64,000 bases of DNA from Xanthostigma xanthostigma (lineage: Eukaryota; Arthropoda; Insecta; Raphidioptera; Raphidiidae). The DNA lies in NCBI GenBank assembly GCA_963575645.1, contig OY754466.1, positions 15,602,001 through 15,666,000 on the forward strand. Direction: 5' to 3'. This document shows, piece after piece, positions 1-64,000 of the stretch; positions within the stretch are counted from its first letter, which is position 1, and each line of letters starts with the position of its first letter. The position numbers and the translations under genes were made by a program. The notes beneath the pieces were generated by a model. The model did no database searches. It saw only the letters and a program-made list of their open reading frames with translations, and was not told the DNA's origin.

Positions 1-422
1 TATATTACATAAAGGAGAAGATTCTTCCTTAAAAAGGATATTTAAATTCAGAATAATAAAACGGAAACGAATATTAATCACTGTCTTGTGTAAACGTTCG
101 AAAATAAGTTCGTCTACCAAATCGCTGTTAATTATTCACAGAATTAAAACAGATACTCCCTTGTATAATTGCAGAGATTTTCAAACTTTCTCTCACGTTC
201 AATTGGTTCTATGAGCCCAGCCATAGGCGTACGCAAGAGGGGGGAATTTTAAATAATGAAATACGTAGAGTATGAAAATTCATTAATCTCATTTCATTTT
301 ATTATCCCTTTTATTTCTTGTTATTGAAGAGCCTGAAAATCCCATGTGTTGCAATTATATGGAGGGTAAAGGTAAGGAGAACTATCTTATATGCGAGTTA
401 AGTTGAAAAATTGTCCATCTAA
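1..422. other. AT-rich intergenic DNA
   Basis: No coding region, RNA gene or terminal-repeat structure is visible. Confidence 0.5.
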
Positions 423-850
423 AGGCCGCTGCACACGAGGCTAGAAATGCTGCTAGGAGTTCTGCTAGCCGGTAGGTTGGGTACGAAGCTGGAAATGACG
501 TCACTGCAGGCTGCCTTGCTAGCTCAGAAGATAGGTTTTAAAATTAGAACAGGGGCTATTTTCCATGCTAGATTTGTTGCTAGGTGTGAGCAAGAACCAA
601 TCAGGAAGCAATATTTTCACGTGGGCACTTGAACACCCACATGGCGTCATTCTGCCAGACAACAGACACGTTTTTCTCTGTGTTTATATTCGAACTGTCA
701 CTGCGCGCGCACTATCCACAAAACACGCTTGAAAAATAATCTCGTGTGAAGCGAGCACTTAACAGCAATCAAGAAAACCAGCGCTAGAAACCTAGTAGGC
801 AAATCTAGCAAGGAATCTACCAGCGTTTCTTGCTTCGTGTGCAGTGGCCT
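423..850 (+). mobile_element. PIF/Harbinger-like MITE, copy 1
   Basis: The ends are imperfect inverted repeats beginning AGGCCGCTGCACACGAGGCT and closing with the complement of AGGCCACTGCACACGA. The flanks are TAA on the left and TTA on the right, which fits the 3-bp TWA target duplication of PIF/Harbinger elements, although here the two flanks are reverse complements rather than identical. The interior has no transposase, so the copy is non-autonomous. Further copies lie at 7528-7972 (same orientation) and 59435-59890 (opposite). A 61-codon open frame inside is repeated in copy 2 because the DNA is repeated; I do not regard it as a gene. Confidence 0.75.
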
Positions 851-1146
851 TTAGTGCTGTAAATAACAGTTCAAAAATCGTCCGGAATGGCGCTAATACG
901 AAGATTGGAAATGTGTATCCAAGAACAAAATCATCAAATTGAACACCTTTTGTAGAGCTAAATACCTTACATTTTTTAAATGTTGTAATTGATTAATATT
1001 ATTGAAAAAAGAAACTTAACAGTCTGTAATTTGAAAACAAAAGGCGATTGGACATTAGTGTATAGGAATGTTTTTAATTATTTTTTGGTCCTCTATCGCG
1101 TGGCGCTATGCAATGTAGTTTGTTCTATGTCACCCTGTATAATAGA

Positions 1147-1745
1147 CTAGCGGTCCCGCCCGGTTTCACCCGGGTGTAAAAGAACGAATGCGGGGAAGGG
1201 AGGAACATGAGTACACACATTCATCTTAGTTTACCGAGATGAATGTTGTGTCCAAATTTCATGATGATCGGAGTTACCGTTCAAAAGCTTTGGTCGATAA
1301 AAAGCAGTATTTATACTTTTTTTAACTAATAATTTTTTTTTAATTAATTAAATTAAATTAAAATAAATTTAAATGTAAGCCTTAGAAGAAAGCAATGTAG
1401 AAAATTAAAAAAAAAAATAGAAATGTATCCTCCCAACGTAGGGCTCGAATCCACGACCCTGATATTGACAGTCGTGTGCTCTACCGATTGAGCTAGCCGG
1501 CGTTGTATTCTTACAACGCTAATATGAGTATATTTAGAATAGAAGCTTATTTTTGAGATACATTTTGCAACATTTTTCATTAATGCTCCGCTCCTAATGG
1601 TCGTAGCCTGATTTTATATAGCCTATAGCCTTCCTCGATAAATGGGCTATCAAAAAAAAAATTTTTTTTTTCAATTTGAACCAGTAGTTCCTGAGATAAG
1701 CGCGTTCAAACAAACAAACTATTCAGCTTTATATATTAGTATAGA
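1147..1745 (-). mobile_element. Helitron, non-autonomous, about 600 bp, carrying a tRNA-like insert
   Basis: Read on the minus strand it starts TCTATACTAATATATAAAGC, preceded by A, and ends in a hairpin (CCCGG, loop, CCGGG) followed by CTAG and a flanking T. A 5' TC, a 3' hairpin plus CTRR and insertion between A and T are the standard Helitron marks. There is no Rep/helicase sequence. It is collinear along its whole length with the copy at 55554-56155, including an internal tRNA-like block. The copies at 8066-8399 and 39641-40002 have the same ends but lack that block. Confidence 0.85.
1431..1502 (-). tRNA. tRNA-Lys-derived pseudogene inside Helitron
   Basis: On the minus strand the order is a D-arm with a good A box (TAGCTCAATCGG), an anticodon-like loop CTGTCAA (GTC in the anticodon position), and a T-arm with a B-box-like GGATTCGAGCC. 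The D- and T-arms match what I remember of animal tRNA-Lys(CTT), but the anticodon stem is badly paired and the anticodon is not Lys. It is followed by runs of T that could stop Pol III. It is best read as a captured, decayed tRNA gene and is unlikely to yield a working tRNA. Confidence 0.6.
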
Positions 1746-2310
1746 TTCGGTAAAATGTATAAAAAAATTTTTTTATGATGTTCATTCTGTTGTAGTCTTC
1801 AAAAACACTACATAAACATAGCAAACTTAACGTTAAATATGGTGTTTACAACAAAAAAAAGAAATAAATTAAAAACAAGTAAAATTACCAAAATTGCTTC
1901 TCACGTATCAAAACTGATTTCGAAAATACTTACAGTATGTTAATATCAAAGAAACCGCAGAGTACAGAAAAAGCATAAAAAGTCCTTTGTTCAGAACGTT
2001 GCATATTGCCGTTGTCTGTCCAAGTTTGGTCAAAAACAATTCACGACGAAATGCTGTAGGCGAACTTTACAAATTTCATTCAGCTTTTTTTTATTGACGT
2101 GAAACAACTCAGCTCTCGGTATGTGCAGTAATTTGGAAATGCGTTAAGAAGCGCGCGTTATTCAATTTACTATAATATGGTCTTTGGTGCGGCCTACAGT
2201 TGACGCATGAGCTGCAGCGTATTAGACAGAAAGAGAAAAAGAAAACAGCTGTCAGCCGTGATTTTATAAATACCGTGTGAAGTAAACATTAATAATATAA
2301 TTTATTTTTT
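1746..2310. other. Intergenic, no recognised feature
   Basis: AT-rich sequence with no coherent open frame and no terminal repeats that I could pair. Confidence 0.5.
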
Positions 2311-2515
2311 TTGACGTGATAACGTCTTATAAATTGATGAAACACCGGCTGCATGCACGAAAAAGTGTAACGTTCCGAAAAGTGTAATGTTCCGCCTGAT
2401 CCTGTGCGTGTAAGCGAGAGCGCAGTAATGTATTATTAAATATGATATTCGAGCGGAATACGTTATCACGTAAAACTATCGTCCGTAAGCCGACTTTACA
2501 AACAACCAATTTTTT
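2311..2515 (+). repeat. Family D repeat, copy 1
   Basis: A roughly 200-bp unit that starts TTGACGTGATAACGTCTTAT, contains GCTGCATGCACGAAAAAGTG, and ends near GACTTTACAAACAACCAAT plus a T-run. It holds an internal inverted pair (GACGTGATAACGT against ACGTTATCACGT). The same unit recurs at 32305-32470 (minus), 36545-36692 plus 37022-37095 (split), 46463-46560 (5' part only) and 46948-47135. It is non-coding. The class is uncertain: a MITE or a SINE-like repeat. Confidence 0.7.
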
Positions 2516-3244
2516 TATTTATTCCTTGAAATTTAGTACAACTATTATGAAGAATTTCATGCCCGACTTGGGTAACCAGTGCTAGTGCAGGAGATTAAAG
2601 AACTATATCTACGACTTCATTTCTGAAAGTTAGTTGGATAAAGCAAATATTATTAATGTTATACAATATACATCATTGGCGACTACTGTAAGTATCGCTC
2701 ATTTTTTGCTGATCCAATGGATTACAGATTATAGACGTTCGACAGCTTAGGTTCCATTTCTCTTCAAAAGATTTATGAAAGATAATTTTCAATAGTAGAA
2801 CAAAAAACAAATGAAGAATATCGGTAATTTACAAATATATGAAAAGCAAGATAAATCCTTTTTCAGATCTATAATTAGCACAAAATAATATCTACACCAA
2901 AAATTTCATCAATAGAATAAGAAATTATAAAATTTAGTAAATTTCAATTTTGGTGACAGCATTTTACAATTTGACGAAATAAATTATGATAACAAGCATA
3001 TTTTATTGAAAGAATTCTTTTTATAAAACAGTGTATGTACGATTTGTGTATTTCGACTTTGATATTTCAAGAGTCCATCTACGAGCACACACAGTCGACC
3101 CTGAGAATAAAACAGAAAACTGCGGCAACAAATCGGTGTTCTAAACTAAGAATAACTTTGGATCCAAAGCCTGTCCTTTTACGGAAATATCTCTAAGAGG
3201 CGAGTTTTTCAGTCGCTACCAAATGTGAATTTGATAGAGTTACA
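2516..3244. other. Intergenic, no recognised feature
   Basis: AT-rich DNA without convincing coding or terminal-repeat structure. Confidence 0.45.
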
Positions 3245-3835
3245 TTATTTATACAGTATGTAAACACGTAAGGTGCACATAGGGAAATTAACATTGGGAA
3301 AAAATGACTGATCAAAGTGAGCCTTGAAATCTTGTTTTTCAATTTGACAGATAATATTCTTTTGCAAAATGATTGTGTATACTACCGAAGAAAATATTCA
3401 AATGATTACAACATAATCGGACTTTTTTTACTAATGGCACATCAAATTCCCAAAAATACTTAAATATGGTGCGAGATCAAATATCTCCGCCTATTCGTGT
3501 TGAACCTAAAGACATTGGGTCACTGATTTACCAACGCGCATACGGCATACCAGTCAGACAATTTTTGAATTAAATGTTTCCAAACAGATGGAGTTGTTTT
3601 TTTGTTTTATTTTTATACAAAAAAATTAAAATAATGATTTATAAGAGCTTTTTATTATTAAAAAAGCCAAGTAAAATAAAAATAAATCAAAATGAAATAG
3701 AAATCCTCAAGATTACCACGATAATTCAATAGAAATAACAATTAATGCAGTCATGGCTAACTCTGATCCAAGTATTTTTTTCCCAATGCTAATTTCCCTA
3801 TGTGCACCTTACGCGTTTACATACTGTAGAGTAAA
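3245..3835. mobile_element. Inverted-repeat element with about 67-bp arms
   Basis: The left arm (about 3247-3313) and the right arm (about 3765-3833) are inverted copies sharing GTAAGGTGCACATAGGGAAA with only a few differences. The 450-bp interior is non-coding. The outer boundaries and target duplication are not clear, so the superfamily is unassigned. A 62-codon open frame overlapping the right arm is incidental. Confidence 0.6.
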
Positions 3836-4212
3836 TAACACAGGTGTTATACGTGGGCTGTTGAACCTTAACTTTATTGGTGGTCTCCAGTCCTCAATAG
3901 ACTCAATCGAGAAACTGTTCATAAAAACTGAATACAATTAACATTATTGTTTTTGTTTCACATTAAATTATCGACACAAAAACAGCTGCCGACTATTTAA
4001 TCGAGCAGAGGAAATTCACTGGGTCAAATAATTAATTAATTTTATTAAAGCCGATACAATAAACTGGCTGCCCGGATGGAAATCGCTGTTTTAGCTCACT
4101 GCTCATTCCCATTTTGTAGCGGCGTAATTAGTTATGTAATAACCAAGGTGATCTCATTTCGTTGGACAGTACTAGTGGGGAGATGACGTTATCCAGTGGA
4201 CTAATAGTACTA

Positions 4213-4390
4213 ACAGACGCTCGAACTTGGTCCGGTCCGACAACGGACATGGTACGGCGGATCTTGCAACAGACGACCGAATCTGTTCCCATCGAACCGG
4301 GCGGACACGCAGACTACTGTACAGACGAACAGATTTGGTACGGAGCGGACCAGATCCGCTGTCCGCTTCGAACCAAGTTCGACCGTCTGT
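4213..4390. mobile_element. hAT-type MITE, 178 bp
   Basis: The element is flanked on both sides by TAGTACTA (4205-4212 and 4391-4398), an exact 8-bp target duplication typical of hAT transposons, although TAGTACTA is itself palindromic. The ends are inverted repeats, ACAGACGCTCGAACTTGGT against the complement of ACAGACGGTCGAACTTGGT. The interior is GC-richer than its surroundings and rich in CGGAC/GTCCG motifs. The overlapping open frames on both strands here are by-products of the inverted structure. Confidence 0.75.
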
Positions 4391-4398
4391 TAGTACTA

Positions 4399-5700
4399 TA
4401 TCACCTGACATGCGTGGTCTATAGAAATATGGACGGTTTTCTAGCTGACGTAATTCATTAACGAGTTGACCTGTCTATTAGAGATGCCGCGAATACTCGC
4501 TATTATTCGACATTTTTTTGTTATTCGTCGAATACCGAATAATAGTATCATTCGGCATTCGACGAAAGAGAAACATTTAATGAACAAAAAACTAAAAACT
4601 TAAAAATAATCAAGCTCTAATTTTTCTTAAAAAACAAAACACACTTAGTAAAAAATCAGTCATCAGTTAATTAGTTAGGCTCTTTAATTAATATTTACAG
4701 TTCAAAAGGGGCAGACTGTGGTGCAAAAAACTAAATGAATGGTGGGCTTTAAGTACCAATAAGAATGGATTCTCCATATTAATAATATTATTAAAAATAG
4801 GTACAAGAAAAGGGTTGCCAACATTTGAAAATGTAAAATCTGTATAATATGAGACTGAATTCTGTAACTTCATTGTTTTCTTTTCTCGTAACCTTAGAAA
4901 AATTTTAGATTACAGTAACAATTAATAAATGACTGGTAAGCTCAAGACTACTACAAGCGTGATATTATTATTTGATAACAAATAAATTATTAACTTAGTG
5001 GAAGTACCGTCCGATAAAGCTAGCTAACTAATTCATTATAGATACATTAATTATTATTCGTAATATTGACAAAAAAGTATACTTCTACCAAGTCAACTTA
5101 GGTACAGTTTTGTGGCTATAAATTATAAAAATCATTTAAATTATAAAATTATCTGTTAGCAAAATCATTGTTTAACTTCTTTTTGAAAACGGGAAAAAAC
5201 AGTATAAATACTCTAGCTGACTTTAAGTCAAGTTGGGTAGGAAAATTCCTTAATTTAAGATTTATAATTTATTTTTGACTTTTGTAAAGATATTTCTGGG
5301 AATAAAATTATTATTATTATTATTAAAGTACGGAACGACTTGTTTATTTGATTGATTTTTTAGTAAATAAAATAAAAATTAAATTTTTTTATGCCCGAGA
5401 GGATAATCTACATTTATATGAAATAATTTTTCAATATACCTATAACTTTTGCAATTAAGGTAGGTACTCTATAGCCTGTGTTAATATTATTATCGAGGCA
5501 AATTACATGGCACGTTGCACCACCCAAGAGGTTTCATCGTTTTAATAACGGCGAATGAATTTAATAATACAAAAGAGATTAAAGAAAAATCATTATACAC
5601 TTCACTATATCTAAAATAGTCAACCGAAAATAGGAATCTATCAGTGGTGGCTGATGGAACTCAATGTTTGCGAAATGCCAGGAGAAGATTTGTTCTTATA
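4399..5700. other. AT-rich intergenic DNA with a TTA microsatellite
   Basis: Mostly AT-rich and featureless. ATTCG-rich iterations lie at about 4485-4570. At about 5290-5325 there is an AATAAAATTATTATTATTATT stretch like the 3' tail of CR1- or Jockey-type LINEs, but no coding remnant sits upstream of it. Confidence 0.4.
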
Positions 5701-5704
5701 GGTA

Positions 5705-6130
5705 CTCATGGCCCATATTCACCGAACGTAAGTAGTTATTTATTCGATTTATTTGTTCTTCAGGTAGTTATTCCTCCGAATAAACAGCAATAATTCATTT
5801 AACCAAACATTATTATGTTTAACTTTAAAGAATAACTTCTGTTGCTACATTGTTGAAACACCCATTGTTACATGTCTATATTAGAAAAATTTATTTCTCA
5901 AACAATGTCACCATCGGGATACGAACCCCGAATCTTTCCACTATCGCGGCGGACTGAGTTAAATTTTTCTAATATAGACATGTAGTAACAATGGGTGTTT
6001 CAACAATGTAGCAACAGAAGCTATTCTTTAAAGTTATTAAAATAGTAGTACGCACTATACCGTATTAAAATTCACATTTATTATTATGTTTACTGCAGAT
6101 ATAAATTTATTCTGTCTTGAAACCACATTG
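5705..6130 (+). repeat. Family X repeat, 5' part, interrupted
   Basis: Starts with GCCCATATTCACCGAACGTA and continues as in the fuller copy at 38138-38650. A 258-bp insertion with a 13-bp target duplication (5822-6079) splits it. Downstream of the insertion the family sequence resumes (ATAAATTTATTCTGTCTT) and then fades. Confidence 0.6.
5822..6079 (+). mobile_element. Palindromic retro-insertion (Penelope-like architecture)
   Basis: A 13-bp direct repeat, ATTATTATGTTTA, lies at 5809-5821 and 6080-6092. The uninterrupted family X copy near 38250 has a similar single version, so this is a true insertion. Inside are two nearly identical inverted arms (5822-5893 and 5961-6036), a 67-bp spacer, and a 43-nt single-copy tail. 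Inverted arms plus tail plus a 10-13 bp duplication match the layout at 42199-42948, which carries a Penelope-type GIY-YIG domain. The spacer contains a T-arm-like GGGGTTCGTATCCCGAT on the minus strand. No coding sequence remains, so placing it among Penelope-like elements rests on architecture alone. Confidence 0.55.
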
Positions 6131-6605
6131 GATTACAACAATCATTTTAAATCGACCTCAGGGTATTCTTACGTCTTATTCCAAAATTATTTGGAGGAAT
6201 GTATGCATTCACCAACCCTTTAATAATGCATCTACTGAACCGAAGCCATACTTAGGTCGATGAGCCAACGAGAAGGTACCGTGTAATATAGAAATTAACT
6301 TTTTTTCGTAAGTCGAGTAAAATTCATGCGTTTATATTAACTCCATACGGGAATCAGATAAGATTTCTTTGTGTTCTTTCACCTTCCATCTTCAAAGAAT
6401 GTTGAAGGTAAATTAAGTCATCACATTTTCAAAGAGGGTGGTGTTTACTTTGAAAAATGTTATTACAACATGCTGGAGGGCGAATATAAAATTAAGTATA
6501 CTGGTATTTGATTATTTACGAGGGGTTGTCAAATATTACATAAACCAACAGATTGAAAAAATATTACCTCGTACAAAAAGTTTTTAAGGCAAGATTTTAA
6601 TGAAA
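6131..6605. other. Intergenic, no recognised feature
   Basis: No coding or repeat structure recognised. Confidence 0.4.
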
Positions 6606-6609
6606 TGTA

Positions 6610-7240
6610 CTAAAAATTCCAGCCAATTGGGTGACGGGACAATTCCATCTTCAAAAATATTGACATTTGAAATAAAATTTTTGTTGACGGGTGCGGCGAC
6701 GCGGGTAATGGCTAGTATTAAATATTGTGATATGCATGCTTACCTACATAACATGTTAACACGTCATGTAAAAATTAACCAAGGCATGCTTGTCAGGTAC
6801 CTAATTAATTTTTTTTTACATATCTACACAACAATAAACAGCTGGATTTTTTTTTATTTTAAAAATATTTCCGAAACTATAAAAGTTTCTTGTAAAAAAA
6901 ATAGAAGAATAAACTGTTATAAAAAGTATACAATTATTATATAAAAAAACAACGTTATAGCATAATATATCTATTCTGCTCATGCGCCAAAAGCGATAGG
7001 GCTCTTTATATTAGCATATCAAATATTTTCCCAAAATTTGGTTTAAATCCGTTTATCCATTTGACCTGTATCGTGCTCACAGACAAACAGACGCACAGAA
7101 TTTTTCCAAAAATGTTTTTTAGATCCGGAGGGCCTCAAAACGAAAAAATATTGTAAAATTTCGAAAAGTGAATTTTGACTTAAATTATTACCATTTCGAC
7201 ACTTGCGTTGGAATGGTAAAAATTGAAGTGTAAGCACATA
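6610..7240 (+). repeat. Family F6 repeat, near-complete copy
   Basis: Begins TTCCAGCCAATTGGGTGACG and ends near GTTGGAATGGTAAAA. Internal landmarks are GACGCGGGTAATGGCTAGTA, CTCATGCGCCAAAAGCGATA and GACCTGTATCGTGCTCACAG. Other copies or pieces lie at 16921-17095, 19668-19725 (minus), 29413-30045, 39060-39390 (minus), 44361-44860 and 60335-61275 (minus). Short inverted GTTGGAATGG/CCATTCCAAC motifs lie near both ends, which suggests a DNA element with degenerate termini, but no target duplication is clear. The 114-codon open frame here is not conserved among copies. Confidence 0.65.
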
Positions 7241-7527
7241 AAAAATAAAAACTCGAAGTTCAATTTTATAAAAAATTCTAAATATAAAAAAATGGAATCT
7301 CATCTTTAAGCGCACCTGTCATGCATGTAGTTCGTCAACGTAATTGGATGAATCAAGTGTATGTACTTGTACTATGTACCGGGTTTATAAAAAAGGTGTA
7401 TAGAGAGAGAGGCGACAGACGCATAGTTTGCGTCGTATGCGCACTACATAATTTATGAACATCGCTTGCAGATGCCGTTGAGAGAGAACATCGAAACATA
7501 ACGGGGTTAAAAAATATTAGACACTTA

Positions 7528-7972
7528 AGGCCGCTGCACACGAGGCTAGAAACGCTGCTAGAAATGCTGCTAGGAGTTCTGCTAGCCGGTAGGTTGGGTA
7601 CGAAGCTGAAAATGACGTCACTGCGGGCTACCTTGCTAGCTCAGAAGATAGGTTTTAAAATTAGAACAGGGGCTATTTTCCCTGCTAGATTTGTTGCTAG
7701 GTATGAGCAAGAACCAATCACGAAGCAGTATCTTCACGTGGGCACTTGAACAAACACCCACATGGCGTCATTCTGCCAGATAACAGAACGTTTGGCTCTG
7801 TGTTTATATTTGAACTGTCACTGCGCGCGCACCAGATCTATCCACAAAACACGCTTGAAAAATAATCTTGTGTGAAGCGAGCACTTAACAGCAAGAAAAC
7901 CAGCGCAAGAAAACTAGTAGGCAAATCTAGCAAGGAATATAGCAGCGTTTCTAGCCTCGTGTGCAGTGGCCT
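7528..7972 (+). mobile_element. PIF/Harbinger-like MITE, copy 2
   Basis: The inverted ends are AGGCCGCTGCACACGAGGCT and its near-complement. It is flanked by TTA on both sides (7525-7527 and 7973-7975), a clean 3-bp Harbinger-type target duplication. It is closely similar to 423-850 but has one extra copy of the GCTAGAAACGCT motif at the left end. No transposase. Confidence 0.82.
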
Positions 7973-8065
7973 TTAGGTATATACAGCCTATATCACACTA
8001 TACCACAAATTTTAGTAGGGATGCGCGAATATTCGTCCATATTTTGCACTATGTAAAAAATCTAA

Positions 8066-8399
8066 TCTATACTAATAAAGCTGAAGAGTTTGTTTGTCTG
8101 GTTGGACGCGCTAATCTCAAGAATTACTGGTTCGAATACAATTTTTTTTATTTTGATAGTTTATCAAGGAAGGCTATAGGCTATATAATATCACGCAGCA
8201 CGCTATGACTAATAGTAGCGGAGCATCAATGAAAAATTTTGCAAAATATAACTCAAAATTTGTCCGTCCGAAAAAACTCCGATCATCATGAAATGTGGAC
8301 ACAACATTCATCACGGTAAACTAAGATGAGCGTGCATACTCATGTCTCTCCCCCACATTCGTTCTTTTGCACCCGGGTGAAACCGGGCGGGGCCACTAG
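8066..8399 (+). mobile_element. Helitron, non-autonomous, 334 bp
   Basis: 5' end TCTATACTAATAAAGCTGAA preceded by A. 3' end is a hairpin (CCCGG-GTGAAA-CCGGG), then CCACTAG and a flanking T. Same family as 1147-1745 but without the tRNA-containing middle. Confidence 0.85.
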
Positions 8400-9631
8400 T
8401 AATACATATTATTGATAAATTTTGTAAAAAGCAAACTAGAAATGTTGATTTCTATTTATAATAATGCACTATAAACTTTATAATTCAATTATAAGAATTG
8501 TATATTTTAATCTGTTTTTCTAAAGTCAAAAACGCTGTTCGCCATGTTGGATTCCGGCGTGACGTCACTTCGTCTGTAAACTAGTTACCTACTAGTCGTG
8601 GCTGTGCTGTGTGTTATTTCGAAGTTCTTATCACGTTTATTGACTTCTGTCCCGTATTTTATTGATTTCCTATCATGGAAAATGGTTTCGTAAAATCAGA
8701 AAATACTAATTCACCACGGATAAATACGTTTCATAAGTAAATAAAGTTTTACTAACGTGTATACTTAGTTACATTGATAACGTAATAATCATAGCAATTT
8801 TAAATATTTTTAATTGTGAAGTGTTACTATGGTTACTGTCCACTATCGTTATTATTTACGATCATAGTGACGTCACGATTCGTTCTGTACGAAGTGTGAC
8901 ACTGTAAAACAAGCTTACCGAGTTTAACAGTCACACTAGTTATAAAAGCATTGTAATGTACAAACGTACCTCCTATGAAATAGCTGATTTTCACATCATA
9001 ATAAGTATAATTGTAATATTTTTAACAGTTCAGTTCGATCATATTAAAATCATATCTGGGACTCTACAATGGCACGCCTACTTGGCTATCTCTTTTGCTC
9101 ATATGAATTTGCATGGCAACTGCCAGAGATACTATTATATTGGATTGATAAAATCGAATTGCTTTTGTTTTACTTTACGAACAAGTACGAAAGAGAATCT
9201 ATTTACAACCGCTATGAGGGGCGCATGAAAAGCAGATATTTTATATGGGTCGTGCAAAAAAATTAAATAAAACGATCGCGATACATTAATTTATATTTGA
9301 GTTTTGTTGTTGTTTTAAAACAGTTAAAAACGAACATTGATTAAACTTTTATAAAAGTTAATAAAAAAAGTCAATTAAGCATATAAAATAAAAAAGAACT
9401 TAATCAAGATAAAAACTTTGTCAATTACCATTTTAAATGTCGAACGTTTGCTTTGAATATTCAACAGACATCAAACAAACGAACTGTTAACTTTGCTACC
9501 GAACAAGGTTTCCGAACACAAGCTCCCCTAAAAGAAAAGATAGCCCAGCCAGTTCAACGTAGCTGTTATAGTCAAAGTTCGAAGTCTTCTCGGATTGACG
9601 GAACAACAAGAGTTTTGATCAGTTTTCGAAA
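8400..9631. other. Intergenic, no recognised feature
   Basis: Open frames of 90 and 65 codons overlap at 8956-9266 in different frames with no recognisable domain. I treat them as chance. Confidence 0.4.
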
Positions 9632-10036
9632 TAAAAAATCGCGCACACTTGTCAAGCATAAACCTGCGCGACCAGCACGCACAAACCTGCAACCTGCACG
9701 CTGTCGCATAAGTCAGCATAAACCTATATGAACTAGCAAATTTTAGTGCAGAAGACATTTTGCAGTTTTCAAGTAGTTTATCAATACAAATTAATGAAAA
9801 CGATACATCATCAACTCTAGATCGGTACAGCACGGCTTAGCAGAAATGGCAGGTGCTGGTGTAATGTGCGCCACTTCGTCAAATAAGTTCATCAGAACCA
9901 ATTAGATGCGATAAATCTTTTAAAAAAATGTTAATAAAATTTGATTTTTTTTTGGGTTCATTCACGAACAGACTTTTTTGCTCCGTGCTGTGCTGGTCGT
10001 GTAGGTTCATGCTTGACAAGTGTGTGCGATTTTTTA
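9632..10036. mobile_element. TIR element (copy 1 of the 49107-49474 family)
   Basis: Left end TAAAAAATCGCGCACACTTG and right end with the complement of AAAAAATCGCACACACTTG. The arms stay similar for about 45 bp (TCAAGCATAAACCTGC, CGACCAGCAC). The second copy at 49107-49474 has the same arms. It is non-coding. No unambiguous target duplication (TA or TAA possible), so the superfamily is open. Confidence 0.65.
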
Positions 10037-10155
10037 TTCCAAGTTTTGCTCAAAATAAAAGTGAAATAATTTTTTTCTAATTCAAAACGACGACTTAATC
10101 GGTTGTTGAAAAAGATCGATTAATGTTTTTTACTCCTCATATATTAGAAGTATGT

Positions 10156-10195
10156 TAGTTTTACCCACTTGTGGGTTGGAATGGTAAAATTGTTG
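10156..10195. repeat. Family F6 terminal fragment
   Basis: A short palindromic segment, CCCACTTGTGGGTTGGAATG, identical in type to the end of F6 copies at 44820-44850 and 60345-60375. Confidence 0.45.
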
Positions 10196-10684
10196 AAACT
10201 CAGAAGCCTCTCCGTAAAAGGCAGTTAAAAATACAACAAACCTAAACTGGCGGAATGTAGAACGTCCCATATCTCGTTTTGTTTGTGACATAATTTGAAT
10301 TGCAGATTAGTTTTGCATTTCTAGTTTAGATACTATAATAGTTGGGAATTAGTTAAGTTGGTAAAGTATTTGGTAATTTAGTTTTTGTTGCTTTAATTCT
10401 TGTGTACATTCAAGTACAAAACAAAACTGGCTGGTGGAGCGTCTTTAAGAACGACGTCTAATAATAAAACAAGACGAGGGTAGGTTAGGTAGGTACGTAG
10501 TTGTTCTAACGTAGTAATGTGGAACTTCACGAACGTTGTGTATAAACCACCGCTTAGATAAATCGTATCATTAGGGAATCACACTGCATTCTTCAGTCGA
10601 CACTAGATGCTCTCGTTTCGAATTCAGAACTGGGCAATGCTGAGAACTTAGTGCATGTAATAATGCTGTAAGCACTTTGCTTAA

Positions 10685-11272
10685 ACCGGGACCGCACATT
10701 GGGGGCAATGTTGGTGCCAACAACGCTCGGCCAATGTGGGGATCGAGATTATAGCGTTGGTGCCAATGTTTGCTCCAACGTTGGACGTTGGCCGTCTTGT
10801 GTCGGTTTTTTGACGAAACATCAAAGGGAATTTGTCTCAACGTTCGTGTATTCGGCCACACATTGGCGTGTAAAACGCCAACCAGTCTTCAGTATCTGAT
10901 GAAGCGAGTGACAACGTCGTAATATTATTTAAAATTATAAATGATGTCAGCAAAGGAGACATGATCAAATGAAAATGTCTTACTGTTTTTGGATCTTTAT
11001 CAAGCAGAACCAGTTTTATGGAATCCAATAATTAAAGACCACAAAAATAGAAATGGACGTTTTTTTTTGGTTTTGTAGAAAAATAATATTATGATAAGCA
11101 GCGCGCTTAGCACAGCAACCGCACCCACAGTCACTTCTAAGTCCGACATGTTGATGTTAGCTCTGCTTGGAACTAATTGAGGTTGGCTCAAATAAATCCC
11201 AATGTGTGGACGCTTTTCAAAAATAATACCGCTAACATGCGCCAACACTGGCCCCAATGTGCGGTCCCGGGG
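10685..11272. mobile_element. Harbinger-like TIR element, 588 bp
   Basis: The ends read CCGGGACCGCACATTGGGG on both strands and are flanked by TAA at 10682-10684 and 11273-11275. Subterminal GCCAATGTTGG-like motifs are repeated several times near the left end. The interior is non-coding; the open frames of 85-96 codons here run through the termini and have no domain signature. Confidence 0.65.
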
Positions 11273-13044
11273 TAAAGCATTTTGTAAAACAGATGCTCGA
11301 CGCTTTATGCTTAGAGCAGTTGCATAAAGACTTGCTACTTAAGCATCATAAATTGCTTAATAATCATTCAACCAGCTTATTATAGGCTATTGATTATGTC
11401 CTAAAAACAGGGCAATAAGGAACTGAGACGTTCACGGGTCTTTATTGCAGGAATCGGTTTTTTCAATACCTACCTATATCTTCCAAACGAAGCAAAATTT
11501 CGATATACTTTATATGAAACTTTTTTGTAGGGAATTTAATTTCCCATCGAAGTGGCTTATTTAAAAAAAAATTATGCCAAAAATGTTGAAACAAACCACG
11601 GCGATAGCTCAGTGGCCAGTCAGTGATACATTGTGCTTCATCGAGTTAACAATCGACAAATACTTGTGACATAAATTGACAGTCAGTACCGTGAACAGTA
11701 CTGAGGTAACTGCTGAGATAAGTAGATAAATGAACTGCGTAAATAAATGTGCTAAATAAATTTTGGTATGTTCCTGTGTAGTAAATACTTCGTGCACATA
11801 AATAGTGATTTTGTATTTTTTATTATCTATTCTTTTACTTTATTAGTTAGAATCTGTTGTATTGTTTCTGTTACGTTAGAGATAAGTGCTTTTAGTTTGC
11901 TTGTTAATTTGTTTCGTTGACGTTTCACTATTGTAAATAAATATATTTCACCACGAACTAGAACAGTTTTGTTACAATGGGAAATTTAGCGCCAGCACTA
12001 AATTTTCATGAATGTTTAAGGCAAACTTTAGAGTAGTGCGAACACTTTGTAACTCAGAAGTGTTATTTGTTTTCGTTCTTGATTAATCCTACAACAAGCA
12101 TGTTAAGGGTGGGCGACGTGTTCTTATGCCGCACTTCAAGGAGAATAGGAATGCAATATTGAGCGTTCGTTCGCATCGTCAGACAATGTCGACTATAATT
12201 ACAGTGTCGCTCGAGTTTACATTCTGTTCGATGCAACAAACGACTTAGAAATAACGTATCTAGGAAGGCCAGTCAAGTTCGAAGGATCTTCTAAATACGT
12301 GTAGGGTAAATAGTTCCAAAACCGTTCGTCAGCTTGTCTATCTATGATAAATAGTGTCCAACCGAAAGTCGATTTCTGGCCGAAGCCGATTAACCGTCAA
12401 TAGCCACATGCCTTCGGTCGAAGGCTACCTTAGATCCCTAAGAAATATTCAGTTCAAGATTGGCTACAAGCTATAATTAATAATTTTAAAACTTTTAAAT
12501 TGAAAGTTTACATTGATTATATGTACCTATAATATAAAAAGGTAATTTTAATCATTTCTAGAAGTGGGCATGTCCATCGTGCTCTCGCTTATTCGTAACA
12601 GTTCGTTCAATTTCGGCTTCGGCCAAAACTTCGGCCCATTTTGGCTGAAGCCGAAGGTCTCACTAAAGGTGGCCGAAAATTAAAATTAGGGCAGGTAAAT
12701 AGACCTCCACAATGATTATTTTTTTTGTCGGAATTTGAACAATTACGGTTGCTAAGAGATTGCGGCAAGACAAACTTTGACAACTCTGTCATATTAGATT
12801 TATATAAAAGCGATCGACCGTCGACGGGTGGTCGGGAATTGGTACGTTTACCCTAGTTAACGGTACAGTTAGCCAAATGGTGTTTTGCTACATCAATTGG
12901 GCGGGAATTCTGTTAAACCTGGGCATTGGTGTTGATCTTCTCATACTTTATTGCAACTGCAGGGTCGATCACTTGCGTTGTCAAAACTGATAAGTAGTCT
13001 ACAGGATGACTCAGTTTTGTGGGGTATCTCGATATTATAATAAA
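11273..13044. other. Intergenic with a tRNA-like A box and CGGCCGAAG motifs
   Basis: At 11599-11615 GGCGATAGCTCAGTGG resembles a tRNA D-arm/A box, but no B box follows at the right distance. At about 12360-12690, GGCCGAAGCCGA-type motifs recur on both strands, perhaps a decayed inverted element. Nothing coding is supported. Confidence 0.35.
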
Positions 13045-13320
13045 CTAGCGGTCCGTCCCGGCTTCACCCGGGTGGGATAGATATAATGTATTTCGTTCGC
13101 GGCCAGGCGTCTGAACTAATAGCTTTGAGCAAATTATATCAGATGTCGTTACATGTTACTAAAACAGATTTTTTTTTGTACAAAATTATTTAATAAAAAC
13201 TAACCTATAGCGTAAGTTGCACCAAGCAAGACACATTTACAAAATTTTATTAAAAGCGGTTGCGTGGTTTCAGAGATTAGCGCGGCCAAAATTGTGACAC
13301 GAGACTTTTATTATTATAGA
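13045..13320 (-). mobile_element. Helitron, non-autonomous, second family, 276 bp
   Basis: On the minus strand it starts TCTATAATAATAAAAGTCTC after an A and ends with a CCCGGGTGAAGCCGGGACGG hairpin region, then CTAG with a flanking T. It is related to 45206-45631, sharing GTGACACGAG near the 5' end and GAACTAATAGCTTTGAG near the 3' end. Confidence 0.78.
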
Positions 13321-13608
13321 TAGAGGAAAAACGTCGAGGTGCCGCAAAAGAAGTTTTTCTTTGGTTATAAGCCTCACTTGAAATCTGGAATTGACATTAG
13401 AGTTTAATATTTGATACACAAAACAGTTACAAAAGCGTTCTAACTAATGTCATACGTTTGTATAGTCAGAAAACAGTGCAAAGTCGACGCATGTGCACAA
13501 AACCGATAAAGTTTCGTTACCGTTTTGAAAACTGTTCATAGCAGGTTGGAACGAAGTTAATATAAACTTTTCCAAAATTCTTGCACTATTTTGTGTTACG
13601 AGCTCTTA

Positions 13609-13771
13609 TGCCGGGTTGCAGAAAGGATTCTCAAACAATTTAATTTGACAATGACCTTAGATTGTGATCATAATATAAGGATACTATGCTTTTCATATCG
13701 AGTTTGTATGTTTACAAACTAAAATCATTGTCAAATCAGATTGTTTGACAACCCTCTCTGCAACCCAGTAT
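13609..13771. mobile_element. Small TIR element (MITE), about 160 bp
   Basis: The two halves are inverted copies over about 50 bp, CGGGTTGCAGAAAGGATTCT against the complement of TGGGTTGCAGAGAGGGTTGT. TA dinucleotides flank both sides, which fits a mariner-like element but is weak evidence in AT-rich DNA. Related end fragments occur near 52690 and 54060. Confidence 0.6.
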
Positions 13772-14712
13772 AAGTCTATAACAATCAACTGACATCAGTT
13801 CAGACAAATAATATATGAAATTCAAACACGGTTGAAACTTTGTTAGATCCGTTATTATTAGAAACTAACACAAAACAGTTTTACATTAAAAGTTAAAATA
13901 GCAAACTTCTTATTTGTTCCACGGCGGTGGCGGGCGGCGCTATACGAGTTAATCGTGCCCACATTAGGACAGGAAACGTTCACCAAACTGTAATGGCTGT
14001 TCGGAATTACAGTCTAGTAATTTCTGATAGTTGGCAGCGATGAAGTTTTGCCGCGCCATAAACCGAGATTGAATTTGGTTTAAGTGTAAGCCATTATATA
14101 CGCTAACAATAACAGAAGTATATAATGTGTCCATAGAAACCTGGTACATATGGCTAAACCACCAAGTCTTAGCTCACATGAAGAGCGTTAATCGCGCGTA
14201 AAACGCGCTTTGACATTTATACCACTGTTCACATGGTTACCAATTTTACGCGTTAGAGCGCGTTATTTTTATAGTTTATGGGCTATGTGCACGGAGGCGG
14301 AGTTACAAATTTTTCGATGCGAGCGTTTGTGGTGAGCACTAGGGGAAACTTCAAACTCCAATTTTCCGTATGTCAGTGAGCAATGTTTATGAAAAGTGAA
14401 AACAATTATAATTTTATGAAATTTTTTAATTACAAAGAAAACATAGGAAAACTAAGCGATCTGAAAATGCTTGTTGTGTTCCGGGCTGTTGCGCTGATGG
14501 CGATTTAAGTAAAATAAAGACCATCGGTGCCCTAATTTGACGTTCCGCTGTCAGTGTAAACAAATAAACATCATTTTTCCTTATTACAATTTTTTTTGAC
14601 ACATCACGGCCAACTTAAGTTTTTGACTTATCACCTTAGAAACATGTCGCGATTTCCATAAAAAGTTAGTTCAATAATTCTCTATTACCCACTAGCGGCG
14701 CTAATAGGCTTC

Positions 14713-14946
14713 GTGCACACAGCCTATACGCTAGTCGAGTGTTGTATTCTGTCGAAGATGGACGTTGCAGATGCCATCTGTTTATGGATGCTATATCGAA
14801 GAAGACAGCGTCATAGAAAAAAACGAAAATATTGGGTTCAACCTATTTTACAAAATAGACTTACCTCAAGCTTATACATTGCACTTTATCCGAGTCTCAG
14901 GAATTATGAACCTAAATTTTTCAACTACTACTTCGTCGATGAATAG
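14713..14946 (+). pseudogene. PIF/Harbinger transposase, N-terminal fragment
   Basis: An open frame of about 77 codons contains MDVADAICLWMLYRR, then a basic stretch (RRRQRHRKKRK), then YWVQPILQ and LRNYEPKFFNYY. From memory this is the start of a HARBI1/PIF-type DDE transposase, where a (R/K)xWWV-like motif precedes a conserved FFxYFRM block. The frame stops right after FFNYY, where the family normally continues with MSxxxFDEL, so the catalytic DDE core is missing. The host element has TTA target duplications, which fits the superfamily. The product would have bound or cut transposon ends in the nucleus; this relic cannot. Confidence 0.6.
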
Positions 14947-15090
14947 ATCATAATCAAATTCTTCTCCATCCATTTTTTATTTTAAAGAAAACTTTTTAGA
15001 AAAAATAATCGAAAATATTGGACAGCAGGAACCTATCGCTTCAAATCGTTGCAACTGAACACATCAATGCTATAATCAATGTTTAGTTAG

Positions 15091-15548
15091 TCTTAAGAGA
15101 ATTAACGCGGAGGAATGCGCTGACTGCCCGAACTGCCTTGAGCAGCCGGAATGCTGGAATGCATTCGGTTCGAAAAAGAGAGAGAGGAACTGCAACAGTG
15201 CATGGGGGTTGTCCTAACAGCGGACACATTCGTCAGCAGCATGTTGTGCTCAAAAGAGAAGTGGGATGCTGGCTGTCAATTTGCAGCCGCAGTCATGCAG
15301 GCTCTGCGGAAAGATGAGCAAGTGAGGCGTATGAATCCCCGACGGAACATTTAGAAGAGTAGTCGGCTTAGCTGCAACTCCCCTCCCTGCGAAGGAATGA
15401 CAGGACGTCGGTACCGCAGGGAGGATATATGGAGTGGGACGGAGGAGGTTTTAGTGGGTATGGGGCCTTGCCCGAGCCCCACACTACCCAGGGTTATCTT
15501 CTCTGGGTGTGCGTAAATGCATTTCCTCCTCCGCACAAAAAAAAAAAA
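15091..15548 (+). mobile_element. R1-clade-like LINE, 5'-truncated 3' end
   Basis: The direct repeat AATGTTTAGTTAG (15078-15090 and 15549-15561) brackets a segment ending in a 14-A tail, as expected of target-primed reverse transcription. It carries the last codons of a reverse-transcriptase ORF2 and a GC-rich 3' untranslated region (GCCTTGCCCGAGCCCCACAC). It is inserted inside the Harbinger element 14172-15740. Confidence 0.8.
15151..15354 (+). pseudogene. LINE ORF2 C-terminus (R1-like), frameshifted
   Basis: The frame reads MLECIRFEKEREELQQ and later VRRMNPRRNI before the stop. Upstream, in another frame, come Cys-rich codons (EECADCPNCLEQ), so a small indel near 15145 separates the CCHC-like knuckle from its continuation. 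In R1-type LINEs this knuckle plus helical tail closes ORF2, which encodes the reverse transcriptase and apurinic-type endonuclease. Only about 80 of the usual roughly 1000 residues remain, so it is non-functional. Confidence in 'LINE ORF2 end' is high and in the exact clade moderate. Confidence 0.7.
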
Positions 15549-16091
15549 AATGTTTAGTTAGACATGATCTAAACGCGCGTTGACGCGCGTAGACAGGGTA
15601 TTTGCGTTATCGTGGCGTTGAACGCGCGTCGCCCACCAACGCGCGTTATCATATGTACAGTAAGTTATATGCAATTGTATTGAAATTGTAAACGCGCGTT
15701 TGGCTAACGCGCGTTTAACACCTCTCATGTAAACCTAGCCTTACCAGAAGCTCTAGCTTCCTATGCTTGCTCAGTTTCGAGATGGACCGTTTTCTGCCGC
15801 TGTTATCACTACCTGGAAAAACTTCGGTTCTATCCACCTGTTTTTGACATAGTTACCAAAATTATTTAACTTCACAGATACTACACACATGTAAGCCATG
15901 AACGTGTGTGCGTTACCCAGTAGCAGACGCCATATTGGTTCATGTGACAGATATCGGTCCACCGCTACGCTCGAGCTGGGTCTCCTGGTTACAGATTTCG
16001 TGGGCTAAACATTGTTCTGATAAATTTTCGATGGAAACGTCGTCGACGGTTTTTTTATTTCAATGACTTTGTCATATACTATAAGCGTTCG

Positions 16092-16220
16092 TCGGCAATA
16101 CAGAACCCTTCGGTTACGACTGCGTGTTTATTGAATTGTTAGAATTAGATTCAAACAGTTCGAGAATAATCCGGGAATGTGACCAACAAACACGCAGATC
16201 GAAGAGTTCTGTATTACCGA
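16092..16220. repeat. Short inverted-repeat element
   Basis: TCGGCAATACAGAACCCTTC at the left is the near-complement of GAAGAGTTCTGTATTACCGA at the right (18 of 20). The 90-bp interior has no recognised features. Probably a small MITE; the target duplication is unclear. Confidence 0.4.
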
Positions 16221-16920
16221 CATATGCTTGGCGAGTTCAGAAATTACCAGCTATAGCAAACACATCTATATTGTATAACATTCAGTGCAATAGACAAGGT
16301 GAGACTTTATTTCTAAACAAGTCATAATAATTTTGGTAAACAATCGACTTTGTGAGGTTATAATGTAACCAGTATATTGTTAAACGCATTATAATAATTA
16401 CGGTTTTATGTTCCTTAACCTTTTCAATCCATCTATGAAAGTCTCTCTCGTTTGTGTCGGTCCTGCATTTATGAGACTATTGCTATCCTTGATCCTATTT
16501 CTAGTTCCATCAATCCATCCATCATTGTGTCCTTGTTATACATGTTTAAAATTTTTTAAAGTATTATAAGAAATTGGCACATGGGTCAAACCCTGAAGCT
16601 ATCGGTGTCGGAACAAAAAAAAAATAATAATAATTACGGACTATGTTTCGTGATCCTCTGGGCTCACAATACTTAATATAAATGCGGTTTTAGAAAATTA
16701 GTTTCGAGTTATAAAACATATACCTGCATCTAATATTACGTGTTTAACTGGTTAAGTGCTCTGAACGATCATAAATAAAACTTGCATAGAGTTGTCAACT
16801 CTAGCAAATATAATATATATTCTCTAAATACATATACGTTTTAAATGAATTATGTCGTTTTTAATGTCTTCATCATAATGATGACATAAAAGAATCTAAA
16901 AGATCAAACATTTAAAAACA
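16221..16920. other. Intergenic, no recognised feature
   Basis: AT-rich. An A-run at 16615-16630 follows a segment that could be a retroposon end, but I could not pair target duplications. Confidence 0.35.
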
Positions 16921-17095
16921 TTAATTCCAGCCAATTGGACGACCGGACCATTCCAACTACAAAATATTGACATTTGATAGAGTACTATATTAAAGAAAAT
17001 AAAATTTCAGATATCCCGTGAGGTGACGCAGGCAATAGCTAGTACTCAATATGATATTATCTGCTATTCGTTGCCGTGGCTCCCTACATAATAAT
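16921..17095 (+). repeat. Family F6 fragment
   Basis: Matches the 5' portion of F6 (TTCCAGCCAATTGGACGACC through the CGTTGCCGTGGCTCCCTACA region). Confidence 0.6.
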
Positions 17096-17840
17096 TTGAA
17101 AATTCGAAAATAGCGCGTATTTTCTACATTCCTTTTTTATTATTTGTGTTTTTTTCAGTGATAAGATTAATAAAATAACCATTACGATATGATCAGGAAC
17201 TAAAATATATTTCGAAATAACAATTTGGAGTCTCATGCGTATGACCTATTGTTGAAAATTTGAGTTGTAGGGTAAAAAACAATAAAATTGAATCAAACAT
17301 CAAGTTTCATGGTCAAAATTCGACATTAATTCGAGTATGGAAGTTCGACTTAAAAATTATTGTCCCAGTACATGTTTGCTTTAGGCCTGAGCATGAAAAA
17401 GCTGTAATAATCACTTGCCATTATAAATGTATTGGATATGGTATTGTATTTTGTGGTTGGACTTTCACGGTATGTTACCCATTTACATTGTTACAATGCA
17501 AGTTTATTACCTGAAAAGAAAGAAAAAATACTTTAATAATCATAAATGTAATAAAAAAAATAAAACACTTCTTACTACCGAATAATTTAGTTTCGTAACG
17601 TTAATAAGCTTTATTTATCAGTCAAAATAAGTAACGGTTGTTGAGCGTCTGTACTCTATAATCTATAGGTACTATAATAATAGTATAAAAGGGTTTGTAA
17701 GTTTCTTGTGACAAAATCAGAAATTTTAAATAATTTTAAATATAAATAAATTTTAAATAATTTCCACACTGAGAAAAAATTTAACAACATTTAAATAATA
17801 ATTAATATACAAAACACTAAGCCTTAACTTTTTTTTTGTT
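17096..17840. other. Intergenic, no recognised feature
   Basis: An 84-codon open frame at 17260-17514 shows no domain I recognise and lies in ordinary AT-rich sequence. Confidence 0.4.
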
Positions 17841-18280
17841 TATACTATACTCCTTGCTCTTTTTGTTTAATATTTTGACGTTCACCTAAAAATCCGACCG
17901 ATAGCGTTAGTGTAAACGTCAAAAAAAAGTTTCATTAAAATAATAATGTTTTATCCTAACCCAATTGCACACAAAACTTCCACTAACTTTAATGTTTTAC
18001 AACACTATACACTTTCACAAAAGGTTAATAAACAACACAAGAGCAAATGCAGATATAATAATCTACGTTGATAGGTTAGGTATTATGATCTATGTGGCGG
18101 CCATTATTACTTTCTCAGGCGAATAAATATTTATACCCTGGAAGTAAGAGAGAATGGATTAAAACCTGCAGTAAACATAATTATGGTTGGTGATTTGAAG
18201 TAGCGCTATTTATTCGAAGGAATGAAACAAATGACCCGAATAAATTACTACTTACTTACGTTCGGTGAATATGGCCATTA
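17841..18280 (-). repeat. Family X repeat, long copy
   Basis: Shares with 26600-26770 and 38380-38510 (reversed) the blocks ACTCCTTGCTCTTTTTGTT and TTATCCTAACCCAATTGCAC. It ends GTTCGGTGAATATGGCCAT, the complement of the family X start. Confidence 0.6.
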
Positions 18281-18898
18281 GAGGTTTTCTCGCTTACCCA
18301 GTTCTCACTCACTCAGGTTTGACTGCAGTTGCTTAGTAAATTTATATTTCAAATCACTTTAACTTGCGTGAAGAATTTGCACTTTAAAAAGCTGCAGAAG
18401 TTCGGAAGCAGACTGCAGTGTACAGGCGGGGGGAAGAGGTTTTTTCTTTATTCTTTATGCAGTGGCGTTAACGAAATACTACATAAGTTATCAGCACGAT
18501 TTATGCACCTTGTTTCAGGCGCGAACTGTTATTTTAAATTACCTTTCAGAAAACACTGGAACAGCGAGAACTGAACACTGAACAAAGTAATCGTTTAAAT
18601 TATTATTTATTTATGTGCGTAGACAAAACACGGCGCTATAACTGCGAATACTCCAGTCAACAGGTGTACACGGTTTAACAGAAAGTTATTCAATGGAACC
18701 GCCTCATATTTTTTTAAAGCTACCAGCCAACTTAGAATATCGTAAAAGTTAAAATATTCTCGCCCCTGTAACATAATTACAATTATTATCTAATAAAAGT
18801 AAAAAAAAAAATACGTGAAACATTATTAGACAAGGTGAGTTATTAATTATAAAACTATACCAGTCGCGCATAATAGTGACATAACCATACAGATATAA

Positions 18899-19276
18899 GT
18901 AACTAGAGTACGCTAGTGCGTATATGCTTGCCGTAAGTGAAAGTGTCCTCAATCAAGAGAGAGAACGCTGCAGAAAACCAGAAATTTGTTTACTCAAATC
19001 AACATCGTTTTGTATCATTAGATACCGTAGAGATAATGAACTGTTCTCTCTCTTAAATGCACACACTTTCACTGCTCTATATACGTAACTAGAGTACGCT
19101 AGTGCGTATGCTTGCCGTAAGTGAAAGTGTCCTCAATCAAGAGAGAGAACGCTGCAGAAAACCAGAAATTTGTTTACTCAAATCAACATCGTTTTGTATC
19201 ATTAGTTACCGTAGAGAGAAGGAACTGTTCTCTCTCTTAATTGCAAACAGTTTCACTGCTCTCTCGCGTACTCTAT
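18899..19276. repeat. Tandem pair of 186-bp inverted-repeat elements
   Basis: Two direct copies start at 18899 and 19085, each beginning GTAACTAGAGTACGCTAGTG. Within each, the left part (AAGAGAGAGAACGCTGCAG) is mirrored by the right (CTGTTCTCTCTCTTAA), so each is a MITE-like hairpin. A diverged single copy lies at 31448-31667. Differences between the tandem copies are few, so the duplication is fairly recent. Confidence 0.7.
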
Positions 19277-19667
19277 TGTAATTTCTCTATGAACATAACT
19301 TATGACCTGTTCATCTTGCATAATTAGTTTTGTTAAAATCTATATAAATTCCAAATTCTCCGCTGTATTTCAAACGAAAACCTTAAAAATATTATAATCG
19401 TTCGAAGTCCCGTTATTTCTAAATTTATAAAGACAGTTATAGTTTAAATGTTTATTATATATTGCAAATTATCAATTAATTATTAAAATACAAATTTTAT
19501 CTTAATTTCAACCTGCTTATTTACACGTTCCGAACTAACAAAGTCTTTAAAGCTCTTGTCTGAGATAGTAGTAGATCTGTCTAGATCGTAATGCATTATT
19601 TAATGCACAAGTCGTGACATTATGTTAAAACGAGCGATTAGCTAGTTTTATGTTTCTTTATTATAAT

Positions 19668-19730
19668 CAAATGTCAACATTTTTGAAGTTGGAATGGTCC
19701 CGTCACCCAATTGGCTGGAATTTTTTTGTA
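19668..19730 (-). repeat. Family F6 end fragment
   Basis: Matches the F6 5' end on the opposite strand (GTTGGAATGGTCCCGTCACC, CAATTGGCTGGAATTTTT). Confidence 0.55.
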
Positions 19731-20995
19731 TAATTTTCACTTCGAAATGATCTTTTTCTGAGTTTTTTGACCAAAATTTATAGTATGAAATGCGATCTTT
19801 TTTTATGTAGATCAATCATTTATCTTTCTGTGAGTACAATCTAATGTTGTGCATGACAGAAAGTTTGAATACGACATTTGACTGGTCCTGCATGTATATG
19901 AAAACTAGTTATTTCAAAAGGTGGTAAATTAAAAATAAGAATCGACATTTCAAAAATTCACTATTTGGGGAAATATTTCATATGTAATTTTTGCCTGTAT
20001 TGTATATTGCAGCACTCAACGCTATAGAACTCAAAGTGCGGTACTTGATATATTCAGTTTTAAATCCAGATTTGTTTTAAACTAAATGGCGTTCTCACTT
20101 TAGTTTAAAACAAATTATGCTATAGATTTAAAGTTGAAACTCGTATCAGAAACTGAGCATTGACCTGGAAGAGCATTTAATTTGTAGTGAAAATCGAGTC
20201 GTCAAATTAAGTAAAAAATATGATCAAGGATTTATTAAAAATAAAATTTCGACTTACAAACATATCTTACAGGTAAATTCTGGTTTATGAAGTCAACATA
20301 ACACTATTTTTAACACTAAAAACACAAAAACGATTTTTTAAGTTCCAGGTATTACGTTATAATATTTTTTAATAAAATCAATGTTCGCATGTTATTCATT
20401 ATGCCAATTATAATTCCATTATAGGTAATAGTAAAACATGAAAAAACAACTTTTTATCACTTAATTACTTTATAATACAATAAATAAAATAATAACATAG
20501 TAATTTTTAACACAAAAAGAACATATTCGAGACTAATCAAGACAAAATTTGTTAATGAATGCTTGTTCGGCAATGATCATAATATTTCGGATTACGTAAC
20601 AATTAACAAACATTTAAGGATAGTTAGATAACAAAGCAGCGAGCTTGTATTAATAGCTACGATAATCATTGTAAATGTAATGTCCTCTTTAGGAAATTTC
20701 AAAAATCAGATAAAATGATTAACAAACTTTTCAAATCAAAAAATTATATTTATTATACAAAAACCGATCGCGTACACATTTTAATAAATTCTGATGACCT
20801 TTTACAAAAATATCTACGAATTTATATCGTGTTGCGTAATATTAGGTACGTTTCATTAGATTTGGTGTTATAAAGTATAAACAAGGTCAGTTTCAAAATG
20901 TAGATACAGCGGTTCGAAATAGGTGGATTTCCCACAATTCATAAGATGCAGTGTAAAAGTTTTGTTTTTTGATAATTTTTTGGTAGTTTTTTAAG
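19731..20995. other. AT-rich intergenic, no recognised feature
   Basis: Over 1.2 kb with no coding signal and no paired repeats found by eye. Confidence 0.4.
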
Positions 20996-20996
20996 G

Positions 20997-21175
20997 ACAG
21001 TGTGGTGTATAATGATCAATGTACTGGATTTTGGATTAGACTCTCGTGGGTTCGAATCCTGCCTCTGCTCGTGGATCTTTTAGAGCCAGCTTTGAAACCT
21101 ACTGAATGATACTATGGTCAGATAATATCTTGTATGTTACTCTTAACTGAATAAAGAATGAATCAATGCATTTCA
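20997..21175 (+). mobile_element. tRNA-derived SINE-like sequence
   Basis: An A-box-like GTGGTGTATAATGATCAATG is followed, at tRNA spacing, by a perfect B box (GGTTCGAATCC at 21049-21059). It then runs into a non-tRNA body ending ACTGAATAAAGAATGAATC. The acceptor stem does not pair, so it is not a tRNA gene. Target duplications were not identified. Confidence 0.5.
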
Positions 21176-21369
21176 TACTTATATAAAATAACTAACTTTT
21201 TTGGACTTAGAAAGAAACTGATTTTTAATTTAATTGCAGGCTTCAGAGTCGAGCGTCTAGTGATTTCATTGTTTATATAGCGTTGCTAATGCACATGTCC
21301 CCAGTAATCAGGCTCTAATCTGAGAATTGGTAGGTAAAAGAATAAATTAGATTTTCAATTTATTATTAA

Positions 21370-21905
21370 AAAAAAAACGTTCAAGTGCGAGTTGCACTCG
21401 CGCATCCAGGGTTATGTAAAAACTTGTAGGTATATGTAAATAATTTGTCTCAAAGATTTTTCCCGCTTTGCCGTTGTCCTCATACATCAACATTTATTAG
21501 CTCACGGTCAGTTTACCAATTGCAAATAAGTTTATAATCGCAAAAAAAATATTTTTTGTGATGTAACTACAAATTTACGGTTTTCGAATTTTTCCCTTTA
21601 CTTGTGCTATAAGACATTGCTTCTTGTCAAATTTGATGATTCTAGGTCAACGGTAAGTACTCTGTATGTTTTGATTCCCTTACAAGTGTCAAAATATGCG
21701 GCATCAACGGCCATATCTTTTAATTGCGTTCACTTAGAAGTTTGATTTTTTCACAGCTTCAAGGGATTGCAGACCTGAGTATTTGATATTAATTTCAACT
21801 TGATACCTCCACGCGTTCCTGAGAAAAAGGGTCTTGACAGACAGACGGACAACGAAGCGATCCTATAAGGGTTCCTTTTTTCCTTTTGAGGCACGGAATC
21901 CTAAA
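21370..21905 (-). mobile_element. GGTTCCG-family retroposon, copy 1
   Basis: Read on the minus strand it starts with a degenerate GGATTCCGTGCCTCAAAAGG head, carries CCGTCTGTCTGTCAAGACCC, and ends with a degraded CTCGCACTTG-type tail plus T-run. It is collinear with 36093-36548. I recall this family as abundant in Lepidoptera and some other insects. No open frame is preserved. Confidence 0.65.
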
Positions 21906-22341
21906 AAAATAATAATTGAAAGTAATAATAAATTGAAAATATGATATGGAATAAACCGAGATGTTGATGGTCTTCCAATAATGTGTTTTAATATAAATAA
22001 ATAAAAAAAAACTTTCCGATAAACCCTGTATGTGTACGAATATGTCGGCACAATGCAGGTACATTTATTATTTGTAACATCGTATAACCACTACCGAAAA
22101 CAAGACACGTGGGCGGTTATAAATAATAACGCATTCGACACGCTTCATTGATTGTTAAATATAACCAGTTTTTTTTTTTCATTTCATATAATATGTTGAG
22201 AAAATCGATTAAATTCAACGGGGTTGATTCGTAGCGTTCCATTATGTAGAAAATGACTTATTCACATTCGATTATGAACTCAATCATTTTTTTATTTTAT
22301 ATTGACGAGCTAGTCTAACTTGTTAACCCTTAAATTCATAT

Positions 22342-22432
22342 TGTAGGATGCAGCCTACGAGATAATATTCTAATGCTGAATATCATACGCCTTTGCCTTA
22401 AAAAAATACTATGGTGTTGGCTGCATCCTACA
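22342..22432. repeat. Short inverted repeat, possible hairpin MITE
   Basis: TGTAGGATGCAGCC is mirrored by GGCTGCATCCTACA, 14 of 14, with a 63-bp interior. Confidence 0.45.
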
Positions 22433-22760
22433 GAGACAAAATGGAGAATTAAACGGACTGAAACTTCAAAATATATTTTTAATTAATAAAATACATAGGT
22501 ACATACTTTTTAAATATAAATAAAAATCATGAATTTAAGGATACTGCTCGGTATTACGATATATTAGTTAGACGTGCATTTATTATTTTGAAATATATGT
22601 AGTATCAATTTAATTGTTTGTAACAATTGCTAGATTTTTTTATTTTTGATAATTTTCATAAAATCTACACCTAATTCTCAAATGTTCAGATTTTTATGAG
22701 CGATCCAGAGTATAGGAGACAGGAATTTTAAAGCTTTAAAAATGTTTATATCATTATATA

Positions 22761-23203
22761 GGTGACCGGTAATTGCTCGTATTCCTCTCAGGAGAAAAAA
22801 CTGTGACTAATTTGGAATGATTAACCTCTATCACTTGGGGATTGGAAATGCGTCATTTTTTTAATAATAATGACACGCTGTGAAGAATTTTTATTTTATT
22901 TTTTTTATTTATTGCAAGTTTTAACACACAAGATACATAAAATCTAAAAATTTCGTGGTTTTCAGCTTTAGGAAGGTTGGCCAATTAAGCTTTCAAATCA
23001 TGGAAAAATTCAGACCAAAAAGTGAGAATATATTTTTTTTTTTAATTTTTAACTCCCAAAATTCGGTATTTCGTAAAAGAAAACCGAAGTATATTTTCTC
23101 GAAAATGGCGCATTTCCAACTCGCAAGTGATACGAGGTTAAATCATTCCAAATTAGTCATAGTTTCTTCTCCCGAGAGAAATTCGAGCAATTACAGATCA
23201 CCT
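22761..23203. mobile_element. TIR element with about 110-bp arms
   Basis: The left arm begins GGTGACCGGTAATTGCTCGT. The right arm ends with the complement of GGTGATCTGTAATTGCTCGA. The arms stay similar through GACTAATTTGGAATGATT and the GTTGGAAATGCGCC region. Flanks are TA-rich, so a TA or TATA duplication is possible. The 88-codon open frame at 22955-23221 reads into the right arm and is not taken as a gene. Confidence 0.65.
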
Positions 23204-23421
23204 GTATATTATATATTATAAGTTTTTATTTGACACCATACACAATGCCCTTGAAACATTTTTTTTCATTTCCCAATTTACCCCCTGAAATTAACCTCCG
23301 GAATCAAAATTCAACTTTTGTGTACCTACTTCGCGTCTATATTTGGACCACCACACTCTAAATCAGGGCCAATTTTTAAGTCATATAATTTCAGTGAAAA
23401 TCACCTGACGTGGGCTGTGAC

Positions 23422-23843
23422 TATGGGCGTAGCAACGATTTTATCCTAGAGGGGGCCAAATTTTCAACTCTACCTATCATTACCGCGTTACACATAATTT
23501 TAAAACTGTTCATAGAAGCGAAATCGATCAACACGACTTTCTGGAGAAATTTCATGACAAAGAAAACGTAGATTATTGTAGATTTATCTTGTTATTTGTA
23601 CGTGAACAATTAATTATTTAATAAAAATCAGAGGAGTAGGATCAAGAAATCAGTCAAAACTTCATGCTTACTCGCGAACGTTTAAAGCCGAAACGTCGCG
23701 AGTAAGCATGAAGTTTTGACTGATTTTCTGATCCTACTCCTCTGATTTTTATTAAATAATTACATCATCGAGGATCTTAAAAAGTATCACAATGAACAAT
23801 TAATATTGTAGGGTGGACCAGGAGGATTCTCTTGCTACGCCAA
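23422..23843. mobile_element. hAT-type MITE, 422 bp
   Basis: Flanks GCTGTGAC (23414-23421) and GCTGGGAC (23844-23851) match 7 of 8, the hAT target-duplication length. Termini TATGGGCGTAGC and the complement of CATTGGCGTAGC are inverted. It holds a nested palindromic insertion at 23615-23792. Confidence 0.65.
23615..23792 (+). mobile_element. Palindromic retro-insertion (Penelope-like architecture)
   Basis: The 12-bp direct repeat TGAACAATTAAT lies at 23603-23614 and 23793-23804. Inside are inverted arms of about 62 bp (23615-23677 and 23697-23762), a 19-bp spacer containing GAAACG, and a 30-nt single-copy tail. The sequence GCCGAAACGTCGCGAG resembles the end of hammerhead-type cores seen next to Penelope-like terminal repeats, but the CTGANGA half is missing. 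Confidence 0.6.
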
Positions 23844-24235
23844 TGGCTGGGACAGACAGACGGATGATTTCTTTTTGCACGAACCACTGAAAAATTCGAC
23901 ATTATCAATTTTTTCTTGTGCCCATAGATATTATATAATACTGTAAATTACGCGGTATATTTGTCTGTCGACAAAGAAAGCAGACACCATAATAAATCTG
24001 GCGCAGTCATGGCTTCGGTTCGGTTTTATTGGACATCCGTGAAATCAACAACCCATCTTTCACTGCACAGACCGGTAACGCAGCCTGCGCTCTGCTAACT
24101 CTGCAACACTGTTAATAATCTTTTATATCGAACTCGCAACGGAGGGCACTTCAAATTTATACTAAACTAGCGGCCCTGTACGTGCTTCGCTACGTATAAA
24201 GTGAAATAATAAAACAATTTAATTGGAACATCTAT

Positions 24236-24250
24236 CTATCTATCTATTTG
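24236..24250. repeat. (ATCT)n microsatellite
   Basis: A short run of TATC units near the Helitron 3' end. Confidence 0.6.
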
Positions 24251-24550
24251 ATTAATTGCTAGCTATTTTAAAATATACATGGGCGTATATGTGTGTATCA
24301 TTGTATGTATGTAAAAAATAGCGTAAAGTATTCGTGGATAACTGGTCTTTAAAACACTTGCTCTATTTCAAGCACTCCGGCTGCGCTGTCGTGCCGAGCA
24401 CTCCGGTTGCGCCGTCGTGCCGAGCAGTTTTAAACGATATTCAGTTTTTTTACATCCTCGATCTAGATATATGGTTGTTAAGTTCGTTGCGCCATCTATT
24501 GAATATTCACTCAATCCAGTCAACAGCCCGACTGGAAATTAGTTCAGGGA

Positions 24551-24960
24551 ACCCGGATCATGATCAGATCCGGATCAGATTTTCCGGATCAGATTTTCTG
24601 GATCAGTTCCGGATCAGAGTACAGTACTCCATCCTTTGATCTGGTCATCTGATCAGTTCCTGATCAGAGTACAGTACTCCATCCTTTGATCTGGTCATCT
24701 GATCAGTTCCTGATCAGAGTACAGTACTCCATCCTTTGATTTGGTCATCTGATCAGTTCCTGATCAGAGTACAGTACTCCATCCTTTGATCTGGTCATCT
24801 GATCAGTTCCTGATCAGAGTATAGCACCCCACCCCTTGATTTGGTGTTTTGATCAGAAACTGATCAGTGTTCAGTACTCTTTCCCTTGATCCGGCTATCT
24901 GATCAGTTTCTGATCAGAGTACAGTATTCTATTCGTTAATCCGAAACTGGAACTATAGTT
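24551..24960 (+). repeat. 50-bp tandem repeat array, GATCAG-rich
   Basis: GATCAGTTCC or a variant recurs at exactly 24601, 24651, 24701, 24751, 24801, 24851 and 24901, so the period is 50 bp. Each unit includes GATCAGAGTACAGTACTCC. The first units are near-identical and the last two diverge (GATCAGAAAC, GATCAGTTTC). A shorter GATCCGGATCAGATTTTC iteration precedes the array at 24556-24600. Confidence 0.85.
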
Positions 24961-24996
24961 ATATAATAATAATATATATAATAATATTTAGATAAG

Positions 24997-25625
24997 AGCT
25001 ATTCAATAGCATTTCTCAAAAATTAGGCACTTTGCAGGCTGATGTTGATGCATTAAAATGTGGCCTTTATCGTTTGGTACATTCCAAAACTACTTGGCCT
25101 AGTGTCAGAGAAGAACGAAGACGTTTTCTTCAATTGCCTTTCAAAACAACAGCAGATTTTGAGAAGTTGGAGGATTCCTTAAAAGAGGAAAAATTAAATC
25201 AAAAGGATGAATTAAAAAATGAAATTGTAAGTCAATTACCAACTAGTTTTTATCTTATTATTTTACTATTATTTTGTAAAAATACAATCTTATTGTAGGA
25301 AAACATTGTATGGCAAACAGAACTTTGATGCAGAATTTGACAGACGTAATGGCAAAATTCTTTACAGCTGATGTGTTCAACCAATTTACAGCCCAAAAAC
25401 AAACTGGAAATAAAACTGTTTTCAAAAGTACTGAGTTTGGTTCATGTTTATTTGGTAAATATTAATTATATTTTTCTAAAATATTTATTTTCAGTTTTAT
25501 AATTGTTGAATGTTCCAGATATCATGCGTAACGATTTAGAAGACCATGGAATCAGGTTCAAAGATAAAGAATTTTATGATACTGTTGGCAAAATCATAAA
25601 CAATGCAAAAACTTGGACTTCATAA
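24997..25625 (+). pseudogene. DUF4806-like protein gene with two introns, partial and frameshifted
   Basis: Exon 1 (open from about 24997 to 25226) encodes KCGLYRLVHSKTTWPSV and LPFKTTADFEKLEDSLKEE, then meets a GTAAGT donor. Exon 2 (25299-25454) follows TTGTAG and ends at GTAAAT. Exon 3 (25519-25625) follows TTCCAG and ends TWTS before TAA. The exon 2-3 junction splits a GAT codon and keeps the frame (CLF-DIMRN). At the start of exon 2 the reading ENIV needs a one-base shift near 25310 to join NRTLMQNLTDVMAKFF, so this copy looks broken, or the splice model is incomplete. The LPxKTxxxFxxLExxL motif and the helical C-terminal part match my memory of DUF4806, a family of unknown function multiplied in arthropods. 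No start codon is evident; the 5' end may lie in the lost or repeat-filled left part. Identification is from pattern memory. Confidence 0.6.
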
Positions 25626-25784
25626 TATAAAAATAATCAATAATAATTAAATTCACTGTTTGAAAATATATCCACTTTAAGTGTACTAGTATAAGCTTAT
25701 AACTATAAATAAAATTAAGGGAAAATGGTAATATTTCGTTAATTATTTAAGGTCCAATAATTATCCAAAAATTAATCCTGATCC

Positions 25785-26035
25785 TTCAAACGGATCTGGT
25801 ATGGATCTTTCAGCCGGATTGGGCATGGATTTTTGAAACGGATCCGGTATGGATCGTTTAGTTGGGTCCGGCATGGATCTTTGAAACGGATCCGGTATGG
25901 ATCTTCTAGTTGGATCCGGTATGGATCTTTGAAACAGATCCAGTATCGATCTTTTAGTCGGATCCGGCATGGATCTTTAAGACGGATCCGACACGGATCT
26001 TTTTAATGGATCCTGTGCGGATCATATATGGCGTG
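25785..26035 (-). repeat. 24-bp minisatellite, GGATCC-rich, in-frame 8-residue repeat
   Basis: Roughly ten units alternate ATGGATCTTTGAAACGGATC and ATGGATCGTTTAGTTGGGTC types. On the minus strand each unit reads as 8 codons such as RSIPDPFQ or RSMPDPTK, giving an open frame at 25761-25970. The open frame follows from the 24-bp period and is probably not a protein. Its role is more likely a subterminal binding-site array, mirroring the GATC-rich left array. Confidence 0.75.
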
Positions 26036-26452
26036 ACGATTTTTCATCATATCCGGATCAGAAAGCCTGATTTGTCCCTGATCAGTCTTCAGGCAATTCT
26101 GATCCGGATCGGATCCCATACTAAACCTAATTTCCAGTCGGGAGGTATTGCCATCTTATATGGTTGTTAAGTTCGTTGCGCCATCTATTGAATATTCACT
26201 CAATCCAGTCAACAGGTTCGCCATCTTATATGGTTGTATTATGACTGTCAAGGAATAGACAAATAATTTGCAATAAAATAATATTGCGACTATAAATTGA
26301 AATGTAAGCTATCCTATCTTTCAAGTTGGGCCGAATTGCACACGGTGTGCAAATCAAATTTAAAATCGGTTCAGTAGTTTAGGAGTTCATCGCGGACAAA
26401 CATGTGACACGTAATTTTTATATATTAAGATTAACTTCGACGTAATTCGGCC

Positions 26453-26860
26453 AATGGCCATATTCATCGAACACTATTGTAGATAGAAATTACTAATCTT
26501 TAAACAAATTTATTCGTTAGATAAAAATTTACTTTCAATTCAGCAACCAAATTATCAGATAAAATAGATAGTTGAAGAATAAATACACACTGCACTATAC
26601 TCCTTGGTATTTTTCTTTTTTGAATATTGTAATGTTCAGCCAAAAATCCTACCGATGGCGTTAGTATAAACGTCAAAAAAAAGTTTCATTACAATAATAA
26701 TGTTTTATCCTAACCCAATTGCACACAAAACTTCCATTAACTTTAATGTCTTACTACTCTAGATACTTCACAAAAAGTTAGTAAGCAACACATAAATAAA
26801 TTGACAAGAGCAACTGCAGATATATTTCAAATTCGCAAGGTTGACGTTATACATTAAAGT
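26453..26860 (-). repeat. Family X repeat, partial copy
   Basis: Starts ATGGCCATATTCATCGAACA, the complement of the family X 3' end, and carries the ACTCCTTGGTATTTTTC and TTATCCTAACCCAATTGCAC blocks. The expected far terminus is absent. Confidence 0.6.
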
Positions 26861-27278
26861 TTAAACCATCATGGCGGGCAGCGTTTTTTGACATATCTAA
26901 AACTGCAAATTTAAAATTGAAATTATAAATCAGCCTTGTGAATAAAAACCGATAATTTCTGATTTATTATTCGTTAAATTATCGTATTCACATAATTTTA
27001 TCGTTTATTTTTTATAGTGCCAAATGCCTTTTTCTAAACGCTCCTTTTTAATATTCTCAGTTATCGGCTTTTTCGGACGGTTACGCACAACCCGATTCAT
27101 ACGTGGTGGGTCGTCGACGAAACCGTAACCTAATTACCACGTCAACTAGTTGATAAACCAATTGATTTTGTCAACTAGTTTGCATAAACTACAAAATCGT
27201 TGCAACCTCGGGTTATGTTGCGAACGCAAAACTGTTTGAATTTCGTTGTTTTTTAAATATAACGAACACATCAGATAG
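26861..27278. other. Intergenic, no recognised feature
   Basis: AACTAGTT motifs recur around 27145-27185 and again at 27720-27780, possibly the two halves of an older element split by the hAT MITE. Confidence 0.35.
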
Positions 27279-27633
27279 TAGAGCTGTAAAAGTAACGAGA
27301 AATTGTGTACCCGTATGTATTCGTTACTTAAAGAACCAGTACCCGTTACTTTCGTATCGTTACGTTACTCGTTACTTTTCATACGACATACAATCGTGTA
27401 CTAACAGGCAACAGCATCAAGGTACCATCGCATCGAGGCGCGTCGCATACGTGATACACGGTATGACTTCGTTCGTATAACATATAACTGCATCAAACGT
27501 GTCGAACTGACATGGATGCGAAATATGCGTAAATCGAGTAACGAAATGAATTTGTAAGTAACGATTCGTTATTTCGAGTCAGACGATGTACCCGTTACTC
27601 AGTAACGAATACATACGGTTTGTTACAGCTCTA
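27279..27633. mobile_element. hAT-type MITE, 355 bp
   Basis: The exact 8-bp target duplication TCAGATAG lies at 27271-27278 and 27634-27641. Inverted ends are TAGAGCTGTAAAAGTAACGA and the complement of TAGAGCTGTAACAAACCGTA. Subterminal CGTTACT/AGTAACG motifs are repeated many times on both sides, as expected of hAT transposase binding sites. Non-coding. Confidence 0.85.
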
Positions 27634-27641
27634 TCAGATAG

Positions 27642-28560
27642 TGCTGTGGTTCATGTATCGGTTTCGTTTCGTTATCCGTTTCATTCGTTAGTTGAAAGAG
27701 ATCTTTGCATTTTGTTATCGAACTAGTTAATTCTACTAACAGAAACAGGTGATTTGTTGACAGGTAATTTAACTAGTTCGTTAAATCAACGCCCACAACT
27801 ACTCTAGGGCGTAGATATTTTTTTTAATGCAAAAAATCAATATTTTATTTAAGTCTTATTAATATTACACAAGAATACTCACGAAGAAAGAGGTGTCAAG
27901 CATAATATTAATTCCCAAATCATTTTTTCAATTTTCTTTCAAGAAGTATGTATTTCTAAATTTTATTTTTTCGTCAAGTATTCATATTATTTTCAGTTTT
28001 ATTTTTTTATTATTATGATCCTGAAGAGGGGGTAATTATCCTCTTTACTCTCCCCCCTATCTGTGCCCTTGCAACTAGTCGCCTTCTAAACTTCTCCAAG
28101 CAGTCCCGATGAAACCCGATTCACACACAAGTATAAAAGAAGCGCTCAAAATTGAAGAATAAAAAATTAAGAAATAAATTTCAACAAAAAATCAGTTATT
28201 CGGTTGAGAAGGGACCGTCGACCGATTGTTAAAAATAAACGACGAGCGACACTGCAATTCAAACGGGGTAAAGGTTTTTAGAATAATGAAACCGGGTTAG
28301 TGTCCCCCGCCTGTCGGTTGATAGACAACGGCCAAGGCGAGCACCATTATAGATTCATTTGGAGTTAATTATGTCTGGGAGACATCCACCCCCGGGGGCA
28401 CCCCGTTGACATAGTAAAGGTCTGCCGGCGCTCGTGCGCAGTCTCTTCTGACAGCTCAATTTCACTGTTGTTCTTTTCTCGGGAAAAATATGTGTAGTAC
28501 AGGCCACGCTCCCCGCTGTTATATTGGCTTGTTGTCTATACATACATACACACATTGATA
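27642..28560. other. Intergenic, no recognised feature
   Basis: No supported feature. A 101-codon minus-strand frame (28355-28660) overlaps the flanking direct repeat and has no domain. Confidence 0.4.
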
Positions 28561-28616
28561 TATGTATTATATAATACACAAAAAAGTGTTCCAGAAGTCC
28601 TTTATCAACTAATATA
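28561..28616 (+). repeat. 56-bp direct repeat, left copy
   Basis: Begins TATGTATTATATAATACACA and ends CAACTAATATA. It abuts the left end of the TIR element 28617-29183. The right copy at 29184-29239 differs at two positions. Confidence 0.8.
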
Positions 28617-29183
28617 CAGAATGTATCACAGAAAACCGTACATTCCTTGGGTTGAAGCACACTTTGTGTTGTTTGTTTTTCAAAAAAAAAAAAAAAAACC
28701 GTACATAGGGAAAAGTATACAGTACAAATTAGTTAAGATCAGAGATTGCTTTGCCCTCTATTTCGAGGCCGTTACCATGGTTACCATGGTGTACGTATGC
28801 AGTAACAAATGCATATTGCTGTTCATTTGACAGTTTGGTAATGTTAAACAAAGTGAGAGAAAGTTTTAACAACCGATTAAGCCACTGCTTAATCAAAATG
28901 GAGATTTATTTGAATGTTTGCTTTAATTTTTTATTTTATCAATTTGGTTTAATTATTGATTAAAAAAATATTTCCTAAATAAAAAAAATGTTCATTAATA
29001 AAAGAAAATTCATTTAATATTGAGGAATTTATATTAACTGATTTTTCTAATTAATTATTCATTATTAGCAATTATTGTTATTAAATAATGGTTAGACAAC
29101 GTTACCATGGTACCCATTCTCATATGTGGCCAAAGTAATCGTTGAACTAATTTGCACAATAGAGTTTTCTGTGATACATCCTG
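28617..29183. mobile_element. TIR element, Tc1/mariner-like, 567 bp
   Basis: Ends CAGAATGTATCACAGAAAAC and the complement of CAGGATGTATCACAGAAAAC match 19 of 20. TA flanks both sides. CCATGGTTACCATGG-type palindromes lie inside at 28774-28795 and about 29100. The flanking identity runs far beyond TA, 56 bp in all. Non-coding apart from incidental frames. Confidence 0.65.
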
Positions 29184-29239
29184 TATGTATTATATAATAC
29201 ACAAAAAAGTGTTCTAGAAGTTCTTTATCAACTAATATA
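29184..29239 (+). repeat. 56-bp direct repeat, right copy
   Basis: Same sequence as 28561-28616 with two C-to-T differences. Confidence 0.8.
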
Positions 29240-29412
29240 TAAAAATTGTACAAGAATCTCTGTCTGTCTGTTTGTTTGCTTGTTTGTACCTACCAGTAAA
29301 AAACAGCTGATTTTTTTAATTTTGAAATATTTATGAAACTACGAGATTTTAATATTTTTTTTAAATAAGTAGAATACCGTAGAATAAGTAGGTATACGGT
29401 ATACCGTTGTAT

Positions 29413-30045
29413 TAGAAAAATATCCAACTTCAAAATGTTCACATTTGATATAGTATACTAAAGAAAATAAAATTTCTAATATCGGATGTGGTGACGCGGG
29501 TAATGGCTACTATTCAATATGACATTTGCTATTCGTTACCATAGTTAACTACATAATATGTTCCACGTCAAGTAAAAATTAGTCAAAGCATGCTTAACTA
29601 GTTTATTTCTGACAGATCTACAAAACAAAGTAACAGCTGATTTTTTCAAAATATTTCCAAAACTATAAAATTTAGAAAAAAAAATGTTTAATGAAACTTA
29701 CTTGAAAAAATTAATAGAATAATAAGGCGTTATGAAAAGTGTATCATTATTATATAAAAAAAAAACAACGTTATACCATATATTTATTATGCACATGCGC
29801 CGATTTTCTCCAAAAACAATAGGGCTCTTCATATTTGCATATCAAACATCCTCCCGAAATTTAGATTCAATCCGTTCATCCGTTTGACCTGTATCGTGCT
29901 CATAGACAAACAGATGCACAGAGTTTTTCCAAAAATATGTTTTTTTTGGATTCAGGGGACCTCAAAACGAAAAATATTGTAAAATTTTGAATAGTGAATT
30001 TTGACCTAAACTAGTAGCAATGGGTTGGAATGGTAAAATAGCTAT
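29413..30045 (+). repeat. Family F6 repeat, long copy
   Basis: Collinear with 6650-7240: GGTGACGCGGGTAATGGCTA, ATGCACATGCGCCGATTTTC, TTTGACCTGTATCGTGCTCA, then GGGTTGGAATGGTAAAA. Only the outermost 5' end is missing. Confidence 0.65.
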
Positions 30046-30185
30046 TTATGCTACAAGTGCGGAAAGCTTATGGAATGGGGTAGTTACAGAACAAGTCGAT
30101 AGGTTGTGCTGTGTCACAGCACAACCGCCAACACGTGTTCTGTAAATACCCCATGCCATAAACTTTTCGCACTTGTAGAATGCAA
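30046..30185. repeat. Hairpin-like inverted repeat
   Basis: CTACAAGTGCGGAAAGCTTA on the left mirrors TAAACTTTTCGCACTTGTAG on the right. The centre is itself a palindrome, GGTTGTGCTGTGTCACAGCA plus CAACC. Nearly the whole 140 bp can fold. Confidence 0.6.
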
Positions 30186-31286
30186 AAGTTTATTCAATCA
30201 TTGCTTTGAAAGTGTACTTTAAATGTTTTTGACGTAAATAAAAGAAAAGAAACGACCAACGAATTGAAAATGCGCAAAACTAGTTTTGCTCATTTTATAA
30301 CACTCAATACCCGTTTAAATGTAAGATTTCGGGTTTGAGCAATATTCGTTGGTCAAAACTAGTTTTGCACATTTGGGCATTGACCGAATTCGGGTATCGA
30401 CCGTAACATATATAATCATACTACCACCAAATGTCTTATGGCTTTAAATCAAATCGCAATAAAATACTTCTATTTCTAAGACAGCATTTAATATACCAAA
30501 TCCCGATAATGCTTTTGAACCTTATTTTTCTATTGTTCCTCAACCAAATAAATCTGCTTCAATACATATTTTGACACAAAAATTCTACTAATAAAATTTG
30601 AGGTCCAAACGCAGTACTGTTGGGTCGTCATCCTTTTCCAGACCCGTACTAGCAATATAGGAGTATTAAGTATATAACAATAATCTACCGCGTTGTTACG
30701 TTATTGCTCTGTGCACGTAGCGAATAACGTTCTTAAGGATCATCAAGCTCTCACAGGGATGTCTTTGTCATTTTGTATTACGAAGAACGCGCGAAATTTT
30801 ATCTGGAATTTTTCTATCAATTCTGACATTCTGAAACGAATGCAAATGAACTACGTGCAAGTGAGGACGGACTATGATTTATGAAATTACCAAAAAGGAA
30901 CATCTTTTTGTGAAGTTACAATTAGTTTGCGTTTACATAAATCATCAACTTTACGTGCAAAACATATTTTAACCTATTTTTTTTGCAGAGAACATTTGTT
31001 TTGAAATAAAATTGTGTACTTACGTATTTCTGGTTTCCTTTATTTAAAGCTACCAAATGTCAGTATTATATTTGCACCCAGTACGAAATAATATTTTCAA
31101 ATTATTTTTAAACTGAAAGGCTCACTGGCTTCCACAAGTTCTCAGATTAGAGCCTTGGAACTGAAGGATTATAATCTACAAGTCATGGAAACGATCAACA
31201 CTTTCAATAAAAAAAATGAACTCAGTTGATATTTCCACCAGTTTTCAAACGAGTTGTCTAGCTCATAATAGGCTAGACGGCGAGGA
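30186..31286. other. Intergenic, no recognised feature
   Basis: CAAAACTAGTTTTGC palindromes occur twice (about 30276 and 30354). A 63-codon frame at 30693-30884 has no domain. Confidence 0.35.
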
Positions 31287-31421
31287 GGAATTTTTGTAAA
31301 AAATTAATTCTAACCGATTTTATAACGAACACCAATTTTAGACAAACTTATAAAACCATATAACTTTTCCAATATTCAATCGTTATAAAATCGGTTAGAA
31401 TTAATTTTTTCCAAAAATTCC
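31287..31421. repeat. Inverted repeat, 42-bp arms
   Basis: Left arm 31287-31328 and right arm 31380-31421 share AATTAATTCTAACCGATTTT and its complement almost perfectly. Confidence 0.6.
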
Positions 31422-31447
31422 AACGGGATACTTAAGTTATAGATACT

Positions 31448-31667
31448 CTAGTACGCGAGAGAGCAACGAGAGTGTCCGCAGTTAAGAGGGAGAACGCTGT
31501 ACGTACACCTACATATATGAGTATACCTATAATCTGCTAACGATCAACCAACGAGCGCTCATGAGAGAGAGAAAAAGAGATTGATACTTACGGAACTTTT
31601 GCAGCGTTCTTTCTTTTAACTGCGGATACTTTCACTTATAGCAATCATACGCACTAGCGTACTCTAG
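31448..31667. mobile_element. MITE of the 18899-19276 family
   Basis: Ends ACTCTAGTACGCGAGAGAGC and CATACGCACTAGCGTACTCT. Inner motifs TCCGCAGTTAAGAGGGAGAA and TTCTTTCTTTTAACTGCGGA are inverted. Same family as the tandem pair at 18.9-19.3 kb. Confidence 0.6.
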
Positions 31668-32267
31668 TCTTATATGGCATGGTTTCAAGCGACTAGTCAG
31701 ATGCTGATCACGCAGTTACAGATATCGGTCCATGGGATAGACCATAGACATAGTGAACTGGACAGCGGCGTCCGTATCTGAACAATGTATCAAAAGTGAT
31801 CATCAGAAATGGAATAGACGACCAGCTTCTATATATAACGTCGCTATGGCAAAAAGAGCAAAAGAGACACAAACTGGCCGTCACGTGCCTCATCTCTCTC
31901 ACTCTTCTTGATCGCATATCGATGCGACGCGCGATGTCTGTGCGATAGATTATGGTGTTATGGCACCCGGTCTGTTAAAGCAGCAGTATTTAACATTCCG
32001 TTGATAGGTTTAACCACATTTCTTGTCGACACTTTCCAAGTGTTCTGAACAGCTTGCTGTTACCCTGATAATATAGTGTAGGCATTCGAACATGTAATTA
32101 TATCATATATTAGAGGGAGGCTAATTGATGTGAAGGTAATGGGTAATTTATGTTGGGGTCGTAAGTGTTACAGACTGCTATAAACAGAAGAAACTGTACA
32201 AATCTATGGATACCAGACAAAATCACGTATGCCAGATTTCACATAAAATAATAATAACAAATGCGTT
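31668..32267. other. Intergenic, no recognised feature
   Basis: A 69-codon minus-strand frame is present but unsupported. Confidence 0.35.
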
Positions 32268-32304
32268 TAAGGTGACTATTCACTTAGATTGTAAAAAAAA
32301 ATTG

Positions 32305-32470
32305 GTTGTCTGTAAAGTCGGTTTACGGACGATAGTTTAACGTGATAACGTACTGCGCTCTCGCTTGCACGCACAGGGTCAGGCGGAACGTGACACATTT
32401 CGGAACGTGACACTTTTTCGTGCATGCAGCCGGTGTTTCATCAATTTATAAGACGTTATCACGTCAAAAT
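32305..32470 (-). repeat. Family D repeat, copy 2
   Basis: Reverse-strand copy ending AGACGTTATCACGTCAAA at the right, with internal CGTGCATGCAGCCGGTGTTT. Confidence 0.7.
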
Positions 32471-32497
32471 GAGCTCGGCAAAAACACTGGTCGTAAA

Positions 32498-33086
32498 TAG
32501 GGATGTTGAAAAAGTATCGATATATCGATGTATCGATATTTTTGATCCGATATATCGATACAAAATATCCAATATTGAAAATTGTATCAAAAACGATATA
32601 TTTTTTTATTTATGTAACTAAAGTCACTAGAATCCAAATACTGGTTTGCCTTATACAATCCAAAATACTGGTTTGCCTTATACAATAAGTAGGTTTAAAA
32701 ATATTAGATAGAAGATAGCTTTTTAGTTTTTGATATTTTTGTAATTATTATATTGTCTTAATTATTAATAAAAATCGCAGAATTGTGGATAAAAAGTTAT
32801 CTCGATGGACACGATATCTAATATATATTATATTGTCTAATAAAAAGAAATACTGGTAAAAATACCTTCATTTTTATTGTGATTTTTGTATATTCAAATT
32901 ATATACATTTTGTATAAAAATTACTACTGATAATATTAAGCTAAATACACTATTATTTTAAAAACGCAAAATCTTTTGAAAATTTGACCGATATATCGAT
33001 ATATTTTCCTCGATATATCGACGTCGATATTGATATTTTTATAAATATCGATATATCGGTATTTTTTTTCACTTCCGACATCCCTA
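32498..33086. mobile_element. hAT-type element, 589 bp
   Basis: Exact 8-bp target duplication GTCGTAAA at 32490-32497 and 33087-33094. Termini TAGGGATGTTG and the complement of TAGGGATGTCGG. Both ends carry iterated TATCGATATATCGAT motifs. The element holds a 68-bp retroposon-like insert at 32759-32826. No transposase. Confidence 0.85.
32759..32826 (+). mobile_element. Very short retroposon insertion, 68 bp
   Basis: Bracketed by the 12-bp direct repeat ATTATATTGTCT (32747-32758 and 32827-32838). Its last 30 bp (TTATCTCGATGGACACGATA then TCTAATATAT) are identical to the last 30 bp of an independent insertion at 49231-49267. Confidence 0.6.
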
Positions 33087-33300
33087 GTCGTAAATACCAT
33101 TTTACTACTCTTCGATTAGCTGTGATTATGCATTAAAAGTTACAAAATTTGATTTGTTGCTTAAAAATTTCAAAAAAACTCTTATTTTTGTCGAGAAAAT
33201 TGTATCAGAAAATGTAATATTTGGTCATATTATTTCTCTAAAGCATGACATGAGATTTCAAGTGGGAAGCCTAAATAACATTTTAAAGTTTTTTACCCAC

Positions 33301-34081
33301 GACGGAACGACGAAGGTATATCCGTTTAGCCTGAGAGATTGTTTGTTTGTTTGTTTTGTACATGTTAAAAATGTAGTTTTTTCAACAATTTTCTTGAACT
33401 TCATTTTTTTCTGCATCTACATTTTGTGTTATGGCTGCTATTGTCATTTTCACATGATTTTAAAATTATTTAGATTAAATAGTATATAAGAAGCATGCAT
33501 ATTTGTAGTTTTTTTTAAACATAGATATCTTCGAAACGAGACTTATTGAAATACAAACACATTTATTTTTATAGAAATGAAATATTTTTAAACAAAATAA
33601 AGTCTGAATAAAAAAATTGACCATTAGTTATACATACGCGATTTTGGTTTTTAGTATAACAAAAGTGTGTAAGAAGTGGCAACAGTGAGGGCTAAGGGGA
33701 AGTAAAGGTAATAACATAAAACTTAAGGTATTACAAAAGTTTAACGACGTGCTGAGACCAAAGCGTCTACCAGACACGCATACTAAATGTGCGAAATATA
33801 TATACAGAGTGATCGACTGACAAAACACGAAGGTTTTTATTAAAAAAAAATAAGAAGAAGACAATCCCCCCTGAATATACACAGTTGGCATCATCCATGC
33901 TTGCTGTTTTTTCTTGAACTTTACTGCTTTCAACCGTAATACCGCTATTGACTAGACTGCTCGAATCATATTGCGTCACAACGCAGATGTTAAAAGTTAC
34001 TGTTTGAAATCAAAATGTATTTTTAATCGGACATAAAATTGATATTTAAGCGTGACGTTACTCATTTAAGAATATCTAATC
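33301..34081. other. Intergenic, no recognised feature
   Basis: AT-rich; no supported feature. Confidence 0.4.
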
Positions 34082-34366
34082 CAAAGATTTCCAAAGTGGG
34101 CGTTACCGCCCCCTGGTGGGACCTACAGCGATCCAGGGGGGGCGGTGATGGCCACAGGGCGATGAATTCTGAGTTCAATAAATAGTTTCATAATTTCCAA
34201 CTTCATTGTTTCTAATTTAGACCTTTCTTTACTATATTTTACGAAAAAGGTAGAAACAGTATTAAATATATCTTTCTGTTTAATTTCTATTAAAATTATA
34301 AAAAAATTCCAGGGGGCGCTGAGTGTGGAAAAGAGGCGGTAGGCCAAATAATTTTGGGAACCACTG
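34082..34366. mobile_element. hAT-type MITE, 285 bp
   Basis: Flanks ATCTAATC and ATCTAACC match 7 of 8. The right end is the complement of CAGTGGTTCCCAAAATTAT and the left end is CAAAGATTTCCAAAGTGGGC. The CAGTGGTTCCCAAA end is a motif I associate with a widespread animal hAT group. GGGGGCG and CGCCCCC motifs mirror each other inside. Confidence 0.7.
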
Positions 34367-34374
34367 ATCTAACC

Positions 34375-35132
34375 GAACTGAAAGCGATTACTCTTTTAAA
34401 TACACAAAAAAAATTAGGATGTCGAAAAAAATTGTAAAATTTTTTTACTATTTTTTTTGATTTTTCATTTTAAATTTGAGCTACCTATAAAATTCTAATT
34501 GAAAATAAAACTTCCAGTTTTTAAAAATTTATCGTCCTGGGCAGTGGCCCATGTTGTCACGTTGTGCCTGTTGAAAGTTTATGAGCTAGAATTAGAATGC
34601 GAACACTGTTACGAATAAGATTTTTGTTCCGAGTTAAAATTGAAGAAAGTGCCAATTTTAAGTGAACGCATGAATAATTTCGAAGCAGCTGTACAACAGA
34701 ATATGTGACGTTTTGCGTCTGTCAGCCATGCGGCGGTGCGTAGGAAAAACACAGCTGATTGAAGACGAACTTCCGCATCAAAAACGCACATCGGATGTTC
34801 ATGATATACATAAAGCCAGTACATAATGTATGTGGTTAAAACGCGACCATGATATCAACACTCACTCGGCGTGTTTATGTGCCGACGCGATGCCGTCGAA
34901 CAGCTCAGCCGATTGCAATCGAACCAATTCCGAGATGGAGAATAATGACGAACTGAAACATTTGAAGGCCCTCAAGAGCAACTGCATTTTAAAAATCTTA
35001 TGTTTAAAAAAACTGAAAATATGAATTGCTCAGATAATCCCGGTAGTTGGATGTGCTTCAGAAACAGAAAACAACTTTATATTTGAGTGGCGTTTCTATA
35101 ATAACATCTAATTTCCAGTATCCAATTAAATG
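34375..35132. other. Intergenic, no recognised feature
   Basis: Short open frames on both strands at 34609-35024 show no domain. Confidence 0.4.
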
Positions 35133-35363
35133 TAAGTTCTGTTCCAAACTCTCTGCCAACGGTAATTTTATCGTCACAGTGATGCGCAGTAGGTAAAATG
35201 TGTTACAACCGAGATTAGAACGGTTCTAAAACTGTCCTTTAAGCCAAAAAACAGTGCAATGTCGACGCATGCGCACAAAACCCATACAAAACAGTTTCGT
35301 TTTAGCTATTGCGCATGACTGTGACGATAATATTACTGTTCGCAGAGAGGTTGGAACATAGCT
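35133..35363. mobile_element. TIR element, mariner-like MITE
   Basis: AGTTCTGTTCCAAACTCTCT mirrors AGAGAGGTTGGAACATAGC, and the arms continue with ATCGTCACAGT about 30 bp in. TA flanks both sides. A relative without clear ends lies near 13470-13560 (GTCGACGCATGTGCACAAAA). Confidence 0.55.
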
Positions 35364-35699
35364 ACAGTAACAAACTGAAACTAGTACGTATTAGGCCCAG
35401 ATAATTTGGAAATAAATGGTCTTGCAACAGCAAAAAAAAAAGAATCGTCTTGCATGTTTTGTGGTTTACAGGTACCAATTTTGTTTTTATCTGAAAACTA
35501 GTGAACGTATCGATTAAATCGAGATATGTGTGGAAACTAGTCGAGGTTCTTTAACTTTGAAAATGCCGCTCAGAGAAAGCTTTACTTCCCCTAAGTTTCT
35601 TGTAAGAACGAGACAGATGACACGACAGTTGTCTTTTTTTTATACGTTGAAGATACAAGCCGAATAATACATGTCCCGCTTCCACGACAAATGTAAATC

Positions 35700-35770
35700 A
35701 CAATGAGCCCAGCGGAAGTCAAGTGTACTTCGAACGATACCTTTCAAACTGAGGACAATCTCACCGCCAC
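35700..35770 (+). other. Segment homologous to 37250-37320
   Basis: AAGTGTACTTCGAACGATAC is followed by CTTTCAAACTGAGGACAATC. This aligns with a segment 1.55 kb downstream. In frame it reads AEVKCTSNDTFQTED, while the other reads AGVKCTSSGVFKTEV. It could be two decayed exons or two copies of a repeat. Confidence 0.35.
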
Positions 35771-35924
35771 TAAATCCGACTACTTTCCCAGTCTGTCTTG
35801 ATACTTTTACGTCTAGCCGGTGTTGGAAGCATCAATACCGAAGTTTCCCGAATCTTCATTGTACCATATTATTAAATATTATACTATTGGTGCCATAAAA
35901 ACAGGTGTGCATCAATTGGTTACA

Positions 35925-36000
35925 ATAGCTGGGTTGATATAGATTATAGACTCTGCTTGATACTCAGAAAGTCGCTGGTTTGATTCCAGTCGACACCATT
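35925..36000 (+). mobile_element. tRNA-like SINE head
   Basis: ATAGCTGGGTTGATATAGAT resembles an A box region and GGTTTGATTCC (35977-35987) is a near B box. A T-rich tail follows. Acceptor pairing is poor, so it is a SINE head or a tRNA pseudogene. Confidence 0.4.
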
Positions 36001-36092
36001 ATTATTTTGTTTTTTTTATAACTATACCAGATTCCCGTTGATATTTATTATAATCTTCATTCTTTTAATTTGGTTTTATTTGTTCATTTTTA

Positions 36093-36548
36093 GGGTTCCG
36101 TATCTCAAAAGGAAAAGAGGAACCCTTATAAGATCACTTCGTTGTCCGTCTGTCTGTCAAGACCCTTTTCTCAGGAACTTGTGGAGGTATCGAGTTGAAA
36201 TTAATATCAAATACTCAGATCTGCAATCAAAAGATACGGCCGTTTAAGCCTCATAATATTTTGACACTCGCAAGGGAATCAAAACCTATAGGGTACTTCC
36301 CGTTGATCTAAAATCATGAAATTTGGCAAGAAGCAATGTCTTATGGCACAAGCAAAGGGATTTTTTGCGATTATAAACTTATTTACAGTTGATAAACTGA
36401 CCTATGTCGATGTATGGAGACTACAGTTTTCCAACGGCCCAGCGATAATCTTTGAGACTCGATTTCCGTGATGGACGAACTATTTACATACCTACAAGTT
36501 TATGGGAACCCTCGGTGCGCAAGTTCGACTCGCACTTGGTCGGTTTTT
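36093..36548 (+). mobile_element. GGTTCCG-family retroposon, complete copy
   Basis: Starts AGGGTTCCGTATCTCAAAAG and contains TTGTCCGTCTGTCTGTCAAG. It ends GGGAACCCTCGGTGCGCAAG, then TTCGACTCGCACTTGGTCGG and a short T-run. Family D begins directly at that T-run. The 69-codon frame inside is not conserved. Confidence 0.7.
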
Positions 36549-37095
36549 GACGTGATAACGTCTTATAAATTGATGAATCACCAATCTTATAAATTGATAA
36601 AACACCGGCTGCATGCACGAAAAAGTGTAACGTTCCTAACGCGTAACGTTCCTAACGTTCGTAACGCGTAACGTTCCGCCTGACCCTGTGCGTGCTTTTC
36701 TCGAAAACGGCCCTAACGATTTGGATGAAATTTACTGAAAAGGGATTTTGGGGGGCAAAAAAAATCAATTTTTTGACGTATGAAAATACTTAAATATTGT
36801 AAGTAGGTTTTGGAATTTTATATTATAAACAGTGAAACAATTGTTTTATAAATATTATGACAGCTAATCTTTGAGACTTAAAATAAATACGGAAGAATAT
36901 ATTATTTATTATTTATTAAGAAATATTATATGGTGAGTAATTTAAATAAATAAAATTAACCTAAATTTGAAGCGAAAGATGCAATATCATAGATTCGAAT
37001 TATTATATGTAGAATTTAGGTTATGTATTACGGAATACGTTATCACGTAAAACTATCGTCCGTAAACCGACTTTACAGACAACCAATTTTTTTTT
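36545..37095 (+). repeat. Family D repeat, copy 3, split
   Basis: The 5' part runs to about 36692 (CTGACCCTGTGCGTGC), with a local duplication of TCTTATAAATTGAT and of AACGCGTAACGTTC. Then about 330 bp of unrelated DNA intervenes, starting TTTTCTCGAAAACGGCCCTA. The 3' part (37025-37095, ACGGAATACGTTATCACGTA onward) resumes. The insert's class is unknown. Confidence 0.6.
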
Positions 37096-37340
37096 TTATA
37101 CAACCAAACTCAGCGAGGTATTGCGTGGTGAAAGGAAGTTTTTTAAAGGTTGCTGGTGCCATATTGGAAGTCAGACAGCCCAAGTACAATTGGAATGGGG
37201 CTAGCCGCCAACAGCACATGTTAGACGTTCTCGAGTCCACGGCAAATGTGACGAACCTAGCGGGTGTAAAGTGTACTTCGAGTGGCGTCTTCAAAACCGA
37301 GGTCATCCCCGCCACGATAGTTTCTCGACCTGTGTAAATG
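37096..37340 (+). other. Possible decayed coding segment
   Basis: GC-richer than its surroundings. The plus frame carries FLKVAGAILEVRQPKYNW and later LAGVKCTSSGVFKTEV before a stop at 37335-37337; the second part has a homologue at 35700-35770. A 142-codon minus-strand frame overlaps fully and both cannot be real. I do not recognise the protein and assign no function. Confidence 0.25.
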
Positions 37341-38137
37341 TCTGCTGTGTATACGATTGCGGTCCTAACTAAATAAACCGACGGTAGATGTAGAGGATCG
37401 GTGGTGCAAAGAGATTCCCCAAGGTACAAGCAATGGACTGCACGTGATGTTCTACTATGATTTTTAATGGCAATGTGCAATGAACTGCGACGAGGAAGCA
37501 CACATATAAGTAACCTTCCTGTTCAAACACAACCCGGAAGCCCGGAGCGGTAACAGCATCAATCGCGTACACCGAGGACACAAACAAATACCTATAGCGT
37601 GATTCGAAAATAGATGTCGACACTCCAGGATTAATGATCGGATGGAATATTTAATTGGTTAGTCGCTTTACAAAAAAAAAATGTAAATTGTTTTTTGACA
37701 CGTCAAAAAAAATCCTAAAAATATTAAAAGATAAAATTATCAGCAACATAAAATTCCATTTGTAGTACTTAAAAAAGTGTGATTCAAAACAAAAACAATA
37801 ATAACAAGGCCGTTCAATCCCGCTCTATTGTCCGCTAGCGGCGCTAGTAGTCTTCGAAGAAGTAAACGTCGAATAATATTTTTTTTTACAATTTTCCAAA
37901 TAATACTCAATATGATTTTTTTAGCGCAACAACATAAACACCGTATCTCGTTAATTCGTTATAAAAATTTCGATAATTAAAGGTTTCGTTTTATTAATGG
38001 TAGTTAGGTATTTCAAAAATGCTAGTTTACACAATGTTATAAGAGCATGCAAAATTGCGGACGGTAGACGGTGCTACCGTCTCGCACCCATATTCTACTA
38101 TATCCTCAACTAGCGAGAAATTCTACTCGTCTAATGG
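37341..38137. other. Intergenic, no recognised feature
   Basis: CCGCTAGCGGCGCTAGTAGT at about 37827 resembles ACTAGCGGCGCTAATAGG inside the Harbinger element at about 14691, so a fragment of that family may lie here. Confidence 0.35.
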
Positions 38138-38650
38138 CCACATTCACGGAACATAAGTAGTTATTTATTCGGTTCATTTGTTCTTCAGGTAAATATTCCT
38201 CCAAATAAATAGCGATAATTCAATTCATCAACCATAATTATGTTTACTATGTAGGTATAAATCTATTCTGTCTTAGTTCCACGGTATAAACCTAACCTAT
38301 AAACGTGGACTATTATATCTACAATTTGCTCTTATGAATTTATTACCTTTTGTGAAGTGTATAGTTGTAAAACATTTTAACAATTGAGTTAGGATAAAAC
38401 ATTACTACTTTGTGAAACTTTTTTTTGACGTTTAGGTACATCAACGCCATCGCCAGATTTTTTGGTGAACGTCAAAATATTCAACAAAAAGAGCAAGGAG
38501 TATAGTGCAGTGTATATTTATTCTTTAACTAACTTTTCTACTTGATATTTTGCTTGGTGAAATGAAGGTAAACTTAATTCTAACGAATAAATTTTTCCCA
38601 AGATTAGGAACTTCTATCTTTAATAGTGTTCGGTGAATATGGACATAAAT
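38138..38650 (+). mobile_element. Family X element, complete copy with TIRs
   Basis: Ends ATGGCCACATTCACGGAACA and the complement of ATGTCCATATTCACCGAACA form 20-bp imperfect TIRs over a 513-bp element. The interior includes AACGTCAAAATATTCAACAA and AGAGCAAGGAGTATAGTGCA. The target duplication is uncertain. Other copies: 5705-6130, 17841-18280, 26453-26860. Confidence 0.6.
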
Positions 38651-39059
38651 GTACCTTAATCCTTATAGTTTTGGAACGTCTGTGCTAATCCATTTCTCAA
38701 CAACATTCGGTACCATGAGTGTTAGAACGACTCCAGTTCTAACTGTATATATTATGTGCACAGGGAGAGCCATAAAATTGAATGGGAAATAGGAAATATT
38801 GGATAGTCGGCATATGCCAATATAAAATCATGTACCAGAAAATCGTAATATGTAAAATTGGATAAACTGAAGCTTGTCTATAGAGACTAATGTACGTGCG
38901 CATGCGCGAGATAGTTCTGCATTTTAAGGAAGTACTTGTAGTTTTTTTTAAGACCACCAACAGCTAGGTTTACTCGAACCCAGTGTCAATTCATACCTCA
39001 GCTGTTGAGCGTCTATAATTCACAATCTATTATTTTTTAATAATCCCATATATTGAACA
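38651..39059. other. Intergenic, no recognised feature
   Basis: No supported feature. Confidence 0.4.
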
Positions 39060-39390
39060 AATTTGAATGCGGTTTTTACCATTCGAAAGCTTATTTCTAC
39101 CATTACCACTTTACAACTGGTACTACTTTTAGATCAAAATCCACTTTTCAAAATTTTGCATTTTTTCGTTTTGAGGTCCCCGAAACCAAAAAAATATTTT
39201 TGGAAAAAGTATGTTCGGCAGTTAACACAAGTCAAACGGATTAGTGGACTGAAACCAAATTTTGGTGGATGTTTGATATGCATAAATTATTATGAAGAGC
39301 CTTATAGTTTTTGGAGAAAGTCGGCGCACGCGCAAACGAGATATGTGCTAGAACGTTGTTGTTTCTATTCATTTCATAATTGTTAGTATT
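39060..39390 (-). repeat. Family F6 fragment
   Basis: Reverse-strand 3' part of F6 (TTCGTTTTGAGGTCCCCGAA, CAAATTTTGGTGGATGTTTG, GAAGAGCCTTATAGTTTTTG). It ends near an (ATCT)n run at 39400-39420. Confidence 0.6.
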
Positions 39391-39486
39391 AGTGCAAAAT
39401 AAATCTATCTATCTATCTATTATAACGGTATACTTTTAAAGGACGATTTATTTCCCCTTCAAAGTTAAAAAAAAGGACCCCGCACC

Positions 39487-40230
39487 AAATACATGGGAAA
39501 ATGGCTTTCGCTGAAATTCTTTCTAACTAGGGGGAGTGAATCAGTCATTTATAAAATAATTTCTGCAATAAAAATGTTTATTATTATTATTATTTGATGC
39601 TGAAAAAAGTATCCAATAAAACTTGGGTCTGAAAATCCCATTACCTATATATTTATATATATAAAGCTGAAGAGTTTGTTTGTTTGTTTGGTTGAACGCG
39701 CCAATCTCAGAAATTACTGGTCGGAATTGAAAAAATTTCTGATAGCCCATTCATCGAAGGAAGGCTATAGGCAATATAATATCACGCTATACGAGCAATA
39801 GGAGCGAAGCATCAATAAAAAATGCTGCAAAATGTGACTCAAAATGTGTCTGTCCGAAAAAGAAGTTTTGAACGGTAACTCTGATCATCATAAAATTTGG
39901 ACACATCATTTGTCTTGGTAAACTAAGATGAATGTGCGTACTCATGTCCCTCCCCTCCCATTTGTTCTTTTGCACTCGGGTGAAACCAGGTGGGACCGCT
40001 AGTAATATATATACATACATATATATCATATAAGTATATCTCCACGGGTGCCTGCATATTGCACGTTGTTCGATAATTGCCACAAAACAACCGTTTTTGA
40101 TAAGCTTGCAACTTTGGACACCTGGATATTCAGACCCTGGTTGTATTGGAAACTTTTTTCAGCATCAAATGGCTGATTCATTCCCCCCAGTTAGAAAGAA
40201 TTTCACCGAAAGCCATTTTCCCATGTATTT
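39487..40230. mobile_element. TIR element with nested Helitron and LINE tail
   Basis: AAATACATGGGAAAATGGCT at the left mirrors AGCCATTTTCCCATGTATTT at the right, and the arms continue through GATGCTGAAAAAAGT. The left arm is interrupted by a 40-bp LINE-like tail (TGCAATAAAAATGTTTATTA plus TTA units) and the centre by a Helitron (39641-40002). Confidence 0.6.
39641..40002 (+). mobile_element. Helitron, same family as 8066-8399
   Basis: Contains AAAGCTGAAGAGTTTGTTTG near the start and a CTCGGGTGAAACCAGGTGGG hairpin region before CGCTAG plus T. The first bases are diverged by AT microsatellite-like sequence, so the 5' boundary is approximate. No tRNA block. Confidence 0.75.
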
Positions 40231-40763
40231 AGTTCTTTCAAACATATAAATCGCTAAAGAAGTTTCACTTCAAAAATAATTAATTAAGAGACCGACGCGA
40301 AAAGTCTAGTGCCTCATAAAGCGTAGACTGTAATATCTACGTAAAAAACTTTGAAATTGTATACGGGGCTTTAAAATATCACTGGTATGGTAAAATGTAA
40401 ACAACAAAAAAACAGCGTAATGCTATGCCTATCCGTTTGGTACACTTCAGTCAAGCATGCTATAAGTTCGACTACACGGAGTAGTGATGTGTCCACATGA
40501 CTCTTTATTGGGAGCTGGCTCCGTGCGCTCCGCTCACTAAAAAGAGTCTCTCATAGCGAGTCGTTCAAAGGAGCGACACTAGACAGTACGCACTACACAA
40601 GAGTGCAGACTGCAGAGGTGTGAACTGTCATCATGCATGCTCAGGAGTCACGTAGCATTGCACAGCAGTCAGCACAATACACACACTCAGCTCTGAGCTC
40701 ATTTTAATATGATTATCTTATATTATTCGCATTTCTGATAAACTATACCTAAAGTATAATAAT

Positions 40764-41320
40764 ATCTTAAAAAAAAACTTCGGAGAAGTAAAAACTTCGT
40801 TCTGTGCTAAATTGAAAAACTTGAGGCGACTTAATCTCAGAATTATAACTTAAAAAAAAAAGAATTTCGAGGCAGACAAGAAATTGAAATCAAGCTCGAA
40901 ATTCTGTGCCTAAGACGTCGAAAAAAAAAAGAATTTTGAGGCAGACAAGGAATTGAAATCCAACTTCGAAATTCTGTGCTTATAAAAGCTACAAGAGCAA
41001 CAGCAAAAAAATGCAAAGACGGTGTTCGCATAACTCCTTTAGTTACCACTAAAAAAACGCCGTCTGTGCACTTTTTTTTGCTGTTGCTCTTGTAGCTTTT
41101 ATAAGCACAGAATTTCGAAGTTGGATTTCAATTCCTTGTCTGCCTCAAAATTCTTTTTTTTTTCGACGTCTTAGGCACAGAATTTCGAGCTTGATTTCAA
41201 TTTCTTGTCTGCCTCGAAATTCTTTTTTTTTTAAGTTATAATTCTGAGATTAAGTCGCCTCAAGTTTTTGAATTTAGCACAGAACGAAGTTTTTACTTCT
41301 CCGAAGTTTTTTTTTAAGAT
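40764..41320. repeat. 557-bp near-perfect palindrome
   Basis: Everything from ATCTTAAAAAAAAACTTCGG to the mirrored CCGAAGTTTTTTTTTAAGAT pairs, with arms of about 270 bp and a central loop of roughly 30 bp near 41035-41065. Each arm contains an internal direct repeat of about 60 bp (GGCAGACAAGAAATTGAAAT and GGCAGACAAGGAATTGAAAT versions). Arm identity is very high, with only a few mismatches seen. Confidence 0.85.
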
Positions 41321-41875
41321 TTCACGTCTTTTTCCAAAGTGTGAGACATTATTTTTATTTTTTCTCCAAAAAATAAACATGTGTGCATTTTTAGAATTAA
41401 GAGGCCACAGATTCCATGAAGGCCAATTTTGAAGGCATGAAAAAAATCAATGAACAAGGGCCAACCATTAAAAATACAAAATTTTTTTCCTATCATTTGT
41501 AAAATACTTATTTTGCATTAAAAAAGAAGTTTCAATTTGAAAACTTTCCTCTTTTTAATTTTTGTTGCACTTTTTATGATGAATATGTTTTTTAATAAAT
41601 TAAATTATTTAAATCTAACTTCAATCATATATGTATTTTGTTATTTTTTAATAAAAAATTTGACGAAAGTGTATTTTTCAAAAAACAAGAAAAAAAAATT
41701 AAAAATTAAAAAAGAAATAAAAATATGTATATGAGAAAAAAATTGAGAAAATAAATTAAAAATAAAAAAAACAATTAAAAATATAAAAAAAAAATTAAAA
41801 TTGAAAAAAAAATAAAAATATGATTATATATAAATATCAAGTAGAAATAAAATGGAGTAGAAAAAAAAAATTTCC
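41321..41875. other. Very AT-rich interior of the hAT composite
   Basis: Long A-rich stretches; the 65-codon frame at 41537-41734 is a by-product of composition. Confidence 0.4.
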
Positions 41876-41880
41876 AATGA

Positions 41881-41959
41881 TGCCGGCGGGAATCGAACCC
41901 GAGACCCTGTTATTAGTGTTATTACTAGTCTAACGTCGTAACCGTTAGTCCACGGGCAC
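41881..41959 (-). tRNA. tRNA-like sequence (pseudogene or SINE head)
   Basis: On the minus strand it reads GTGCCCGTGGACTAACGG (D-arm-like) and ends TCGGGTTCGATTCCCGCCGG plus CA with a well-paired T-arm (CGGG/CCCG around TTCGATT). The outer acceptor pairs 6 of 7. The anticodon region is ambiguous (CTAGT within a loosely paired stem) and a T-run follows about 10 nt downstream as a Pol III stop. The long spacer before the T-arm argues against a normal tRNA. Confidence 0.4.
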
Positions 41960-42240
41960 ACTCGAAGTATAAGCTGTTATTGTGGTACAGAAGTATATAT
42001 GGGTGATACGAAAAATCGGTCCTATGAAAGTCACGTGGTCACAGAACTATAAAACTTGGAAACTGGTCTCATATACACGGCGTTATATGGGAGCTAGGCA
42101 AAATCAATGTATAAGAATACGTTAGAGATACGTCGGCATTTAGCACAGAAAAGAATCTCTAACGAGATTCTTCGATAATAATAATAATAATGTTTATTCA
42201 ATAAATAAAATTATCGACCAATTTTTCAGACAATATATTT

Positions 42241-42628
42241 TAATGTTAATAATAAACTTGATAAAATTATTAAAAAGGGAAAAGATAAAATTAATAAATT
42301 TCAAAAGCATAATGTTGTATATAAAATTAATTGTGAAAATTGTGCTAAGAATTATATTGGTCAAACTAAAAGAGCTCTTAAAACAAGAATAAAAGAGCAT
42401 CAAAATAATCACAAATTAATGCCTGACAAACACAATGTAATAACTAAACACAAATTAGAACTTGACCACAAAATTAATTGGAATAATATTAAAATTTTAG
42501 ATAATGAAACTAATTTTTTTAAAAGAAATATTTCGGAAATGTTACATATAAAATCAAATAAAAATTCTCTCAATGCTCAATTAGATACAGAAAATTTAAG
42601 TAATATATATAATATTATATTGAAATAA
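42241..42628 (+). pseudogene. Penelope-like polyprotein C-terminus: GIY-YIG endonuclease
   Basis: The frame is open from the inverted repeat to the stop at 42626-42628, about 129 codons. It contains VVYKINCENC, NYIGQTKRALKTRIKEHQ, then KHKLELDHKINWNNIKIL and a C-terminal KSNKNSLNAQLDTENLSNIY. This is the GIY-YIG nuclease of Penelope-like retroelements: VVYxIxC holds the GIY-type strand, YIG follows, and the KTRIKEH arginine/histidine are the usual active-site positions. In the intact element the domain nicks target DNA to prime reverse transcription. The reverse-transcriptase part is missing here, so this is a relic, but the domain itself shows no internal stop and may be fairly young. Confidence 0.85.
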
Positions 42629-42814
42629 TTTTTGTTTTTAATAATTTTTCTTTCTTTTTTAGGTACTCACAAATTATTATTTCCATGACTACTTAATAAA
42701 AAATTGTTTGTTATTATTTTTTCATTATTTTGATAATCATAATTAATTTTGAAAAAATCTATAAAAAAGCGAATTATATTTAATTATTAATTATTTTTAT
42801 ATTTTTTAGATCAA

Positions 42815-42848
42815 TTCTGAAGAAGGTCCAAATCCGGATTGAAACGTT
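42815..42848 (+). ncRNA. Hammerhead-ribozyme-like core in Penelope 3' UTR
   Basis: CTGAAGA (42817-42823) and GAAAC (42841-42845) flank a short foldable segment (GTCC AAATCC GGAT), the order of the hammerhead core CUGANGA-stem II-GAAA. A second copy on the minus strand at 60690-60721 has a better stem (GATCC/GGATC). Hammerheads are known in Penelope-like elements. Stems I and III and the cleavage triplet were not established here. Confidence 0.4.
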
Positions 42849-43275
42849 AATGTATTAATTTTATATTGTTTGTTAATATATTGTCTGAAAAATTGGTCGA
42901 TAATTTTATTTATTGAAGAGTTCTAATCAGACGTTAATCAAAGATTTGAATAATGTTTATTGTTACAATATTATATCTTTGTCAACGACGTCAATGTGAA
43001 TGGTTTAAGTCACTGTAATCTTAGTACTATTACACTTACAGTGTGTCATTCAACATTAAATGACTCAGTACGTGCAAAATTCACTAGTTACTCTGTTGGC
43101 CTGTGCTGTGTGCGCTCTGTAAATGTGCGAATGCAACAGTACAGAACAGCTCAGCACAGAGCAATGGCGCTTGGAGTGAGTCATTCACAAAAAAATGAGC
43201 GACTCGCTCCGCTCCGAGAAAGGAGTCGTTCATTATGAACAACTCGCTCAGGAGCAACACATCACTAATACGGAG

Positions 43276-43790
43276 CGACGCGACGCAGATAAGCAAAAAG
43301 CACTCCGTCCTAATTACACCAGATAGTACACCTGGGGGAAGATCAAAGATAATTCCACAACAAGCGATGTCACGATTCAAGTGAACGCTGCGTTATTATC
43401 GCAAGGATAACACACCCGGTTGTATGAAAGTAGAAACTATAACGAAGATAGCCGCGCGGTTATTGGGTTTCTGTTTTCACTTATTATTCTGTTTTGAATA
43501 TTGATTTTTCATATAGATGAATTTGACCTTGATCTGTTATCGTTCTTCAGCTCCGTGACTATGCTTAAAGGTGGGTGCACACTTATTCGAGTTTTCTTTG
43601 AAACGTCTGGCGGCTGCGTTTTTTTAAAGAAAAAAAGAATCTTTTTTGTATTACGTGCATTATTAATAGTCCATACTTTTTGTGGACGGAAATTGTTTTT
43701 TTATGCCAGTGACGAAAAAAAGTCGCGATCAAAAGTAGACTGTTTTCGTCTCTTATGGCCATACCTATACACCGAACGTGACTTGCTAAT
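43276..43790. other. Intergenic, no recognised feature
   Basis: A 97-codon frame at 43501-43794 and overlapping reverse frames have no domain. Confidence 0.4.
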
Positions 43791-44360
43791 ATAGTCAAAG
43801 TGCCCGTCGGCAAAAATTTTACTGACAAATACTCTCCCCAAAGTATATGGCTTCATTAGGTCTAGTCTGACACCTATTTCCTCTATGACTTTTTTGATTT
43901 TGGGGCGTTTTCTCTCTAAGTTTTCCGAAACATGTCGTTTTGACGACATGTAAAAAATTTATAGATACTGTTTGTTTTTTTAATTGGATAGCTTAAAAAC
44001 TTCAACACTAAAATAATGTTCTCTGACAAATAATATGAATCATTTAAAATTTCTGACACCTCGAATATAAAAAAACGACTATAAAAAAATAATTAAATTA
44101 AATATTATTTGTCAGAGAACGTTATTTTAGCGTTTTGGTTGAAGTTTTTAAGCTATCCAATTAAAAAAACAAACAGTATCTATACATTTTTACATGTCGT
44201 CAAAACGACATGTTTCGGAAAACTTAGAGGGAAAACGCCCCAAAATCAAAAAATGTCATAGAGGAAATAGGTGTCAGACTAGGCCTAATGAAGCCATATA
44301 CAAAGTTTGGGAAGAGTATTTGTCAGTAAAAATTTTTGCCGACGGGCACTTTGACTATTA
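43791..44360. mobile_element. Foldback element with about 230-bp arms
   Basis: TAGTCAAAGTGCCCGTCGGC at the left mirrors GCCGACGGGCACTTTGACTA at the right. The arms remain nearly identical through CATGTCGTTTTGACGACATG and AGCTATCCAATTAAAAAAAC-type sequence to a roughly 100-bp centre. Each arm encodes, reading inward-to-outward, the same start MSSKRHVSENLE(R/G)KRPKIKK; one arm then has a frameshift. Confidence 0.75.
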
Positions 44361-44860
44361 TAATGTCCCACGTCATGCAAAAATTAATCAAAGCATGCTT
44401 AAACTAGTTTATTTCTGACAGATCTACAAAACAAAAGAACATCTTTATTCTCAAAATATATCCGATACTATAAGTATAAAGTATAGTAAAAATTTTTTTA
44501 ACAAAACTTTCTTGAAAAAATAAATATAATAATAGGTCGTTATGAAAAGTAAACCATTACTATAAAAAAGACACCGTTATAGCATAATTATATCTCTTCT
44601 GCACATGCGCCAATTTTCCCCAAAAACAATAGGGCTCTTCATATTTGCATACCACACATTCTCCAAAAATTTGGTTTCAATCCGTTTAACCTGTATCGTG
44701 CTTATAGACAAACAGACTAACAGGCAAACAGACGCACAAAATATGTTTTCTGGATTCGGAGGACCTCAAAACGAAAAGATGTTGTAAAATTTTGAAAAGT
44801 GATTTTTGACCTAAACTAGTACCATTCCCCACTTGTGGGTTGGAAGGGTAAAAAAATAAT
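44361..44860 (+). repeat. Family F6 repeat, 3' portion
   Basis: From TCCCACGTCATGCAAAAATT through CTGCACATGCGCCAATTTTC to CCCACTTGTGGGTTGGAAGG. Confidence 0.65.
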
Positions 44861-45205
44861 ACACTATATGATTCTTAACAGAGACACCAAGAAAGCTCGA
44901 GATGCGAGATCTAAATATGAGAGAAACATTATTTTTTGCTATTCCATGAGATGATCATAAATAATCATCATTAAGTAGACAGCTTCACAGAAAGGGGGTG
45001 AGTCGGCCTATTATATTTTATGTACTGTTGTTCTTCTTTTCGTTTTTTACTCAGGGGTGGTCGCTCATGAATGCAACAGCGGCCTTTAAAACAAATATTT
45101 AAAAAAAAAACACGACTTTAAAAACATTTATCTAGTGAACAAATCATCCCAAAATAAATTCTATAAATTATTTTTGCCGATCACTTAATTTAATTTATAA
45201 ATCTA
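44861..45205. other. Intergenic, no recognised feature
   Basis: No supported feature. Confidence 0.4.
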
Positions 45206-45631
45206 CTAGCACCCCGTCCCGGTTTCACTCGGGTGCGATAGATATAATTCTGCAAAATGTATTTCGTTTGCGGCCCGGCGTCTGAACTAATAGCTTTGAG
45301 CAAATTCTACCAGATTTGCTTCTGAACTAATAGCTTTGAGATAATTCTATCAGATGTGGCTACTTGGTAATAAAACAGTTTCTTGTTTGCTTCTGAACTA
45401 ATAGCTTTAAACAAATGCTATCAGATGTCGCTGCATATTACAAAAACAGTTTTTTTTTTTTGTTGAGTAAACAACGTAATTTTGTACAAAATATTTAATT
45501 AAAACTATTCTATAGTCTAAGTAGGACCAAGCAAGACACATATACAAAATTTCATTTAAATTGGTTCAATGGTTTGGAGATTAGCGCGGACAAAATTTGT
45601 GACACGAGAATTTTATAATATAATATAAAGA
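45206..45631 (-). mobile_element. Helitron, second family, 426 bp
   Basis: On the minus strand it starts TCTTTATATTATATTATAAA after A and ends with a CCCGAGTGAAACCGGGACGG hairpin region, then CTAG and T. Contains three diverged copies of GAACTAATAGCTTTGAG(C) separated by 36-75 bp. Related to 13045-13320. Confidence 0.78.
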
Positions 45632-46173
45632 TTATATAAGGCCCCCTTTTCACGTCTTTAACTTATCTTATAGATATATAGATTTCAAATCGGTTTCGCG
45701 GTATTTTTGGCGTTCAGTTCCGAAATTGTAGTCAGTGACTAATACTTGTACAGTTTTACAAGCGGCACCGTTTTTCATAGGAAAATCTAAGAACAAGTAA
45801 ATCTTGCATTATTTTTGTATTGCTTTGTCGCTCCATTAAGGTCGCTGGAGCCCAGCTGTTCAACTTAGATTTCATTTCTACATGCCCCTCTGCACCCGCA
45901 AAAGCCTATGTTACGAGCATATAAATGCAAAATGCACTATGGAAGAAGATTGATTCGTACATTATCGGATAATTTGATTTCACTAATTTTATTGATACGA
46001 ATATCTGCGAAGAATTTATATCTTTTGTGTTACTGTTTCGTTTGCAAACACATTATTGCAGCGGCGTAGGTATAATAATATAATAAATATAACTATTTGG
46101 GCGTTCATCTAAGCATATCAAGAGATAAAAAACATGCGAAATAAAAAGTGTCTCATACATTTTATTACATTTA
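45632..46173. other. Intergenic, no recognised feature
   Basis: No supported feature. Confidence 0.4.
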
Positions 46174-46255
46174 TCTAAATATATAAAAGGAAACCGTGAC
46201 TGACTGATCTATCAACATCAAACTTGGCGCGAGCGAAGTCGCGGGCAAAAGCTAG
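46174..46255 (+). mobile_element. Minimal Helitron, 82 bp
   Basis: 5' TCTAAATATATAAAAGGAAA and 3' hairpin CGCGA-GCGAAG-TCGCG followed by GGCAAAAGCTAG with a flanking T. Only the two ends remain, joined after a CTGATCTATCAAC segment. The sequence at 51239 starts with the same 5' end. Confidence 0.7.
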
Positions 46256-46462
46256 TATAATATATATCGAAAAATGGTATTAAAAAAGTTGTTTATAATA
46301 TGATTTTAAGAGAAAATTTAAAGAAATATTCGGTTTCTAAATTAACACAAAATTCGAAAATTTCGAAAAAGTTGGTCACAATTACTTTCTGGATTGATAA
46401 TATGCTAATTTAATGTTAAAATATCTAAGTCAATACATGTTCCAAATATACCTACAGACTTT

Positions 46463-46560
46463 TTTGACGTGATAACGTCTTATAAATTGATGAATCACGT
46501 CAAAATAAAAAGATGAAACACCGGCTGCATGCACGAAAAAGTGTAACGTTCCTAACGTTA
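46463..46560 (+). repeat. Family D repeat, 5' fragment
   Basis: TTTGACGTGATAACGTCTTA then a small local rearrangement (TCACGTCAAAATAAAAAG) and GCATGCACGAAAAAGTGTAA; it stops at AACGTTCCTAACGTTAC. Confidence 0.6.
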
Positions 46561-46671
46561 CTAAGTGAGCGACTAGAATGCCTTCGGTAATTTTGAAGCA
46601 GATATCATCAACCGATTGAGATGAAAATTTGTATACACGTTTAGTTTGAATGACAATGCATGGTTAGCTGT

Positions 46672-46946
46672 GTGACGTCACTCTAAATCCAATATGGCAG
46701 ACTTCTAAAGATGGCGGACTAATTTTATTATGCTTTCCTACAATATGGGTATCAAATGAAAGGGCTTGCTGAGAATAATTCGAAAAATAAAGTGACGTCA
46801 CTCTAAATCCAATATGGCGGACTAATTTTATTATGCTTTCCTACAATATGGGTATCAAATGAAAGGGCTTGCTGACAATAACTCGAAAAATAAAGTGACG
46901 TCATTCTAAATCCAATATGGCGGACTTCTAAAGATGGCGGACTAAG
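46672..46946 (+). repeat. Tandem repeat, about 103-120 bp unit, ATGGCGGAC-rich
   Basis: GTGACGTCACTCTAAATCCA or a variant occurs at 46672, 46792 and 46895, each followed by AATATGGCRGAC and GGGTATCAAATGAAAGGGCT. The middle unit lacks 17 bp (TTCTAAAGATGGCGGAC). The unit is related to the array at 54544-54838. Confidence 0.75.
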
Positions 46947-46947
46947 T

Positions 46948-47135
46948 TTTTGACATGATAACGTCTTATAAATTGATGAAACACCAGCTGCATGCACGAA
47001 AAAGTGTAACGTTCCGCCTAACCCTGTGCGTGCAAGCGAGAGCGCAGTAATTTATTATTAAATATGATATTCGAGCGGAATACGTTATCACGTAAAACTA
47101 TCGTCCGTAAACCGACTTTACAGACAACCAATTTT
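46948..47135 (+). repeat. Family D repeat, near-complete copy
   Basis: TTTGACATGATAACGTCTTA to CCGACTTTACAGACAACCAA plus a T-run; the best-preserved full copy in the window. Confidence 0.75.
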
Positions 47136-47154
47136 TTTATTACTTTTTCTTTTA

Positions 47155-47345
47155 AGGGTTCCGGACCCGAAGGGTGCCAACGGAACACTATTACTAAGCC
47201 TCCGCTGTCCGTCCGTCCGTTTGTCAGCAAGCTGTATCTCATAAACCGTAGTAGGATAGTTGAAATTTTCACAGTGTGTATTTCTATTGGCGCTCTAACA
47301 ACAAATAAATCAAGATGGCAAATTTCAAAATGGCCGCCATAAACA
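47155..47345 (+). mobile_element. GGTTCCG-family retroposon, second subtype, 5' part
   Basis: AGGGTTCCGGACCCGAAGGG, then TCCGCTGTCCGTCCGTCCGT and TGAAATTTTCACAGTGTGTA. The matching tail (GTGTGCGAGTTCGACTGGCA) appears at 47943-47990, so about 600 bp of other DNA separates the two parts. The 148-codon reverse frame across this region spans two unrelated repeats and is spurious. Confidence 0.6.
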
Positions 47346-47942
47346 TTAAAAAAACCTCCTATAGTGTCTTTGTGCGTAATCGTTTTTGTGCTATCTCCTT
47401 GCATTCGTATTACTTCCCTGCACCACGACGGCGAATTTCGAATAGATGTAATTAAATTATACAATTACTTGCCAAATTTTTACATATTGTTATAGCACTT
47501 CTCTTGTTTCTTTTACAAAAGTGTTTTAAAAGTATGTGGAAATATTGGGTTCAAATATCCCTCTCTTAAGATATCTTATTTTAAAAGTGAAAGTTTTCTT
47601 TTCGGATAACATTTGGTAAACGCATTATCAATCCTGTAAAAGGATTTATTTTCTTTCTTAGAAGTAAAGGTAATTAGTACTCGAATTACGAGTCATAAAA
47701 CCTAGGTATAATTTCACCGTAGAATAGACCCAAAATATTACAAGAGGTAAAAGGACAACCATTATAAGACAGTTGTTAATAGTTAGTTCTCTCTGATCTG
47801 TGACACTATCAAGACATACTTCCAATACTCTATTTTGAATAAAAGACAATCTTCTAATAATTAAACTCTTCAATTATTTAATAAATACACCGTCACCGAA
47901 TCCATAATCCCAACAAAGTACACAGTGTTTTATCTTGTACGA
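47346..47942. other. DNA separating the two halves of a GGTTCCG-type element
   Basis: No coding or terminal-repeat structure recognised; it may be an insertion. Confidence 0.35.
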
Positions 47943-47990
47943 TGGTAGGGAGCCCTTCGTGTGCGAGTTCGACTGGCACTTGACCGGTTT
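47943..47990 (+). repeat. GGTTCCG-family 3' tail
   Basis: AGGGAGCCCTTCGTGTGCGA then GTTCGACTGGCACTTGACCG, the conserved end of the family. Confidence 0.6.
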
Positions 47991-48041
47991 AATTTTAATT
48001 GCAAAGGTAAAAAATACTAAAAATATTACATGTTACCTTCC

Positions 48042-48245
48042 AATATAAAAGCTATTCAAGCCATACCTGCCTTCAAAAATAGATTAAAAAAAATGTCGAT
48101 GGACTTGTGTCCATATGATTCTCATATACGATTTTAGTTATATAATTTTAATCACGCACGTTTTTCGAATTTGTAAATTGAAATTATTATATGACGTTAT
48201 TATATACCTCTTGGCTGTCAATAAAGATTATATTTTATTCTATTC
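48042..48245 (+). mobile_element. Probable LINE 3' end
   Basis: A short frame reads NIKAIQAIPAFKNRLKKM then stops at 48135-48137, like the last residues of Jockey/CR1-type ORF2. It is followed by about 100 bp of untranslated sequence with CAATAAAG and an ATTCTATTCTAT tail. Confidence 0.4.
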
Positions 48246-48499
48246 TATAATATAATGTTTTTGATCAAAAATGATACGAGCCGCTACTGCACATCACACA
48301 TTTTACGAAAAACAATTTACTTCCACTGTAAAAGTTTGTGTTGGTGGTTCCATCTATGAATCATTTTTAGTAAACATAACTCAAAAAACATCAGTTTAGA
48401 AAATCTAGAATTTCTATGGAAAATCTTTTTCAATCTTTGGTGTTAATGTTTCAAAATAAACTAGAAACATGCACCATTCTTCCCACATGACTTTTAACG

Positions 48500-48926
48500 A
48501 AGTTTTTACAGTTTATTTGACCTAAATAAGCGAATAAAAATCGGGTAAAAACGAGAATTTAGCATAACTTTTACACAATTTTTTGTACAGAAAAAAATTA
48601 ATTTGTTAAAAATTATTGAGCAAGCCAAATTTGTCAATATTTTTGACACCAATTTGCGAAGAAAAAACTGTAAAATTTTAATTTGCCTTCCCGTAATTTG
48701 AAATCTCGTGACATACTGTAAAGAAATATTGACGAATATGGCGTTTTTTGATTAAATTTTTAGTGCAAAAAAATGTGTTTTCTTAAATTTTTAAGCAGCA
48801 AGCCAAATTTTATGAACTTTAATGCTCTATCACAGCTAATAAAAACAGTAGTAAAATGAATTTTGTGGCCACGATTTGAAATTTCCCGAGTGCGTATTTT
48901 ACAATCTGCGTACACAGTCACCTTAA
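48500..48926 (-). repeat. Family Y repeat, reverse copy
   Basis: Reads on the minus strand TTAAGGTGACTGTGTACGCA, CATTTTACTACTGTTTTTAT and ATTAGCTGTGATAGAGC, the uninterrupted counterpart of 32268-33300. Confidence 0.5.
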
Positions 48927-49011
48927 GCTTATTAAACTACTGACTACAATTTCAAAATTGAACTATAGTTACATTATAGACTGAGTGTATGATTTATTTA
49001 ATATATTTTTA

Positions 49012-49098
49012 TTTCATATGTATCATATCACTCCCCTTGTAATGAGAAACATTTTCTTTTATATAATAAAGCTATCTAATCTAATCTAATCTAATCTT
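49012..49098 (+). mobile_element. LINE-like 3' tail with (ATCTA)n
   Basis: TATATAATAAAGCTATCTAA followed by TCTAA/ATCTA repeats, a common 3' end of insect LINEs. No ORF remnant is recognisable upstream. Confidence 0.4.
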
Positions 49099-49106
49099 AT
49101 ACACTG

Positions 49107-49474
49107 TAAAAGACCGTGCACACATGTCAAGCATAAACCTGCACGACCAGCACAGCACAAACCCGCAACCTGCACGATTTCGCACACTGGACTAGCACAA
49201 ACCTCCACAAACCAGCAAATTTTAGAGTAGTTATTAATTATCTCGATGGACACGATATCTAATATATATTTTAGAGTAGGTTTCGAAACGTGCGGTAGGC
49301 ATTTTTCAGTTTTATCAATTAATGAAAACCACACGTCACTAGCACACTAGATCGGTCCAGCATGGCTAAACAATAATGCAGGTGACCGTCGTTGCTACCT
49401 AAATGATTAGGTTTCTAGCTCCGTATTGTGCTGGTCGTGTAGGTTCATGCTTGAGAAGTGCGCGCGGTTTTTTA
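49107..49474. mobile_element. TIR element (copy 2 of the 9632-10036 family)
   Basis: AGACCGTGCACACATGTCAA then GCATAAACCTGCACGACC on the left mirrors GGTCGTGTAGGTTCATGC and TTGAGAAGTGCGCGCGGT on the right. A 37-bp retroposon-like insert with its own 12-bp duplication interrupts it. Confidence 0.65.
49231..49267 (+). mobile_element. Very short retroposon insertion, 37 bp
   Basis: Bracketed by ATTTTAGAGTAG at 49219-49230 and 49268-49279. The last 30 bp equal those of the insert at 32759-32826 and stop at the same base. Confidence 0.65.
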
Positions 49475-49959
49475 ATATTAAAATTTTAATTTGCGTGATG
49501 TGAGATCTAGTGATTAAAATTTTTTTAGCGTAATTTTTTTGTAAAAATTTATCTATTTTTAGGTTTCCGGTATTAACATTTTATGTAACTTTTAAATGAG
49601 GTAATCTTCCGTTCGTTTGAAATAACATAGGTCTATTTTTTGGGAAAGGTGACAAAGGCGACTCTATTTGTAAAACACATGTACAGTGACTCACATACAT
49701 AATCGTGCATTCTGAATATTTGGAAAATATTTTTATTTTTAAATTTAATTTTATCTAATAGACCAGTGAAGTTAGTTTTTGACAAGGAAAAAATTAATAG
49801 CAGAAAATGAATGATGAGAAAGGGAAGAAACTGCCGTCAGAAATACAGAAACCAAAAATTCAAATGCGTAAAGTGCCGGGGGGCTGCGGTTTTTCGTTAT
49901 TTCCGTCGAAAGTTGACCTCCAATCGAAAAATGTTGTATGGCAATGTTGTAGGTATTAA
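49475..49959. other. Intergenic, no recognised feature
   Basis: The short frame at 49811-49999 has paired cysteines (KCVKC) but is too short and low in complexity to support. Confidence 0.35.
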
Positions 49960-50043
49960 AAGGATCTACAACTTTTATGAATATAATTTTTTCACATAAC
50001 CTTAAATATTAAAAAATTATATTCATAAAAGTTGTAGATCCTT
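49960..50043. repeat. Inverted repeat, 33-bp perfect arms
   Basis: AAGGATCTACAACTTTTATG and its complement CATAAAAGTTGTAGATCCTT are separated by about 20 bp once the AT-rich inner arm is paired. Could fold as a small hairpin RNA. Confidence 0.65.
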
Positions 50044-50726
50044 GTTTTTTTTATATTTCTGGTAGGATTTAAGCGTTACAAACTCTTAGGAGGTTCGAAT
50101 AGATGTGAGAGCCACTGTACAACGCCTGCTTAATAACGAACAGTGAACAAGTCGGCGAGTCGCAAGGAGGGAATATTAAATCCACGGGATTAAGACATTA
50201 GACTTATACCTACTATAGGTATGTTATATATGCATAATATACAATGTAATAAATTACAGTAATTAAGTAAAACGATGACATTCACATTATAATTACTTAA
50301 ACAAGTTAATAAGAGGGATCCAATGTTTATATAAATGATGGATGTAGTTATGTTGTGTTGAGTTTTATGAGTAGAGTTCAACCCAGCCGAAGTATTATCA
50401 AAAAAGAGTAGATAAGTTCTATAAAAGGCGACAACAGAGCTGCTCCTTGATGACATAAGAACTGCCCCTACCTTATAACTATATACCGAATCAATTATGG
50501 GATCTACCTACTTGTGTTTTTACACAATTTTTTTTGGAGAATTTTACAGAAGTTTTTCTGGAATAAAAAAATCCCAAAACTGCGTTTCTTTCAACAGAAT
50601 TTTAAACCTATATTTTCGTTGGCCTCAACCGCTACCGAAATGACATATTGATAATATTCAGCCTGTGATTGACTGACCAAACCTATTTGTACCACGTCAA
50701 CTGATCTGTCCACAAGGAAATCTAAA
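50044..50726. other. Intergenic, no recognised feature
   Basis: No supported feature; the 88-codon minus frame at 50190-50456 has no domain. Confidence 0.4.
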
Positions 50727-50728
50727 TA

Positions 50729-51236
50729 CAGTGTAAACTCTTTATAACGTCCTTCGTTATAACGAAAAACTCCCTATAACGTCGAAATTTTTACGATTTG
50801 GTTGATTTACCTTAAAACCTATAGGTACATTAATACTCTCTTTATAACGCAACAGCCATTCTCTATTACGAAGAAATATGTTCATATTTAGGCGTCAGCA
50901 AATGTTTACAGACATAAAGAGGACCATTCTGAACCATCACCATCTATTCAACAAGCACTTGATGACGCCAAACTATAGGTATATGTGTTTGTATATGTGT
51001 TTGGAATAAATTAATTTTGTGAAAATTGGTTATTTTTCTTTCTTCCCTCCATATAACGAAAATTCTTTATAACGAAAAAAATGTTCGGTCCCTTAAAATT
51101 CGTTATAAAGAAATTATACAGTACATTGAAGATTATTGTTAATTTGTTTTTCTTTCTTCACTCCATATAACGGTAACTCTCTATAACGATAAAAAATGCT
51201 CGGTCCCTTGAGTTTCGTTATAAAGAGTTTACACTG
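50729..51236. mobile_element. Tigger/pogo-like MITE, 508 bp
   Basis: CAGTGTAAACTCTTTATAAC at the left mirrors GTTATAAAGAGTTTACACTG at the right (20 of 20). TA flanks both sides. The motif TATAACG recurs through the element. Such CAGTxxAACTC-type ends are typical of pogo/Tigger elements. Confidence 0.75.
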
Positions 51237-51238
51237 TA

Positions 51239-51320
51239 TATAAAAGGAAACCGAGACTGACTCACTGATCTATCAACGCACAGCTCAAACCACTGGACGG
51301 ATTGGGCTGAAATTTATGAA
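51239..51320 (+). mobile_element. Helitron 5' end, truncated
   Basis: TATAAAAGGAAACCGAGACT then CACTGATCTATCAACGCACA, the same 5' end as the 82-bp Helitron at 46174. The 3' hairpin was not found. Confidence 0.45.
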
Positions 51321-52258
51321 GTAGACAACCGCTAAGAACTGATTTTTGAAAGTTTCTAGGTAGAAATACCAATGGAGCCCGGAAACCAAGAAGATTTGAA
51401 TTTAAGAAGATTTGGATCAACACCGGCCTTGAAAGCCTACACACTTGGATTCCTAGAATTAGTCAAAGGAATGTCGATCTCGTCCAATGAATATTCGCCG
51501 GATTACGTATCGAACCGAATGTGACCGAGAAGCCACGATCTTTAAGACTTTAAATTAGACCCAGATACAAAATATTTGGTTGGTTAAAAATCTGTAAAGA
51601 CGTTTAAAGTGAGTTGTGCTCGTTTTTCGTGTTCTTCCATGAGTGCCGCCTCTTATAGAATGCCTACCCTTAAGTATTATGTGGACACCCCACGGTGAAT
51701 ATCAATCACAAGGATCTACGTGACTCACACCCTCTCCTCGTGGTCCTACCCTGTCTTGTTTTGTTCCACCCTATCCTGTCTCGGCTACAGCATACGATCT
51801 TATATAAATACTGACATAGGTGTGCATACAGAATGGATCTAAATATCAAACTCATAGACACGTTATGTAATATTTACTGCAGGCAGGAAAGGGTATCTAT
51901 TCGATAAGTCGGTTCTCGACAAGATAATGCTTCTTGAGCATTACAAATCCCCACCCCTGTTTATTAAATACTAAAGTTGTAGTGACAACCAGGCAGTTCA
52001 AGATTCGAATTTTTAATCAAGCATTAAAAATCGAAATCTTTTTCCAATCTAAGTACAATGCTTATAAAAATCACGTCTATAAGCACATAGTCAAATATCA
52101 GTTTAGGTTAAAAAATATTTTTTTGGAAACTTTACAAATTTGTAATTTCTAAATCACACGACATACAGCCATGCGCACATATTTATCGAAACCAAGGAGT
52201 CTCCTCTTCTACAGTGCAGTCAATTTAAAAACGGACTGACAATTGCCGAAGTCAATAG
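51321..52258. other. Intergenic, no recognised feature
   Basis: No supported feature. Confidence 0.4.
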
Positions 52259-52415
52259 GTTCGTTCCAAGCAGCCGTGAACGGTAATACACAGTCTTGTC
52301 ACTGCGCAAGACTAATTTGCGCACTAGCTCAAAAATCGATACTGCGCAAGACAGTCTTGCGTAGTAACAAGACTGTGTACGGTTTTATTACCGTTCGCGG
52401 CTGCTTGGAACAAAC
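52259..52415. mobile_element. MITE, 157 bp
   Basis: GTTCGTTCCAAGCAGCCG mirrors CGGCTGCTTGGAACAAAC. The arms continue through GAACGGTAATA and CAGTCTTGTNACTNCGCAAG. The whole element can fold as a hairpin. Target duplication not certain. Confidence 0.65.
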
Positions 52416-52801
52416 TTAGTTTTTTCAGTTTTAGGCTTTGAGAAATTGCATATTAAAAGGGAATTGGTTTCAGTTCGGTCTTCTGTCCTAGCACTGACTT
52501 TTCACGTTGCGTCCTGAATATTTAAAAGATAACCACAAAACACTGGGAATTTTTTCTCGACGGACGTTTTTGCTAACCATGTTAGCCAAGTTATTTTCCG
52601 TATCGTATAAACAGTATCTTCACGTCGCAAATTTTATCTCTCGGCTAGAGATCCATGCTGGTTTGAAGAAAGCATTGTCTACAAATCTGATCTGACAATA
52701 ACCTTAGATTGTGAACAAATGGTAACAGTTTTTATACATGTAGGAACAGTCTAATGTCGTTGCCATACTTCCTGTCACGTAGAACATTAGAGTGTACTCA
52801 C

Positions 52802-53337
52802 CAGTGGCGCCGACTTTTAACAACCCTCATGGGTACACGTTTGATGACTGGTTTACAAAAACAGGCAAAGTGCAAGATTTAGTAAAATCGATACGTAAGT
52901 ATGACTTGTAGAAGAAGAAGATTGTCGATTATAGATGCCCATCAGAGCGCATTTTGCTTGTAAATTATCAAGTCTTCAGACTCCTTAATGTAGCAAGCTT
53001 TGTTACATTAACTCTCTTTCTCTTTTTTGTAATATTGTCAAAATTAGTTTTCCTTAGCTACGCTGGAAAAATGAAGGTTGTTATTATTTGGAAAAAATTT
53101 AATTGATCACTATCGACTCTAGAGAAAACAATTCATTACGAATCTTTAAAGTTCAAGTATGTGTTTTATTTATTTTTAGTAAGAACTTTATTAAGTACTT
53201 ACATTTATTAGGGTAAATGCTGCAAGGGAACTATGATGGCTCTACACTTCACATGTCTGTGGTCAGGGGTGTTCCACAGCCACCAATTATTTTCTGTGGG
53301 TGCTGGAGCACGAGCACCCACGGAGTTGGCGCCCCTG
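52802..53337. mobile_element. hAT-type MITE, 536 bp
   Basis: Exact 8-bp duplication GTACTCAC at 52794-52801 and 53338-53345. Termini CAGTGGCGCCGACTT and the complement of CAGGGGCGCCAACTC are inverted. Near the right end GTGGGTGCTGGAGCACGAGC and GAGCACCCAC form a hairpin. No transposase. Confidence 0.82.
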
Positions 53338-53517
53338 GTACTCACAGAAAAACAAATGTCTGATCTATACATAGAACAAGATTGCTTTTCAAATCAAATT
53401 CAAAATGCGTAGAAAAATGTTGTTTTCAAGTGTAAAGTAGATGATGCATATGGTTTAAAAAAAATGTGTGTGTTTGTCAGCTCCGACGCACGACTGGAGT
53501 TTACTCCTTCGAACGCT

Positions 53518-53840
53518 GTGTAATGTATTCCATCTCATTCTTTCGCACGTTAAATCCTACAGATATACAAATCTTTGATTAACGTCTGATTAGAACTCTT
53601 CAATAAATAAAATTATCGACCAATTTTTCAGACAATATATTAACAAAAAATATAATTAATACATTAACATTTGTATTAATTATATTTTTTGTTAATATAT
53701 TGTCTGAAAAATTGGTCGATAATTTTATTTATCCTACATATATGTTTGTCTCTTATACAAGATTAGTGTAGCATCGCTCAAGTGTAATGTATTCCATCTC
53801 ATTCTTTCGCACGTTAAATTCGACAGATATATATGTTTGT
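53518..53840 (+). repeat. Tandem duplication interrupted by a Penelope-like insertion
   Basis: GTAATGTATTCCATCTCATT and TTTCGCACGTTAAAT occur at about 53519 and again at 53785. The first copy is split by the inverted-repeat insertion at 53566-53730. Confidence 0.65.
53566..53730 (-). mobile_element. Penelope-like insertion, terminal repeats only
   Basis: On the minus strand: an inverted terminal-repeat piece, an AT-rich centre that is itself palindromic, the repeat CTGAAAAATTGGTCGATAAT, and the tail GAAGAGTTCTAATCAGACGT. The flanks ATCCTACAGATA and ATCCTACATATA match 11 of 12. Same family as 42199-42948 but with no ORF. Confidence 0.75.
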
Positions 53841-54540
53841 CTCTTTTGAAGCGGACGAGTGTAACGCCACACTTGAAGCGGCGGAGCGTAACGCCTCACC
53901 AATTTATTTTACTACTCATAAAATTTCCTTACCGGGCCTTATAACTCAAAATCGTTTCTTAAGGAGTAAACTCCAAAAAATTCCGACCCAGTCTAAAAGT
54001 TATTTTTTTAGCAAGATTGACTTGAAATTCTACAATGCTTGTATATGTGTGGTCACAATCTAAGGTCATTGTCAAATTAGATTTTCTGACAATGTTCTTG
54101 GGCAATCCAGCTACAGTGATTATGGAATGAATTGTGGGGTTTATGAATCACTCTGTATATATTTGCCTGTACGTCTCTTGTAACAACACCTTACTATTAC
54201 AGCTCAGAACCCAGCAAAAAAAAATTGTTATTCTTACAAACTAAGATCTTGATAAAGTGTAACATGATGTTTATATTAATAAATCTATTCATTCTGTTAG
54301 ATTATAGACTTGTAAAATAATCGTGTGTTGTATGGTTCATGTTGTGAGAAAGTGTTTCAAGGATTGTATTTCGTCTGGCACAGGGCTTACATCCAAGGAG
54401 CTGGATCTTTCATTTATTACAAGTTTTTCTATAACTTGTTGTTTGTCCGTCAGTCAGTTTGTGTCAAAACATGCAATCAAAATGTCGACTAGATTTAATT
54501 AAGCGAAAGCTTTGAATTTTTGCAGACGTTTATAAGTCCG
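53841..54540. other. Intergenic with GGAGTAAACTCC inverted motifs
   Basis: GGAGTTTACTCC at about 53499 and GGAGTAAACTCC at about 53963 suggest an older inverted element around the Penelope insertion. A TTTGACAATG fragment of the 13609 MITE family lies at 54065-54110. Confidence 0.35.
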
Positions 54541-54543
54541 GTG

Positions 54544-54838
54544 ACAACACACAAATCAATATGGCGGACGCCCCAAGATGGCCAAGATTATCTTTTTATT
54601 CACAACCATCTTGACACGGGTATCAAGTAAAAGAATATGACGAGTGCAATACGATAAGCTATGTGACGTCACTGTAAATCCAATATGGTCGACGCCCCAA
54701 GATGGCTAATTAACTTTTTCTTCACAACCCTCTTGACACGGGTATCAAATGAAAGAGTATGACGAGTGGAATACGACGTGCTATGTAGCGTCATTGTAAA
54801 TCCAATATGGCCGAAGCCCCAAGATGGCGGATTACCTT
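54544..54838 (+). repeat. Tandem repeat, about 123-bp unit, ATGGCGGAC-rich
   Basis: CCCCAAGATGG occurs at 54571, 54695 and 54817. Each unit has ATCCAATATGG, CTTGACACGGGTATCAAATG and GTGACGTCACTGTAAATCCA. Related in wording to the array at 46672-46946 but distinct. Confidence 0.75.
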
Positions 54839-55553
54839 TTTCTTGCTGCTCAGGCAATTGAAAAATACGCCTGACAACGTTTAACCTCAAATTAACAAAT
54901 CTATTTTCTGATTGATCTATGAACTCCCATGAAGTGAGGATGAAGGAGAAGAAGATGAAAATACAAGAGTCGATTAAGTCCCGACAGGTTGAAAATACAT
55001 GAGTTCTACTGTATTATAAAAGATTTGCTTGATTAGTCCGTAAACTAAAATGTGTCCAAGCGACGCCGGGCCGAATAAAACACTTTTATAAATTCTGAAA
55101 AAAAAAAACTACATTAACGCGAGTGAAACAGTGTGTAAAGGCTATAGTTATTAAATATAAGTAAGTCGTTACTTCTACCATGAAAGCCCTGTACGATCCA
55201 TACAACACACCTTAATTGAAGAAGATTAACCACTGTCGATAAGGTAGAAGAACAATTTACTTGTTGATAAATTGTTTATAATATAAACAATTCAACGCCG
55301 GTGGTACGATTACAATAATGCAAAAAAAATAGCATATCCGTTTTAACGCCGTATTTATAATATAAAAAAAAACATTTTCCTTTTTTAAAATGAGTGGATA
55401 TTTGACAATAATTGATCGATAGTCAGAAACGACAAAAATAATTCAAAATTTATAAAAAACAATTTTTTTTTTCTAATCTTAGATTTAGAACACTTTAAAC
55501 CATCACAGCTTTTAAAACAGTATTTGCGTGTGCTCATCGGAATCAGCGTGTCA
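54839..55553. other. Intergenic, no recognised feature
   Basis: No supported feature. Confidence 0.4.
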
Positions 55554-56155
55554 TCTATACTAATATATAAAGCTGAAGAGTTTGTTTGTTTGTTTGAACG
55601 CGCTAATCTCAGGAACTACTCGTTCAAATTTTGTTGGATAGCCCATTTATCGAGGAAGGCTATAGGCTATATAATATTACGCTACGACCATTAGGAGCGG
55701 AGCATTAATGAAAAATGTTGCAAAATGTATCTCAAAAATAATCTTCTATTCATGTGAAATACACCAACTAGATATACTCATATTAGCGTTGTGAGTACAC
55801 AACCCCAGGTGGCTCAATCGGTAGAGGATGCCACTGTCAATATCAGGGTCGTGGGTTCGAGCCCCACGTTGGGCGAATATATTTTTATTTTTTTTTTATT
55901 TTTTCTACATTGCTTTCTTCTAAGGCTTACATTTAAATTTATTTTAATTTTATTGAATTAATTAAAAAAAAATTATTAGTTAAAAAAAGTATAAATACTG
56001 CTTTTTATCGACAAAAACTTTTGAACGGTAACTCCGATCATCATGAATTTTGACACAATATTCATCTCGGTAAACTAAGATGAATGTGTGTACTCATGTT
56101 CCTCCCTTCCCCATTCGTTCTTTTACATCCGGGTAAAACCGGACGGGACCGCTAG
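55554..56155 (+). mobile_element. Helitron, non-autonomous, about 600 bp, with tRNA-like insert (copy 2)
   Basis: 5' TCTATACTAATATATAAAGC preceded by A; 3' CCGGGTAAAACCGGACGG hairpin region, then GACCGCTAG and a flanking T. Collinear with 1147-1745. Confidence 0.85.
55803..55874 (+). tRNA. tRNA-Lys-derived pseudogene inside Helitron (copy 2)
   Basis: CCAGGTGGCTCAATCGGTAG (D-arm), loop CTGTCAA with GTC, then GTCGTGGGTTCGAGCCCCAC (T-arm, well paired) and GTTGGGC, which pairs in part with the 5' end. The anticodon stem is mismatched as in copy 1. A T-run follows about 15 nt downstream. Confidence 0.6.
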
Positions 56156-57750
56156 TTTTCTATAAGTATGCAACGATATTTATTTTCATTTTTTTTTTTG
56201 AGGAAAACAAATATTTTTTGTTTGTGTTGATCGGAACGTATAATTTCTTTTGAACCAAACAAAAATTGTTTGAGGCAAATAAATATTGTTTAGTTCAAAT
56301 AAATTAACACCAACAAATATTTGCTTGCCTCAAATATTTTTTTCTCAGTGTAGTCAGTTTAAAAAAGTTCTGAGAGATTTGGATATAAGCCGAAAATTCG
56401 CATTTTTTTAAAAAGTGCAAAAATCAATTTCTTTCGTATACTATTAAAATTGAAAATTTTTATAGAACAACTTACGCTGATTCCAATCCGTACAAGCATT
56501 TTGTATTTATTTTAATTTAGATAACTTTACACGCACACAACCTTCTAAACCAGACAAAACACAGACGTTTGTCAAAAGGGTAACGGTAAAGTAGAGAAAG
56601 GCTTTTTTTTAATAAAGTGTTTCCATAATTTTGAGCAGTAGTGTATAATGCATTTTTACTCATGTTTGAGAATGAGACGTTTCTGATTCCATTAGACAAG
56701 TTCTACGATAAAGGTTGGAAACCACTGCATTAGACAAGACAGACAGACCACCTGGTTAGCGAGACAACGGGGATTTGTTTTTCGTTTTGTGACAGACCGT
56801 TCAATTGGACGACGCGCCAAGTCCTTGTTGCAATGAACGTACAATATTATGGTATATGTCACTAGTATAAATGTTAGGGTAGGTCGTCTATCGGTCCAAT
56901 GGACAAATAACAGATCGCTATCGGACGGATACTGTTGTTTATGCGTTCAGTGTTTATTTATAAACACCACTACAGTTGGGTTTTATTAATTAGTTTGTCG
57001 AATGATCCAACATCCAAATAAAAATAACAGGTACTTATTGGACACATTTTTAAACGGTTTTATTTAGCTCGACCCCGTATATTTGTTTATTACTATCTTT
57101 GTTTCAAATCTTGCGACAGTTTTTTCAACTACTTCCTGTTATCCGATTGAGTTGAAATTTTGCATCCATATGTAGTTCCGATGACAATACAAAATTATAA
57201 TAACTAATTGACCGGCCCGGTTTTTTCCGATTGCAAATCGCAACACTAACAACTTAAAAATAAAATAGGTAAAAAGGCTTTTTAAGTTAAACAGTTTTAT
57301 TGTACAATCGATGATGAGCCACCGTACGGGGAATTACTGTCGAAAAAAAATTAAATAAACTAATTTTTTAATGCCTCTGACTACCACTAACTCCTTAAGT
57401 TGTTTTTCGGTTTGCTGAGTGAAGAGGATAGAGTATGGTAGAGGCCATTCGTGTTCGCATGCGCGTCGCGTCTAATAGCTTCGTAATCTCACTCCAATCC
57501 TTTTCTTCGGTCCAGTTCGATAACTCGATGTGCCCAAATTTAAACTTTTTCTCTTTTAAGTCATAGTAAACGTTAAATTTTGACGTTCAAAGAAAAAAAC
57601 TTTGCGGATTAAGTATTCACTAATTTCCTCAAAAAAAACGCAAATACTTTTCGTTTTTCACTACCATTTTTCGAATCTAACCAATCAGAAATCACATATA
57701 TACACGTCATAGCAACTGGTGTAGAATTACTGTATTACTATTTCACGTTG
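56156..57750. other. Intergenic, no recognised feature
   Basis: AAACAAATATTT-type motifs recur at 56200-56345. No coding signal. Confidence 0.4.
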
Positions 57751-57753
57751 TAT

Positions 57754-57902
57754 ACACGACCCCGTAACTGTTTTTTAAGTAAATCCCCTAAATGCCCCCC
57801 TCTTTTCACTGCGCAAAAAAACGCCATCGTATCGACACGACACCCGTAATTGTTTTTTAAAGAACTCCCCCCAAACACCTTCCCCTTTTCACTGCGCAAA
57901 AA
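57754..57902. repeat. Two-copy tandem repeat, about 82 bp
   Basis: CACGACCCCGTAACTGTTTT and CACGACACCCGTAATTGTTT, each followed by CTTTTCACTGCGCAAAAAAA. Confidence 0.65.
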
Positions 57903-57980
57903 AAATAATTTATAAAAAATATTACGCACTTAAAAGGGCCGCAATAACACTGTTATATGTTATATAAAATAATAATTGTG

Positions 57981-59297
57981 TGTTACCGGCCAAACCCGAT
58001 TTCAGGACAAACTAGTTCAGCCTAGGCCAAACTAGTTTAGCCTAAGCTCGATAGGACAAACTAGTTTATACTAGGCCAAACTAGTCTGGCCTAAGCTTGA
58101 TAGGACAAACTAGTTTAGCCTAGGCTAAACTAGTTTGTCCTATTATGAATATGTACACTCCAGGATAAACTGGTATAGCCTAGCTAGTTTGAACTAATTT
58201 CAAGGTAAAGTAAATTATATACTGGAAAATAATCATGATTTTTTAAAATAATAATAATAAAATTTATTGTCATTCGTACAATAATTAATGTACACGTTGA
58301 CAGTCAAAGAATTCTTTTATGCTGGAGAAACAATTTTCTAATAAAAATTTCTTTACCTTTCTTTTAAAATTTCTGGATTCTAAAATTCTTGTTTCGAGTG
58401 GCAATTTATTAAAACATTGTAGGATACCATAAAAATTTGGTATGTATGTATAGTCTTAGCATATTTGTGTAATGGTAGGCAGAGATTTTGTTTTTAAAAA
58501 CCTTTGAGCCGTTAGACGTATAGTTTTTGAGTTATTGGATATTAAAAATTCAGTTAGTAATATACGGTAAATGAGATAATATCCAATTTTCAAGTTTTAG
58601 TTATTAGCAACGTCAAAAAAATTATTTAATAAAAACAAAATTTATGAAAAACTTTTCGTGTACATAATCTGGTTTTCGTGGTGATATAATTCAAATCTAG
58701 AAAATAGAGATTTTGTGAGTTGTTTCGAAAATTTTTAATTTATATTTCTCCAAAACTGCACGGAAAAGTTTAGTTTTTTTAATTTTTACGTTATCTAAAA
58801 GAGTCAAACTTTCGAATAAACATTTTTTTTTATTTTCCTATAGCCAATTTCGTTTAATCTTATTTTTATATACACTTCCGGTCGGTCTTCTCATTTATCA
58901 TTGTGTTAAAAATCTCAATTTTAATATTTAATTACTTGAAACCTAGACTGCCAATGTTTTTTTAAAAAAAATGCAGTTGAATGTATGAGATATCCATAAT
59001 TAACATATTAAAATTTCAGCGTATTATCTATACATTGCTCTATCGGGTGTATAACCTTAAAACTTTCTTTTGTTGCAAAAACACTTCCTATCTTTGTCTT
59101 TTTATACTTATTCGATTCGGCAACATAGTTTATCCTAGGACAAACTAGTTCAGCCTAGGCTAAACTAGTTTGTCCTATCGAGCTTAGGCCAGACTAGTTT
59201 GGCCTAGGCTAAACTAGTTTGTCCTATCGAGCTTAGGCCAAACTAGTTTGGCCTAGGCTGAACTAGTTTGTCCTGAAATCGGGTTTGGCCGGTAACA
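57981..59297. mobile_element. Element with about 165-bp inverted ends made of CTAGT-containing units
   Basis: TGTTACCGGCCAAACCCGAT at the left mirrors ATCGGGTTTGGCCGGTAACA at the right. Next to each end are several AGGACAAACTAGTT, GCCTAGGC and CCAAACTAGTTTGG-type units, many of them self-palindromic. The interior carries a LINE relic (58245-58442). No transposase seen. Confidence 0.7.
58245..58442 (-). pseudogene. LINE ORF2 C-terminus (CR1/Jockey-like) with TTA-rich tail
   Basis: On the minus strand the frame reads NFYGILQCFNKLPLETR, then NFKRKVKKFLLENC and FSSIKEFFDC, and stops at 58285-58287. After about 35 bp comes AATAAATTTTATTATTATTA. The FNxLPxExR...FKxxxKxFLLExxFYSxxEF pattern is the usual close of ORF2 in CR1/Jockey-like LINEs. 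About 52 codons remain. It sits inside the CTAGT-ended element, so it either inserted there or was captured. Confidence 0.65.
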
Positions 59298-59434
59298 TAT
59301 ACAAATAATTTATCAGTTTTCAATCGCACCAAACAAGTACCTATATGGTAAGTGCATGCATCCATTCTTTTGTATCATTTGAATAAAAGTTCAAACGACG
59401 ACTTTCCAACTTTGCTTCGTTTATAAATAACTTA

Positions 59435-59890
59435 AGGCCGCTGCACACGAGGCTAGAAACGCTGCTAGATTCCTTGCTAGATTTGCCTACTAGTTTTCTA
59501 GCGCTGGTTTTCTTGATTGCTGTTAAGTGCTCGCTTCACACGAGACTATTAATTTTCAAGCTTGTTTTGTGGATAGATCTGATGCGCGCGCAGTGACAGT
59601 TCGAATATAACCACAGAGCAAAACGTGTCGGTTGTCTGACTGAGCAGAATGACGCCATGTTGGTTTGGGGCCGTTTGTTCAAGTGCCCACGTGACAAGAT
59701 ACTGGTTCCTAATTGGTTCTTGCTCATACCTAGCAGCACATCTAGCAGGGAAAATAGCCCCTGTTCTAATTTTAAAACCTACCTTGTGAGCTAGCAGGCC
59801 AGCTCGTAGTGACGTCATTTCCAGCTTCGTACCCAGCCTACCGGCTAGCAGAACTCTTAGCAGCGTTTCTAGCCTCGTGTGCAGCGCTCT
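59435..59890 (-). mobile_element. PIF/Harbinger-like MITE, copy 3
   Basis: AGGCCGCTGCACACGAGGCT at the left; the right end is the complement of AGAGCGCTGCACACGAGGCT. TTA flanks at 59432-59434 and 59891-59893. The orientation is opposite to copies 1 and 2. Confidence 0.82.
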
Positions 59891-60334
59891 TTATACCTAA
59901 TAGTTTCAAATGAGAACTTTTATCAATTAAACATAATAAAGTCGGTGATGTTGAATGGGCTTTTGTGTTACAACAAATAATAATAATGTCTATTACAACA
60001 GTTTAATTAAAGTAGGTCTAACAATTACGCAAACTCTCGAAATTCCCAACTAAACTAATTCATTCATAATATAGTAATATACCGAGTGAACACATATACA
60101 TAGCCATAGGTCGCATACATATATATGGTGTACACAAACACACACTCAAACAGACATAATACAGACTCTAGTTCATTGTGTCTAAGATATTAACAATGAG
60201 GAAACTTGAGTGTTCGACGAACAAAACTGCTATACATGTATATTACGTCACGTGATGTACGAGGGCAAACAAAAAGTTTACATACACGGCGTTTATTTAA
60301 TCATCTATCCGCTATCGAATGATCTTGTCATACA
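59891..60334. other. Intergenic, no recognised feature
   Basis: No supported feature. Confidence 0.4.
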
Positions 60335-60600
60335 TAACAACTTTTACCATTCTAACCCACATGTGGGGAATGGTACTAGTTCAGGTCAAAAATCACTTTT
60401 CTAAATTTTGAGATCCCCTGAATTTAAAAAACATATTTTTGGAAAAACTCTGTGCGTCTGTCAGTCTGTTTGTCTGTGAGCACGATACAGGCCAAACGGA
60501 TGAGCGGATTAAAACTTAATTTTGGGAGGGTGTTTTATACATAAATATGAAGAGCCCTATTGTTTTTGGGGAAAATCGGCGCGTGCGCAAAAGAGATATA

Positions 60601-60883
60601 TTCAAATAAATAAAATTGTTGACCAATTTTTCTCAGACCAATATATTGACAAAAAATAAAAAAATAACAAATCAATATAACAGAAGATGACGTTTCGATC
60701 CGGCTTTGGATCTTCTTCAGAATAATCTAAAAAATATAAAAATTATTAGTATTAGTTATTTAATATTATGTTATATTGATTTGTTATTTTTTTATTTTTT
60801 GTCAATATATTGGTCTGAGAAAAATTGGTCGACAATTTTATTTATTTGAAGAGTTCTATTCAGACGTTAATCAAAGATTTGAC
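60601..60883 (+). mobile_element. Penelope-like insertion, terminal repeats with ribozyme-like core
   Basis: Direct repeat AAGAGATATA at 60591-60600 and 60884-60893. Left inverted piece TTGACCAATTTTTCTCAGAC mirrors GTCTGAGAAAAATTGGTCGA. Tail GAAGAGTTCTATTCAGACGT. The left half holds the reverse complement of CTGAAGAAGATCC AAAGCC GGATCGAAACG. Confidence 0.75.
60690..60721 (-). ncRNA. Hammerhead-ribozyme-like core
   Basis: Minus strand: CTGAAGA, then GATCC/GGATC stem with loop AAAGCC, then GAAAC. One extra A lies between CTGAAGA and the stem. The partner stems were not resolved. Confidence 0.4.
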
Positions 60884-61453
60884 AAGAGATATATGCTATA
60901 ACGTTGTTTTTTATATAATAATAGTGTACTTTTCATAACGACTTATTATTCTATTTTTTTTTAGAAAGTTTCGTTAAAATTTTTTTTTCCGAATTTTATA
61001 GTTGCGGAAATATTTTGAAAAAAAACAGCTGTTCTTTTGGTTTGTGGATCTGTCAGAAATAAACTAGTTAGGCATGCTTTGATTAATTTTTACATGACGT
61101 GGAACATATTATGTAGATAACCATGGCAACGAATAACAAATATCATATTGAATACTAGCCATTACCCGCGTCACCTCACGCGATAATAGAAATTTTATTC
61201 TCTTTATTATAATATCTTAACAAATGTCAATATTTCTGAAGTTGGAATGGTCCCGTCGTCCAATTGGCTGGAAGTTTTCTATTGCGCCAGAGTACAGCGT
61301 TGTCACATTTTTTATTAGAGCTGTTCAACTAAACGGGGGCCCGATTAGCGCGATTCCACTGTACATAGAATTCAAAAGAGCACGTCATCAACTTTCCCCA
61401 GCACCGCGTATATCCACCAGAAGCGCAATTTTTTCATCCATACATCTCGAACA

Positions 61454-61570
61454 ATGGTACGACCGTTCCTTTTTGCAACAATTCTCACTTGTGCCCTCGC
61501 ACTCCTTGCTCTTTTTTCCCCGGACACCAATCACGCCCGTGTCGTATGGATACCATATAAAATACATATA
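61454..61570 (+). CDS. Candidate first exon of a secreted protein
   Basis: From ATG in the context ACAATGG the frame reads MVRPFLFATILTCALALLAL, a strong signal-peptide pattern (one Arg, then an 18-residue hydrophobic core), followed by HARVVWIPYKI. The local DNA is more GC-rich than its surroundings, as coding DNA in such a genome would be. The frame stays open to 61708 but runs into a Tigger-like element from 61643, so the real exon should end earlier at a donor I cannot fix. A longer overlapping frame (61224-61622) lacks any such feature. No downstream exon was found. Confidence 0.3.
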
Positions 61571-61642
61571 TGCACGCGCTCAAGCAGTCCCCGTTTTATA
61601 CGTACGCTGTCATTTTTTTTAACAAAAACGAGTTTTAAAATA

Positions 61643-62862
61643 CAGTGTAAACTATATATAGCAACACTTAAGGACTGTGCACTTTGTGGCGTTATTGAGA
61701 GTTGTTAAACGGAGAGAAGAAATAATCCATTAATATTTTTTTACTATAATATATAAAATTTACAACTGATCAACAAACATTCATACTAAACATATTGTAA
61801 CAAAACTGCTGTAGTCTGTGGCGGAAATTATTTATTTACAATATTAACTGTTAAAACACACAAACGAAAACGTATAACGTTAACAGAAATAAACTAATAG
61901 TTCTAAATTATAAAACAAAAGAATAAGTAATAGAGAATAAAGAGTCGCTAAATTATGTACAAAGAAATATTTACAACACACAACACAGAGTTTATCAGCG
62001 CAATTGTCTATTCACTATAAGTTATTTATTGTAAAACCACTCACTAGAGTTATATTTATTTCCACAGATTAACGGAATTTATGTTGTAATGCCAGAACAT
62101 GCACAATTTATGTAACACAGTTATCTGTAACCGACTGTACGTCCACTCACTGTTAACACGCTGTAACTGACTGAACTCCACTGAACTTACTCTGTCCGCC
62201 TTTTATAGTTTTTGGTCTATGTTTCCAGAAACTTCGAATAGAGATTTCCTGTCCTCTCTACGCGTTCGGGTCTCCTATGTCCGGTGATGGCTACCTGCAT
62301 TCATTGTTGCTTGTCTTTACATGCGTGGGAGCCTCTAAGGGTCCGATGTCCGTTACCTGCTTTCATTGTTTGTCCGTTGACCTTCGAGCATTTTGTAGAC
62401 TTTTCTAGAAACTCACATAGGCGCAACATTGTGGGGTAAAATGCGCAGCAATATGAAAGATAATCCCAACAAATAAAAGAACGAATTTCTTAGAATCTTC
62501 GGTACGCATGATTCCGACAACAAAGCAACAAAATAACATACAAGCACTGTTTATTGCTTAATGATCACGTGTTGTTGTCATATTTAGAGTGGGTGTGTCG
62601 ATATTTAAGGCCGCTGAACACGTTGTTTGTTATTTTGTTGCTTTGTTGTCGGCAGCATGCGTACCGAAGATTCTAAGAAATTCGTTATTTTGCTTGTTGG
62701 AATTATCTTTCATATGCTTAGCTCAGATGCTTATCGATAAGTGATCATATTATTAGTTGCCCACAAACTTGCAAACTGTGAACATGGCGAGTTTAACGAC
62801 AACTCTCAATAACGTCACAAAGTGCACAGTCCTTTGAGTGTCGCTATATAGGGTTTACACTG
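61643..62862. mobile_element. Tigger/pogo-like element with about 70-bp TIRs, 1.2 kb
   Basis: CAGTGTAAACTATATATAGC mirrors GCTATATAGGGTTTACACTG; the arms continue through GACTGTGCACTTTGTGGCGT and GAGAGTTGT. TA flanks both sides (61641-61642, 62863-62864). No transposase ORF. It contains a nested inverted pair (about 62475-62550 and 62621-62700). Confidence 0.7.
62475..62700. repeat. Nested inverted repeat in the Tigger-like element
   Basis: ACGAATTTCTTAGAATCTTC and CGGTACGCATGATTCCGACA on the left mirror GTCGGCAGCATGCGTACCGA and AGATTCTAAGAAATTCGT on the right. Arms are about 75 bp. Confidence 0.6.
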
Positions 62863-62993
62863 TATTTGGAAAATGAAAATTCTCTGTGCTCTCGTAATGT
62901 GACAGAATCGTGCGCCATTTGGGCCGTCGACATCAAAAAGAACCAACATGATCGACCGGTGTAGAGTTAGCCCCCCCAAATGCGAACTTTTGA

Positions 62994-63910
62994 ATATTAT
63001 TTATTGCAATCGTTTGACAGTTGTTTGACAGTGTTTGACAGATTTTATTTTCGCAAATTTTTTATGTTCTTTTTTCAGTGCATAGTTGGCCCCCCCACTT
63101 AATCAAAAATGAACATTTTTCATATAAAAAGGTTTGACAGATTATTATAAACGTTTGACAGATGTTCGTTTAGTTGTAAAAAAATTCTTTTTCTTTTTTG
63201 ACAAAATCAAATCATCCCAATGTCCAAAGATCTAGTTTATTATATTATTTATTGCAATCGTTTGACAGTTGTTTGACAGTGTTTGACAGATTTTATTTTC
63301 GCAAATTTTTTATGTTCTTTTTTCAGTGCATAGTTGGCCCCCCCACTTAATCAAAAATGAACATTTTTCATATAAAAAGGTTTGACAGATTATTATAAAC
63401 GTTTGACAGATGTTCGTTTAGTTGTAAAAAAATTCTTTTTCTTTTTTGACAAAATCAAATCATCCCAATGTCCAAAGATCTAGTTTATTTTATTTAATCA
63501 TAGACAATTTTACTAGAATGTTTGACAAATCATCACAATCGTTTGACAGATGTGATTTTAATTAGTTTACTATTGTAATTTACTATTGTTTATACCTACG
63601 TAATAAAAAAACTATTTAGTTTATCTCGACGTTGAATCGTGCCAAAAGGTTTGACAGATTACTATACACGTTTGACAAATGTTCGTTTAGTAGTAAGAGA
63701 TTTTTATTCCTTTTTTGACAAAATCAGTTGTCCCAAATGACCAAAGATGATGTTTATTTTACTCAAATTATCACATGCGTTTGACAGCTGTGTTTTAATT
63801 AGTTTACTGCATTTGGATGCCTATATTGACGTTAATAAATGGAAGATGGATGTATATTGACAAATATTGTCAAACTATCTGTCAAACGTTTTTAATAATC
63901 TGTCAAACCT
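62994..63910. repeat. TTTGACAG-rich satellite with a 248-bp perfect tandem duplication
   Basis: Copy 1 (62994-63241) and copy 2 (63242-63489) appear identical except at the last few bases. More diverged partial units follow to about 63910. TTTGACAG or its complement occurs 15 times in roughly 900 bp, with further TTTGACAAA variants. Each 248-bp unit holds five. The last two exact occurrences, at 63880-63910, are inverted. Confidence 0.85.
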
Positions 63911-64000
63911 GAATGATTCTGAATCTGAAATGATTCTAGAATAGTTTTTTTATTACATAGGGATGCTAAGTATATCTACATAAAAAACAAGAATATAAAA

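Follow-up and report, generated by a model that had tools for sequence, protein, structure and literature searches.

A short element in Xanthostigma xanthostigma contig OY754466.1 raises the question of what kind of mobile unit encloses spliced exons between inverted ends, and of what these exons might do for it. The element occupies positions 24527..26142 (1,616 bp) of a 64,000-nt window, the window being the whole stretch of DNA analysed. It had been predicted to be an undescribed-looking DNA transposon, a coherent mobile unit in which perfect 16-bp termini and GATC-rich arrays flank a spliced DUF4806-like gene, with no recognisable transposase.

The termini are as perfect as predicted: CCCGACTGGAAATTAG is present in inverted orientation and with zero mismatches at both edges of the element, while matches to it with up to three mismatches averaged 0.27 in shuffled windows, two or more being found in 3 of 100. 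Searching the host assembly (623 Mb in 28 contigs) for the same ends, a check proposed together with the original prediction, we found 22 perfect termini arranged as 11 facing pairs, which delimit units of 1,295–1,630 bp. Ten of the 11 units are flanked by a 2-bp target duplication (TC, TT, AG, AG, AC, AT, AG, AT, TA and TA), compared with agreement in 11 of 110 mismatched flank pairs used as a control; the only unit without one, L017, has unlike flanks (AC and GT). These paired copies and their target duplications establish that the element is a DNA transposon, in line with the prediction, and rule out a chance inverted repeat. Pairwise identity between units, with the rearranged copy L007 excluded, is 98.8–99.9% over gap-free columns, a sign, in our reading, of recent movement.

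The window copy is inserted at a host repeat, with copies of the 59-bp repeat on both sides; the neighbouring host repeat reads CAACAG-GTTCGCC and the occupied site CAACAG-element-AG-GTATTGCC. About 100 bp to the left of the element lies a 26-bp tandem repeat (2.2 copies, window positions 24371-24426). When up to two mismatches were allowed, the terminus matched 186 places in the genome and its reversed control pattern 57. Many of the inexact places, among the matches listed, read ACCGACTAGAAATTAG and were judged by eye to be another repeat, and among eight inexact places (L023–L030) a GATC array was present in L024 alone. Phage DNA records yielded no match; a single terminus match in a viral contig (L041), located in phage-like repetitive sequence, was judged by eye to be due to chance.

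The GATC-rich arrays were also recovered. All 46 GATC sites of the element lie in its flanks, 23 on each side, and none in the middle, whereas the window outside the element has a background of 2.07 per kb and at most five in any 400 bp. Within the arrays we recognised a motif that the original prediction had not named, GATC-N4-CC[GT]-GATC, which comprises two GATC sites 11 bp apart. Picked post hoc from the arrays, it occurs six times in the left array (plus strand), five times in the right array (minus strand) and nowhere else in the 64 kb, counts that are not independent within one array because part of the motifs arose by tandem duplication (on the left, four of six are identical). Its main value is that it ties together two differently built arrays, between which its orientation is inverted.

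Table 1. Features of the element and its insertion site (window positions).
Feature	Position	Strand	Details and basis
Host flank: left-hand 59-bp direct repeat within ~70-bp tandem unit	24468..24526	+	100% identity to 26157-26215
Left target duplication AG	24525-24526	+	Target-duplication table
Left terminal inverted repeat CCCGACTGGAAATTAG	24527..24542	+	Exact match; end identical in 11/11 units
Left subterminal array, 50-bp units, 23 GATC	24543..24940	+	Repeat analysis; six GATC-N4-CC[GT]-GATC on + strand
AT-rich deletion junction of 1.6-kb form	24941..24991	+	Comparison of copies
Exon A, DUF4806-like part one	24992..25226	+	Acceptor TTTAG before, donor GTAAGT after the exon; spliced-frame analysis, Pfam
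Intron 1, 72 bp, GT-AG, phase 0	25227..25298	+	Spliced-frame analysis
Exon B, DUF4806-like part two	25299..25454	+	Spliced-frame analysis, genome search
Intron 2, 64 bp, GT-AG, phase 1	25455..25518	+	Spliced-frame analysis
Exon C, C-terminus and stop codon	25519..25625	+	Spliced-frame analysis, genome search
Right subterminal array, 24-bp units, 23 GATC	25771..26126	-	Repeat analysis; five GATC-N4-CC[GT]-GATC on - strand
Right terminal inverted repeat	26127..26142	-	Exact match to CCCGACTGGAAATTAG
Right target duplication AG	26143..26144	+	Target-duplication table

Between the arrays, the predicted multi-exon structure stands as regards splicing, but not as an intact gene at this locus. A spliced frame of 168 codons, running through both GT-AG introns, is open in 4 of the 11 copies (L003, L009, L011 and L017), while the frame is shifted in L013, L015 and the window copy. 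The window copy is unable to encode the spliced protein: it shares with L013 a 2-bp insertion at the beginning of exon A, which creates an in-frame stop, and a private 13-bp deletion shifts its frame in exon B. Furthermore, exon A starts at a splice acceptor and the coding frame has no ATG upstream of exon B; the gene is therefore 5'-truncated in the units that retain exon A. Copies L013 and L015 also have private 2-base tandem duplications in exon A (AG, TA), which resemble transposon excision footprints. Using genome searches, in which match counts are lower bounds, we found at least 9 matches to exon A, in 7 units (E ≤ 0.01), and at least 11 each to exons B and C, in the 11 units (E ≤ 0.1). 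None of the matches listed at those thresholds lay outside the units, which bears out the predicted association of the gene with the termini.

Comparison of the copies revealed three internal forms, with both ends common to all. Exons A–C are kept in 7 of the 11 units, including the window copy (1,564–1,630 bp), and three units of 1,295 bp lack exon A. The third form, represented by L007 (1,429 bp), is also without exon A but retains another 5' stretch, continuing at the left into a further GATC-bearing stretch and a 31-codon ATG frame (MVFVRCSSEDCLCPELDHNIEF...). What had been taken for a coherent mobile unit is thus indeed a transposon, but an incomplete internal-deletion derivative, neither self-contained nor equipped with a complete gene. 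As anticipated, no transposase was recognised inside the short units, and searches of the 623-Mb assembly with the terminus, the left end and the exons found no parent element with CCCGACTGGAAATTAG ends. A 23-base left-end pattern (up to three mismatches) matched 12 places, against 0 for its reversed control, namely the 11 short units and one old fragment on C11. This old left end (L031:201-400; G000:C11:3430443 onward) is ~80% identical to the family, and 10 kb of sequence contained no match to the right end (E ≤ 0.001). Just downstream we noted by eye a CLN3/battenin-like exon, and the fragment may adjoin a host gene exon.

All 11 units have CCC at both termini. CCC ends have been offered, as a suggestion, for animal TRC elements of three species, and 7 of 14 SmTRC1 copies have a 2-bp duplication (PMC1636069); both traits are also reported for Spongebob/EnSpm-4N1_HM (PMC4298943). 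On the basis of these shared ends and duplications, the unit fits by structure a described kind, the TRC elements of the CACTA superfamily, which revises the prediction of an undescribed-looking transposon. Subterminal repeats that are inverted between the ends, a CACTA trait, are likewise present in the unit.

Transposase_21 was detected at two loci in the genome, on C4 (37.1 bits, above the cut-off) and on C12 (28.1 bits, just below the cut-off of 28.6). The C4 protein, an 845-codon frame that scored 34.1 bits as protein, has further relatives on C1, C2, C10 and C12. We rejected both the C4 and the C12 locus as the parent: within 20 kb around each we detected neither a CCC/GGG end pair whose 2-bp flanks agree nor paired GATC arrays, and the 168-aa protein had no match there. 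The C4 locus contains a short 15-bp repeat with GATC and, downstream, a 63-bp tandem array. Its 845-codon frame (L066:6948-9482), with no TIRs or second gene recognised nearby, is possibly a domesticated transposase, and a decayed relative of it lies at C2:27564438-27566817. On C12 (G000:C12:16881000-16900999; L068, L069), a CACTA-type transposase gene is interrupted by what appears by eye to be a non-LTR retrotransposon. A 459-bp tandem array at L067:4273-7507 (7.1 copies, 95% matches) contains five 91-codon open frames.

The original prediction had also proposed a search for longer relatives encoding a transposase. None with CCCGACTGGAAATTAG ends was found, but an element on C10 with a different TIR does encode a CACTA-type transposase. 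This C10 element (G000:C10:11379259-11387186; 7,928 bp) has the 12-bp TIR CCCAGGTAGGAA with TA on both sides; inside, a left array (8.4 copies of a 72-bp unit) precedes the transposase and a multi-exon gene encoded on its strand, and a right array follows them. The transposase, a 628-aa frame, is similar to the Transposase_21 protein of C4 (E 5.5e-17) and, searched alone, had no match in Pfam. The array motif, CCCAAGYYT, occurs 8 times in the left array (plus strand), once in the middle, and twice on the plus and six times on the minus strand of the right array. The CCCAGGTAGGAA left end recurs with other flanks in two more copies, the right ends of which were not found in the stretches examined, although the C1 copy has a right array; both ends are delimited in one C10-type copy only. 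The multi-exon gene of the C10 element recurs in the C1 copy, again downstream of the transposase, and was not found next to the third copy of the transposase. Adjoining the C10 left end are a Harbinger-like transposase frame (L082:988-1815, minus strand) and a MADF-like frame (L082:1804-2265, plus strand), named by eye, so that one transposon lies next to or in another.

Among superfamilies with 2-bp target duplications, ISL2EU and Mirage are candidates for an origin of the unit outside CACTA, with the TRC-type C10 element merely a look-alike. Such an origin would agree with the failure to find a transposase with CCCGACTGGAAATTAG ends and with the differences in TIR (beyond CCC) and array motif, GATC-N4-CC[GT]-GATC being absent from the C10 element. 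We nevertheless consider it unlikely, given that the combination of a CCC core with a 2-bp duplication is reported for animal TRC elements (PMC1636069, PMC4298943) and that the C10 element matches the unit both in its inverted subterminal arrays and in its spliced 3' gene.

The last two introns of the C10 second gene have phases 0 and 1, the same as in the window family, and the exon between them measures 178 nt, versus 169 nt in intact window-family copies. Alignment of the two proteins is weak, its score being reached by 19 of 2,000 shuffles (global) and 50 of 2,000 (local), and places both introns about four columns apart. In combination, element position, intron phases, exon size and the weak alignment suggest that the two second genes are homologous. 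In the C10 copy the first exon of this gene is read in two frames, and the gene is probably not intact. Its correctly spliced end did not match DUF4806, and a shorter piece that included one erroneous additional residue did so at 13.0 bits (E 0.13); its N-terminal part we take to resemble DUF4806 proteins.

These data also bear on the idea that the exons are host DUF4806-like gene fragments, captured in the manner of Pack-type elements and serving no role in transposition. Capture could account for a gene that is 5'-truncated, and for the 7 of 11 copies that are frameshifted or lack exon A. It appears improbable in view of the absence of the three exons outside the units among the matches listed, and of the multi-exon gene that an independent CACTA-type element has at the same place in two copies.

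We then compared the intact spliced product (168 aa) with Pfam. Its match to DUF4806 (PF16064) extends over exons A and B and covers profile positions 6–89 of 90, with a score of 17.9 bits (E 0.004); the predicted likeness of the three-exon translation is thus retained along nearly the whole profile, at a score below the 25-bit gathering cut-off. The window join scored 22.7 bits, in a frame that is not given by the window's splice sites. Ten controls were run, the reversed protein and nine shuffles; half of them matched some Pfam family, with a best score of 15.8 bits, and none matched DUF4806. Exon A alone had no Pfam match, and exons B and C alone matched SpoIVA_C (16.3 bits) ahead of DUF4806 (13.3 bits). 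A search of the genome with the PF16064 profile gave 0 matches at E ≤ 0.001, but it also picked up 0 of 14 controls, so that its silence carries no weight. No protein relatives were confirmed among 43 pattern matches in viral and 594 in prokaryote contigs, and the seven sequences of solved structures at E ≤ 1 (best E 0.11, RNase III) were taken as chance.

Overall, we regard it as probable that the unit is a young non-autonomous deletion derivative of a TRC-type CACTA transposon, the second, DUF4806-like gene of which would have encoded a TnpA-like array binder. The displacement of the introns by about four columns and the preference of exons B and C for another family weaken this case slightly. 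In the parent, the two arrays would have enclosed a transposase gene and, 3' of it, a second multi-exon gene, with the product of the latter ending in a DUF4806-like, perhaps BEN-type, domain. Gap repair after excision may have deleted the middle, and with it the transposase together with the second gene's 5' exons, leaving both ends and the last exons, and the derivative would be mobile when transposase is supplied in trans. The parent's second protein would bind the GATC-pair motifs, oppositely oriented at the two ends, and draw the ends together for the transposase, like TnpA in maize En/Spm. In the maize system, TNPD and TNPA are both required, TNPA binds subterminal repeats, and deletion derivatives are mobile if cis sequences are kept (PMC2613891). 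The same paper stresses how little such second proteins resemble one another from element to element. The original prediction had envisaged the exon A–C product as a DNA-binding factor for the arrays; the C10 relative and the plant CACTA precedent lend some support to this, and by analogy the second protein may both bind DNA and act in transposition.

Compatible with this explanation, the kept exons might encode a truncated repressor or titrator of transposition, for which the KP elements of the Drosophila P system are a precedent. The 168-codon frame is open in 4 of 11 copies despite loss of the element middle, and TNPA has a suppressor function on defective Spm elements (PMC2613891). We assign this role a low probability, however, as a long product would require an upstream start, there being no in-frame ATG before exon B, and the copies, at ~99% identity, are too similar for open frames to indicate selection.

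A tentative extension of the array-binder explanation, which we regard as possible, is that DUF4806 proteins are the animal counterpart of plant TnpA: they would be BEN-type proteins encoded by TRC/CACTA elements and binding paired array motifs, with stand-alone host genes as leftovers or domesticated derivatives. Pan et al. (2023) reportedly placed DUF4806 among BEN DNA-binding domains. PMC11075544 refers to that study for DUF4806 as a subtype of BEN DNA-binding domains. DUF4806 proteins are enriched in some insects and multiplied in Hydra, with counts of 69 and 54 in two Hydra genomes versus 0–6 in that table's five remaining columns (PMC7642931). The literature passages naming DUF4806 yielded no link to transposons and no role in transposition.

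As a transposon family alone, the unit is ordinary: the family is new but of a known kind, and the novelty would lie in the proposed type of second protein. For animal CACTA elements the transposase has been described, while the other proteins, in the passages of the SmTRC1 paper on parts outside Transposase_21, have no detectable conservation (PMC1636069). A DUF4806-type protein may help such transposons to recognise their own ends, as hinted by the longer relative with both kinds of gene. If the second protein is indeed of the DUF4806/BEN type, an orphan domain family would gain a testable function and its expansions, for example in Hydra, an explanation; the array motif, with its two GATC sites 11 bp apart, would suit a binding assay.

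Among known systems, the animal TRC elements (SmTRC1 and the Aedes and Tribolium TRCs, PMC1636069; Spongebob/EnSpm-4N1_HM, PMC4298943) resemble the unit in their CCC termini and 2-bp duplication, and in SmTRC1 there are also copies that are truncated, transcripts that are spliced, a region of tandem repeats and a second product that is short and TnpA-like (PMC1636069). The window unit differs from them in lacking a transposase, in its own ends and arrays, and in the DUF4806-like domain proposed here. With maize En/Spm and its derivatives and soybean Tgmt*, it has in common subterminal arrays and deletion derivatives, and those systems pair a transposase with a repeat-binding protein; they differ in their CACTA ends, in the 3-bp duplication made by Tgmt*, and in their TnpA-type proteins, which the passages of that source do not assign to DUF4806 (PMC2613891). 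The DUF4806 profile itself is matched near full length across exons A and B, albeit at a sub-threshold score, and the passages on this domain mention no role in transposition. Finally, the C10 element is larger (7.9 kb) and carries a transposase, and its TIR beyond CCC, its array motif and its only marginally similar protein set it apart, but it shares with the unit the CCC TIR, the 2-bp duplication, a mostly inverted array motif, a multi-exon gene at the 3' side and the phases of the last two introns.
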